From the IMG/VR virus record IMGVR_UViG_3300044825_001963, positions 1 through 36,780 of that record: a stretch of 36,780 nucleotides of DNA; one strand, written 5' to 3'. The DNA is from a virus. Made by a program: the position numbers and the translations under genes. Shown one piece after another: positions 1-36,780 of the stretch. Numbering within the stretch: position 1 is the first letter of the stretch; each line of letters begins with the position of its first letter. A model generated the notes under the pieces. It was not told the DNA's origin, made no database searches, and saw only the letters and a list, made by a program, of their open reading frames with translations.

Positions 1-93
1 CAGATGGGGGATGAAAGCCACATCCAGAACTCCATCGACAGTATCCTGACGCTACTCGCCACCACCAAGTACAAGCTCGTCAATCTGGCGTAG
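1..93 (+). CDS. C-terminal fragment of a phage structural-region protein (cut by window edge)
   Basis: Frame 1 is open from the first base and ends at TAG (91-93), giving the last 30 residues of a protein ending in KYKLVNLA. The next gene's AGGAGG ribosome site overlaps this stop, so the two are in one operon. Upstream of a tail-hub gene one would expect a tail adaptor or head-tail connector, but the fragment is too short to assign. Confidence 0.6.
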   Translation, partial: QMGDESHIQNSIDSILTLLATTKYKLVNLA

Positions 94-101
94 GAGGCCA
101 A

Positions 102-422
102 GTGTCGTTTCTCAAGAAGATCAAGTCGGTATTCTCTCCCTCCAAGCTGCACCGTGTGAAGGGTGTTGTCGGGTCTGTGTACCCGATTGTAGAGTTCGTC
201 GCCAAGATGACTCCCACCCGCGCCGATGATGAGATCCTTCAGTGTGCCAATATGCTTGGTGTCCGCGACTTCCTTTACTCCACCCCGGAGAACACTGGGA
301 CGGCGCTGAAGGAAGTTGCCATCAAGGCGGCGCAGAAGAAGTTCAAAGATGTTCCGGTCGAGGTCTTGGCTCGTGCGGTTGAAGCCGCTTACCAGCAGAT
401 GAAGGCCAAAGACTCTCTCTAA
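102..422 (+). CDS. Small virion-region protein, unknown function
   Basis: 106 residues starting at GTG. AGGAGG at 92-97, overlapping the previous stop, decides the start. The N-terminus is basic (SFLKKIKSVFSPSKLHRVKG) and the rest looks helical, without signal peptide, membrane segment or recognisable motif. It lies between an upstream structural gene and the tail-hub gene, with its stop immediately followed by the next gene's AAGGAG. That placement suggests a small connector or assembly protein; this is inference from position only. Confidence 0.7.
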   Translation: MSFLKKIKSVFSPSKLHRVKGVVGSVYPIVEFVAKMTPTRADDEILQCANMLGVRDFLYSTPENTGTALKEVAIKAAQKKFKDVPVEVLARAVEAAYQQMKAKDSL

Positions 423-436
423 GGAGTTGGTGGCAC

Positions 437-2302
437 ATGCCGCTTATCAAGATTCAGCCAAGGCAGGGTATCGTCAAAGATCTTACCAATTACTCGAACG
501 AGGGTGGTTGGTACGACTCTGACAAGGTGCGCTTCCGTCTTGGGTTCCCAGAGCAGATCGGCGGGTGGGTGAAGTACATCTCTTCCACCTTTATGGGGAC
601 GTGCCGCAGTTTGCATCAGTGGTTCACGCTGAGCCTGAATACATATCTTGGTATCGGCACTCATCTCAAGTTCTACGTTGAGACTGGTAGCACGATATAC
701 GACATCACACCTCTCCGTAGAACGGTCACGCTGAACAATCCCTTCGAGACGGTTGCCACCGGAAGCAAGTATCTGTACGTCAACGACACGTCGAACGGTG
801 TTGTGTTGAACGACTTCGTCACCTTCTCCGGCGCAACGACATTCGATACGGTCTTCACTGCGGCGCTGTTGAACGCTGAGTTTCAGGTTGTCGAGGTTGT
901 AGGCGCGAATCAATACAAGATTCTTGTGAGTGGCGCTGCGTCTGGAGCAAGTGCTGGCGGCGTGACTGGCGGCGGGGCTACTGTATCCGCTGCCTACCAG
1001 ATCAATGTGGGCCTGGACAGTCAGGTGTTTGGCGGTGGGTGGGGCGCTGGTCCTTGGGGTCGTGGAACCTGGGGGTCGGCCTACGGTGTCGGCATTCCTT
1101 CCCAGCAGATTCGGCTGTGGTCTCAGGACAACTACGGCGAAGACCTGATCATGAATGTTCGAGGTGGTGGCGTCTACTTCTGGACCACCTCTGGCGCAAA
1201 CCCAACTGGGTCTCGCGCCGTTGAACTCTCTTCCATCTCCGGCGCAAACCAGTGTCCGATTGTCGCCAACAAGATCCTCGTCAGCGACATTGATCGGCAT
1301 GTGATCGCTATTGGCCCCAACCCTGTGTACGGCACAACGCAGGATCCACTGCTTGTTCGCTGGTCGTCGCAGGAAGACTACCTGGACTGGGAACCTCGTA
1401 CGGACAACACTGCTGGCGACTTCAGGATCTCCAGTGGTTCCGAGATTATTGGTTGCCACGAGACGCAACAGCAGATCGTCGTGTGGACTGATGTCAGCAC
1501 GCATGTCATGGCGTTCAGTGGTCCTCCGTACACCTTCTCCTTCAATCAAGTCAGCGATGCTGCCTCGATCATCTCTCCCAATGCTGCTGTCGATGCTCGA
1601 AGTGTTGTGTTCTGGATGGACGTAAACAACTTCTACCAGTACTCCGGCTCTATTCAGATCCTGCCCTGCCCGGTTCGCGATCACATCTTCAAGGACATCA
1701 ACCTCCAGCAGCGGTACAAGGTCTTCGCTGGGGTGAACTCCCTGTACAACGAAGTGTTCTGGTTCTATCCCTCCGCTGCGTCGAATGACGTAGATAGATA
1801 CGTTATCTACAACTATGATGAGCAGGTATGGTCTATTGGCACGCTGAATAGAACTGCTTGGCTCGATGCTAGCTACGACACCTATCCCGTGGCGACTAGC
1901 AGAATCCCTGATCCCGCCGAGGGCGAGAATACCAGCGGCTACATCTACCAGCACGAGACTGGATACGACGATGACGGCAATCCCATGTCTTCGTATGTGG
2001 AGTCCAGCGATATCGACATCGATGACGGAGAACAGTTCTCGTTCGTCAGCCGCGTACTGCCTGACGTTATGTTCCGTGGAACGTCCGACACTCCATCCAT
2101 CAGCATGAGCTTCAAGTACCGGAACTACCCGATGGAGTCGTTCAAGAACGGGCCCACCGTCACAGTCACCAACGGCGATACCCAGAAAGGGATTCGCATG
2201 CGGGGTCGGCAGATGGCCTTCAGGATCTCTTCGGACGGCACCCAAGTTGGATGGAGGCTTGGCTCTAACAGATTCCAGATTCAACCTGACGGTATGAAGT
2301 AA
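437..2302 (+). CDS. Tail hub/nozzle structural protein (P22 gp10 / T7 gp12-like)
   Basis: 621 residues, ATG preceded by AAGGAG at 421-426. The opening resembles a podovirus tail protein family: a PxxGIVKD element, a Y/N-rich EGGWYDSDKVRFR element and FPEQIGGW within the first 45 residues. The body is rich in W, Y, G and short beta-like segments, with a glycine/tryptophan-rich patch around residues 198-213, as expected for a beta-propeller-like tube or nozzle subunit. It sits between connector-type and ejection-type genes, the usual place for a tail hub. The family assignment is from memory of motif and synteny, so the precise role (hub, nozzle or DNA-stabilising plug) is uncertain. A same-length open frame on the other strand is a shadow. 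Confidence 0.75.
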   Translation: MPLIKIQPRQGIVKDLTNYSNEGGWYDSDKVRFRLGFPEQIGGWVKYISSTFMGTCRSLHQWFTLSLNTYLGIGTHLKFYVETGSTIYDITPLRRTVTLNNPFETVATGSKYLYVNDTSNGVVLNDFVTFSGATTFDTVFTAALLNAEFQVVEVVGANQYKILVSGAASGASAGGVTGGGATVSAAYQINVGLDSQVFGGGWGAGPWGRGTWGSAYGVGIPSQQIRLWSQDNYGEDLIMNVRGGGVYFWTTSGANPTGSRAVELSSISGANQCPIVANKILVSDIDRHVIAIGPNPVYGTTQDPLLVRWSSQEDYLDWEPRTDNTAGDFRISSGSEIIGCHETQQQIVVWTDVSTHVMAFSGPPYTFSFNQVSDAASIISPNAAVDARSVVFWMDVNNFYQYSGSIQILPCPVRDHIFKDINLQQRYKVFAGVNSLYNEVFWFYPSAASNDVDRYVIYNYDEQVWSIGTLNRTAWLDASYDTYPVATSRIPDPAEGENTSGYIYQHETGYDDDGNPMSSYVESSDIDIDDGEQFSFVSRVLPDVMFRGTSDTPSISMSFKYRNYPMESFKNGPTVTVTNGDTQKGIRMRGRQMAFRISSDGTQVGWRLGSNRFQIQPDGMK

Positions 2303-2318
2303 TTCAAAGTGTGATCAA

Positions 2319-2618
2319 GTGAACAGAAAAACACCAAGACAACTCATACCTACAGCGCCTTCTGAATACAAGAAGGAGTATCTGGATCTCGTTGTTCGCG
2401 CCGTCAATCTATTCGTTGGTGATGCTGTCAATCCCGGCGACATGGTTGGAAGTTCGCTTCAGCTCATCAACCCACCCGGGTCTGGCTACGGTCTGAAGCC
2501 AGGATCGGTTTTCGTTGATGGTGACGGCTTTCTGAAAATGGTTAGATTAGGAGACGTATACGCTCCCACCAATCTGATCCGTGTCAAACTGGGATCGGTT
2601 ACGGTATCAATCACATGA
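2319..2618 (+). CDS. Small virion-region protein, unknown function
   Basis: 99 residues from GTG at 2319. The ribosome site is weak, so the start is uncertain. The N-terminus is polar; the C-terminal half is beta-like (LKPGSVFVDGDGFLKMVRLGDVY), which could be a small beta-barrel decoration or tail-accessory protein. The stop overlaps the next gene's ATG (ATGA at 2615), indicating translational coupling within the late operon. No family recognised. Confidence 0.65.
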   Translation: MNRKTPRQLIPTAPSEYKKEYLDLVVRAVNLFVGDAVNPGDMVGSSLQLINPPGSGYGLKPGSVFVDGDGFLKMVRLGDVYAPTNLIRVKLGSVTVSIT

Positions 2619-3697
2619 AGAATAAAGGTATCGGCGCTCTCGCAGAGCAGGTTGCATCCAAGGGTCGCGGCGGCGACTCCATCCTCATGCACATCCAGCC
2701 GGAAGAGCTTGCGGGTATCGCGGCGCTTCTGGGCCAGGATCTGACGATCAACCCCGAGACAGGCCTACCAGAGGCGTGGTCGTGGAAGAAGTTCCTAGGA
2801 GCGATTGGCCTGGGCGCCGCAGCAGTTGGATTGGCGGTTGGGACTGGTGGGGCCGGGGGTGGCTTAAGTGCAAAACTAGCCGCACTTGCTGGAAAAATCG
2901 GGCTTGGCGCGGGCGTCAAGGCTGGAGCCGCAAGCGGACTTGCTAAGTTTGCTGGGTCTGTTGCTGTTCCTGCTTTGATCGCCAGCTCTGCGTCTCAAGG
3001 CATTGGTTCGTTTATGCCTGACAAAAACAAGCAGAGCCAGCAAGCTCTCGACCAAATGCAACAATACGTTGACGAGAGGAATCGCCAACAGATGCAGAAG
3101 ATGGTCTTCCCCTTGCTCCGGCAGATCAACCTGTATCAACCCACTCCTCAAGAACAGCAAGCCCAGCCTCCTATCGGCGCTGGCGGTATTGCTTCCGCCA
3201 TCCAGACGAATACTCCCGGCTACGCCGAGGGTGGGCAACTAGAGCCTGAAGAAGAGAAGGCGCAGCAGATCATTCGGGATGCGATGGATGCGATCCGTGG
3301 AGAGGGTGATGACCCTGAATCGGCGCTCAACACCTACCTTGCTTACTACGGCAAGGATGCCCTTCAAGACCTGTACAAGCGCATGAGCGGTGAGGAAGAA
3401 GGGGAAGAAGAGGGCGAGGAGCAGGAAGATTACCCCAAGGCCGAGGGCATGGTAAAGGGCCCCGGCAATGGAATGGATGACATGGCGACTGCTCGTATGG
3501 CGCAAGGTGGTCAAAAGGTTCTCCTGTCGAACGATGAATTCATTATCCCCGCCGATGTTGTGTCTGGCTTGGGAGATGGCAGCAGTGAAGCTGGTGCTAG
3601 GAAATTATACGCCATGATGGACCGAGTTCGCATGGATCGTACTGGCACCAACAAGCAACCCGGAAAGATCAAAGATGGCAGGGTACTTCCTGCGTAG
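2615..3697 (+). CDS. Virion protein with Gly/Ala-rich hydrophobic segment, probable ejection/tail protein
   Basis: 360 residues, ATG overlapping the previous stop. After a PEAWSWKKFLGAIG element (about residue 51) come Gly/Ala-rich hydrophobic stretches up to about residue 130, of the kind that can insert in a membrane. Then follow a Q-rich region, an acidic Glu run near 260-277, and a C-terminal module with SNDEFIIPADVVSGLG and a basic MMDRVRMDRTGT element. That C-terminal module recurs in small structural proteins of many podo- and siphoviruses. The context, just after the tail hub and before the large ejection proteins, supports a role in the tail or injected material. The exact role is unknown. 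Confidence 0.75.
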   Translation: MKNKGIGALAEQVASKGRGGDSILMHIQPEELAGIAALLGQDLTINPETGLPEAWSWKKFLGAIGLGAAAVGLAVGTGGAGGGLSAKLAALAGKIGLGAGVKAGAASGLAKFAGSVAVPALIASSASQGIGSFMPDKNKQSQQALDQMQQYVDERNRQQMQKMVFPLLRQINLYQPTPQEQQAQPPIGAGGIASAIQTNTPGYAEGGQLEPEEEKAQQIIRDAMDAIRGEGDDPESALNTYLAYYGKDALQDLYKRMSGEEEGEEEGEEQEDYPKAEGMVKGPGNGMDDMATARMAQGGQKVLLSNDEFIIPADVVSGLGDGSSEAGARKLYAMMDRVRMDRTGTNKQPGKIKDGRVLPA

Positions 3698-3706
3698 GAG
3701 ATAGTG

Positions 3707-6541
3707 ATGGCTGAACCTCTTAGCTCTGCGGTACAGATTCAGGATGTACCTGAGTGGATTAAACCCTACAGGAACTCGCTCCTTAACGCTGCGTTTGCGT
3801 CTGTATTCACCCCCGAATACATGAAGCAGTACCTTCCCAATGCTACGTTCTGGAACGCAACGACCCAAGGCGGTGGCGCTGGGGCCGCACCTCCTCCTGC
3901 TGCTGCTCCTGGTGGAACCACTGCTGGTGGTCCGGATACGCGAACCGATGTGGTCGCGCCGACTGAGACAGACAAGAGTGGGATTGCTGGAGCCTTGGCC
4001 CCGAGAACTCCCAAGATGCTTGGTCTCGTGTGGGATGCGAAGACTCGCACCTGGGTGCCGGAAAAGTACAAGGAAGTAGTCACCACCATGGCGGAAGGTG
4101 GCTCTCTGGCGAAGCAGGTGGCCGAGCAGTATGAGAGCATTCGCCGCAACGCTCCGCTCGTTCTCGGTCAGGATGCAATTGCGCCGGAAGAGTTTGCGGA
4201 TATCGTCAATCGATCCTTGGTTGGTGGCGTAACGTATCCCGAGCGGACTGGCCCATTTGGAAATACCTCTCCTTCTGCGCCGACTTCTTCATGGACTGTT
4301 GGGTCTAATATTGGATCCGGTGTTGGCAGATACGCTCCCCCGCCCAATCTCATTCCCACTCCGGCTGCTCCTGCCCCAGTTCCTGGCGGAACGAACTGGA
4401 TGTCTGGGCTCAGTGCCCCGACCCCTACTCGGCAGGCGCCGACTCAACCCGGCAGACCAGATGTATCCGGCGCTCCTCCTATTGGAACCTCTGCCTCCGC
4501 TGCTGTCCTTCCTCAGACTGTTGCTGGATTCGCTGGCACGACTCCTGAGAATCGCGGCGCTGGTGGATACAACCCGGCGCAGTATGCGACTGATGAGCAG
4601 GCCCGTGGTCTTGCGTCCTTGCTGGGTGGAACTGTTTCCAGCACCAATCCGGTTGGGCCAATCGCTCCTCCTCCTCAGAACTTGATTGGCTTCGGTGGGC
4701 AGGATGCTCTCAATGCTGGTCTGGTTCAGCAAATGCTGGGTCCGATCACTGTCGATGGAACCTCTCGCGCCAGAACTCCCAGTGAGATGACTTCTTCCCT
4801 TGCGATGCTCAAGGACGAGATCTCCCGGAGTGGCGGGGATACTTCTCAGATTGATGCGTTGATCGCGAAGAACAATGCAGCCTACGCCTCTGGCGCTTCG
4901 ACTCCTGGATTTGCTGTCGGCGGGTCTCTCGCTCAGTTTGAGATTGGCGAAGATGGCAAGGTCAAGAACTACCGCAAAGGTGGTGCTATCCGTCGAGTAG
5001 ACGGCGGTCCTACTGGAGTTGGAACTGGCGCTGGCACCACGCCAGCCGGAACTCCATTCACAGGTCCGAATGTCCTTGGATTCGGCACGGCGCAGACTCC
5101 TTCTGCTGGCGGGTTTGGCGGAAGTGGCGGCGTGTCTTCGCTCTTCTCTTCCGTCAATCCGAACGTCTCCTCGCAGAACTTGTTCAACCCTCCTCCTGTC
5201 TACGGTGGGCAGCGAGTGCTTGGCTTCGGCCAGAACTTCGGCCAGTACACCCCGGGAATGGGCTTCACCTCCAGCCGCATGACGACTGGCGCTCTCTCTG
5301 GACTTGAGAACCTACCCAGCATCTTCAAGCAGTACGATGTTGCTGGAACTGGCGGCGCTCCTGGCTACAGCTACACGGCAATCGATCCCAACACCGACTT
5401 CGGCAAGGGCCTGTCCAATATCAATTGGGCTACTGACATTGCTGGAGTGGGCGCTGGATCTGGCCTCGATCTCCTGCGTCAGGTTGGCCTTGGGCCTGAG
5501 GCAACGCAGCAACAGCCTCAGCAGAGCTATCTGATGGGATTGATGCCGAGCATTCAGCAGATGGGATTCCGCTCTCCCATCTCTGTCAATCCTCTCACCG
5601 CGCCGACACTGGAAGCTCCCACTGGAGTATCCGCTGGGCAGACTCAGGTTGGCGAGTTCGGCGCTCCCACTGTTGAGAAGTACATGTCTCCGTATCAGCA
5701 GGCTGTTACCGAGGCGCAGAAGCGTGAAGCCGTTCGTCAGGCGAACATGCAGCGTGCCTCCCGATCTGCTGCTGCTGTACGCGCTGGTGCGTTCGGTGGG
5801 TCTCGTCAGGCTGTACAGGAAGGCATGGCCGAAGAAGCACTCCAGCGTCAGTTGGGTGACATCGAGGCTGTCGGTAGACAGAAAGCATTTGAAGGGGCGC
5901 AGGCTCAGTTCGAGCGTGACCGTGCCGCTTCTCTTGCTTCTCAGCAGGCGAACCTTCGCGCCGCTCTCGAAGCGCAGATGGCGAATCAGCAGGCTGGCCT
6001 CACCGCTGGTCAGGCGAACTTGCAGGCTGCTCTCGGGACTCAACAGCTTGGAACTCAGGCTGGGCTGGAAGCTGCCAAGGCCTCTCAGGCTGGCGACCTC
6101 GCAACGTGGCAGATGCAGTTGGATGCGATCAAGCAGGCTTCGGCTGAACAGCAGGGCATGCGTCAGCAGGACTTCGCGAACAAGCTGGCTGCTCTGGGTC
6201 AGGTTCAGTCTGGCGCTGCGGGTCTTGCTGGGTTGGGCGGTACGATGATGAACATCCCGGCGCTTGCTCAACAGCTTGAGCTTCAGCGTCTGGCGGCACT
6301 CCAGCAGGGTGGTGGCGCTGTCGATGTCAGAACGCAGCAGGCTCTGGATCTCGCATACCAGGACTTCATCAATCAGCAGAACTTCCCGTATCAACAGATG
6401 AACTTCTTGCAGGGTATTCTGTCTGGTGTCCCGGTTGGCATGCAGTACGAAGGCGTACAGTTCCAGCGTCCGAGTGCTGGTGGGCTGACTGGCCTGCTCA
6501 CTTCTGGCGCTGGGTTGCTGTCCAACATTTACAATAAGTAA
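3707..6541 (+). CDS. Large Pro/Gly/Ala/Gln-rich virion protein, probable internal (ejection) protein
   Basis: 944 residues. A GTG lies at 3704, but AGGAG at 3696-3700 is better spaced (6 nt) for the ATG at 3707. The first 600 or so residues are low-complexity P/G/A/S/T with GG-containing repeats, such as FAVGGSLAQF and KGGAIRRVDGG. The last third has YMSPYQQAVTEAQKREA and RAGAFGGSRQAVQEGM (about residue 690), followed by a long Q/A-rich helical, coiled-coil-like region. The AFGGSR-type element is a recognisable mark of a widespread phage structural family found next to ejection proteins. The likely role is an inner-virion protein released with DNA; this is inferred from context and composition. 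Confidence 0.75.
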   Translation: MAEPLSSAVQIQDVPEWIKPYRNSLLNAAFASVFTPEYMKQYLPNATFWNATTQGGGAGAAPPPAAAPGGTTAGGPDTRTDVVAPTETDKSGIAGALAPRTPKMLGLVWDAKTRTWVPEKYKEVVTTMAEGGSLAKQVAEQYESIRRNAPLVLGQDAIAPEEFADIVNRSLVGGVTYPERTGPFGNTSPSAPTSSWTVGSNIGSGVGRYAPPPNLIPTPAAPAPVPGGTNWMSGLSAPTPTRQAPTQPGRPDVSGAPPIGTSASAAVLPQTVAGFAGTTPENRGAGGYNPAQYATDEQARGLASLLGGTVSSTNPVGPIAPPPQNLIGFGGQDALNAGLVQQMLGPITVDGTSRARTPSEMTSSLAMLKDEISRSGGDTSQIDALIAKNNAAYASGASTPGFAVGGSLAQFEIGEDGKVKNYRKGGAIRRVDGGPTGVGTGAGTTPAGTPFTGPNVLGFGTAQTPSAGGFGGSGGVSSLFSSVNPNVSSQNLFNPPPVYGGQRVLGFGQNFGQYTPGMGFTSSRMTTGALSGLENLPSIFKQYDVAGTGGAPGYSYTAIDPNTDFGKGLSNINWATDIAGVGAGSGLDLLRQVGLGPEATQQQPQQSYLMGLMPSIQQMGFRSPISVNPLTAPTLEAPTGVSAGQTQVGEFGAPTVEKYMSPYQQAVTEAQKREAVRQANMQRASRSAAAVRAGAFGGSRQAVQEGMAEEALQRQLGDIEAVGRQKAFEGAQAQFERDRAASLASQQANLRAALEAQMANQQAGLTAGQANLQAALGTQQLGTQAGLEAAKASQAGDLATWQMQLDAIKQASAEQQGMRQQDFANKLAALGQVQSGAAGLAGLGGTMMNIPALAQQLELQRLAALQQGGGAVDVRTQQALDLAYQDFINQQNFPYQQMNFLQGILSGVPVGMQYEGVQFQRPSAGGLTGLLTSGAGLLSNIYNK

Positions 6542-6552
6542 CGGTAGGCGAT

Positions 6553-7788
6553 ATGAACCTCGTAAAAGCAGCAGACGACATCAAGAACCTCTCTGATCAG
6601 CAGCTACTCTCTGCTGGTCAGAACCCTGTTATGGTCCCTCCGTATCTGGTGCTTGCCGAGATGAAGCGCCGGGAACAACTGAGGGCGCAGTACGCGAAGT
6701 CTCAACAGCAGCAGCAACAGCCGTCTGTAGCGCAGCAGGTAGCGCAGAATCTTACGCAGCCGCAGATGGGTCAGCCTCAGCAGGCCGCTCCGCAGCAACC
6801 TCCTCCTCAGGGGATTATGCAGGCAGCGCCTCCTCAGGCTATGGCAATGGCGCAGGGTGGGCATGTTGCGCGGTATGCGGAGGGAGACCTCATCACAGAT
6901 CGCGCCGAGTACATGCAGCAATTTCGACAGGGAGAAAGAACCCCGCAGGATTTTGGCGCTATCGCTGAGCAGATGCTTGGCAAGCCCGACTACTCCAAGT
7001 ACGAGGAGCTTCTTCGTCGCCAACGCCAGACGGCTGAATCAAAGAAGCCAAGCATTGGGGATGCCCTGATTGCCGCTGGTGCTGCCATTGCTGGCAATCG
7101 TGACCCCCGGGTTGGCCTAGCCAGTCTTATGGCTCAGGGTATTGGAGTTGGGTCGCAGACGTACAAGGCGGCGAAGGAGCAGCGGGAGAAGGATATCAAC
7201 GCCGCAATGATGGCAGAGATGTCTCTTGAACGAATGCGCCAGCAGGATCAAGAGAAGAAGGCTGGCATGATGTTCAACCTCATGCAGATGGACTCCGGTC
7301 AGCTTCAGACTATTGCCAACAATCTCGGCGCAAACGCTCGCACCATGTTTGAAGCTGCCAAGAATGCTGAAAGCAGACAGAAGCAAATGGAGTACGAGAC
7401 TAAGGCTCGTGAAGCGCAGCAGGCTTTCCAGATGGCGCAACAGGCTGCTGAGATCAAGTTCAAGAAGGAAGAAGGGGTTCTGAATAGAGCGGCTGACCTG
7501 AGCAGGGCTGGGATTATGGCTGGCGCGAGAAGTGGATCCGGCGCTGGCAGGGTTGACCCCGCACGGGCGGCTGCTCTCAATGCGGCAAAGGCCCAGGCTA
7601 CCAGCATTCAGAATCAGATCAACACTCTGACGAACATGATGAAAGCCGCCTCCCGCAAAGACAAGTCCTTCTATCAGCAAGAGATCCAAAAGAAGATGCG
7701 CGAGTTGGACAACATTCAAAGCGCCTTCCCTGCGATTGGTCAGATTGAAGTTGTTGATATGTTTGGCGGCTCTGATGCGGAACAATAA
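6553..7788 (+). CDS. Q-rich coiled-coil virion protein, probable internal protein
   Basis: 411 residues from ATG 6553, 12 nt after the previous stop, with a TAGG ribosome site. An N-terminal module (LSDQQLLSAGQNPVMVPPYL then AEMKRREQLRAQ) matches a family of phage structural proteins known from memory. A Gln/Pro-rich linker covers about residues 50-105, an AQGGHVARYAEGD element follows at about 106, and a charged helical region with coiled-coil character extends to about 330. It sits between two large virion proteins in the same operon. The probable role is an injected core protein analogous in position to T7 gp14/gp15; the analogy is positional, not by sequence. Confidence 0.7.
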   Translation: MNLVKAADDIKNLSDQQLLSAGQNPVMVPPYLVLAEMKRREQLRAQYAKSQQQQQQPSVAQQVAQNLTQPQMGQPQQAAPQQPPPQGIMQAAPPQAMAMAQGGHVARYAEGDLITDRAEYMQQFRQGERTPQDFGAIAEQMLGKPDYSKYEELLRRQRQTAESKKPSIGDALIAAGAAIAGNRDPRVGLASLMAQGIGVGSQTYKAAKEQREKDINAAMMAEMSLERMRQQDQEKKAGMMFNLMQMDSGQLQTIANNLGANARTMFEAAKNAESRQKQMEYETKAREAQQAFQMAQQAAEIKFKKEEGVLNRAADLSRAGIMAGARSGSGAGRVDPARAAALNAAKAQATSIQNQINTLTNMMKAASRKDKSFYQQEIQKKMRELDNIQSAFPAIGQIEVVDMFGGSDAEQ

Positions 7789-7830
7789 GAACAAGAGCGC
7801 ATCGTCGCGCCACTGACCCAAGGAAGGCAA

Positions 7831-10800
7831 ATGGCTAACAAACTGATCTACCTGAGAGGCTACGGCTACATGGAGGTGCCTGCCGAACTCACGGGGCAAG
7901 AGCTTTCCAAGTACGCAACAGAGCAAGCCAGGAAGTCTATGGCTACGTCTGTGGTCCAGGCTCCGCGAGAAGAAGAGAAGAAACCTGAGCCCTCCACTAT
8001 GCAGCAGGCTGCTGGCTTTGCTGCTGGTCTCCCTGCTGGCCTTGCCTCTGGGCTGATTGGGTCTACCCTTGAAGGCATTGGTGGCCTGACTGGCATCCGC
8101 CCAGTAGAAGAAGCTGGCGCTTCCTTTAACGAGTGGGTCCAGGAGAGACTGAAGCAGGCAGTTGGCGAAGAAGCTGCTGCTTCTGGCGCGTCTCAGGTGG
8201 GTCAGACTATCGGCGGCATCGCTTCGTTCTTTACCCCTGGAGTTGCTGCCAAGGTGCTTGGTGGCGCTGGGAAGCTGGTTAAAGCCGCCCCGTACTTGAG
8301 CACTGCGATGTCTGGCATCCAAGGCGCTGGCGAACAGGTCGAGCGGATGCGGCAGCAGGAGGCTCAGGGTGAGCAGATCGATCCCTTGATGCGCCAGTTG
8401 TATGCTGCTGGCGCGGGTGCCGGGACTGCGTTACTGGAAAACATACCCATCAGCGGACTCGCCAAATATACTCCGCTGAGGCGTGTGCTGGGTGATATCC
8501 CTGTCTCCGCTGAGGCTGGTGCATTTACGAGGGCGATGGATGCGGGTGCCGGGACTATCCTTGGACGGGCGCTTGGGACTGGCGCTGGCGAAGCTGCCAC
8601 TGAAGTAAGCCAGAACGCATTGCAGAACATCATCGAGCGCCAGTACAACGAACAGCGCGGCATACTTGAAGGTAGCACTGAGTCTGCCGTGGGTGGCTTC
8701 TTGGCTGGCGCGGCGCTTCAGGGTGGCGCTGATCTGTACCGCGATGTCTACCTGAACAGGAAGAAATTCGAGGGAGATGTTAAGGCGCTTCGAGGGCAGC
8801 TTTCCGAAGAGCAACTCCCACTCCTTCCGGCTGGCAAGAGAAAAGCGGTTCAGATTCGCGGAAAAGATATCTCCACAGTATTGGGAGAGGAGGATATCGC
8901 AGAGGCAGAAGCTGCTTTCTCTAGGGTCGCTTCTCCGCAAGGAGTTCCGCTCCTTCCTCCTGGCAAGTTTGCTTCTGATGAAGAGGCTCGGAGAAAGATT
9001 GATGAAGAGATCGAGGCCGCAAAGGTATATGGCCCGACTCCAGACTTATCCTACGCTACACCTGAAGCAATGGCGCGTATCGAGGAGCTCAGGGCTAAAG
9101 AGCAAGCGGACAACGAAGCGATAATCAAGCAGCGTGAACAGGACATCGCTGCGCTGCCGGATTTCCCATCCTACCTTCCTGATCCAAACGTAACGCCGAT
9201 CAGCGAGTGGCCGAAGCCTCAAGTCAAGCTGTTTGACCAGTACCTGAGCAAGTTCTCTCCAGAGCAGACCAAGCTGATCGAGAGCTTCAGCCCTGAAGAG
9301 ATGGATTCGTTTATCGAGAGAGGCATAAAGCGCAAGACCGAATCCGAACAGCAACTGCAAAAGATCCGAGAAGAGCAGGCGGCTCGTATTGCTGCTTCCC
9401 GTAGGGCGGATATCGAGCAGGCTGATGCGATCACTCTCTCGCGGTTCGCAGAGGACTATCAAAAACAGGAAGCCGAAGCGGCTAGGGTAAAGCGGGAAGA
9501 GGAGCTATCTAAGGCCGCTGCCGGGAGGGCTGAAGAGGCTGCGATCAAAAACCTGTATGCGCGTGAGGAGTTCGACAAGTTCGTTGCTGACCGAATCGCA
9601 GCAAAGAGCAAGATCGAAGAGAGCCAGAGGGTTGCCGCTGAACTGGCGCAAACGAAGTTCGGTAAACCACTGAGTGAGTTGAAAGATTCCCAGAAGATCC
9701 AACTCGCCAGCGAGATCGACGCAATCTCAAAGGAGGCTTCGTTCAGGACTGAAGTCAACAAAGAGATTCCAGAGCTTGGCGACCCCATCTACAAGCTGCA
9801 AAACCGGGTAGCCGTAAACTTCTTCGGCACTCAATACAAGAACCTCCCAGAAGCTAAGCAGGGGATGGTGAACTCTGCTATTGAACGAGGAGAAGGGAGA
9901 ACCGTACTTGGCGAAGAGCTGCTGGAAGAGAAAGATTTTGACAAGTACAAGCGGCTCTATAATCGTGACGACTTCCGCGCCGTAAATAAAGAGGTGCGGT
10001 CTTTCGCCCGAGATGAGAGTGGGTTTATCCCGGTCACAAAAGACTCCCTATACTCTGCTGTTAAGTCTGTATCTGAAGATCCTACTAGCACTATCAAGCC
10101 AAATAGAATGGCCTCAAATGCCATGTTCAAGCACATGCTTGATCGTGGTGTTATTGTGGACATTGACGGCAAGACCTACCTCAATGAGGAAGTGACTGGC
10201 CCCCGCTACCAGCTTCCTGTAAGCAATAACCCAAACATCGATAGCCAGCAGAAAGCTTTCAACGCCGAGGAGGCAAGGGTCACGGTTGCTCCAAAGATGA
10301 GGGATGCTCTTGAGCGGCGTGGACTATCCGATGTGTTCACGTTGGGAATCGTCGGCAAAATCGACGAGACCCCTGCCCTTGGCAACTACCTGAATCGCGT
10401 TATCCAGATCGCCGCAGCTCCCGAAGGCAAGGTCCGCTCTATCGACGAGATGGTCTCCTCGATGGATCACGAGATCGTCCACGGCATGCGTGCCGCTGGT
10501 CTGTTCACGGACGCCGAGTGGAACCTGCTGACCACTGATTTCAACGCCAACCTGCTGGACGACAAGCAGAAGGAAGAGTACACGCGGATCTACAAAGCCC
10601 AGGGGATGAGCGACCAAGCCATCCAAGAAGCCTTGAACGAGGAAGCTGTCGCTATGAAAGCGGCGCAACTCAACAATGTAGACCCCAAGCGACTGGATCC
10701 GAAGTCTCTGTCGCTGATCAATAAGGTTCGCTTCTACCTGGAGTTCGGGCGCAACTCTGCTGCCCTTGGATACAACAGCGCCGAAGACGTGCTGGCTGCA

Positions 10801-13800
10801 ATCAAGTCTGGCGAGATTGGCAAGCGTGGGTTTACTTCTGAGTTTGAGAAGGTAGGCGGAAAGGCTACGCGGGTTGGACGCCAGGAGATCTCTATCGCCT
10901 CTGAGGCTGACAGGCCTTCCGGGGTTGAGACCAAGGTCTACGGAGAAGAAGACGAGGAAGGAGTAACGGACGAGAAGTACAAGCAAGCTCTGTCTGGGCT
11001 GGCTTCCAAGTTCGACCGCAAGACCCCCGTGAAATCTCCTCGTCAGTACCTGATCCAGGAGATGGATGTCGCGCCGGAAGATGTCGATGCGATGGTCAAG
11101 GGCATGATCAAGAACAAAGATCTTGTCAAAGTTGGCGGCGCTCTCTATATCTCTGACAGGGCTCGGAAGGGGATGTCGACCGAAGCCCCCGCTGCCCCGA
11201 AGGCGACTCCTGAGCCAGCGAAGCCTGTCCCTGCTGGGAAGTTAGAGATCGCTCCCTCTGGTGCTGAGAGGGCCAAGCAAGACGTTCTCTTCAATCCGCA
11301 AGGACCTAGCGTTACCAAGCCATTCTTCACCAAGAAGTCTGCGAAGAACCCGCTGGAAGAAGCAAGCGACCTGATCAAGGGCAACTTCTCCTCCTTCCGA
11401 CAGAAGCTGGTTGATCGCTACGATCCTGTTCGGTTGATGGCGATTGAAGCGTACTCCAAGACTGGCGACAAGAAGTACCTCAGCGCCGCTGAAGGTTCAT
11501 ACCATGCACTCCTGTTCTCTGATAAGGCACAGGATATGGCCCTTGCTGGCCTAGAGGACGGAGGCTTCACGACTGAAGGAAGCATTATCCTCGCTGCTGA
11601 TAACGAGAAGATCGCTCCGCTGAAGATCTTCCAGTCACTGAGAGAGAAGGGCAAGCTCGATGCCTTCTTCAATTTTGCATACGCCAAGCGGTACAAGGCC
11701 TTGAAGGGGAACGGGAAAGACCCTGGCGGGGTGATCAGTGAAGCCGATGTCGAAAGGGAATACAAGCGGTGGGAGAATGACGACGACATTAACACCGCCA
11801 TCGACAACTTCAAAGCATACAATGACAACCTCGTAGATATCCTTCGCAAGAGTGGCTTCATCTCCGCAGGTGAGGCCAAGGCGTGGAAGTCTGCCTTCTA
11901 CATTCCCTTCTACCGCATCCCGACTGTCATGGAAGGAGATGTGGATACGGGCGAGGTGGATATCCCGCGCCTCAGTTCGCAGATCACAAACCTCTCCAAC
12001 CCCAAGGGCCTTACGGGGCGCGACCTTCCTGTCAATGACGCGATTGAGAACATCATCGCCAACACCTACTACGTTATCGGCACTGCTGCCAAGAACTTTG
12101 CGGCGCGTAAGGTGGCAAGAGATGGAGTAGTCACTGGCTATATGAGAGAGATCGAGAAGTCTGGGGACGCGCAACAGGGGTACAAGGTAATCACCGTTAG
12201 AGAGGGTGGCGCCAAGAAGCATTACGAAGTAAAGGATGCTCTACTGCATGACGCTGTAGCTAATTCTGGCTTCCCTGTTCAGGACGTTCTTCGGGGTATG
12301 GGCTGGTTCACAGAGAAGCTGCGGCGCGGCACCACCCTGTCGCCCACCTACATCGTTCGCAACACTCTGCGTGACTCCATTCAGTCCTGGATTCTTGGTC
12401 AATACGGAAGTACGTTCCTGCCTCCATTCAAAGAGATCACCAAGGGGATCCAGATGGCGTACAAGAACTCTCCCGAGTTCAAGGCATTGAAGGCTGCTGG
12501 TATTGCTAGCTCTGGATTGCGGAAGAAGACCTTGCAAGAGACGGCTAGAGAGATGCGCCGGAAGATCGGTGAAGAGCAGCAGGGAGTGCTTGCCAAGCTG
12601 GGCGAGATCTTTAATAAGGGCATTGAGGTTCTTGAAAGGGGGGCTGAAATTTCTGAAGCCAGCACAAGAACCAAGGTTTATCAGGATGTCTTGGCAAAGA
12701 CTGGAGATCGAAAAGAAGCTCTGTTTGCCGCTATGGAGACCATAAATTTCTCCAGAAAGGGTAGCTCTCGTGGTTTGCAGATTGGCATGGCCCTGCTGCC
12801 GTTCTTCAATTCAAGAATCCAGGGCTTGGATGTCTTCTACCGCACGATGAAGGGCGAGAAGATGATGCCCAATCAGATGTCGGCTGACATGAAGAACGCA
12901 GCGGTCACTCGGTTCATGTACTTCTCTGCGCTCTCCGCCCTCTACGCACTGTACATGTCCAACCATCCCGCCTGGGAGAATGCCACCGACGAAGAGAAAG
13001 ATGGAAACATCTTCCTTCCAGTGGACTTTATTCCCGGGATCAAGAAGGGGACAGTCCTCAAGTTCCCCATCCCGCAGGAGCTTGGCTTGGTCAGCAAGAT
13101 GCCTGCCGAGCGCATCGTTACCATGATCAAGGGGCGCTCTGACGGTGGAGAGTTGATCGACGCCCTCCAGAGAGCGGTGTTCGATACTCTCTCGTTCAAC
13201 CCCATTCCTCAGGTATTCCTTCCGGGTATCGAGGCGATTGCCAATTTCGACTTCTACTCCCAGAGGCCGATTGAGAATCAATATCTCGCCAGCTTATTGC
13301 CGGAAGAGCGATACACCGAGTACACAACTGGGGTTGCTAAGGCGATTGGGAGGGCCACGGAGGAGACTGCTGTAGCTGTATCTCCTGTGATGGTGGATCA
13401 TTTGATCAGGGGCTACTTCGGCACTATCGGTGCCTACTCTGCCGATATCCTTGGCAGACTGATCGAAGAAGGAAGCGATGCTCCCGCGCCGGAACGGATG
13501 CGCTTCTCTGAGCCGTACCTTCTCCCCGTCATTGGCCCCCTCTTCAAATCCGCCGAAGGGAAGAAGATGGTCGAGGATTTGTACATGATCGACGAGGCTG
13601 CGAAGATGGCAGCATCCACCCTTAAAGCGTACTCGGAGAACGGGCGCGAACTATCTGAAGCCAAGGAAGACGAGCTCTATCAGCTTGCAGAGATTGGCGA
13701 GGAAGTGCGTCCGGTTATCGACCAGATCCGAGAGCTCAATCGACAGAAGCGTGCCATCCAGACTGACACGGAGATGTCTTCCGGTGAGAAGAGAGACGAG

Positions 13801-13887
13801 CTCAATGAGATCCAGAAAGAGATCGTCTCCCTTGCCGCCGAAGTGAACGATCTTAAGAAGCAGGTGCCGATTCGCTTGAGGAAGTAG
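7831..13887 (+). CDS. Giant polyvalent ejection protein with zincin (HExxH) domain
   Basis: 2018 residues, ATG with AAGGA 9 nt upstream. The N-terminus is LRGYGYMEVPAELTGQE, followed by Gly/Ala-rich hydrophobic stretches (about 50-85, 125-145, 185-205) that could insert in membranes. Long charged helices fill about 300-700. HEIVH lies at 880-884, with a plausible third metal ligand in NEEAVAM at 936-942, as in gluzincin-type metallopeptidases. Around 1500-1515 a SPTYIVRNTLRDS element resembles the large polyvalent-protein-associated modules of injected phage proteins. The C-terminus is charged and coiled-coil-like. Size, position as last late gene and mixed domains fit a multi-domain protein ejected into the host, comparable in place to T7 gp16. 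The protease activity is a motif-based prediction. The 3' end overlaps the convergent gene by 35 bp. Confidence 0.8.
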   Translation: MANKLIYLRGYGYMEVPAELTGQELSKYATEQARKSMATSVVQAPREEEKKPEPSTMQQAAGFAAGLPAGLASGLIGSTLEGIGGLTGIRPVEEAGASFNEWVQERLKQAVGEEAAASGASQVGQTIGGIASFFTPGVAAKVLGGAGKLVKAAPYLSTAMSGIQGAGEQVERMRQQEAQGEQIDPLMRQLYAAGAGAGTALLENIPISGLAKYTPLRRVLGDIPVSAEAGAFTRAMDAGAGTILGRALGTGAGEAATEVSQNALQNIIERQYNEQRGILEGSTESAVGGFLAGAALQGGADLYRDVYLNRKKFEGDVKALRGQLSEEQLPLLPAGKRKAVQIRGKDISTVLGEEDIAEAEAAFSRVASPQGVPLLPPGKFASDEEARRKIDEEIEAAKVYGPTPDLSYATPEAMARIEELRAKEQADNEAIIKQREQDIAALPDFPSYLPDPNVTPISEWPKPQVKLFDQYLSKFSPEQTKLIESFSPEEMDSFIERGIKRKTESEQQLQKIREEQAARIAASRRADIEQADAITLSRFAEDYQKQEAEAARVKREEELSKAAAGRAEEAAIKNLYAREEFDKFVADRIAAKSKIEESQRVAAELAQTKFGKPLSELKDSQKIQLASEIDAISKEASFRTEVNKEIPELGDPIYKLQNRVAVNFFGTQYKNLPEAKQGMVNSAIERGEGRTVLGEELLEEKDFDKYKRLYNRDDFRAVNKEVRSFARDESGFIPVTKDSLYSAVKSVSEDPTSTIKPNRMASNAMFKHMLDRGVIVDIDGKTYLNEEVTGPRYQLPVSNNPNIDSQQKAFNAEEARVTVAPKMRDALERRGLSDVFTLGIVGKIDETPALGNYLNRVIQIAAAPEGKVRSIDEMVSSMDHEIVHGMRAAGLFTDAEWNLLTTDFNANLLDDKQKEEYTRIYKAQGMSDQAIQEALNEEAVAMKAAQLNNVDPKRLDPKSLSLINKVRFYLEFGRNSAALGYNSAEDVLAAIKSGEIGKRGFTSEFEKVGGKATRVGRQEISIASEADRPSGVETKVYGEEDEEGVTDEKYKQALSGLASKFDRKTPVKSPRQYLIQEMDVAPEDVDAMVKGMIKNKDLVKVGGALYISDRARKGMSTEAPAAPKATPEPAKPVPAGKLEIAPSGAERAKQDVLFNPQGPSVTKPFFTKKSAKNPLEEASDLIKGNFSSFRQKLVDRYDPVRLMAIEAYSKTGDKKYLSAAEGSYHALLFSDKAQDMALAGLEDGGFTTEGSIILAADNEKIAPLKIFQSLREKGKLDAFFNFAYAKRYKALKGNGKDPGGVISEADVEREYKRWENDDDINTAIDNFKAYNDNLVDILRKSGFISAGEAKAWKSAFYIPFYRIPTVMEGDVDTGEVDIPRLSSQITNLSNPKGLTGRDLPVNDAIENIIANTYYVIGTAAKNFAARKVARDGVVTGYMREIEKSGDAQQGYKVITVREGGAKKHYEVKDALLHDAVANSGFPVQDVLRGMGWFTEKLRRGTTLSPTYIVRNTLRDSIQSWILGQYGSTFLPPFKEITKGIQMAYKNSPEFKALKAAGIASSGLRKKTLQETAREMRRKIGEEQQGVLAKLGEIFNKGIEVLERGAEISEASTRTKVYQDVLAKTGDRKEALFAAMETINFSRKGSSRGLQIGMALLPFFNSRIQGLDVFYRTMKGEKMMPNQMSADMKNAAVTRFMYFSALSALYALYMSNHPAWENATDEEKDGNIFLPVDFIPGIKKGTVLKFPIPQELGLVSKMPAERIVTMIKGRSDGGELIDALQRAVFDTLSFNPIPQVFLPGIEAIANFDFYSQRPIENQYLASLLPEERYTEYTTGVAKAIGRATEETAVAVSPVMVDHLIRGYFGTIGAYSADILGRLIEEGSDAPAPERMRFSEPYLLPVIGPLFKSAEGKKMVEDLYMIDEAAKMAASTLKAYSENGRELSEAKEDELYQLAEIGEEVRPVIDQIRELNRQKRAIQTDTEMSSGEKRDELNEIQKEIVSLAAEVNDLKKQVPIRLRK

Positions 13888-14320
13888 CCTTCTCCACCCT
13901 CTTCGGCTCGATCTTCACAACCACCTTGCGCCGATCAGCTTCGATGTACTTGACGTTCACGTTCTCCACAGAACTCGCCGTCATGCACTCAATCAAGCAG
14001 GCGCGGTACAGAACTCTAAGGACTACATCTACGAACATAGGGTAGTCCTTGAGCTTCGACCTGTCGTAAAGCTCGATGTTGATATTGATTCCCGAGATCG
14101 GCAGGAACCGGATCTGGTTCGAGATCGTCTGCGATATCCGGTAAAGCTCTCTGCTGGATGCTTTACTCTGAACCAAGTCCCCATTCTGGTTCTTTAGATA
14201 CAAGGACAAGGGAAACGCCGGATCGTTTATCACAATCCGAATGGGATCCTTTATCCGGGGGAGGGATTCGAGATCCCTCTCCTCAGCCGGGAGGTCGCGT
14301 AAGACCCTGCGCCGAATCAT
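13853..14320 (-). CDS. Unknown 155-residue protein downstream of the endolysin
   Basis: The frame is open further upstream, but ATG at 14320 has an AGGGGG ribosome site about 6 nt before it, whereas earlier starts lie deep inside the endolysin gene. Its first 38 bp overlap the endolysin 3' end. The sequence is mixed alpha/beta with a basic patch (RRKVVVKIEPKRVEK) and a Ser/Ala-rich tail; it has no membrane segment, so it is not an obvious holin or spanin. Its 3' end overlaps the convergent ejection-protein gene by 35 bp. No family recognised. Confidence 0.65.
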   Translation of the reverse strand: MIRRRVLRDLPAEERDLESLPRIKDPIRIVINDPAFPLSLYLKNQNGDLVQSKASSRELYRISQTISNQIRFLPISGININIELYDRSKLKDYPMFVDVVLRVLYRACLIECMTASSVENVNVKYIEADRRKVVVKIEPKRVEKATSSSESAPAS

Positions 14321-14771
14321 TTGCAACCCCCTGCCCTTGCAGTGACTGCCATCTCCCATCCCAGGGGATGTCTCTTCCACGCACATCGTATTGCCATCTG
14401 GCTTTCCTCTCTCTCTGGTCGCAATGAATGAAGCCCCCGTGGATAGATACACCAACCCCAAGGAACTTCCCAAACTTCTCTACTCTGGAGTAAAGATCTT
14501 CAAGGCTCATGCCGGGACTGCGGATATCAATCGCACACCCGAGCCTATGTCTGCCAACTTTGCCGGGAGGCTTGGATAGTTCAGCGGGATGCAGGCTGCA
14601 CCTGTACCCACTGTTGATCACTACCGGCGCACCAAGGTAATCCCTGAACTCCTGAAGCAAGGCAATGAAATCAAGCTTCATGCCCATCACGCCGCAATGT
14701 TTGCAGCATACTTCTGATGCTTTGAAGTTCTTGGACACCATCCACGATGGGTTGCGCTGTGTGGTCTGCAT
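14283..14771 (-). CDS. Endolysin: M15-type zinc peptidoglycan peptidase
   Basis: 162 residues from ATG 14771. The family (peptidase M15, VanY / L-alanyl-D-glutamate peptidase type) cleaves peptide bonds in peptidoglycan to lyse the host. Visible signature: SGYRC near 54-58, GRHRLGCAIDI giving zinc ligands H75 and D82, and FIHCDQR giving H116. N-terminal NFKASEVCCKHCG is the usual FxxxE/C-rich lead-in. A GAGGGG site lies 12 nt before the ATG but only 6 nt before an in-frame TTG at 14777, so TTG may be the true start. There is no signal peptide, so a holin would be needed for release; no clear holin is adjacent. Confidence 0.88.
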   Translation of the reverse strand: MQTTQRNPSWMVSKNFKASEVCCKHCGVMGMKLDFIALLQEFRDYLGAPVVINSGYRCSLHPAELSKPPGKVGRHRLGCAIDIRSPGMSLEDLYSRVEKFGKFLGVGVSIHGGFIHCDQRERKARWQYDVRGRDIPWDGRWQSLQGQGVANDSAQGLTRPPG

Positions 14772-14921
14772 ACTCAATCGTAACCCCTCGGTGTAAAGAA
14801 CGTCAATTCTGTACACCCAGGGGTCACCTGGGTAGTCTCAGTGGTTTTCTCTTTGGCTAGTTTAGCGTTTCAATTCACCCATCCTTTCTTTTTGAATTTG
14901 GGCTGCGCCCGTTTGATGGAC
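14772..14921 (-). other. Non-coding gap between dUTPase and endolysin with two inverted repeats
   Basis: 150 bases without a convincing gene. CCCAGG and CCTGGG form an inverted repeat at about 14817-14832, just upstream of the endolysin. GGAcCTACAG pairs with CTGTAGaTCC at about 14920-14942, reaching into the dUTPase stop. Neither is followed by a T-run on the leftward strand, so they are not simple intrinsic terminators; processing or regulatory structure is possible. Confidence 0.35.
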
Positions 14922-15371
14922 CTACAGTCCTGTAGATCCAAAACCTGCGGCACCCCGGTCGGTGCTGGATAAATCGTTGGCCTGCTCGAAGCGGATGGGT
15001 TCGTACTTGGCGATCACCATCTGGGCGATCTTCATTCCCTTCTCCACGACGAACGGCTGATCTTGTACCTGCTTGTACCCGTTCCAACAGAGGATAACGC
15101 CGATCTCCCCACGGTAGGAAGGGTCGATTGTGCCGGGGCTGTTCAGTACGGTGATGCCATTCTTCAGCGCCAGACCGGAGCGGCTGCGGATCTGCGCCTC
15201 GCACCCGGGAGGAAGCTCGATGTGCAACCCCGTCTTCACAACCTGAGGTTCGTTGGGGCGCAGGAACACTACCTCGTCGGCATGCAGGTCCATACCTGCG
15301 TCTTCGTGTGGGCCGTGCGCGTACACGGGAATCTTAACGGATGCGTTAGCTGTTTTGAGTTTGACGATCAT
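14922..15371 (-). CDS. dut: dUTP diphosphatase (trimeric dUTPase)
   Basis: 149 residues from ATG 15371, chosen over an upstream frame extension because AAGGAA sits just before it. The enzyme hydrolyses dUTP to dUMP and pyrophosphate, lowering uracil incorporation and providing the substrate for thymidylate synthase. All five motifs of the trimeric family are visible: I DAGMDLHA, II RSRSGLAL, III GTIDPSYRGEIGV with the catalytic Asp, IV GMKIAQMVI, and V RGAAGFGSTG (phosphate-binding, near the C-terminus). The start overlaps the upstream membrane-protein gene by 26 bp. A ThyX encoded at 35500-36321 completes the dTMP route. Confidence 0.97.
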   Translation of the reverse strand: MIVKLKTANASVKIPVYAHGPHEDAGMDLHADEVVFLRPNEPQVVKTGLHIELPPGCEAQIRSRSGLALKNGITVLNSPGTIDPSYRGEIGVILCWNGYKQVQDQPFVVEKGMKIAQMVIAKYEPIRFEQANDLSSTDRGAAGFGSTGL

Positions 15372-15594
15372 ACTTGTTCCTTTCGATCCTGCCGCCACAG
15401 AGGTCCTCCATGATCTCACAGTGGGCGCTCAATCGCTCAATCCGGCGCATCTCCGCATCCCCATTGGAGATACAGTACGCGCCGAGATAATACCAGAAAG
15501 CCGCCTTGGGATTGTTGAACTGCGCCAGCTTGAAGTAGGCGATACCCACGACCCCCATCAGGCAAATAAACAAAGCGCCTAGAACAGCTTGCAT
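15346..15594 (-). CDS. Small membrane protein with one N-terminal transmembrane helix
   Basis: 82 residues from ATG 15594, preceded by AAGGAG at 8 nt. Residues 1-25 (MQAVLGALFICLMGVVGIAYFK) form one hydrophobic helix or uncleaved signal anchor; the rest is soluble, with EMRRIERLSAHCEIMEDLCGG. Position two genes before the endolysin makes a lysis accessory role (pinholin or spanin-like) conceivable, but no lipobox or family motif supports it. Both ends overlap neighbouring genes, so it is part of the tight leftward operon. Confidence 0.7.
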   Translation of the reverse strand: MQAVLGALFICLMGVVGIAYFKLAQFNNPKAAFWYYLGAYCISNGDAEMRRIERLSAHCEIMEDLCGGRIERNKYDRQTQNS

Positions 15595-16097
15595 TCTCTT
15601 CTCTCCTTTTCCTGTTGACGGTATTGCTTCCACGCCGTGTCCCATTCCTCATAGCCTTCGCCATACTTGCCGTACGGCTTGATGACTCTCTCGACAACCT
15701 TAGAACACACCATGCACTTCTTGTCCAAGATGTGAGTGCCTGATTCTCTCCAGTACGTCTGGTGTATTCGGCCAACTACGCCCTTACACCAGTCCTTCGT
15801 GTTCTTCTTGGCGGTGACCGGAAGGTGTTGGGTTTCGGTCTTCTTCAGCCGCTCTTCTTTTCGCTTTGTCTTCATGCCCTTCTCCTCCTCGATCTTCTGG
15901 CGCAGATACTTTGCCAGATCCAAGACCTCTTCGTATGCGTCCATCAGGCAGTCGCGCCCGTTGTTTGCCTGGAGGTAGGCGCCGTATGTCTTCTTGCCAA
16001 CCTTGGCACGCTTCCTAATGTCCTGGATAACGAGCCTGTAGATTGGTATGGAGTTGTTTTTAGTTGGCTTCGGTTGGCTCACGATAGACCTCTCCAT
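15579..16097 (-). CDS. MazG-like/phage nucleotide-pyrophosphohydrolase-related protein
   Basis: 172 residues from ATG 16097, with AGGGG 6 nt upstream. Residues 22-72 (VIQDIRKRAKVGKKTYGAYL, then NNGRDCLMDAYEEVLDLAKYLRQ) match a very common phage family in which the ExxxD helix resembles the EExxE/ExxD core of all-alpha MazG-type NTP pyrophosphatases. The remaining 100 residues are Lys/Glu-rich, with a single CxxC (CMVC), and are not part of that core. It overlaps the neighbouring genes by 16 and 38 bp. Whether it hydrolyses nucleotides is not shown; only one acidic helix pair is evident. Confidence 0.65.
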   Translation of the reverse strand: MERSIVSQPKPTKNNSIPIYRLVIQDIRKRAKVGKKTYGAYLQANNGRDCLMDAYEEVLDLAKYLRQKIEEEKGMKTKRKEERLKKTETQHLPVTAKKNTKDWCKGVVGRIHQTYWRESGTHILDKKCMVCSKVVERVIKPYGKYGEGYEEWDTAWKQYRQQEKERRECKLF

Positions 16098-16311
16098 CCT
16101 CCACCCCTATCGGCGGCAGGTTGATCGGGATAGACGCCAAGATCTCAGCCTTGCACGTCAGTTGATTCCACTTCACATCATACGGGCTGGCAAGCGTCTT
16201 CCCGTGCTCCACCATGCGCCGGATGATCTCCTTGAGCTCGTTGTTCTGGGCGCAAAGAAGATCGCGTTCTGCGTTGAACTTGTCAGCAACCAGCTTGAGT
16301 TCGTCCGTCAT
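16060..16311 (-). CDS. Small coiled-coil-start protein, unknown function
   Basis: 83 residues from ATG 16311, overlapping the stop of the RuvC-like gene (ATGA). Residues 1-38 are a heptad-like helix (LKLVADKFNAERDLLCAQNN, then ELKEIIRRMVEHGK), and the rest is proline-rich. This resembles the small helical helper proteins often between recombination genes in phages. No family recognised. Confidence 0.65.
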   Translation of the reverse strand: MTDELKLVADKFNAERDLLCAQNNELKEIIRRMVEHGKTLASPYDVKWNQLTCKAEILASIPINLPPIGVEDGEVYREPTEAN

Positions 16312-16790
16312 CCTCTCTCCTTCTCAATCGCCGTTATCCCCACGCCAAGCGCCGCCCACACATCCTTCGACACCTTGTACAGCATACCGCCCTTCTTGGT
16401 GACGGCGCTGCCGTACATGCTCTCGTACTTGTCGATGATGGCCTGCCGGATGTTGGCGTCCTTGGCTGTCGCATTCCCGCACAGGTGCATCTTCACCTCG
16501 CGCCGGAAAATTCGCTTCGTTCTGTTCTGGTATGGGTCAGCCGCCTGCATGAATCGACCAATCCACACACATGTCTCAAACACTGTGGCACCAACTGCCA
16601 TGCCATACGATGCGATCATCTCGATGCGGATGTCGATATCTCGATGATCCTGAAGCCCCATGTAGTACAGGACTTCTTTATTGCATTCAATGAAGAATTC
16701 AAGAACTTCCAGCGTGTCGCGGTCCATCACGGCAACAGCCGTCTTTTCAGGCCCTGGGTCTATCGCTATTACCGTTGATGCGTATGGCAT
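16308..16790 (-). CDS. RuvC-like (RNase H fold) Holliday-junction-type nuclease
   Basis: 160 residues from ATG 16790 with AAGGAG 7 nt upstream. RuvC-type resolvases cut four-way junctions, and phages use them to trim branched DNA before packaging. Visible RNase H-fold signature: IAIDPGPEKTAVAVMD at the N-terminus (first Asp), IEMIASYGMAVG (Glu after the central strand), AKDANIRQAI, and a C-terminal DVWAALGVG (final Asp with a small-residue helix), giving a D-E-D-D set. The length suits a compact phage resolvase. It overlaps the recombinase gene by 44 bp and sits in the recombination block with ERF. Confidence 0.82.
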   Translation of the reverse strand: MPYASTVIAIDPGPEKTAVAVMDRDTLEVLEFFIECNKEVLYYMGLQDHRDIDIRIEMIASYGMAVGATVFETCVWIGRFMQAADPYQNRTKRIFRREVKMHLCGNATAKDANIRQAIIDKYESMYGSAVTKKGGMLYKVSKDVWAALGVGITAIEKERG

Positions 16791-17598
16791 TCACTGTCTC
16801 CTTTGTGAATTCAGGTGTGAACTTGGCGTACACCTTCTCGGTTATAACGCTACTGGAATGACCCAGCAACTTGCTGACTCTCAGTATCGGCACGCCAGAG
16901 CTAACAAGGTTCGTTGCCACGCTGTGCCGGATGATGTGCGGCGTGATTGTAGTTGGCAGGCCAGCGGCGACCATCAGCTTGCGCCACTGATAGTTCAATG
17001 ACATCGGCCTCCTGCCGTTCTGGGCGACGACCAACTTGTCTCCGTCGAGAACTCGGTGCGCCATCATGTATTCGTACAAGTCGTCGTTCATCGCCACATC
17101 AGCCACGCACTTCTGCCGAGACTTCCTGTTGGCGCTGAAGTAGATGCAACGACCATCCAGGTCTACGTCCTTCCAGCGGAGAGAGATGACCGCACCGGAT
17201 CTCTGCCCAGTATTGCAGAGCAGCATGCAGTACATCTCCATCCACTGTCCAAACTTGTGAGCTTCATTCAGCACCAAGCCCATCTGATCCCATGTGATCC
17301 ACTGCTTTCTCGGCGCGGATTCCTTAGGTAGTTCGATGTACGGCTTGTTCGTGATCTGACCGCACTTCCATGCAGTGTTGATAGCGGCGATCAATGCCTG
17401 AAGATCTCTACGGATCGTTGAGGACGACAACTTCGCCAACCCCTTGGTGGCCTCTCGAATAACGGAAGGCCGGAGGTTGTCTACGAGGATGCCGTCGAGT
17501 GCTTTCAGGTGCCGATGCGCTAGCTCCTGTCTTTTCCAGAAGAGAATGTCGTCGCTACATTCTCTCCTGTACAACTCCCAAACATCTCCCACTAGCAT
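16747..17598 (-). CDS. Tyrosine recombinase / phage integrase
   Basis: 283 residues from ATG 17598, AGGAG 7 nt upstream. N-terminal core-binding SAM-like domain about 1-90, catalytic domain about 100-275. Catalytic set visible: R133 (TGQRSGAVISLRW), K159 (NRKSRQK), H221 and R224 (HIIRHS), H247 (LGHSS), Y257 nucleophile (EKVYAKF). This makes it a site-specific recombinase able to integrate or resolve DNA. The short N-terminus lacks an obvious arm-binding domain, which is seen in some phage integrases and in XerC/D-like resolvases. It lies inside the replication operon rather than at a genome edge, so a role in dimer or concatemer resolution is an alternative to lysogeny. No attachment site could be identified. 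Confidence 0.93.
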   Translation of the reverse strand: MLVGDVWELYRRECSDDILFWKRQELAHRHLKALDGILVDNLRPSVIREATKGLAKLSSSTIRRDLQALIAAINTAWKCGQITNKPYIELPKESAPRKQWITWDQMGLVLNEAHKFGQWMEMYCMLLCNTGQRSGAVISLRWKDVDLDGRCIYFSANRKSRQKCVADVAMNDDLYEYMMAHRVLDGDKLVVAQNGRRPMSLNYQWRKLMVAAGLPTTITPHIIRHSVATNLVSSGVPILRVSKLLGHSSSVITEKVYAKFTPEFTKETVNAIRINGNSDRPRA

Positions 17599-18437
17599 TG
17601 CACAACTCCTGGAACTTCGATCTTGTGTGCGTGTCCAAGGATTGCAATCGGATACGGCTGCGGGGGTTCGACTCCGAACTCATGCTTGTACGCTACAGCG
17701 TGCCAGTGAGACAGGAACATCTTCACGGCGTACCGCTCGGCGCGTTGCTCGATGTGAGCAGGAGGCAGCATGCCGATACTGTATGCCTTGTAGGCATCGG
17801 TATCCTTGCCAATCTTGAACTTCTCCAACTTGGCGATGGCTTGATCGATGAACGCGCCAGCCTCGTTGCGCTCCATCTCCAGGCGCTTGCGCTCTGAGTA
17901 GATGTGACCATAGAAGCACTTGTCGCTCTTGTGGAACTTCATAAAGCTCTGCCCGATCTTCCAGCACAGAACCTTGAGCTTGGCGTTGAATGGGCGCCTC
18001 TCGCCCTTTTTCCACTCCATGCGCGGGTCCAGCCCGGCGAAGGACCAGATATGACCTACGGTCGGAGCCTTGCGGATATCGATGTGCGCCAGTAAACCGG
18101 CGCTAATGACAGGGCCAATCCCATGCTGCGACTTCGCCCACACGCTAACCGGGCTGACATCGGTCCACCAATCCAGCGCGCGCTTGATTTGACCTTCCAT
18201 GGTTTCATGCTGAGTGAACAACCACTTCAGCACCTCACATGGCTCATCGACCCCTCCCTTACTCACGCTGCGGACTTGGCTAGCCGCTGCGATCCGGTAG
18301 TCCTGGATGGTGTAGTATGCGTCCACCAGGAACCGGGCTTCGTCCCGAGACATGGACCTGACCCCTTTCTTGATGTCGCTCGTCAGCCGATTGACGGCTT
18401 CCATGGATACGATTGAAGGAACTTCTTGCTGAATCAT
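17592..18437 (-). CDS. Orphan IS110/IS116-type transposase C-terminal (Transposase_20-like) domain protein
   Basis: 281 residues. ATG at 18437 is chosen over ATG 18443 because AGGAG is 7 nt from it but only 1 nt from the earlier one. Around residues 107-165 it has the helix-hairpin-helix-like signature of IS110-family C-terminal domains: GIGPVISAGLLAHI, then WSFAGLDPRMEWKKG. The N-terminal DEDD RuvC-like half of true IS110 transposases is absent, and the G-x-S type serine region expected after GLDP reads EWKKGERRPFN, so the recombination serine seems missing. The flanks carry no insertion-sequence ends. Probably a phage DNA-binding protein working with the neighbouring recombinase or RuvC-like nuclease; this is inference. 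Confidence 0.75.
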   Translation of the reverse strand: MIQQEVPSIVSMEAVNRLTSDIKKGVRSMSRDEARFLVDAYYTIQDYRIAAASQVRSVSKGGVDEPCEVLKWLFTQHETMEGQIKRALDWWTDVSPVSVWAKSQHGIGPVISAGLLAHIDIRKAPTVGHIWSFAGLDPRMEWKKGERRPFNAKLKVLCWKIGQSFMKFHKSDKCFYGHIYSERKRLEMERNEAGAFIDQAIAKLEKFKIGKDTDAYKAYSIGMLPPAHIEQRAERYAVKMFLSHWHAVAYKHEFGVEPPQPYPIAILGHAHKIEVPGVVQC

Positions 18438-18526
18438 TTGCATTCTCCTGTGTTGGCTTTCGCTTTCTTCGTTGGTGTATTCACTGCTTGTGGCTCACTC
18501 GTTTTTCGTGTGTTGTCTTCGTTCAT
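18434..18526 (-). CDS. Possible 30-residue basic leader peptide gene
   Basis: ATG at 18526 opens a 30-codon frame rich in Lys/Thr/Glu (starts MNEDNTRKTSE, ends NTGECK). Its TGA overlaps the ATG at 18437 of the next gene in the classic ATGA arrangement, which is the main support. The ribosome site is weak (GAGAG). It may be a small coupled peptide or simply a leader. Confidence 0.3.
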   Translation of the reverse strand: MNEDNTRKTSEPQAVNTPTKKAKANTGECK

Positions 18527-18579
18527 GGATCTCTCGGAAGCAGTGTGATTTCAGTACCAGTGGATCGTTCACGGTTGTT

Positions 18580-18608
18580 GTAATATCGGACGGGATGACT
18601 CACTCTAA
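18580..18608 (-). promoter_or_regulatory. Candidate sigma70-like promoter, leftward
   Basis: On the reverse strand TTAGAG and TATTAC are separated by 17 bp (-35 at 18603-18608, -10 at 18580-18585) in the 150-base gap upstream of the IS110-domain gene. Matches to consensus are 3/6 and 4/6, so the call is weak. Position before a multi-gene leftward block supports it. Confidence 0.3.
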
Positions 18609-18678
18609 TAGCATGGGGATTCGCCGTTGATGGTTCGCTCAGGCAGGATGTGATTTCTGTTGCTTTGGCTGAAGCGGG

Positions 18679-18957
18679 TTACTCCCAGGGGGCTTTGCTG
18701 GCGGCAGCGGGGGCGGACTGCTGCTTGGGCACGAACGGCGTGGAAGCCTTGAGGCTCAGGAAGCTGGTGCCCTTGGAGGAGGTGCGGTTCCACCCAGCGA
18801 AGTCCAGCTTGGCAGGCTTGCCTTCCTTCAACTGCTTGACGAGATAGGAGATCACGTCAGTGCTGAGCTCGATTTCGCCCTTCCAGTCAGGGGCCTTCTC
18901 GGTGGTCTTGCGGTTGTTCAAGAACAGAGCGCCGCTATCCAGATATTTGTTTTCCAT
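18679..18957 (-). CDS. Conserved small phage protein next to ERF (unknown function)
   Basis: 92 residues from ATG 18957 with AAAGGAG 8 nt upstream. N-terminal SGALFLNNRKTTEKAPDWKG resembles a very common phage family (SGALFKNxxKxxDxHPDYxG pattern) usually found beside recombination and single-strand-DNA proteins. A central KPAKLDFAGW...GTSFLSLKAS beta region and an Ala/Pro/Gln-rich acidic-ended tail recall single-strand-binding proteins in layout. The function is not established. It lies directly downstream of ERF. Confidence 0.75.
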   Translation of the reverse strand: MENKYLDSGALFLNNRKTTEKAPDWKGEIELSTDVISYLVKQLKEGKPAKLDFAGWNRTSSKGTSFLSLKASTPFVPKQQSAPAAASKAPWE

Positions 18958-18972
18958 GTGTGTGTTTCTCCT

Positions 18973-19659
18973 TTACTTGAGGTGCTTGGTTGCGTTGATG
19001 AAAGCGGACATGACATCGTTCTCACGATCCGCGAAATGAATCTTGATCTGGCTGATTTCAGGGGCATAGCGATGCCACACCTGCTTGGCCTCTTCCTTGC
19101 CTTGGCAGTGCGACAGTTCTTCCTGGACCTGCGCGATGAAGGAATCGACGTTGATCGACGGCGCTTCAACCTTCGGCGCTTCCTGCTTGGGCTGAACCTG
19201 CGGCTTCACCTGCTGCCTCTGGGGCTCGAATGTCCGATCCTCCTGGGTCTTGTCGTCCCGTTCAGGATCGTCGCCAGTCTCAAGCTGGAACGTCTTGAGC
19301 AGGAAGTACTTGTTCGCCCCGGTCAGCGCCTTGTAGATCCCCTTGTCCCCGATCACACCCTTGCTGGAGCGGTCGTTGCCGCAGCCAACGAAGTGGCAAA
19401 CGATCTCCTCGCCGGAGGAATGGAGGATCCGGTACTGAACCTTCACGGTGGTGTTGCCGAACTCGTCAGGCGAGGTGTGCTCGACAACATCGGAGATGAT
19501 CACCAGTTCATTGGCAATCAAATGGGGGCGCAGGGCATTGAGCGCATCGCCCTCTGTCGCGTACTTGTATCCATGAAACTCGTTCTTGCCAGCCTTCTGC
19601 ACGAACGAAACACCAGCCATCACCTTGACGATGGCCTTCGTTATGTTGCTAATCTGCAT
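18973..19659 (-). CDS. erf: ERF-family single-strand DNA annealing recombinase
   Basis: 228 residues from ATG 19659 with AAGGAG. ERF proteins anneal complementary single strands in phage recombination and genome circularisation. Signature: HGYKYATEGDALNALRP in the N-terminal third, beta-strands with GNTTVKVQYRI, then GDKGIYKALTGANKYFLLKT and LETGDDPE, the conserved end of the ERF core (about residues 110-135). A Gln/Pro/Lys-rich linker and a C-terminal helical domain follow. The gene overlaps the PD-(D/E)XK nuclease by 11 bp, giving the usual exonuclease-annealing protein pair. Confidence 0.93.
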   Translation of the reverse strand: MQISNITKAIVKVMAGVSFVQKAGKNEFHGYKYATEGDALNALRPHLIANELVIISDVVEHTSPDEFGNTTVKVQYRILHSSGEEIVCHFVGCGNDRSSKGVIGDKGIYKALTGANKYFLLKTFQLETGDDPERDDKTQEDRTFEPQRQQVKPQVQPKQEAPKVEAPSINVDSFIAQVQEELSHCQGKEEAKQVWHRYAPEISQIKIHFADRENDVMSAFINATKHLK

Positions 19660-20578
19660 ACGGATCGTCTCCTTCTTTCCTTGCGGTAATCATTACCAAT
19701 CTCTCATGCTCTCGCTGCTCACAGACACGGGCGACACCGCAGTAGTTGGCCTCGCACTTCTTCGGAGTGCCGTATCTGATTGCTACGATTGCATTCCCTA
19801 CCTGCTCGGCGTGCTCCTCGGCTTGCTCGAAGGTATCGTGCAACCGCAGCGCCCTCTTGCCACCCTTCTTGACTACGGCATACCGATCAGGCTCTCGCCA
19901 CTGCTCCTCGTAGGTGCATAGCGGAGGCGGCTCACCGACTACCCAGTCTGCTTCGGCGTCCTGGTGAACCTTCACTCGCTGCTTTAGGTACGCTTCCTGC
20001 TGAGAGATCGGCCACAGCTTTATATCGTACACCTTGATGCCACAATCTCCCGGCGCTGGCTTCTTGAACAGGTTGCGCTTGTGATCCCGCAGGATGGCAA
20101 CGACCCGGGCCTTCGTCACCTTCTTGCCTGTGCATTTGTAAACGAGGTAGGCGTAGCAGTTCAACTGCTTCTCCCACTCGCCGCTGTACCCCTTTGAAAC
20201 CTTCGAGGAGGTGGTGACCTTCCAGTCGTAGATCCAGATCGATCCATCCGGCTGCGGCACCTGGAGATCCACCTGCCCAGAGATGATCCACCCACCGATT
20301 GTCGTGAAGTACCGCTCCTCTACGATGTAGCTCTCGTCATACTGAGAGAGGATGTTCTGCGCGTGAGAGTGCCATGCCGTTCCCAGCGATGTCCACAATC
20401 TGTCGATCACATCCTCGTCAGAACCACTCTTCGCAAGCAGCCTCACTCGCGGAGCTCCCATCAAGCCCGTCACCGATGCGTTCGCTGGGCCCTTGGTGTA
20501 CATGTCGGCAGTGAGCACCGCTGCCACTGGCTCCGGCAGATTGTGCCGATTGCTGTACGATGTTGTAGATTGCGTCAT
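19649..20578 (-). CDS. PD-(D/E)XK nuclease (RecB/Cas4-like exonuclease)
   Basis: 309 residues from ATG 20578, GAGG about 8 nt upstream. The family provides resected ends for the annealing protein. N-terminal NLPEPVAAVLTADMY and ASVTGLMGAPR are typical of the phage family; catalytic core GQVDLQ (Asp) then IYDWKVT (D-x-K) near residues 120-140, followed by a QLNCYAYLV helix. Cysteines near the C-terminus (CEANYCGVARVC) resemble the Fe-S cluster cysteines of RecB/Cas4 relatives, although a fourth Cys is not obvious and C235 may contribute. It lies upstream of ERF and its first 161 bp overlap the RHH regulator gene. Confidence 0.9.
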   Translation of the reverse strand: MTQSTTSYSNRHNLPEPVAAVLTADMYTKGPANASVTGLMGAPRVRLLAKSGSDEDVIDRLWTSLGTAWHSHAQNILSQYDESYIVEERYFTTIGGWIISGQVDLQVPQPDGSIWIYDWKVTTSSKVSKGYSGEWEKQLNCYAYLVYKCTGKKVTKARVVAILRDHKRNLFKKPAPGDCGIKVYDIKLWPISQQEAYLKQRVKVHQDAEADWVVGEPPPLCTYEEQWREPDRYAVVKKGGKRALRLHDTFEQAEEHAEQVGNAIVAIRYGTPKKCEANYCGVARVCEQREHERLVMITARKEGDDPYAD

Positions 20579-20672
20579 TCACCAACCTCTTCACTGTTGT
20601 TGATCGTTCAATTGCTTGAAGTTTGAGTTGCTTGTGCAGTCCGTCATCGAGCTCTATGGTTAATCGCGCCAT
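20418..20672 (-). CDS. Ribbon-helix-helix (Arc/CopG-like) regulator, probably leaderless
   Basis: 84 residues from ATG 20672. Residues 1-41 are a full ribbon-helix-helix: beta strand ARLTIELDD, helix GLHKQLKLQAIERS, turn, helix TVKRLVNDAIYNIVQQ. Residues 42-84 are read out of frame from the start of the nuclease gene and are low-complexity, so the overlap is 161 bp. There is no ribosome site; a -10-like TATGCT ends 6 nt before the ATG, suggesting a leaderless mRNA as in some phage repressors. The gene diverges from the primase-helicase gene and faces a short AC/GT-rich spacer, so autoregulation and control of both directions is likely (inference). Confidence 0.8.
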   Translation of the reverse strand: MARLTIELDDGLHKQLKLQAIERSTTVKRLVNDAIYNIVQQSAQSAGASGSGAHCRHVHQGPSERIGDGLDGSSASEAACEEWF

Positions 20673-20753
20673 GACTAAGCATACACATTAACACAAAACC
20701 ACACAAGCACAAAAGTGTGTTCGATTGTGCCCATCCTGGTGTACCATTTGGAA
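20673..20753. promoter_or_regulatory. Divergent control region with candidate operators and leaderless promoter
   Basis: 81 bases between the RHH gene and the primase-helicase ATG. Leftward: TTGTGT (reverse of 20701-20706) and TATGCT (reverse of 20678-20683), 17 bp apart, put transcription start at or next to the RHH ATG. The spacer has repeated ACACA/CACAA words and an inverted pair CACAC...GTGTG (about 20701-20721), as expected for tandem RHH operators. No equally good rightward promoter was found. Confidence 0.5.
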
Positions 20754-22502
20754 ATGCGACCAACACCGGAACTGCGGGAGCTAGCAGAGCAGTTCGTGGA
20801 GAGTGGGCGTGGATCATTGAGAACCACATGCCCAGAGTGCAGTCCAAACAGAAGGCACCACAACGCACACGAACCTGTATTGTCATGGAGCCAGGGAGAC
20901 AGGGGTCCAGTCTTCTATTGTCACCACTGCGGGATTAAAGGAGCCGTTAATAACATGAATCTCGAAGACTTTGATTCTTTATTCAACAACCAACCAAGTC
21001 AACTAGAGTTGTCCCTGCCTGAGCCCGGGGAGGGCGGCATCCGGTTGCAACTAGACCACATCGACTACCTGAAGCGGCGCGGCATCTCAATCGAGACAGC
21101 CACGAAGGCGGAACTGTTTTCTGTGCGGAAGTTCTTCCGACAAGGGGGCGACCTGGACTGTATCGCGTTCCCCTACTTCGATACTGATGGCGTGCTCGTG
21201 TCTTCCAAGTACCGTGCAACTACGGTAAAGACCTTCTCGCAGGATGCCGGGGCTGGGGGCCTGCTGTTTGGATTGAAGCAGGAGTTCGATCCGCGAGAGC
21301 CGCTCGTCATCTGTGAGGGGGAGATGGACGCCGTCTCTGTGTGTGAGGCGGGGATCAAGAACTGGGTGAGTGTTCCCTCCGGCGCTCCCGGCAAGGGGGA
21401 GAAGAACAACTCCCAAAGATTTAGTTGGATCTCCGAATTGGAGGAGTTCCTGGGGAAGTTTAAGTCCTTCGTGCTGGCTACCGACAACGATGGACCCGGC
21501 AAAGCCTTGCAGGAAGAGCTCGGGCGCAGGTTGGGTCGGTCCAAGTGCAGCACTGTTAAGTACCCAGATGGCTGCAAGGATGCGAACGATGTTCTTGTAA
21601 AGCATGGAATCTCCGTGTTGGCGAATGTGATTTACGGTGCGAAGCCAATGCCTATGACATCTCTCTATAGCGCCGATCACTACTTCGATCAGGTCATGGA
21701 CCTGTTCACTAAAGGCGACGGCAAGGGCGAGAGCACTGGCTTTTCTGGCGTGGACGAATTGTACACCGTTGCGCGAGGGCAGATGACGGTGGTGACTGGT
21801 ATTCCTTCAAGCGGGAAGAGCAACTTCCTGGACCAGATCATGGTGAATCTGGCGCGGAATCAGGGCTGGAGGTTTGCGATAGCCAGCATGGAGAACGAAC
21901 CTGCCAAGCATATCGCCAAGCTGTCTGAGATGTACGTACGCAAACCCTTCTTCCAGCAGTGGCCTGGGTGCATGACCCTGGACGAAGCCAGAGGAGCGCA
22001 TGCTTGGTGCCAGGATCACTTCAACTTCATCGACTTCAGCACGTCGAAGGATCTGCCCACGCTGGACAGCTTGCTGGATAGAGCGAACGCTGCCGTCCTT
22101 AGATTCGGTATCGACGGATTGGTTATTGATCCGTACAACTGTATCGAGATCGGCAGAAGCAAAGAGTTGAACGAGACGGAAGCTGTCAGCAATATGCTGT
22201 CGCGCATCTCTGCCTTCGCGAAGGCGTCGAACATTCACGTCTGGTTCGTCGCGCACCCGCAGAAGATGCAGCGGGAGTTCTCGTCGAGCAACACCGTCCC
22301 GGGTGGGTATGACATCTCAGGATCGGCGCATTGGTTCAACAAGACTGACGTAGGCCTGACCGTACACCGCAAGGATATGGACGGGTACGTCGAGGTTCAC
22401 TGCTGGAAGTGCAGGTTCAAGTGGGTAGGGCGGCAGGGGATGACGCGCCTGAAGTACGACATCCCCACCAGCACCTACTACGAACTACCGAAGGAGACCT
22501 AA
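20754..22502 (+). CDS. Bifunctional DNA primase-helicase (T7 gp4-like)
   Basis: 582 residues from ATG 20754. Alternative GTG starts extend up to 13 codons, but none has a better ribosome site. It makes RNA primers and unwinds DNA at the fork. Domains: zinc-binding C26-x2-C29...C56-x2-C59 (TCPEC, FYCHHCG); TOPRIM with EGEMDAVSV (about 187) and ATDNDGPG; RecA/DnaB-type helicase with Walker A GIPSSGKSN (about 349-357), Walker B DGLVIDPYN, and FVAHPQKM with later SGSAHWFNKTD motifs. The length fits the T7-like fusion. It lies alone rightward between two leftward blocks, and its stop overlaps the convergent gene by 4 bp. Confidence 0.95.
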   Translation: MRPTPELRELAEQFVESGRGSLRTTCPECSPNRRHHNAHEPVLSWSQGDRGPVFYCHHCGIKGAVNNMNLEDFDSLFNNQPSQLELSLPEPGEGGIRLQLDHIDYLKRRGISIETATKAELFSVRKFFRQGGDLDCIAFPYFDTDGVLVSSKYRATTVKTFSQDAGAGGLLFGLKQEFDPREPLVICEGEMDAVSVCEAGIKNWVSVPSGAPGKGEKNNSQRFSWISELEEFLGKFKSFVLATDNDGPGKALQEELGRRLGRSKCSTVKYPDGCKDANDVLVKHGISVLANVIYGAKPMPMTSLYSADHYFDQVMDLFTKGDGKGESTGFSGVDELYTVARGQMTVVTGIPSSGKSNFLDQIMVNLARNQGWRFAIASMENEPAKHIAKLSEMYVRKPFFQQWPGCMTLDEARGAHAWCQDHFNFIDFSTSKDLPTLDSLLDRANAAVLRFGIDGLVIDPYNCIEIGRSKELNETEAVSNMLSRISAFAKASNIHVWFVAHPQKMQREFSSSNTVPGGYDISGSAHWFNKTDVGLTVHRKDMDGYVEVHCWKCRFKWVGRQGMTRLKYDIPTSTYYELPKET

Positions 22503-23569
22503 GACGTTGCCAGCATGCGTGCGAGGGCCTTGGTCTTGGTGGTGGCGATCAGGTCTTCGCACTTCATTCTGGCGCGGAGTAGCAGGTTGCTCGTACCGCT
22601 TTCAGAAATCAAGCACACGGCTCTCTTTGATGCGCCTCTTGAATTGGTTTCCATCCGCTCGTCAACGCAGATATACCCGTAGAGATTCAGGTTCCTGTTG
22701 AGCAGCCTGATGCAGTACGTTTCACCAATCACCTCCTCGATCACGGCGCAGAAGCAGTTATTGATGCCGAACACAGGGATCACGTTGTCGTCGTTGATGT
22801 CGATCCCCTTCAGGCTGATCTCCTTGGTTACCGCGCCGCTCTTGTTGTACACGTTGATCTGCTGCTTGTCGTAGAAGTACGTCCACCCATCACGACTGCT
22901 GTTGTGTGTCGGTGCGCCGTCCCTCGAAAGAGATCCGCAGGACTGGTGCCACGCGCTGACGAACGAGCCGAGCTTCCACGGTTTGCTGCTCGTGCCTTTG
23001 GTGGTGCGGAGGTACATGCGCTCCCGGGTGGAGAATTGATCCTTGCGAAGGATGTGGGTGGGGGAGGTGTTGTAATCCTTGAAGAAGGATGGTTTACGAA
23101 ACCCGTATTCCGAAGCCTTTCTGTACGGATACTCTCCCAATCTGTACGGATACTCTCCCAAGATCTGGCTGTACTTTGCACTGAAGCGACCGCACTCCTG
23201 GAGAAAGGATTCCCGAGAGATAGACAGGCCAGACGAGAAGCTGTACTTCAACTCGCCCAGGAACTCCTTCAGCGCGGTCATCCTGAAGTGAGGCAGGGAG
23301 GACGGGACTGTCTCCAGGAATCGATTTACGATGGCGCGGTATGCCAAACGAGCAAGCACGACACTGGACCCTTCGGCATGCTTGATTGAGAGAATCACAA
23401 AGCTCTCCGGCGGGACCGTGTAAACCACCCGCACCCGGGTGATCTTGTCGGTAAAGTAGTAGTACTGCACCGACCGAGGGGAGGGGGTGCCGGAGACGAC
23501 AACCCCCTGGATAGTGGGGTCGTACCACTCGACCCCTTCCGCCATCATCTTCCTGAAATCGATCTTCAT
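22499..23569 (-). CDS. Unknown 356-residue protein with internal tandem repeat
   Basis: ATG 23569 with AAGGAG right before it; 11 nt after the previous gene. Mixed alpha/beta, rich in Arg/Tyr/Ser; N-terminal half has KMMAEGVEWYDP and YYYFTDKITRVRVVYTVP, the C-terminal half KEISLKGIDINDDNVIPVFG and a basic helical tail. The heptad LGEYPYR occurs twice in tandem, encoded by a perfect 21-bp duplication (23120-23161). No family recognised. It is the last gene of the leftward AAA+/VWA operon, which suggests a partner of that module. Confidence 0.75.
   Translation of the reverse strand: MKIDFRKMMAEGVEWYDPTIQGVVVSGTPSPRSVQYYYFTDKITRVRVVYTVPPESFVILSIKHAEGSSVVLARLAYRAIVNRFLETVPSSLPHFRMTALKEFLGELKYSFSSGLSISRESFLQECGRFSAKYSQILGEYPYRLGEYPYRKASEYGFRKPSFFKDYNTSPTHILRKDQFSTRERMYLRTTKGTSSKPWKLGSFVSAWHQSCGSLSRDGAPTHNSSRDGWTYFYDKQQINVYNKSGAVTKEISLKGIDINDDNVIPVFGINNCFCAVIEEVIGETYCIRLLNRNLNLYGYICVDERMETNSRGASKRAVCLISESGTSNLLLRARMKCEDLIATTKTKALARMLATS
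23120..23161 (-). repeat. Perfect 21-bp tandem duplication inside a gene
   Basis: The 21-base unit (starting TCTGTACGGATACTC) occurs twice head to tail with no mismatch, adding seven codons in frame to the 356-residue protein. Identity at silent positions points to a recent slippage event. Confidence 0.9.
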
Positions 23570-23579
23570 CTCTCTCTCC

Positions 23580-24758
23580 TTAGACCGTCTTGATCTTCAC
23601 GACAGTGCCGAACGGCACGTTGTGGTTGGTGTAGTCGCCGTACTGCATCCAAATGACAGGCACGCCGGGGTCAGGACCGAAGTCGTGGCACATCATGTCC
23701 GTCAGGTAGACGTAGCACTTGGGCTTGATCTCCTTGTCCTGCGCGTACTGGAACACCGGGGAGAACCGGGTGCCACCAGACTGAACCTTCTGCCCGTCGA
23801 GTTCCATCGGGCGACCCGGCTTGTACTGGTCGTGCTTGTAGACATCGTAGTCGCAGTAGAGAACATGCGTCTCCTCGGGGCGAACCTTCGTCAGGAAGTG
23901 GTTAATCATCCCCAAAAAGTTCTCCAGCACATCATGCGGCACAGAACCGGAGGTATCCATGCCGACGACCAGCTTGCCAACGCCATCCCGCAGGACGGAA
24001 GGCAGGTACATGTCCTGCCCCATGAAGCGGCGCGAGGGCTTCTGCCATGTGTAGTCGCGGGGGTAGATCGGCTGCATGAACTTGGCGAAGAGGTGACGGT
24101 AGTCCTCCTCGGGCTCCCGGGCCTTAGCGAGGAGATCCTTGAGGGCACCGGGCATCTTGCCGCAGAACTTGGCGTGGCTCTCAGCCTGCGCCACCTTGAC
24201 CTGGATCTCTTCAGCCAGCGCCGCCTGCTCTTCCTTCGTCATACCATCGGTCGGCAGGACATCGCCCTGCGAGAAGTCTTTGTCGCCGCCCTGTCCGTTG
24301 CTCTGACCCTCGCCACTGCCGGATCCGCCCTTGCACTTCTGCTCAGGCAGCATGTCGTAGATCTGTTCCCATGACAGGCCCTTGTACTTCTGATCGAGCA
24401 GGCAGTTCTTGGGCAACTGGTAGCCGCACTCAGTGATCAACAGGTTGATCGCATAATCCATCGCGATGTTGGCCTTCATGCGGTTGCGGTCGCCCAGGCG
24501 CAGCGGGTGCATCAGCGCAACGTGCATGATCTCGTGGATGGAGACGGCCTTGACTTCTTCGGCAGTCATCTCGGCCACGAACTTGGGGTTGTAGTAGACG
24601 GCCTTGCCATCGGTCGCCATGGTGGGGCAGCGTTCGTCAGCCACCCAGTTCATGCGGAGAGCGAGGGAGCCGAAGAACGGCTCCTGCCCAATCGCCATGC
24701 GGACATTCTGCCGCACGATCTTCGATGCAGCTTCGGCTGCGATAGTCACGGTGTTCAT
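23580..24758 (-). CDS. VWA domain protein with N-terminal zincin (DUF2201-like metallopeptidase/VWA)
   Basis: 392 residues from ATG 24758, AGGAG upstream. N-terminal part: HEIMH at 75-79 with AMDYAIN about 99-105, the pattern of DUF2201 putative metallopeptidases. A Gly/Ser/Gln-rich linker covers about 150-170. The C-terminal VWA fold has a MIDAS: DTSGS (about 267), GGTRF, and YLTDM. VWA proteins of this type partner with MoxR AAA+ ATPases, and such an ATPase is encoded two genes upstream. The pair probably remodels or assembles a protein complex; the target is unknown. Phage N4 carries a comparable MoxR/VWA pair (established knowledge), but the function here is inference. Confidence 0.88.
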   Translation of the reverse strand: MNTVTIAAEAASKIVRQNVRMAIGQEPFFGSLALRMNWVADERCPTMATDGKAVYYNPKFVAEMTAEEVKAVSIHEIMHVALMHPLRLGDRNRMKANIAMDYAINLLITECGYQLPKNCLLDQKYKGLSWEQIYDMLPEQKCKGGSGSGEGQSNGQGGDKDFSQGDVLPTDGMTKEEQAALAEEIQVKVAQAESHAKFCGKMPGALKDLLAKAREPEEDYRHLFAKFMQPIYPRDYTWQKPSRRFMGQDMYLPSVLRDGVGKLVVGMDTSGSVPHDVLENFLGMINHFLTKVRPEETHVLYCDYDVYKHDQYKPGRPMELDGQKVQSGGTRFSPVFQYAQDKEIKPKCYVYLTDMMCHDFGPDPGVPVIWMQYGDYTNHNVPFGTVVKIKTV

Positions 24759-24773
24759 TGTGATCTCCTGTGT

Positions 24774-25652
24774 TTACGCGAACATGCCGCGCATCTGGTT
24801 GATGATCTGGTTGGCTTCGTCGCTGATCTGCTGGGCAGAGTCGGCCACGTCGATACGGGCGGCGTCATTCTCCCGCAGAACTTCAGCGGTGTACTGGCAA
24901 AGCTGCTCGTCGATCCGGCGCGAGATGTCGGCCAGCCGCTGGTCGCCGGAGACATTCAGCTTGGGCAGCAGGCTGGCAAGCTCGACGGTGTTCTCGATCA
25001 GGCTGTCGCGGAAGCTGCCCTCCCGGGTGCCAGTATAGTTCTTCAGGCGCTCGGCAACATGCTGCGTCTGCTTCTGGATGCGCTCGAAGAGATCGAGGAC
25101 GGCGGCGTGGTAGTTGTTGGACAGCCGCTGCTCCATCGACTCCTGCATCTGCCTCAGGACATCTTTGCTGAGGGACACGCGGAAGTCCTGCGAGTCAGGG
25201 ACAGGCGAGAAGCTGACCGACCAGTCGAACTTCGACCGGATCTCGTGCATCGAGGGGAACTCAGAAGGATCGAACAACCCGTTCAGCCGATACCGCGCCT
25301 CCTCGATCACGTCCGGGTAGTTGGAGACGAACTTGTCGAGCGCCGCCTCGTGGGTGGTGTGATACTTCTGCATGCCCTCCTGGTAGGAGTTGAAGTTGGC
25401 GACAGGCAGGATACGGATGCCTTCGGCGTCCAGCCACGGCAACGTCTGCGCGTAGTGGAAGGACCGCGCCGCAGAGATGTTCGAGGACAGCTCCGTCAGA
25501 TACTTCTTCGCGGCAAGCTGCTTGTTGAAGCGGCCCACTTCACCGTTGGTGTTGTGGTTCTGTTCGACCTCGGCGGTGGCTTTCCGGTCGTACTTTCTGG
25601 CGGTCCACTGGCTGACAGCGAAGCGGACGAGGATGGCTTTGTCGTTAAGCAT
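24774..25652 (-). CDS. DUF3150-like protein of the MoxR/VWA module
   Basis: 292 residues from ATG 25652, AGGAG 7 nt upstream. N-terminal VRFAVSQWTARKYDRKAT, then TLPWLDAEGIRILPV and DFRVSLSKDVL match the layout of DUF3150-type phage proteins that accompany MoxR and VWA genes. The C-terminal 150 residues are helical with coiled-coil character (ERIQKQTQHVAERLKNY...). It lies between the AAA+ and VWA genes; the conserved trio order suggests a substrate or adaptor of the ATPase. The family call is from memory, and the biochemical role is unknown. Confidence 0.75.
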   Translation of the reverse strand: MLNDKAILVRFAVSQWTARKYDRKATAEVEQNHNTNGEVGRFNKQLAAKKYLTELSSNISAARSFHYAQTLPWLDAEGIRILPVANFNSYQEGMQKYHTTHEAALDKFVSNYPDVIEEARYRLNGLFDPSEFPSMHEIRSKFDWSVSFSPVPDSQDFRVSLSKDVLRQMQESMEQRLSNNYHAAVLDLFERIQKQTQHVAERLKNYTGTREGSFRDSLIENTVELASLLPKLNVSGDQRLADISRRIDEQLCQYTAEVLRENDAARIDVADSAQQISDEANQIINQMRGMFA

Positions 25653-25686
25653 GGTTGATCTCCTGAGACGTTGGTGTGTATTGGTT

Positions 25687-25737
25687 TGTCCAAAGCTTGG
25701 ACAGTTGGGGTGCCTAGAAACTAGACACCCCTTGTCC
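25687..25737 (-). promoter_or_regulatory. Two overlapping, mutually exclusive hairpins in the MoxR-DUF3150 spacer
   Basis: Hairpin 1: TGTCCAA (25687-25693) and TTGGACA (25697-25703) around AGC. Hairpin 2: GGGGTG/CACCCC with inner CTAG/CTAG and an AAA loop (25707-25731), extended by GGACA (25699-25703) with TGTCC (25733-25737). The segment 25699-25703 is used by both, so the two full structures exclude each other, as in attenuators. No T-run follows on the leftward strand. Located 35-85 nt upstream of the DUF3150-like start. Confidence 0.6.
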
Positions 25738-25750
25738 GGTCGAGCGCCGA

Positions 25751-26779
25751 TTAGAACATCAGCTTCGCGTAGGTGGGCTTGCTGATCATGTCGAGGATGG
25801 GCTTCGACGTAGGCGCGGCGGCGTCACGCTTGCACACATCCTTCAGGAACAAGCAGCCGTACTCCGGGGCCAGCCGCTGCATGTAGGTGCTGATCGGCTT
25901 GCTGTTCTGCGGGTTCCAGTTGCTGCTGAGGTAGATCGCAGTAGCAAAGGACGCCGACAGGTCGGTCGGGACAGCCACTCCACCAGGATCGGCGCAGATC
26001 GCAGAGATCTGGGGCAGCGACTGCCACATCCGCAGGAAGCCCAGGAACTCCAGGCCAGTGCCCTGACCGATGCAACCCTGGATCATTTCGCCAGCGATGT
26101 CCTTGTCCGGGTCCTGGTCGAGGACGCGGGAGAGGAACTCGACAGAGCGCGGCGTGCAGAAGGCGAAGTCGTTCTTGTGCGGCTGCTGCACGAGGAGATC
26201 CTTGCGGTAGGCGAAGAACGCCCGGAGCTCGGGCCGGATGGACTTGGTGATCGGCTTCGCGGGGACCACTTGCGCCGTCACGTTGCTGTCGCCAGCGGAC
26301 GCCCACTCCAACCACGAGTCGAACGCCGATTCCAACTGGATGTGGAGGAAGCGGTTCATCAACGGAGCCGGGGGCTGGTTGTAGTTGCCACCGTCCTGGG
26401 CGCGGTTGCCAGTGGCGCAGATGTACGCGCCGTCAGGCATGCGATAGTCGCCAAGCTGCCGCTCCAGGACCAACTGGTAGAGGGCGCACTGCACGGACAT
26501 CGGGGCGTCAGGCAGTTCCTCGATAGCAACGAGGGTCGCGCCGTTCTTCGGCAACCAATTGGGCGTGGCGCGGTAGCAGACGCCGTCCTTGATATAGGGG
26601 ATCCCCATATCGACGGGGTCCATCATCGTCGGGCGCACATCGACGTGTTCCCGCTTGAGGATCGAGGCGACCTTGCGGATGATCGAGGACTTGCCGATCC
26701 CGGCCTGCCCCCACACCCAGACGGGTACCTCGGCATTGATCGCCACCTGAAGCGCCTTCATGAAGTTCTGTGCGTACAT
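25751..26779 (-). CDS. MoxR-family AAA+ ATPase
   Basis: 342 residues from ATG 26779 (AAGGAG 6 nt before), not the longer frame from 26848. Walker A GQAGIGKSS at 24-32, Walker B-like TLVAIEELPDA near 80-90, sensor 1 in YICATGNR, and an Asn/Arg region APLMNRFLHI typical of MoxR/RavA-type ATPases. MoxR proteins are chaperone-like ATPases acting with VWA partners, here at 23580-24758. A strong promoter lies directly upstream, so this is the first gene of the module. The target complex is not known. Confidence 0.92.
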   Translation of the reverse strand: MYAQNFMKALQVAINAEVPVWVWGQAGIGKSSIIRKVASILKREHVDVRPTMMDPVDMGIPYIKDGVCYRATPNWLPKNGATLVAIEELPDAPMSVQCALYQLVLERQLGDYRMPDGAYICATGNRAQDGGNYNQPPAPLMNRFLHIQLESAFDSWLEWASAGDSNVTAQVVPAKPITKSIRPELRAFFAYRKDLLVQQPHKNDFAFCTPRSVEFLSRVLDQDPDKDIAGEMIQGCIGQGTGLEFLGFLRMWQSLPQISAICADPGGVAVPTDLSASFATAIYLSSNWNPQNSKPISTYMQRLAPEYGCLFLKDVCKRDAAAPTSKPILDMISKPTYAKLMF

Positions 26780-26827
26780 CGTAGTCTCCTTATGACTGGT
26801 TGGTGTTGTTGAGCGGTCAAGCACTAC

Positions 26828-26855
26828 TGTATACAACTCAGTGTTCAATTGTCAA
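26828..26855 (-). promoter_or_regulatory. Strong sigma70-type promoter for the AAA+/VWA operon
   Basis: On the reverse strand TTGACA (26850-26855) is followed after 16 bp by TATACA (26828-26833). A perfect -35 and 4/6 -10, 50 nt before the AAA+ ATG, in a spacer where the upstream gene's stop is at 26858. The leader between promoter and gene is A/C-rich and unstructured. Confidence 0.7.
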
Positions 26856-26857
26856 AT

Positions 26858-27208
26858 CTACTTCTTGTTTGGTTTCTTGTCGGGGAACTGCGCCTTCTCG
26901 ATTACTTCGTTGATCAGCGCGTCCCTGTCGTATGGCTGTATGCCATCGTTCAACGGCGAGTAGTGCCAGCACTTGTAGCTGGGCGCTTGCGCCATGAAGA
27001 AGGCCTTGTCGGTGTTGTGGTAGTGACCCGCGATGTCCTTGCGGGCCAGGATGTCGGACTCCACCTCGTTAAGGGAGATGAAGCACTCCTCCTCGACCAG
27101 CTTCTCGCCGTCCTTCTCGACCTGCCCTGCGGCGGCGGACAGGTTGGTGAATCCGTTGGCAAGCGCGACCGCATAGATCGCGCCGATAAATTGTTCAGGT
27201 GTAAGCAT
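26858..27208 (-). CDS. Small acidic protein, unknown function
   Basis: 116 residues from ATG 27208 (AAGGAG 5 nt before), not the longer frame. N-terminus LTPEQFIGAIYAVALANGF is helical; the middle has EVESDILARKDIAGHYHNTDKAFFMA; the tail is basic (FPDKKPNKK). It resembles small phage proteins of unknown role that carry a hydrophobic first helix. Its ATG overlaps the TAG stop of the neighbouring Cys-rich gene by one base. Confidence 0.7.
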   Translation of the reverse strand: MLTPEQFIGAIYAVALANGFTNLSAAAGQVEKDGEKLVEEECFISLNEVESDILARKDIAGHYHNTDKAFFMAQAPSYKCWHYSPLNDGIQPYDRDALINEVIEKAQFPDKKPNKK

Positions 27209-27408
27209 TAGCTCTCCTTGTCGTTCGGTAGCGGACACCATTCCGGGAAGGGTCCGAAGTCTTCGTCGGGGCGCTGTATCAAGCGCGGTTCACTGGGACA
27301 GTAGGCGCATTCGGACAGCATGCCCAGTCCATTGGGGGCGCGGATGTGTGTCTCCCGATTGTACGGACAGCGCACACACGCGCCGATCACTATCTCTACT
27401 CTCTTCAT
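27208..27408 (-). CDS. Small Cys-rich, probably zinc-binding protein
   Basis: 66 residues from ATG 27408 with GAGGTG just upstream. Cysteines in CVRC and CAYC with a further Cys near the end (EWCPLP) suggest a zinc knuckle. Fits the small host-takeover-type proteins of this block. No family recognised. Confidence 0.7.
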   Translation of the reverse strand: MKRVEIVIGACVRCPYNRETHIRAPNGLGMLSECAYCPSEPRLIQRPDEDFGPFPEWCPLPNDKES

Positions 27409-27416
27409 CTCTCACC

Positions 27417-27536
27417 TCAAGCTTTGAACGCTGCGTAGATCACCAGCGCATACACCAGCGCCCACGCAATGTATCCTAGCACATCTTTGATCGTTGAGTC
27501 ATACGACTCCAGAGTTTTGAACACCCTGCACTTCAT
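27417..27536 (-). CDS. 39-residue single-pass membrane microprotein
   Basis: ATG 27536 to TGA 27417. A polar start (MKCRVFKTLESYDSTIKD) is followed by one hydrophobic helix VLGYIAWALVYALVIYAAF. It exactly fills the space between two genes (2 nt after one stop, 8 nt before the next start), and the next ribosome site overlaps its stop, which supports coding. The ribosome site is distant (GGGAG, 11 nt). Possibly a membrane-acting toxin-like or superinfection protein; function unknown. Confidence 0.6.
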   Translation of the reverse strand: MKCRVFKTLESYDSTIKDVLGYIAWALVYALVIYAAFKA

Positions 27537-27538
27537 GA

Positions 27539-27991
27539 TTACACCCGCTCCCATGCGAAGTTGTTCTCCCGATTCATCACAACGCGCTGTTTGCCGTTGT
27601 TGTGTTCGATCACCCGGGCTTTGCCCATGTTGAAGTTGGCGTCGAACATGGCGTCAGCGATGCGGCACCATTTGCCCTGCTGTTCCTGCCACGCGCCGTC
27701 GATGAAGTACTGCAATTCGTAGCTCATGCTGTTCTCCTCGTGCGATGCTGGAATGATCTTCATATCCCGCTCATAAGCCACGGACTCCATGAGCTGCTCT
27801 TTAGAGTTCCATTCGATAATCGAGTAGTCCTCCCCACAGCACTCGCAGGTCACATGGTTGGGGTCGCGCCCCGTCTCGTTTCTGAATACGGTGACGGCGC
27901 TGAACTCGGACTCCGCTTCAATCAGGTACATATCGTGCTTAGACTTCTGAGTCCCGCCGCTGTGCATATCTCGAAAGCTATACCAATTCAT
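27539..27991 (-). CDS. Conserved-type phage protein with CxCC zinc motif
   Basis: 150 residues from ATG 27991, AGGAGA 6 nt upstream. N-terminus WYSFRDMHSGGTQKSKHDMY then YLIEAESEFSAVTVFRNETG and CECCGEDYSI match a common phage hypothetical family as remembered (mostly seen in Gram-negative phages). The C-terminal half, from MSYELQYFIDGAW, looks like a second small domain and has its own Met, so an internal start is possible. Function unknown. Confidence 0.75.
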   Translation of the reverse strand: MNWYSFRDMHSGGTQKSKHDMYLIEAESEFSAVTVFRNETGRDPNHVTCECCGEDYSIIEWNSKEQLMESVAYERDMKIIPASHEENSMSYELQYFIDGAWQEQQGKWCRIADAMFDANFNMGKARVIEHNNGKQRVVMNRENNFAWERV

Positions 27992-28019
27992 CGCTATTCT
28001 CCTGGTTGGTTGGTTTGTT

Positions 28020-28041
28020 GGTGCGCTATCTCTAGCGCACC
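28020..28041 (-). promoter_or_regulatory. Perfect 9-bp intercistronic hairpin
   Basis: GGTGCGCTA (28020-28028) pairs with TAGCGCACC (28033-28041) around TCTC. A T-run follows only on the rightward strand (28042-28045), where no gene ends, so on the transcribed leftward strand it is a leader/processing hairpin. It overlaps the end of the upstream gene and lies 29 nt before the next ATG. Confidence 0.65.
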
Positions 28042-28223
28042 TTTTCTACGATTGGCGAGTGGCAAGCGGTGGGAAGCTGGCGCTCCCTGAGCTTGCAAAA
28101 TACCTTGTCCGCTTCGGCTTCGGCGGACTCGATTGTCCGGTGCAGCCTGCGATAGCGGGGGAACTTGTACCGGGGGAAGCCACGGTTGGCATCACCCTCA
28201 CCTGCGAAACAGAGTTCGTACAT
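28032..28223 (-). CDS. Small basic protein, unknown function
   Basis: 63 residues from ATG 28223 with GGAGG 4 nt upstream, the ATG overlapping the Csx16-like stop (TAATG). Arg/Lys/Glu-rich with an RGFPRYKFPRYRRLHRTIES region, then a helical tail. It could bind nucleic acid. The start is firm because the ribosome site is excellent. Confidence 0.7.
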   Translation of the reverse strand: MYELCFAGEGDANRGFPRYKFPRYRRLHRTIESAEAEADKVFCKLRERQLPTACHSPIVEKVR

Positions 28224-28504
28224 TATGCCTCCCTCACGATGTACTTCGTTAGCCGCGCGCCAGCGGCCTTCATATCCTCGATGCCGTACTCCTGGCCGCG
28301 AGGGGGCGCACCCTCAAACTCGATCGAGAACACCGCTTCGGCCACGGCGGCGAGGTGCAGCGGGATATTACCCGCCACGAACTTGCCCATGACGTCAAGG
28401 GCAGTCGCGTTCCCGGTGATGACCGGGGCGTCAGCAAACTTGGGGTGGCTGGCGCGGATGAACTCGACGGCGGCAGGGTGCCGCGAAATGATGATGTATT
28501 TCAT
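28223..28504 (-). CDS. Csx16-family (Cas_VVA1548-like) protein, putative cyclic-oligoadenylate ring nuclease / anti-CRISPR
   Basis: 93 residues from ATG 28504 (AGGAG 8 nt before), not the longer frame. Visible motifs line up with the Csx16 family as remembered: SRHPAAVEFIRAS (family T/SRHxGAxEW), GKFVAGNIPLHLAAVAE (family GDVVIGTLPxxLAAxV), FSIEFEGAPPRGQE (family xHLSLDxPxxxRGxE), IEDMKAAGARLTKYIV (family xxDMxxxGAxLxxY). Csx16 normally sits in type III CRISPR loci and has been reported as an active ring nuclease degrading cyclic oligoadenylates. In a phage it would blunt type III signalling, as AcrIII-1 does. No cas gene is nearby. Activity and family membership remain to be confirmed. Confidence 0.78.
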   Translation of the reverse strand: MKYIIISRHPAAVEFIRASHPKFADAPVITGNATALDVMGKFVAGNIPLHLAAVAEAVFSIEFEGAPPRGQEYGIEDMKAAGARLTKYIVREA

Positions 28505-28535
28505 TGTTGTATCTCCTGGCTGATTGTTGATTGTT

Positions 28536-28558
28536 AGGGTAGGCGCATAGCATACCCT
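28536..28558 (-). promoter_or_regulatory. Leader hairpin upstream of the Csx16-like gene
   Basis: AGGGTA (28536-28541) pairs with TACCCT (28553-28558) around an 11-nt loop. It lies 32 nt before the ATG, followed by an unstructured A/C-rich stretch and AGGAGA. The same AGGGTA stem recurs at 30201-30223. Confidence 0.5.
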
Positions 28559-28589
28559 GTTACACGGTCGATGCTGAAGTCTGCTGAAG

Positions 28590-28847
28590 CTAACAGCCAC
28601 AGCAAGGGTAGTCTTCGCAGCGGCACGCTACCCGGGCGATCATGCGCCCATCCGCAGCGTAGAGACCGCGAGGGTCTCGCAAGGAGTTGTAGTACCCGGC
28701 AGGTTTGCGGCGGGGGCGGTACGCGCCGTTGGTTTTGCACCCCAGGCAGAAGAGCCTGGAGTTGATGTAGTTGGCCTGTGTTCCGGCCTGTATGAGCGCC
28801 CCGCAGGTGCGGCAGGGGGCCGTGTATTTGACGGTGATGATCGCCAT
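28590..28847 (-). CDS. Small zinc-finger-like protein
   Basis: 85 residues from ATG 28847 with AAGGGGGG upstream, overlapping the previous stop by one base (TAATG). CRTCGALI and FCLGCKT form a C-x2-C...C-x2-C zinc ribbon/treble-clef-like module in residues 10-40, as in many phage small proteins; a second Cys cluster (ACRCEDYPCCGC) closes the protein. Probably binds metal and nucleic acid or protein; specific role unknown. Confidence 0.75.
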   Translation of the reverse strand: MAIITVKYTAPCRTCGALIQAGTQANYINSRLFCLGCKTNGAYRPRRKPAGYYNSLRDPRGLYAADGRMIARVACRCEDYPCCGC

Positions 28848-29167
28848 TACTGTCCCCCCTTCGCCTTGGCGATGATGGCGCGGGCGGCAGCCAATTCGTT
28901 ATCCCATACCTCCCCCGTGTAGCTGATGCTGGAGAGACAATTGGCGATTGCCTCCAGCGCCTCCAGCAACTCCGGCGCGGCAGCGATTAGACGGGCGTTT
29001 GCGTGTCCCGTGCCAATGCTCTCTGCCGTAGCGATACCGTGTGCATTGGTCGTTACGATATCGGCGACCGCTACGCCGCCGTTAACGGGTCCGACAGACA
29101 AGTCTCTGGTTTCGATACCGGGGTCAGTCCATACTTCCCAGGGTCCGGGGGTGTGTGTGTTGTTCAT
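28847..29167 (-). CDS. HTPGPW-type conserved phage protein
   Basis: 106 residues from ATG 29167, AGGAG 6 nt upstream. HTPGPWEVWT at the start and NARLIAAAPELLEALEAI in the second half are the hallmark of a very widespread small phage family of unknown function in phages of Gram-negative bacteria. The family is common in early accessory blocks; no activity is known. Confidence 0.85.
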   Translation of the reverse strand: MNNTHTPGPWEVWTDPGIETRDLSVGPVNGGVAVADIVTTNAHGIATAESIGTGHANARLIAAAPELLEALEAIANCLSSISYTGEVWDNELAAARAIIAKAKGGQ

Positions 29168-29176
29168 TGTTGTCTC

Positions 29177-29446
29177 CTATCTCATGTTGTCTGCGACATG
29201 CGTCCGCAGTTCGTCTAGCTCTACGAGGACGGACACCAGTTTACGGCGGCGCTCCTCGTGTTGTTCTTGCGCCTGAAAGAAGGTCAGGTTGTCACGGAAT
29301 AGATCCTGGGGGTAGTAGTCGCGACCGTGTGGCGCGGCCTTGCACAGTGCTTCGAGGGCGGCGTGTACCGCAGCGTGTGCGGTGTTGTATTGCGCGAGAA
29401 GATCAGAGGCGGCGGTGCCGTTCAAGTGAAGGGTAGGTTTGGTCAT
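29177..29446 (-). CDS. Small helical phage protein, unknown function
   Basis: 89 residues from ATG 29446, AGGAGG 7 nt upstream; ATG overlaps the previous stop (ATGA). Mostly helical with a C-terminal coiled-coil-like segment (FQAQEQHEERRRKLVSVLVE). No family recognised. Confidence 0.7.
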   Translation of the reverse strand: MTKPTLHLNGTAASDLLAQYNTAHAAVHAALEALCKAAPHGRDYYPQDLFRDNLTFFQAQEQHEERRRKLVSVLVELDELRTHVADNMR

Positions 29447-29643
29447 TGGCCTACCTCCTGCGATTTGTTAACGACTTCTGCTGTCCACCGTGCGTAGCGA
29501 AGCGAATCGAACAGGACTGGCTCGGGATAATGCCTGAATTTTCCATCAGCAGGATAGCTCAGCTTGCACCCGTGCTCATTTACTAGGTAGTATTTGCCGT
29601 CATGCTGTAAGCTCTCGGCAACTCTGTAGTTGTTCATTGTCAT
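29443..29643 (-). CDS. Small protein, unknown function
   Basis: 66 residues from ATG 29643 with GGAGG 4 nt upstream; an in-frame ATG at 29637 is less well spaced. Beta-like start (NYRVAESLQHDGKYYLVNEH). The ATG overlaps the upstream stop (TAATG), and the stop overlaps the next ATG. No family recognised. Confidence 0.65.
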   Translation of the reverse strand: MTMNNYRVAESLQHDGKYYLVNEHGCKLSYPADGKFRHYPEPVLFDSLRYARWTAEVVNKSQEVGQ

Positions 29644-29912
29644 TACTCCTCCACCATGTTGGCGACATAGTGCGCCACCGCATCAGCGCGGGACGGTACC
29701 CGCAGGACGATGGGGACAAAGCACTCGCGGCCCCACTGATCCGCTACAATCGCCGCGAACGGAACACCCGTCCGGCGCTCCAGTACCCGGGCGATATCGT
29801 CGCCCACCGAAAGCCCGGTAGCGGCATAGCGCGACTTGAGGGCGTGGCGGAATCGGCCACGGGCCGCACGCGCAACGGCGGCGGTGAGGGTGATCTTTTT
29901 TTTCTTGTTCAT
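29643..29912 (-). CDS. Small basic protein, unknown function
   Basis: 89 residues from ATG 29912 with AAAGG 7 nt upstream. Lys/Arg/Ala-rich N-terminus (MNKKKKITLTAAVARAARGR), then TGLSVGDDIARVLERRTGVP and a helical C-terminus. It could bind nucleic acid. Last gene before a hairpin gap; no family recognised. Confidence 0.65.
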   Translation of the reverse strand: MNKKKKITLTAAVARAARGRFRHALKSRYAATGLSVGDDIARVLERRTGVPFAAIVADQWGRECFVPIVLRVPSRADAVAHYVANMVEE

Positions 29913-29964
29913 ATCTGAACCTTTCTAGCCTATCTCGTCGGTGTGTGGAGGCTATCCCACATAT

Positions 29965-29982
29965 ACACGGGCGGACCCGTGT
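29965..29982 (-). promoter_or_regulatory. Perfect 7-bp leader hairpin
   Basis: ACACGGG (29965-29971) pairs with CCCGTGT (29976-29982) around CGGA in the gap before the 89-residue basic protein gene. No terminator T-run on the leftward strand. Part of the recurring leader-hairpin pattern. Confidence 0.55.
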
Positions 29983-29987
29983 TTCGA

Positions 29988-30170
29988 TTACTCCCGCATG
30001 GCGCTCTTCGCGCCAGCGCGGATGTCTTCCGCTTCGAGTGAGTCGGCGGAATAGCCAAGCTTGGCTATCTCGACCTCGAGGTTGTCGAGGTTCTTAGCCT
30101 CACCCATGGACCGCACATAGTCGCGGCCTTTGTTGAACAAGATTCTCTTAAGCATCGCACCTGCAAACAT
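29988..30170 (-). CDS. 60-residue protein, unknown function
   Basis: ATG 30170 with AGGAGA 8 nt upstream; the longer open frame runs into the hairpin and the next gene and is rejected. Starts with MFAGAMLKRILFNKGRDYVR; the rest is an acidic helix pair (NLDNLEVEIAKLGYSADSLE). No family recognised. Confidence 0.65.
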   Translation of the reverse strand: MFAGAMLKRILFNKGRDYVRSMGEAKNLDNLEVEIAKLGYSADSLEAEDIRAGAKSAMRE

Positions 30171-30200
30171 GACGTTTTCTCCTGTTAGTTGTTGTTGGTT

Positions 30201-30223
30201 AGGGTAGGTTGTTAGCCTACCCT
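30201..30223 (-). promoter_or_regulatory. Perfect 8-bp leader hairpin
   Basis: AGGGTAGG (30201-30208) pairs with CCTACCCT (30216-30223) around a 7-nt loop, 31 nt before the next ATG at 30170 and just after the Gp88-like gene's stop. Shares its stem core with the hairpin at 28536-28558. Confidence 0.6.
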
Positions 30224-30228
30224 GATAA

Positions 30229-30909
30229 CTAATGCTTAGCGTAGTCCACCGGGACAAGCTTGTTGTCCCAGCAGTGGCGGCAGTCGCCGCACTTGCCCTG
30301 CTGTTGGGGCGCGATACACTTATGTGCCGCGCCGGAATAATCCACGCTGCTGCCAGCGTGTAAGCCATCGACCACAGGCGCATCGTCGCCCACGTTCAAC
30401 GCGGACGGGCGAACCGTCACGTTCGGTAGAGTTGCAAGCTTGCGCACGGCGGTCATAAGCGGGTCGGCCTGACCCACTACCACGAACGGCGATTCCGCGC
30501 TCTTGGGAGCGGGTCGCTGCCATACTCGCGTAGGGAACCAAAACCGCTTGTTGGGGAGCGCCAGAGCAATACGGTACCAGCATTCCGCATAAGCCGCCGA
30601 CAAGAAATCGCCTGAATCATGTACCCGGAAGTAATCTTCTTTCGTGCGGCCAATCGCACGGGTCATGACGGCCACGAATTCGTCGCGGCCTTCGGGAGTG
30701 CGCATGCATTCCATTGCCCAGTAAAACCGGGCGTCATAGGCGGCGCGGACGTTCGACCAAACGTATGCGCCCTTGTCGGCGTAACACCCGCCGCAGATAT
30801 CGCCATTCAGGCGGAAACACGCTTTGCGTGCGGTCATGCCCCATACCTTTCCGGGCATTTTGCTGGGATCAGAAAGTAAGGCACTGTTGGTGCCGGGAAC
30901 CTTGCTCAT
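30229..30909 (-). CDS. Gp88-like cysteine-cluster phage protein
   Basis: 226 residues from ATG 30909, AGGAG upstream. N-terminal CFRLNGDICGGCYADKGAY (C-x7-C-x2-C), mid-protein FRVHDSGDF and KRFWFPTR, and a C-terminal C-x-x-x-x-x-x-x-C-x2-C-x2-C cluster (KCGDCRHCW) match a phage family remembered as Gp88/Gp68-like (CxxCYAxKGxY and HDSGD motifs). The cysteines could hold Fe-S clusters, recalling radical-SAM-related folds, but a canonical CxxxCxxC is not present. The enzymatic role is unknown. Likely the first gene of the leftward accessory operon. Confidence 0.7.
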   Translation of the reverse strand: MSKVPGTNSALLSDPSKMPGKVWGMTARKACFRLNGDICGGCYADKGAYVWSNVRAAYDARFYWAMECMRTPEGRDEFVAVMTRAIGRTKEDYFRVHDSGDFLSAAYAECWYRIALALPNKRFWFPTRVWQRPAPKSAESPFVVVGQADPLMTAVRKLATLPNVTVRPSALNVGDDAPVVDGLHAGSSVDYSGAAHKCIAPQQQGKCGDCRHCWDNKLVPVDYAKH

Positions 30910-30927
30910 GTTGTTGTCTCCTGTGGT

Positions 30928-30952
30928 TGGTGAGTGTTTTGTGTGCTCACCA
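30928..30952 (-). promoter_or_regulatory. Leader hairpin before the Gp88-like gene
   Basis: TGGTGAG (30928-30934) pairs with CTCACCA (30946-30952) around an 11-nt loop. It lies 19 nt before the ATG and after the candidate promoter at 30968-30996. Confidence 0.5.
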
Positions 30953-30967
30953 GTTGCTTACATACCC

Positions 30968-30996
30968 ATATTGCCATAGGTAGAATGTGCGGTCAA
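30968..30996 (-). promoter_or_regulatory. Candidate sigma70-like promoter for the leftward accessory operon
   Basis: On the reverse strand TTGACC (30991-30996) is followed after 17 bp by CAATAT (30968-30973). The -35 is good (5/6); the -10 is weak (3/6). Position 60-85 nt before the first gene supports it. Confidence 0.4.
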
Positions 30997-31015
30997 GATC
31001 TTTTTAGTACATTTA

Positions 31016-31097
31016 GTGTATAAAGATTAAACAATCTTGGATGGCTAGAAAATAGACAAGAGGTGGAAGGTAGAGGTGAGTGTATAAAAATTGGACA
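31016..31097 (+). repeat. Two direct 18-bp repeats upstream of terminase small subunit
   Basis: GTGTATAAArATTrrACA occurs at 31016-31033 and 31080-31097 (3 mismatches, 64 bp between starts). Position just before terS is where packaging-site (pac/cos-type) recognition sequences often lie, so terminase binding sites are a reasonable idea. They could also be promoter -10 elements, as GTGTATA also precedes other genes here (32324). Confidence 0.5.
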
Positions 31098-31117
31098 GTA
31101 GGGGATAATGGGGGGAT

Positions 31118-31681
31118 ATGGGACAGCCAAGTTTGAAAGAGATTACGTCGAAGCTAACAGCGAGGCAGAGGAAGTTTGCAGAGGGTCTAGTGTACGGTGG
31201 GCTGTCGAAAGCAGAGGCTTACAGACAAGCGTACAAGTGGGATGGTAAGAGCCAGAATGGGCTGAGGGTGAACGCGACCAGGTACGCGCAAAAGCCTAAT
31301 GTGAAGCTAGCGATTGAAATGATGGAGCAGGAAAAGACCGCGCGATGGTGGGCGGACAAGGGCAAGCTGCAAACATTCGTCATGGATGGCCTGACCAAGA
31401 CGGCCAGTGAGACGGAATCAGACATCACGCGGATCAAGGCAATGGAGTTGCTGGGAAGGACGCGGTATTGCTCCATCTTCGAGAATCCCCAAGCAAACGA
31501 AGCCGAATCAGCCGTAGCGGGATCTCTAGTAGACCTAATAGGCGCGCGCCTGCAATCCCTTCTATCGTTTGAATCGCCTAATCTGGGCGATGAAGAAACA
31601 GTGGACACGACATGCGACCACCTACCACTTGATACCACCACGTCTACCGACACCCCCACCGGGGGCGGGGAGGGGGATTAG
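31118..31681 (+). CDS. terS: Terminase small subunit
   Basis: 187 residues from ATG 31118, GGGGG upstream. TerS recognises the phage packaging site and loads the large subunit. N-terminal LTARQRKFAEGLVYGGLSKA then AEAYRQAYKWDGK, with NATRYAQKPNVKLAIEMM, is the helix-turn-helix opening of the Terminase_2-type small subunit; a helical oligomerisation region follows and a Thr/Gly-rich tail. The C-terminal codons form a G/C-rich hairpin. No large subunit gene follows directly; it may be beyond the window. Confidence 0.85.
   Translation: MGQPSLKEITSKLTARQRKFAEGLVYGGLSKAEAYRQAYKWDGKSQNGLRVNATRYAQKPNVKLAIEMMEQEKTARWWADKGKLQTFVMDGLTKTASETESDITRIKAMELLGRTRYCSIFENPQANEAESAVAGSLVDLIGARLQSLLSFESPNLGDEETVDTTCDHLPLDTTTSTDTPTGGGEGD
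31653..31679 (+). other. G-rich hairpin tract at the end of terS
   Basis: CCCCC (31653-31657), ACC, then GGGGG (31661-31665), followed by CGGGGAGGGGGA. It can form a short C5/G5 stem and has long G runs; it encodes the Thr-Gly-Gly-Gly tail of TerS. It immediately precedes the C-rich spacer. Confidence 0.5.
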
Positions 31682-31789
31682 GCCGGGTCGCGCTGGCTGT
31701 GCTATGCATAGTATTCCGCTCATTCCATCACCCCTTCAAAATCCATTCACCCATCCCCCATGCCCTCCCTTCCCACCACCCTTCACCTA

Positions 31790-31806
31790 GCGTATCTACG
31801 ATACGC
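31790..31806 (+). repeat. GCGTATC hairpin, variant of the array repeat
   Basis: GCGTATC and GATACGC around TAC, a perfect 7-bp stem, resembling the GCGTAGC/GCTACGC stems downstream but with a different loop and without the TAGACACC flank. Confidence 0.6.
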
Positions 31807-31938
31807 ACAGCCATCCCATCCACCACCCTACTCGATGTCTGTCACACCCCCCACCCCTTTATTCCTGCGCCACATTCTTCTCTCCACCTCTCCAATAGGA
31901 AACACCCCCACCTTCTATTTTGGTACCATCTCTACATG

Positions 31939-31992
31939 GCGTAGCCTTCGCTACGCATAGACACCACAACTTCTTTATGCTACGGTGTCTAT
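31939..31992 (+). repeat. Array repeat copy 1 (hairpin plus inverted ATAGACACC arms)
   Basis: GCGTAGC-CTTC-GCTACGC (31939-31956), immediately followed by ATAGACACC (31957-31965), an 18-nt spacer, then GGTGTCTAT (31984-31992), its exact inverse complement. The right arm ends 8 nt before the first paralogue gene's ATG. Confidence 0.8.
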
Positions 31993-32000
31993 AGGGATCC

Positions 32001-32258
32001 ATGATCGAAAGCGCGGTAATCAAAACGCCACTTCTTCGCCTAATGTCTGCCAATGCAGCATACTCAACTGCCTACCTCGCTTGGGGGAGTATGGTCGTAG
32101 AACACCTGGACACATACTTTGGATCGGCTAGGTTCAATTCGATCCGACCCACAAAAGGACCAGAGGCTCGCCAGTTCGCCTTGAGAGTCTACGAAGACCA
32201 AGACAGGGATACGCAGAGAAGGCTCCTGACCATAATGAAGCATGCTGGTCTGGCTTGA
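32001..32258 (+). CDS. Array paralogue 1
   Basis: 85 residues from ATG 32001 (weak AGGG upstream). The C-terminal helix EARQFALRVYEDQDRDTQRR, then LLTIMKHAG, fits the shared [E/Q]-x-[I/L]-LR-[V/L]-Y-[D/E] motif of this array; the N-terminal half is diverged. Unknown function. Preceded by a full array repeat. Confidence 0.6.
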   Translation: MIESAVIKTPLLRLMSANAAYSTAYLAWGSMVVEHLDTYFGSARFNSIRPTKGPEARQFALRVYEDQDRDTQRRLLTIMKHAGLA

Positions 32259-32264
32259 AGGCCA

Positions 32265-32330
32265 GTAGACACATAGCGTAGCCTTCGCTACGCATAGACA
32301 CCATCCAATCCACCGTGCTATGGTGTATAT
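32265..32330 (+). repeat. Array repeat copy 2
   Basis: GTAGACAC leads into GCGTAGC-CTTC-GCTACGC (32276-32293), ATAGACACC (32294-32302), a 19-nt spacer, and GGTGTATAT (32322-32330; one mismatch to the inverse arm). It ends 11 nt before the second paralogue's ATG, which has GGGGG as its ribosome site. Confidence 0.8.
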
Positions 32331-32341
32331 AGGGGGAATCA

Positions 32342-32635
32342 ATGGAGACCGATTTAAGCAGCATCGATAGCGAATGGGGCAACATCGTCTCAACATCTTT
32401 ATACTCTGCGCCGATCAAGCACAGCGGGAGTGAGCATCTATCGATAGGGATCATTGAAGGCGCTGGCGCAGAAATATGGACATTTGATTGGGAGAGGCCA
32501 GTTCCCTACGCGCACATGGAGAACCTCATCCGGCGCGTGTACCCTCACGAGTCAAAGCGAACTCAATATCAAATGGACAAGATGCTTAAAAGGATCGACG
32601 AAAATAGGCGACGAACTTCAGGCCTAGCCCAGTAG
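32342..32635 (+). CDS. Array paralogue 2
   Basis: 97 residues from ATG 32342, GGGGG 5 nt upstream. Mid-protein beta region LSIGIIEGAGAEIWTFDWE aligns with the G-x-[V/I]-x-x-x-G pattern of the array; the C-terminal helix is MENLIRRVYPHESKRTQYQM then DKMLKRI. Unknown function. Followed by array repeat copy 3. Confidence 0.65.
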   Translation: METDLSSIDSEWGNIVSTSLYSAPIKHSGSEHLSIGIIEGAGAEIWTFDWERPVPYAHMENLIRRVYPHESKRTQYQMDKMLKRIDENRRRTSGLAQ

Positions 32636-32669
32636 ACACCCAGCGTAGCTTCCGCTACGCATAGACACC
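32633..32669 (+). repeat. Array repeat copy 3 (lacks the right arm)
   Basis: GTAGACACcc then GCGTAGC-TTCC-GCTACGC (32643-32660) and ATAGACACC (32661-32669). The GGTGTCTAT arm is missing; instead a C-rich, G-poor spacer (about 32670-32790) with another TAGACACCC follows. Confidence 0.75.
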
Positions 32670-32792
32670 CCCACCTCCTCATGTGACTCCCTCACTGCTC
32701 ACCAATCCATCTCTCCAATAGACACCCACCCCCTTTATCCCGGTCCCATACACACGGCGCATTAATCTCCACACAGCGCCACACTTGACAAC

Positions 32793-33086
32793 ATGTGCTA
32801 CCATAGCACTAGGTATACAACAGTGCCAACCGAATACAGCGCGGACGTAGTCCTGAACTCCCCACTGCTAGGGTACACAACAACCGGAGACCCGCTCATA
32901 TATATATGGACCGAGGATCGGGTTCTACTATGCCACTCGCCACGCCCATTCCACAACGCCTGGGACAACAGGCCGCGCCCCCAGTCCGAGATTCGCCAAC
33001 TCCTCCTTCGCACTCTCGATCACCTCGGCCCTCACATCGGCGCGAACAGAGCGGTAGCCGAGTCCATATTGAGAGACACGGAATGA
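32793..33086 (+). CDS. Array paralogue 3
   Basis: 97 residues from ATG 32793, without a ribosome site; GTG at codon 11 is an alternative. TTGACA (32785-32790) and a GTGCTA-CCA-TAGCAC hairpin (32795-32809) surround the start. C-terminal SEIRQLLLRTLDHLGPHIGA is the array motif (compare PEVRQILLRVYD). The stop overlaps the next ATG (ATGA at 33083). Start uncertain. Confidence 0.55.
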   Translation: MCYHSTRYTTVPTEYSADVVLNSPLLGYTTTGDPLIYIWTEDRVLLCHSPRPFHNAWDNRPRPQSEIRQLLLRTLDHLGPHIGANRAVAESILRDTE

Positions 33087-33343
33087 GCCTGATCTTCGAG
33101 TCCGCTATGTCCATGTCTGATCTGTTCCTCTACGTCTCCAGGCACGCTGAAGACTGCGCCTCATACTTCGGCATAGATGAAAAGGGCGCATGGCTGTCTG
33201 TCGGAGAGTTTGATATTGAAAGGTTGAGTGACAAAGAGATGCGCCAGATAATCCTCAGGCTCTACGACAAGGAGGATAAAGGGAAGCAGCTCCGCATGCG
33301 GCGCATACTGAAGGCGATGAAGGAGACGGCCGATGGCGTTTAA
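33083..33343 (+). CDS. Array paralogue 4
   Basis: 86 residues from ATG 33083, coupled to the previous stop; a longer frame start at 32906 lies inside paralogue 3 and is rejected. FGIDEKGAWLSVGEF, then EMRQIILRLYDKEDKGKQLR and MRRILKAM, is the clearest copy of the array pattern: beta-turn GxWLS and the RQIILRLYD helix. Confidence 0.75.
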   Translation: MSLIFESAMSMSDLFLYVSRHAEDCASYFGIDEKGAWLSVGEFDIERLSDKEMRQIILRLYDKEDKGKQLRMRRILKAMKETADGV

Positions 33344-33566
33344 GCGCGTACTATTCGCGAGGTACTCTCCCGTTCGTCACGCTGGATTTGGCTGGGACTC
33401 GATTGTCGTGTACTTGCACGCAGACGGCGCACTGACAGAAGGAACGGCTGTGTTTTCTTGGCAGAGAGATCACTCCCTCCTGAAGCACACCCTGCTCCGC
33501 GTATACGACAGCCAGCAAGACAAGGAGAAGAGGATGATCGACCTCATGCTTGAGGAGGTGCTGTGA
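33333..33566 (+). CDS. Array paralogue 5
   Basis: 77 residues from ATG 33333, AAGGAG 7 nt upstream. VVYLHADGALTEGTAVFSW then LLKHTLLRVYDSQQDKEKRM and IDLMLEEVL. Shares the LLRVYDxQ helix with paralogue 6 even at DNA level (CTGCTCCGCGTATACGAC versus CTACTCCGCGTGTACGAC). Confidence 0.75.
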   Translation: MAFKRVLFARYSPVRHAGFGWDSIVVYLHADGALTEGTAVFSWQRDHSLLKHTLLRVYDSQQDKEKRMIDLMLEEVL

Positions 33567-33805
33567 AGCGCCCCACAAACTCCACCGTCGCCTTCACCGT
33601 CAGATCCAAGCTCTTTATCTATTCAGGCTGCATAGACGAAAAGCGTTTAGTCCACCGATCAACCGGAGCCCTCCAATTCCTGTCTGTACGCCTTACCGGC
33701 GCGAGATGCTACCCCGAAGTCAGGCAGATACTACTCCGCGTGTACGACCACCAGACGCCACACGCTCAATTTATGATCGAAGGCGTGCTCGATAAACACC
33801 CATAA
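33563..33805 (+). CDS. Array paralogue 6
   Basis: 80 residues from GTG 33563 with GAGGAGG 4 nt upstream, overlapping the previous stop. C-terminal PEVRQILLRVYDHQTPHAQF then MIEGVLDKHP. The N-terminal KLFIYSGCIDEKRLVHRSTG is the diverged half. Confidence 0.75.
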   Translation: MKRPTNSTVAFTVRSKLFIYSGCIDEKRLVHRSTGALQFLSVRLTGARCYPEVRQILLRVYDHQTPHAQFMIEGVLDKHP

Positions 33806-33814
33806 AGGCACACA

Positions 33815-34177
33815 GTGCGCGATCATCGTACTCCATTGACATTCCACCACCACAGGCGTACACTGTCTCTCGTGGGATACACTCAATCAGACAGGGACTA
33901 CTACCACAGAGCTGAGGCAAAGGGGCAGGCCGTTCATTACGCGGGGTACGCGGACGTGGCGGTAGGGGTAGATGAACTCGGCGCGTGGATAAGCTCCAGG
34001 GAAAAAGAAAGCGGGGAGTCTCGCGTTCGCTCTAGCGATGGAACCGGCCTAGACCCTCGCGAAGTCGAACAGGTCATTCTTCGCCTCTACAATCAGCAAG
34101 AAGCAAAGGAGCAAGCGAACATGTACAGCATCCTTAAGAAGCTCCCACTTCACATCGGCGCGAAGGAGAAGGGATGA
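33815..34177 (+). CDS. Array paralogue 7 (longest member)
   Basis: 120 residues from GTG 33815 with AAAGG 6 nt upstream. Core: YADVAVGVDELGAWISSRE, then a 15-residue insert, then REVEQVILRLYNQQEAKEQA. A fourfold His/Arg-rich N-terminal extension is unique to this copy. Confidence 0.75.
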   Translation: MRDHRTPLTFHHHRRTLSLVGYTQSDRDYYHRAEAKGQAVHYAGYADVAVGVDELGAWISSREKESGESRVRSSDGTGLDPREVEQVILRLYNQQEAKEQANMYSILKKLPLHIGAKEKG

Positions 34178-34425
34178 AGCGCATTCCCGATCGCACCCTA
34201 GGCGCGGTAATCACTTCGCCCAAGCTCAGGCTCTACACCCAGAGAATCGCCGTAGCTGTGGGAGTCAATCACGACGGCCCATTCCTCTCCCGGGAGCAAG
34301 GATACATCTGGCCGGAAGAGAAGCTGTACGAGAAGATGGTGGCCCAATTCATCCGGCGCATACTGGAAGACCAGCCACAGGATAAACGGAAGATCCTTGA
34401 AGGAGCACTGGATGCACTCAAATAA
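34174..34425 (+). CDS. Array paralogue 8
   Basis: 83 residues from ATG 34174 (AAGGAG 5 nt before, overlapping previous stop). IAVAVGVNHDGPFLSREQ then EKMVAQFIRRILEDQPQDKR. The central VGV...DGPFLS matches paralogues 4 and 7. Confidence 0.75.
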   Translation: MKRIPDRTLGAVITSPKLRLYTQRIAVAVGVNHDGPFLSREQGYIWPEEKLYEKMVAQFIRRILEDQPQDKRKILEGALDALK

Positions 34426-34690
34426 CACGACAGAGAACACGCTTGAAGCATGCGCCTTCTTGGAAATACCGTACCAAGGGGAGATGGGCGGAGATATTCA
34501 GCCAATGACCGCTGTTGGGTGGAACAAGTACGGTCTATTCCTGGTGGATCGGCGCGGCGTGTTCGACAAAGACTCTGACATAAGAACTGACGAGGTCGTC
34601 AATCTGATGCTGAGGGCTCGCGACCTCCAGGCTGATATAGACAGGGAAGCAATCGACAGGATATTAGAGAAGGTTTCACAGGGGGTGTAA
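34412..34690 (+). CDS. Array paralogue 9
   Basis: 92 residues from ATG 34412 (AAGGAG 6 nt before), overlapping the previous gene by 14 bp; an upstream TTG at 34397 is less likely. TAVGWNKYGLFLVDRRG then DEVVNLMLRARDLQADIDRE and AIDRILEKV. The Tyr of LRxYD is Ala here, so the copy is more diverged. Confidence 0.7.
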   Translation: MHSNNTTENTLEACAFLEIPYQGEMGGDIQPMTAVGWNKYGLFLVDRRGVFDKDSDIRTDEVVNLMLRARDLQADIDREAIDRILEKVSQGV

Positions 34691-34692
34691 TC

Positions 34693-34959
34693 GTGAGCAT
34701 GCAGCCTGGATGGATTGTCGTGAAAGACGATATAGGCAAGCTGAGGTTTGGGTGGGCGCTGGGTGGCTTTGAGCATATCGAGATATTCATCCACAGTGGC
34801 GGCAAGTCCTCTCTTGTTTGCCCGATTGGCACAAGAGATGGAGCGCCACACTACCTCAACGTACACACATGGGGACACATCTTTCATTTAATCAAGAGGC
34901 TGGATGCGGCAGGTTGTGTGGCGGTAGGGTTGTCTCAGGCTGCAAGGGAGTTTAGGTAA
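34693..34959 (+). CDS. Array protein 10, distant or unrelated
   Basis: 88 residues from GTG 34693 with AGGGGG 7 nt upstream (ATG 34699 also possible). HIEIFIHSGGKSSLVCPIG resembles the central beta region of the array; the C-terminal HIFHLIKRLDAAGC is only a weak match to the helix. Membership is doubtful. Confidence 0.65.
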   Translation: MSMQPGWIVVKDDIGKLRFGWALGGFEHIEIFIHSGGKSSLVCPIGTRDGAPHYLNVHTWGHIFHLIKRLDAAGCVAVGLSQAAREFR

Positions 34960-35237
34960 TGCCGACATATACCGGCGCGAAGGCAAAGCTTATCTGCTCG
35001 TACATGTTCAGCGAGCCGGACAGCCTGTTTGTCACGGTGTTCAATGGGAAGTTTTACATGGAGCCGGAGCTCAGTCTATTCACTCGTGATAATGCTTTGG
35101 AAATAGAATCCCCAGTGATCTCCGCGCACGCGATGAAGCGAATCAGGTCCAATCTAGGGACTGGTAATTATCAAAGCAAGTTCTTCGAGATCGAGATGAG
35201 GAAGATAGAGGAGGAAGCAGCGTGCCGGAGTACATAG
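34959..35237 (+). CDS. Array protein 11 (second subfamily)
   Basis: 92 residues from ATG 34959 (TAATG overlap, AGGGAG 8 nt before). MPTYTGAKAKLICSYMF, FVTVFNGKFYMEPE and AMKRIRSNLG. It pairs with protein 12: both start MPxYxG and share a CS...F-V-x-x-F-x-x-G pattern. Confidence 0.7.
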   Translation: MPTYTGAKAKLICSYMFSEPDSLFVTVFNGKFYMEPELSLFTRDNALEIESPVISAHAMKRIRSNLGTGNYQSKFFEIEMRKIEEEAACRST

Positions 35238-35503
35238 GAGAGTTCGCTGGGAAGGTGTGTTCTTGGGTATGGGGGGTTGGGCATGAGAAGGTGTTCGTGT
35301 CCATGTTTACTGACGGCGAAGTGATGATCGCTGCGGCTGAGGATTCATCTCTAAAGGACTGGGTGATCGTCAGGAAGAGGGAGGGGAACCACGCCGATTA
35401 CAGACTACAGTCCAGCGCCGATATAAAGGATCCCGGTGGAATGGAGATAATTGAGGTTGGCGCTGATTTGACCATATCAACGCAGTACGAAAGGAAGGAA
35501 TGA
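35222..35503 (+). CDS. Array protein 12 (second subfamily)
   Basis: 93 residues from GTG 35222 with AGGAGG 7 nt upstream. MPEYIGEFAGKVCSWVWG, VFVSMFTDGEVMIAAAEDSS mirrors protein 11. The C-terminal half (IEVGADLTISTQYERKE) differs. Stop overlaps the thyX ATG. Confidence 0.7.
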   Translation: MPEYIGEFAGKVCSWVWGVGHEKVFVSMFTDGEVMIAAAEDSSLKDWVIVRKREGNHADYRLQSSADIKDPGGMEIIEVGADLTISTQYERKE

Positions 35504-36321
35504 ATTTGAATAAGATATCTGCAAAGATCGTAGCTGACTCTGTATCGCCGCTTGGCGTCAGGTTGATCACTATGGAATGTACGTTCCCACGGTTCATCCT
35601 GGCGCAGATGAATACGCATCGCCAGTTCTCTAGGAACTCGGCGTCCTCCCGCGCCATACCAATCTCCAAGCGCATTGCTGAAGTAGAGACGGATCCCTAT
35701 ATCCCCATTCACTTCGGCGCGAATCAACCCGGGATGCAGGCTGGTCCGGTTGTCAGTGTGCAGCAGCGGTGGGAAGCGGAGAATATCTGGCGCAATGCGG
35801 CGGCTAACGCGGCGCATTCTGCCAAGAGAATGGCTAACTCTGGTATCCACAAGGAAGTGGTGAACAGGCTACTGGAGCCGTTTCTCTGGCACAAAGCCAT
35901 CATCACGGCGACCGAGTGGGAGAACTTCTTTGAGCAGCGCCTGGGTGACGGAGCCCAGCCGGAGATCAGGGATCTGGCGCGCGCTATGCGCGATGCGATT
36001 GATTCCAGTGCGCCGCAATCTGTGTACTGGGGTGACTACCACCTGCCGTACATCACGCCGGAGGAGCTCAAGGCGTACAGCAAGTACCGTTGTATGGCGC
36101 TGTCAGTAGCCAGATGCGCCCGTGTGTCGTATCTAAATCACGACGGAACGTATAGCTTGGAGAAGGACATGGCGCTGTTTGAGAAATTGAAGGGCGCTAT
36201 GCCTCCCCATCTCTCTCCATTCGAGCATGTAGCCACGCCGTCTAAGGAGCCTTGCGCCGGGAATCTTCATTTGTGGAAGCAGTTTCGGCATATGTTGGAA
36301 GAGATTGGCGGCGCGGAGTAA
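35500..36321 (+). CDS. thyX: ThyX-type flavin-dependent thymidylate synthase (divergent)
   Basis: 273 residues from ATG 35500, AAAGG 5 nt upstream, overlapping the previous stop. ThyX makes dTMP from dUMP using FAD and folate. The signature reads THRQFSRNSASSRA where the usual pattern is RHRxxSxNExSxRY; a similar THRxFSRNxASSRAIP form is familiar from other phages. YWGDYHLPYITPEE and ARVSYLNHDGTYS, with SPFEHVATP, fit the phage ThyX lineage. It pairs with the dUTPase at 14922-15371. FAD binding is not proven from the motif variant. Confidence 0.88.
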   Translation: MNLNKISAKIVADSVSPLGVRLITMECTFPRFILAQMNTHRQFSRNSASSRAIPISKRIAEVETDPYIPIHFGANQPGMQAGPVVSVQQRWEAENIWRNAAANAAHSAKRMANSGIHKEVVNRLLEPFLWHKAIITATEWENFFEQRLGDGAQPEIRDLARAMRDAIDSSAPQSVYWGDYHLPYITPEELKAYSKYRCMALSVARCARVSYLNHDGTYSLEKDMALFEKLKGAMPPHLSPFEHVATPSKEPCAGNLHLWKQFRHMLEEIGGAE

Positions 36322-36322
36322 T

Positions 36323-36330
36323 GCTATACT
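36323..36330 (+). promoter_or_regulatory. Extended -10 promoter candidate after thyX
   Basis: TGC-TATACT at 36322-36330 (TGn preceding a 5/6 -10) directly after the thyX stop; no clear -35 at the expected distance. Expected start about 36337. Confidence 0.45.
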
Positions 36331-36336
36331 GAAGGC

Positions 36337-36424
36337 ATCTCTCACTGGGGACCGAAAGGTTCCGATAGTAGTACCACACACGTCGCAGCAAGAGGCCACC
36401 TGAAAGGGTGGTCTTCTTGTTTTG
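36337..36424 (+). ncRNA. Candidate small RNA
   Basis: About 88 nt between an extended -10 and an intrinsic terminator, without an open frame. A GGGACC-GAAA-GGTTCC hairpin (36348-36363, GNRA tetraloop, one G-U) is followed by an unpaired stretch and the terminator stem. The arrangement is that of a small regulatory RNA; it may instead be only the thyX 3' tail. Confidence 0.5.
36390..36424 (+). terminator. Intrinsic terminator, rightward
   Basis: AAGAGGCCACC pairs with GGTGGTCTTCTT (one bulge) around a 6-nt loop, followed by GTTTT. Ends the thyX operon and/or the candidate small RNA. Confidence 0.75.
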
Positions 36425-36436
36425 GTAGGCACAAAT

Positions 36437-36466
36437 GAAAAGGGCCCCTCCGAAGAGAGGCCCTCT
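36437..36466 (-). terminator. Intrinsic terminator, leftward
   Basis: On the reverse strand AGAGGGCCTCTC-TTCG-GAGGGGCCCTTTT: a long G/C stem with a UUCG-type loop and a T run. Ends the leftward operon with the excisionase-like gene; it faces the rightward terminator. Confidence 0.8.
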
Positions 36467-36496
36467 GCGCCGATCAGTAGGTAGGAGACACTACGC

Positions 36497-36700
36497 CTAC
36501 TGTTCGGCAACCTCAGTGGCGGGGGTGGCCGCAGGGTTCGCGCTGACAGCGTTGTTCAGCCACGACCACGGAATCCGGTACACCTTCCCAAATCGCACGG
36601 ACGGGATGCGCCCGTCACGAAGCATCTTGTTGACCATCGCCTTGCTCAAGTTCAAGAACTTGGCGGCTTCAGAGATCTTAGCGAGTCCGACGTTTTCCAT
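36497..36700 (-). CDS. Excisionase/AlpA-type helix-turn-helix DNA-binding protein
   Basis: 67 residues from ATG 36700, AAGGAA upstream. ISEAAKFLNLSKAMVNKMLR then DGRIPSVRFGKVYRIPWSWL is the MerR-like winged helix (HTH_17 excisionase family). Such proteins direct integrase toward excision or regulate early genes. Its ATG overlaps the stop of the next gene (TAATG) and a terminator lies downstream. It is far from the integrase, so it may be a general regulator. Confidence 0.85.
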   Translation of the reverse strand: MENVGLAKISEAAKFLNLSKAMVNKMLRDGRIPSVRFGKVYRIPWSWLNNAVSANPAATPATEVAEQ

Positions 36701-36780
36701 TATTCAGTTTCCTTGTTGAAGATTTCGCTGACAGTGATAGGCTCCCGCTTCTTCGTGATCTTCTGCGGGGTGATCGAGGA
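36700..36780 (-). CDS. C-terminal fragment of a leftward gene (cut by window edge)
   Basis: The reverse frame is open from the window end to TAA at 36700-36702, giving a 26-residue C-terminus (ends EPITVSEIFNKETE). It is coupled to the excisionase-like gene. Too short to identify. Confidence 0.55.
   Translation of the reverse strand, partial: SSITPQKITKKREPITVSEIFNKETE

Follow-up and report, generated by a model that had tools for sequence, protein, structure and literature searches.

A virus-encoded member of the Csx16 family, a putative ring nuclease directed at type III CRISPR signalling

The DNA that we analysed, referred to here as the window, is a 36,780-base viral contig (IMG/VR record IMGVR_UViG_3300044825_001963) taken at its full length. 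The record carries genes for a virion structural protein, an integrase, an Erf recombinase, an HNH endonuclease, a terminase small subunit, a thymidylate synthase and a primase-helicase, and its nearest named phages, as judged by the structural protein and the helicase, are only 33–37% identical. On the minus strand, running from 28504 to 28223, is a gene for a 93-residue protein of the Pfam family PF09652 (csx16), which its company of terminase small subunit, virion protein, Erf, integrase and primase-helicase genes marks as virus-encoded. A sequence-only reading of this DNA had placed a Csx16-like gene at 28223–28504 and left its strand unstated; the coordinates hold, and the plus strand of this interval has an in-frame stop. 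The csx16 ATG is preceded by an AGGAG ribosome-binding site, and the GC content by codon position (63/44/81%) fits coding DNA, so the open reading frame is a genuine gene. Its stop codon overlaps the ATG of a 63-residue ORF on the same strand (28032–28223), which has no Pfam match and is probably co-translated with csx16. A search of the 36,780-base record for RAMP and Cas1 genes yielded neither, consistent with the earlier remark that no cas genes lie nearby, and a search for ring nucleases of the PF08960 (DUF1874/STIV_B116-like) type was negative for the window and for the kin phages tested.

We note several other features of the window. Its longest ORF (7831–13887, plus strand) encodes 2018 residues, and a gene for a Toprim and DnaB-type primase-helicase (20715–22499) lies on the plus strand within a minus-strand gene block. 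An IS110-type transposase ORF (17592–18443, minus strand; phrog_4285, PF02371) is associated with a block of about 1.08 kb (17599–18678) that is missing from the kin phage G003, in which the flanks meet almost directly; the block is probably a recent insertion into the phage genome. A 44-nucleotide repeat containing a GCGTAGC...GCTACGC hairpin occurs three times (31922–31965, 32259–32302 and 32626–32669) at a spacing of about 350 bases, and as the first two copies stand directly upstream of small plus-strand ORFs, the repeats are possible leaders or regulatory sites. Finally, the block holding a gene for a Gene product 88 family protein (PF17338; 30229–30909) contains in kin phages ORFs of similar size and different sequence, and this gene may occupy another variable position.

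The assignment of the window protein to the Csx16 family is supported by Pfam, PADLOC, a profile–profile comparison and a phylogenetic tree. The PF09652 (Cas_VVA1548/Csx16) profile scores 36 bits, above its curated cut-off of 25 bits (E=8.1e-9), and aligns residues 5–90 of the protein with positions 2–90 of its 91, which bears out the whole-length match claimed by the sequence-only reading, and the four motifs quoted there are all present in the translation. The second profile proposed there as a check, the stricter NCBI Csx16 model TIGR02620, gave a different answer, with a weak score of 16.3 bits that lies under the curated cut-off of 46.35, and the window protein is therefore best described as a divergent member. 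The PADLOC Csx16 models match it at 1e-8 and 4e-8, all 52 sequences of an alignment that comprises the window protein, viral members and one cas-linked member match PF09652, and comparison of the viral subclade with cas-operon Csx16 by profiles gives a probability of 97.9% (E=3e-13). A PHROG search with the window protein gave no match, and weak sequence matches in the PDB to designed ankyrin repeats were taken as chance ones arising from the PLHLAA stretch.

When IMG/VR and the genome collection were scanned with the window protein alone, no relatives were returned, whereas searches of IMG/VR with narrower alignments succeeded and yielded, once identical sequences were removed, 50 further viral Csx16 proteins. 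RAMP genes were found in none of 48 other viral Csx16 records that were each searched whole, and both positive controls were positive. Around the nearest viral relatives lie genes for terminase, Erf, RecT, exonucleases, HNH proteins, integrase and endolysin; the cas-operon relatives adjoin cas10/RAMP, cmr, csm6 and cas6 genes. Csx16 is also found on plasmids of Deinococcus, Allomeiothermus and an uncultured archaeon, where the surrounding 16 to 30 features shown include no annotated cas gene, in plasmid gene tables that are incomplete. On the Allomeiothermus silvanus plasmid pMESIL02 the Csx16 domains are N-terminal parts of longer proteins of 671 and 261 residues (L004, 7998–10013, and L104, 4992–5777), with no cas gene annotated nearby, and one viral Csx16 (L133, 5989–6393) has a cysteine-rich C-terminal tail (CPSC...CGICGG) resembling a zinc-binding module. 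From 396 Actinomycetota genomes, a thin sampling of cellular genomes, our search recovered only the Csx16 of Ferrithrix that was already in our set. Among the phage genomes of INPHARED, the window protein matched only those of the Methanobacterium viruses Drs3 and PhiF3. The matched proteins, at about 31% identity and an E-value near 0.8, both carry a Csx16-family annotation, and the two viruses are probably the phage genomes in which Csx16 was reported previously (PMC12409355).

In a tree of 62 sequences, the window protein falls inside a 12-sequence clade that is entirely viral and that is strongly supported as a unit (99/99). A second group holds most of the other viral members together with three plasmid ones, and the five cas-linked sequences, with archaeal virus and plasmid sequences, lie on the other side of the tree (99/95). 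The family appears to divide between cas operons on one side and, on the other, a large group on mobile elements, a division that is provisional given a short alignment, only five cas-linked sequences and searches aimed at viruses. The window protein is 51–59% identical to seven members of its clade, with the motifs conserved. The other carriers of the clade do not have the structural protein of the window phage, which points to transfer of csx16 between unrelated phages, although several of these records are fragments and absence from any single carrier is no proof. Six pairs of family members were compared; dN was well under dS in five, and synonymous sites approached saturation in three. 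L143 and L144, the sole pair from clade A, have too few differences to judge.

The conserved residues, whose loss the sequence-only reading would have counted against its proposal, give a divided answer. In the 52-sequence alignment R8, H9, V43, G45 and P48 do not vary and V28, L51, R69, G70 and E72 hardly vary, and the window protein keeps every one of these, along with the motifs common to Csx16 proteins (R-H, VxGx(L/I)P and RGxE). Its clade, too, retains the residues that are near-invariant in the family. At position 32, within the HLD/HAT motif, it has N32, and the histidine has been lost from nearly the whole 12-member clade. H32 is present in 48 of the 50 other members (40/42 in clade B, 5/5 cas-linked and 3/3 archaeal), its near-universality being a feature found in this analysis and no published criterion for Csx16. 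Because H32 is lost in the clade, ring-nuclease activity cannot be assumed, and catalysis may be altered or absent. S7, N46, H50 and F63 are fixed in the same 12 sequences.

Loss of the near-universal histidine would suit a protein that acts as a sponge, binding cyclic oligoadenylate and holding it uncut so that host effectors stay off. There is a precedent in Csx15, a related small CRISPR protein that binds cA4 well, cleaves it very slowly and, when over-expressed, still neutralises a cA4 effector (PMC13148439). The authors of that study argue, however, that the messenger output of type III systems is so large that sponging may be fruitless, and they report that Csx15 is not seen in phages (PMC13148439); moreover, R8, H9, R69 and E72 are retained in the window protein, and we consider a sponge unlikely. 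The fixed S7, N46, H50 and F63, taken with the loss of H32, might instead signify that the changed residues aim the clade at another defence signal, such as cA3 or another cyclic nucleotide of CBASS, and the occurrence of the clade in phages without the structural protein of the window phage would fit such a change. The Csx16 that has been assayed is nevertheless strictly specific for cA4 (PMC12409355), and a shift of specificity seems to us improbable as well.

The gene occupies a variable slot (27740–28585) without counterpart in three kin contigs, L094, G003 and G004. The slot is bordered by minus-strand genes common to the kin phages, namely one for an 85-residue CxxC protein upstream (28590–28847) and one for a 66-residue protein downstream (27208–27408). 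L094 is 94.6% identical to the window over 8.6 kb, and G003 is 77–93% identical over most shared stretches. Despite the common flanking genes, csx16 is absent from all three, and other small genes lie between the flanks; in G003, homology continues through the leader as far as the start codon, after which there is a different gene of 103 residues. The presence of other genes in the same slot of close kin indicates that csx16 behaves as swappable cargo. None of the replacement genes that were scanned has a Pfam match, so the slot is not thereby shown to be an anti-defence slot. The 5′ leader of csx16 (28505–28590, minus strand) contains the ribosome-binding site and a weak hairpin. The sequence-only reading had given the gene its own hairpin leader, a claim that fails, as the hairpin is no more stable than that of shuffled sequence (z=0.35) and the homologous leader of G003 stands before another gene; we therefore rejected it as a special element.

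That csx16 is dispensable, as its absence from the kin phages tested indicates, and that the genes replacing it have no known function would suit a gene with no part in counter-defence, either reused for another phage role or carried as decaying cargo that is nearing loss, and the missing H32 would suit it too. Set against this are the open frame, the good ribosome-binding site and the coding-like codon composition, as well as the level of identity to seven clade members with conservation of the motifs. Reuse or decay strikes us as having little likelihood.

The predicted structure of the window protein bears on its proposed activity. Contact with cyclic oligoadenylate in CARF domains lies between the first strand and the first helix. 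The AlphaFold2 model (mean pLDDT 94.4, pTM 0.84) places S7-R8-H9 between the first strand (residues 3–6) and the first helix (residues 10–19), and this motif is the presumed contact site for cyclic oligoadenylate. In the comparison with Csx16 that the sequence-only reading had proposed, a control model of a cas-linked Csx16 has a nearly identical order of strands and helices, with the difference that the helix following the GxxP motif is shorter in the window model (residues 49–52 versus 51–60). Among the top structural matches listed for the window model are the CARF domains of Cad1 and Can1, the ring nuclease Sso2081 and AcrIII-2, at Z scores of 3.6 to 4.4, the best of which (4.4, to the Cad1 CARF domain) is tied with unrelated Rossmann-type folds; Foldseek found no match at E<0.001 in the PDB or BFVD. 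Scores for the cas-linked control were similarly weak, with a match to 2J6B at Z 4.9, and the published Csx16 model likewise scored a Z of only 4.8; the significant structural match reported for Csx16 is this same 2J6B, a viral Crn2 homologue (PMC12409355). That 2J6B is not among the matches listed for the window model is uninformative either way. The fold as modelled appears to be CARF-like, of a five-stranded Rossmann type, which is consistent with a ring nuclease and no proof of one.

Taken together, these analyses lead us to favour, with somewhat better than even confidence, the reading that the window protein is a putative phage ring nuclease for cyclic oligoadenylate, probably cA4, that damps type III CRISPR signalling in the host. 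As a CARF-like dimer, phage Csx16 would bind the messenger, most likely cA4, that Cas10 of a presumed host type III system produces, and would cut it to short linear products; the cA4-activated effectors of the host would then stay unswitched and infection could proceed. This reading draws on the following observations: the protein belongs to the family, its gene lies in a viral record in which neither RAMP nor Cas1 genes were found, the near-invariant residues are kept, the gene behaves as an accessory in a slot, and a virus-borne subclade exists in unrelated phages. A role against type III systems is plausible, and is strengthened by the 50 viral relatives, the lack of RAMP genes in the tested records and the accessory-slot behaviour; indeed, near relatives in many unrelated viruses suggest viral silencing of the type III alarm signal. 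Counted against it are the loss of H32, the TIGR02620 score, a CARF Z score of only 4.4, the need to presume a type III system in the host and the dispute over the native role of AcrIII-1 as an anti-CRISPR (Martinez-Alvarez 2025, as cited in PMC12751052). In the AcrIII-2 study, too, it is pointed out that a positive ring-nuclease assay is no guarantee of a native anti-CRISPR role (PMC12751052).

Csx16 has been found in 68 type III loci and, as reported in 2025, in 2 of 28,114 phage genomes (PMC12409355), the latter a count that had made its use by viruses look marginal. Viral Csx16 therefore had two precedents; new here is a virus-borne subclade with residue changes of its own, and our searches suggest that Csx16 is considerably more frequent in uncultivated viruses than the earlier count implied. 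A broader and rather doubtful possibility is that the 12-member clade is a separate anti-defence lineage, present in unrelated phages, whose enzymes degrade cyclic nucleotides. Its active site would have been rebuilt through the loss of H32 and the fixation of N46 and H50, its specificity might differ from that of cas-operon Csx16, and Csx16-family genes would count among the anti-type III genes that are common in uncultivated viruses. The viral set provides natural variants for asking which residues determine ring-nuclease activity and specificity, and bears on whether phages acquired this host off-switch more than once.

Several known systems resemble the window protein in part. Crn4b is a ring nuclease likewise present in type III loci, phages and plasmids (PMC12830947), but has an unrelated fold and broad specificity for cyclic oligoadenylates. 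AcrIII-2, a cA4 ring nuclease encoded by viruses, has a relative in a host CRISPR sensor and weakly matches our model (9r8s, Z 3.6), but it is a SAVED domain of about 230 residues outside the Csx16 family. AcrIII-1 (DUF1874, Crn2 family), for which an anti-CRISPR role has been proposed, is a small ring nuclease of viruses that acts on cA4. It belongs to a different sequence family (PF08960), as the sequence-only reading stated; the further statement that its fold family is different was too strong, since the structural match published for Csx16, 2J6B, belongs to the AcrIII-1 family (PMC12409355). Drs3 and PhiF3 carry Csx16-family proteins in viral genomes, as the window does, although these are only about 31% identical, lie on the cas-linked side of the tree (99/95), keep H32 and come from viruses of archaeal hosts. 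Finally, the Csx16 of type III CRISPR loci, which that reading described as cleaving cyclic oligoadenylates and which is published as degrading cA4, but not cA3 or cA6, to linear products (Hoikkala and colleagues, PMC12409355), differs in its setting, as the window record is without RAMP or Cas1 genes, and in the loss of H32 from the clade, the sub-threshold TIGR02620 score and the shorter helix after GxxP of the window protein; it resembles the window protein in its PF09652 match over the full length, its motifs, its similar size and a nearly identical predicted order of structural elements.

Follow-up and report, generated by a model that had tools for sequence, protein, structure and literature searches.

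The window analysed here, a linear IMG/VR virus record of 36,780 bases that is possibly a fragment, carries a tandem array of small genes, nine of which (g1–g9) are diverged paralogues of one another. Their products constitute a new protein family in an arrangement of a known kind. The original prediction of a dozen small genes is borne out by twelve same-strand open reading frames between 32001 and 35503, with products of 77–120 aa. It had also described the genes as overlapping by ATGA, which is true of g3/g4, g7/g8 and g12/thyX only and of no other pair, the g5/g6 overlap being GTGA. The spacers between g1 and g2 and between g2 and g3 (83 and 157 nt, respectively) contain a repeated leader. 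The array and its borders are listed below; E-values for g1–g9 are from the leave-out profiles described in the next section.

31118–31681 (+): terminase small subunit gene, TerS (PHROG 51, 5e-8), upstream border of the array
31939–31993 (+): leader 1, with the hairpin GCGTAGC-CTTC-GCTACGC, the inverted repeat ATAGACACC...GGTGTCTAT and TATAGGG; precedes g1
32001–32258 (+): g1, family member, 85 aa; E 3.8e-12; AF2 pLDDT 84
32276–32333 (+): leader 2; precedes g2
32342–32635 (+): g2, family member, 97 aa; E 2.2e-7
32643–32669 (+): decayed leader copy with no adjoining gene start
32793–33086 (+): g3, family member, 97 aa; E 5.2e-5; orthologues in L001 and L005
33083–33343 (+): g4, family member, 86 aa; E 7.6e-12
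33333–33566 (+): g5, family member, 77 aa; E 7e-6; another copy alongside in L005
33563–33805 (+): g6, family member, 80 aa, GTG start; E 6.4e-9
33815–34177 (+): g7, family member, 120 aa, GTG start; E 3.7e-8
34174–34425 (+): g8, family member, 83 aa; E 1.8e-9
34412–34690 (+): g9, family member, 92 aa; E 2.1e-6
34693–34959 (+): g10, small gene with a hypervariable middle; no family membership detected
34959–35237 (+): g11, small gene, first 30 aa g12-like; no family membership detected
35222–35503 (+): g12, small gene; no family membership detected
35500–36321 (+): thyX (PHROG 85, 6e-78), downstream border of the array

The segment from 31118 to 36321 thus consists of the terminase small subunit gene, the array and thyX, with the array running from g12 into thyX (35500–36321) without a break. 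In the related contig L005, ThyX is followed by the terminase large subunit (TerL) and then by another structural-type gene, so that the array sits between two terminase genes. The rest of the window encodes tail and internal virion genes, then a minus-strand block (endolysin, dUTPase, resolvase, tyrosine integrase, a transposase-like gene, an Erf-type annealing protein and an exonuclease), and then primase/helicase and a MoxR-type ATPase; a tRNA search of the window found none. The closest isolates by TerL, at 57–46% identity, are phage 023Pt_psg01, Pelagibacter phage HTVC027P, phage DSL-LC04 and Planktothrix phage Pag-Yong1, and cyanophages are among the best matches of primase and integrase.

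A family of nine diverged paralogues

All-against-all BLASTP connects g1–g8, with E-values of 3e-9 for g4–g7 (the lowest), 8e-6 for g1–g4, 2e-5 for g2–g4, 5e-5 for g1–g6 and 1e-4 for g3–g6. A leave-one-lineage-out test, in which each profile was built without the whole lineage of the tested gene and the database size was set to 1000, recovered g1–g9 at E-values of 4e-12 to 5e-5. Every lineage scored between 19.6 and 46.8 bits, compared with 3.9–10.1 bits for the best of 500 shuffles per tested gene, and all 18 of the 18 lineages left out were recognised by profiles of the others. Significant profile matches were therefore obtained for all nine genes. As g10, g11, g12 and an extra L005 gene at 3931 scored at shuffle level, the "at least nine" paralogues first proposed become, by sequence, exactly nine of the twelve. 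The first 30 residues of g11 and g12 (window 34959–35311) are alike (33% identity, E 1e-3), with both genes outside the array family.

The C-terminal helix motif and central turn reported earlier are present as quoted, and the N-termini are indeed the more variable part, with identity between lineages of 14% there versus 25% in the helical part. AlphaFold2 models made with the family alignment, for g1 (pLDDT 84.1, pTM 0.75) and for the L001 member at 6833–7084 (pLDDT 89.9, pTM 0.78), both predict a strand, a short helix and three strands followed by a hairpin of two helices. The two models agree on one small fold; because both rest on a shared alignment, they do not independently prove it for every member.

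The absence of a recognisable family also stands for the libraries searched, with no credible match in Pfam, PHROG, NCBIfam, PADLOC or the PDB. Foldseek against BFVD and the PDB gave no match with E <= 0.001, and a VIA-align structural search gave no neighbour at Z 5 or more. Matches to phrog_1509 (0.017) and phrog_8503 (0.011), each in one or two members, and to Manatee Spring and Pseudanabaena phages (E 0.9–7) were judged to be chance. The PADLOC library, which holds defence proteins and not inhibitors, gave a single match at 0.011. No array member resembles a known anti-defence protein, and none has a credible match among the toxin-immunity families of Pfam or NCBIfam.

One structural likeness deserved closer attention. 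PipX, the NtcA coactivator of cyanobacteria, which has a Tudor-like sheet and two helices, is similar to the array proteins in size and in the way strands and two C-terminal helices are predicted to follow one another, and it is among the structural neighbours of both models, with most of its length covered (VIA-align Z 3.4 and 4.0). The Z of 4.0, over 62–63 residues at an rmsd of 2.7–2.8, is tied with unrelated folds such as PTB and PH domains and lies at noise level, and no sequence relation was detectable. The PipX model PF12058 matched nothing in the window at E-values of 10 or less, although it detected its control in Synechococcus elongatus; profile–profile comparison scored 10.7 against a shuffle mean of 10.2, which 58 of 150 column shuffles equalled or exceeded, and with a subset profile 61 of 200 shuffles equalled or exceeded the score. 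A few of the 50 single-pair comparisons tried reached a z of 4–5, but searching those proteins against PDB sequences did not recover PipX. Homology with PipX, hinted at by structure, was dropped on the evidence of the family profile, the profile–profile comparison and the PDB sequence searches.

It is conceivable that the array encodes host-takeover regulators that bind host transcription or metabolic regulators, of which mimics of PipX (about 89 aa, with a sheet and two C-terminal helices) would be the extreme case. The structural neighbourhood of both models and the cyanophage matches of primase and integrase point this way. With the PipX Z in the noise, PF12058 absent, the profile–profile score at shuffle level and TerL closer to phages of Pelagibacter and Gammaproteobacteria, such a role must be considered very unlikely.

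Distribution of the array and turnover of its genes

Seven scans of viral contigs with different queries, each requiring short near-exact peptide or DNA matches and so liable to miss distant members, placed the family in four IMG/VR contigs only, namely the window, L001, L005 and L017. A fourth relative belongs to the same phage group.

IMGVR 3300042691_023734 (L001): array carried
IMGVR 3300047548_001684 (L005): array carried
IMGVR 3300035703_002295 (L017): array carried, but interrupted where the contig ends
IMGVR 3300005805_007649 (L012): same phage group; contig stops before the array

The search for like arrays in other phages was thus successful for L001, L005 and L017. In four related phages that share the terminase type and have related tail genes, profile searches of the whole records found no family members, and a pattern scan of genome contigs gave none either. 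A search of 386 cyanobacterial genomes likewise found none, a result of little weight if the host belongs to some other group. The genome sample is small and wholly metagenomic.

The arrays comprise 9 members in the window, 12 in L001 and 14 in L005 (including a copy with an in-frame stop and a truncated g9), for a total of 19 lineages across the three near-complete arrays. Seven genes, g3–g9, are common to all three, with their order kept. L001 is without g1 and g2, having four other members in their place and one between g5 and g6. The front of the L005 array holds three other members plus one copy with an in-frame TAG, and additional members occur before g4, after g5 and after g9, which is itself truncated. 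In a tree, the g3–g9 orthologues group across phages, and many of the remaining lineages lie on long branches, where placement is unsure. The L005 copy with the single in-frame TAG (953–1183, +) is 96% identical in DNA to an intact L001 copy, and the stop may represent decay, error or stop readthrough.

Lying on the structural strand with TerS on one side and TerL on the other, the array could encode small proteins of the virion or of packaging, such as decoration proteins or DNA-packaging accessories. Such a function is highly improbable, however, given that four phages whose terminase and tail genes are related lack the family, that virion parts do not usually show varying copy number and mosaicism, and that thyX lies in the same region.

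Most array comparisons gave dN/dS values of 0.16–0.76, with a single value of 0.94 for g8 that has few changes behind it, and those for g10–g12 were 0.17–0.40. For comparison, ThyX gave 0.02 (against L005) and TerS 0.12. All whole-gene comparisons of the array fell below 1, and these values indicate proteins that are constrained yet changing fast. A duplicated family between terminase genes could instead be dispensable cargo, drifting under relaxed selection since it is hardly important; the in-frame TAG copy and truncated g9 of L005 and the decayed third leader of the window would agree with this. We regard it as rather unlikely, as dN/dS is below 1 throughout the whole-gene comparisons, the motif is kept in every lineage and seven genes hold a constant order in three phages.

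Change within the shared genes is patchy. Identity switches between 100% and 50–60% within tens of bases, and 30-nt blocks of 100% identity lie next to blocks of 50–60% within g4, g7, g8 and g10. The N halves of g4 and g8 have dS of 0 and 0.03 between the window and L001, versus 0.86–0.89 against L005, and in the C halves L005 is closer to the other two than it is in the N halves. As judged from these alignments, the pattern in g4 and g8 is the trace expected from recombination or replacement of segments. In g5, g6 and g9 the helical part varies too, so that variation extends beyond the sheet.

The serial duplication and fast divergence first proposed are in keeping with the cross-recognition of 18 lineages, with gene content that varies among close relatives and with dN/dS well in excess of the ThyX and TerS values. 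Strict accordion-like amplification, with recent identical copies, was not seen: the closest paralogues inside one genome are 42–43% identical in protein, and paralogue DNA matches apart from the leaders are only short, at about 75–78% over 53–104 nt. The changes seen are duplication of older date, an apparent gain or loss of cassettes at leader repeats, and mosaicism within genes.

Leader repeats

The leader, of about 60 nt, is composed of the GCGTAGC-CTTC-GCTACGC hairpin, ATAGACACC and GGTGTCTAT about 18 nt apart, TATAGG and the start codon. It precedes g1, g2 and the first genes of L001, L005 and L017, and not g3–g12, and its copies are nearly identical though the genes behind them differ. 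A sigma-70-like site across leader 2 (TAGACA-18-TATGGT with TG, 32295–32324) is a candidate promoter; promoter-like sites in the region number 6 against 4.1 expected, which is near chance. Two of four leader copies form much better RNA folds than shuffled sequences do (z -4.8 and -4.5), and an Rfam search of the leader region returned nothing. We infer a regulatory role for the leader.

L001 and L017 share the arrangement leader–member a–leader–member b, whereas in L005 a leader of the first type lies directly 5′ of member b, with the contig starting just upstream of it. Recombination between leaders that removed a, or a duplication that added it, would explain the difference. The final codons of member a in L001 (QAYLRYA) lie within the beginning of the following leader repeat (6770–6791), and this C-terminus may therefore owe its form to leader insertion or recombination.

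Proposed function and further features of the window

Several known systems resemble the array in pattern. AcrID1, a proven anti-defence protein, has several paralogues per viral genome (PMC11065993), and in the AcrID1 paralogues and early anti-defence clusters of Sulfolobales rudiviruses, as in the array, diverged small paralogues are grouped; the regulatory sequences shared upstream of small genes there (PMC11065993) may have a counterpart in the leader before g1 and g2. Those clusters belong to archaeal viruses and have proven anti-CRISPR function, whereas the array is likened to them by pattern and not by sequence. Recombination alters the copy number of a small accessory gene in the tifA and SegB-driven segmental amplifications of T4 as well (PMC9391042, PMC13096335), but there the copies are recent, identical and made under laboratory selection, while those of the array are old and at most 43% identical.

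In homogeneous polyimmunity loci, distant paralogues follow one another closely on a single strand with no toxin genes in between, and the content varies from strain to strain (PMC3482391). Much like these loci, of which the SUKH arrays are an example (PMC3482391), the array is tandem, one-stranded and short-spaced, its diverged paralogues have no effector genes between them, and its content varies among close relatives. The known loci are found in bacterial chromosomes and encode other protein families; the array is carried by a phage and encodes a fold without a recognised match. The array could thus be a phage-borne polyimmunity or antitoxin locus, in which every protein would counter a single version of a toxin family (derived from host abortive-infection modules or from competitors) and not an active defence complex. 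The anatomy is that of the published homogeneous loci (PMC3482391), and T4 TifA exemplifies the use and amplification of an anti-toxin gene by a phage (PMC9391042). This role is nevertheless unlikely, as no member matches a Pfam immunity family, the extended polyimmunity loci described so far are bacterial, and a cognate toxin family was not identified.

We tentatively favour, at a little under even confidence, a homogeneous and fast-turning array of phage-specific small binding proteins kept as a repertoire against varying host targets, because of the likeness to the AcrID1-family and polyimmunity patterns together with fast but constrained evolution. Counter-defence or host takeover is probably the likeliest use, a plausible one in view of the evolutionary pattern: fast-changing patchwork genes would be expected where proteins must track shifting host targets such as anti-phage defences. 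Rapid change is compatible with immunity, antitoxin or regulatory roles too. Under the repertoire reading, each protein would be a small binding domain that contacts its target through the more variable N-terminal sheet, with the better conserved helical hairpin holding the fold or a common partner. Many versions would be kept because host targets, most likely those of anti-phage defence or takeover, vary among host strains, and new ones would arise by duplication and divergence, by gain or loss of leader-repeat cassettes and by recombination within genes. A bolder and somewhat unlikely version is that a new fold family gives the phage a stock of inhibitors that can be exchanged for one another, the viral equivalent of polyimmunity loci in bacteria; target specificities would be swapped through cassettes carried with the leaders and through mosaic segments at the N-terminus. 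If the repertoire reading is right, about nineteen natural versions of one small phage protein are at hand, and their targets could be read by pairing versions with host strains. The array would then parallel the polyimmunity loci of bacteria and supply, in compact form, candidate counter-defence proteins invisible to homology searches.

Three further features of the window lie outside the array. The transposase-like gene at 17592–18443 (−; phrog_4285, 2e-49) adjoins the tyrosine integrase gene, and no plasmid relative was found. The region at 22499–23569 (−) encodes a 356-aa product with no PHROG match and a short internal repeat, GEYPYRLGEYPYR. Finally, the spacer 3′ of the terminase gene (31699–31990) is C-rich and contains an extra hairpin, GCGTATC-TAC-GATACGC, near 31790.
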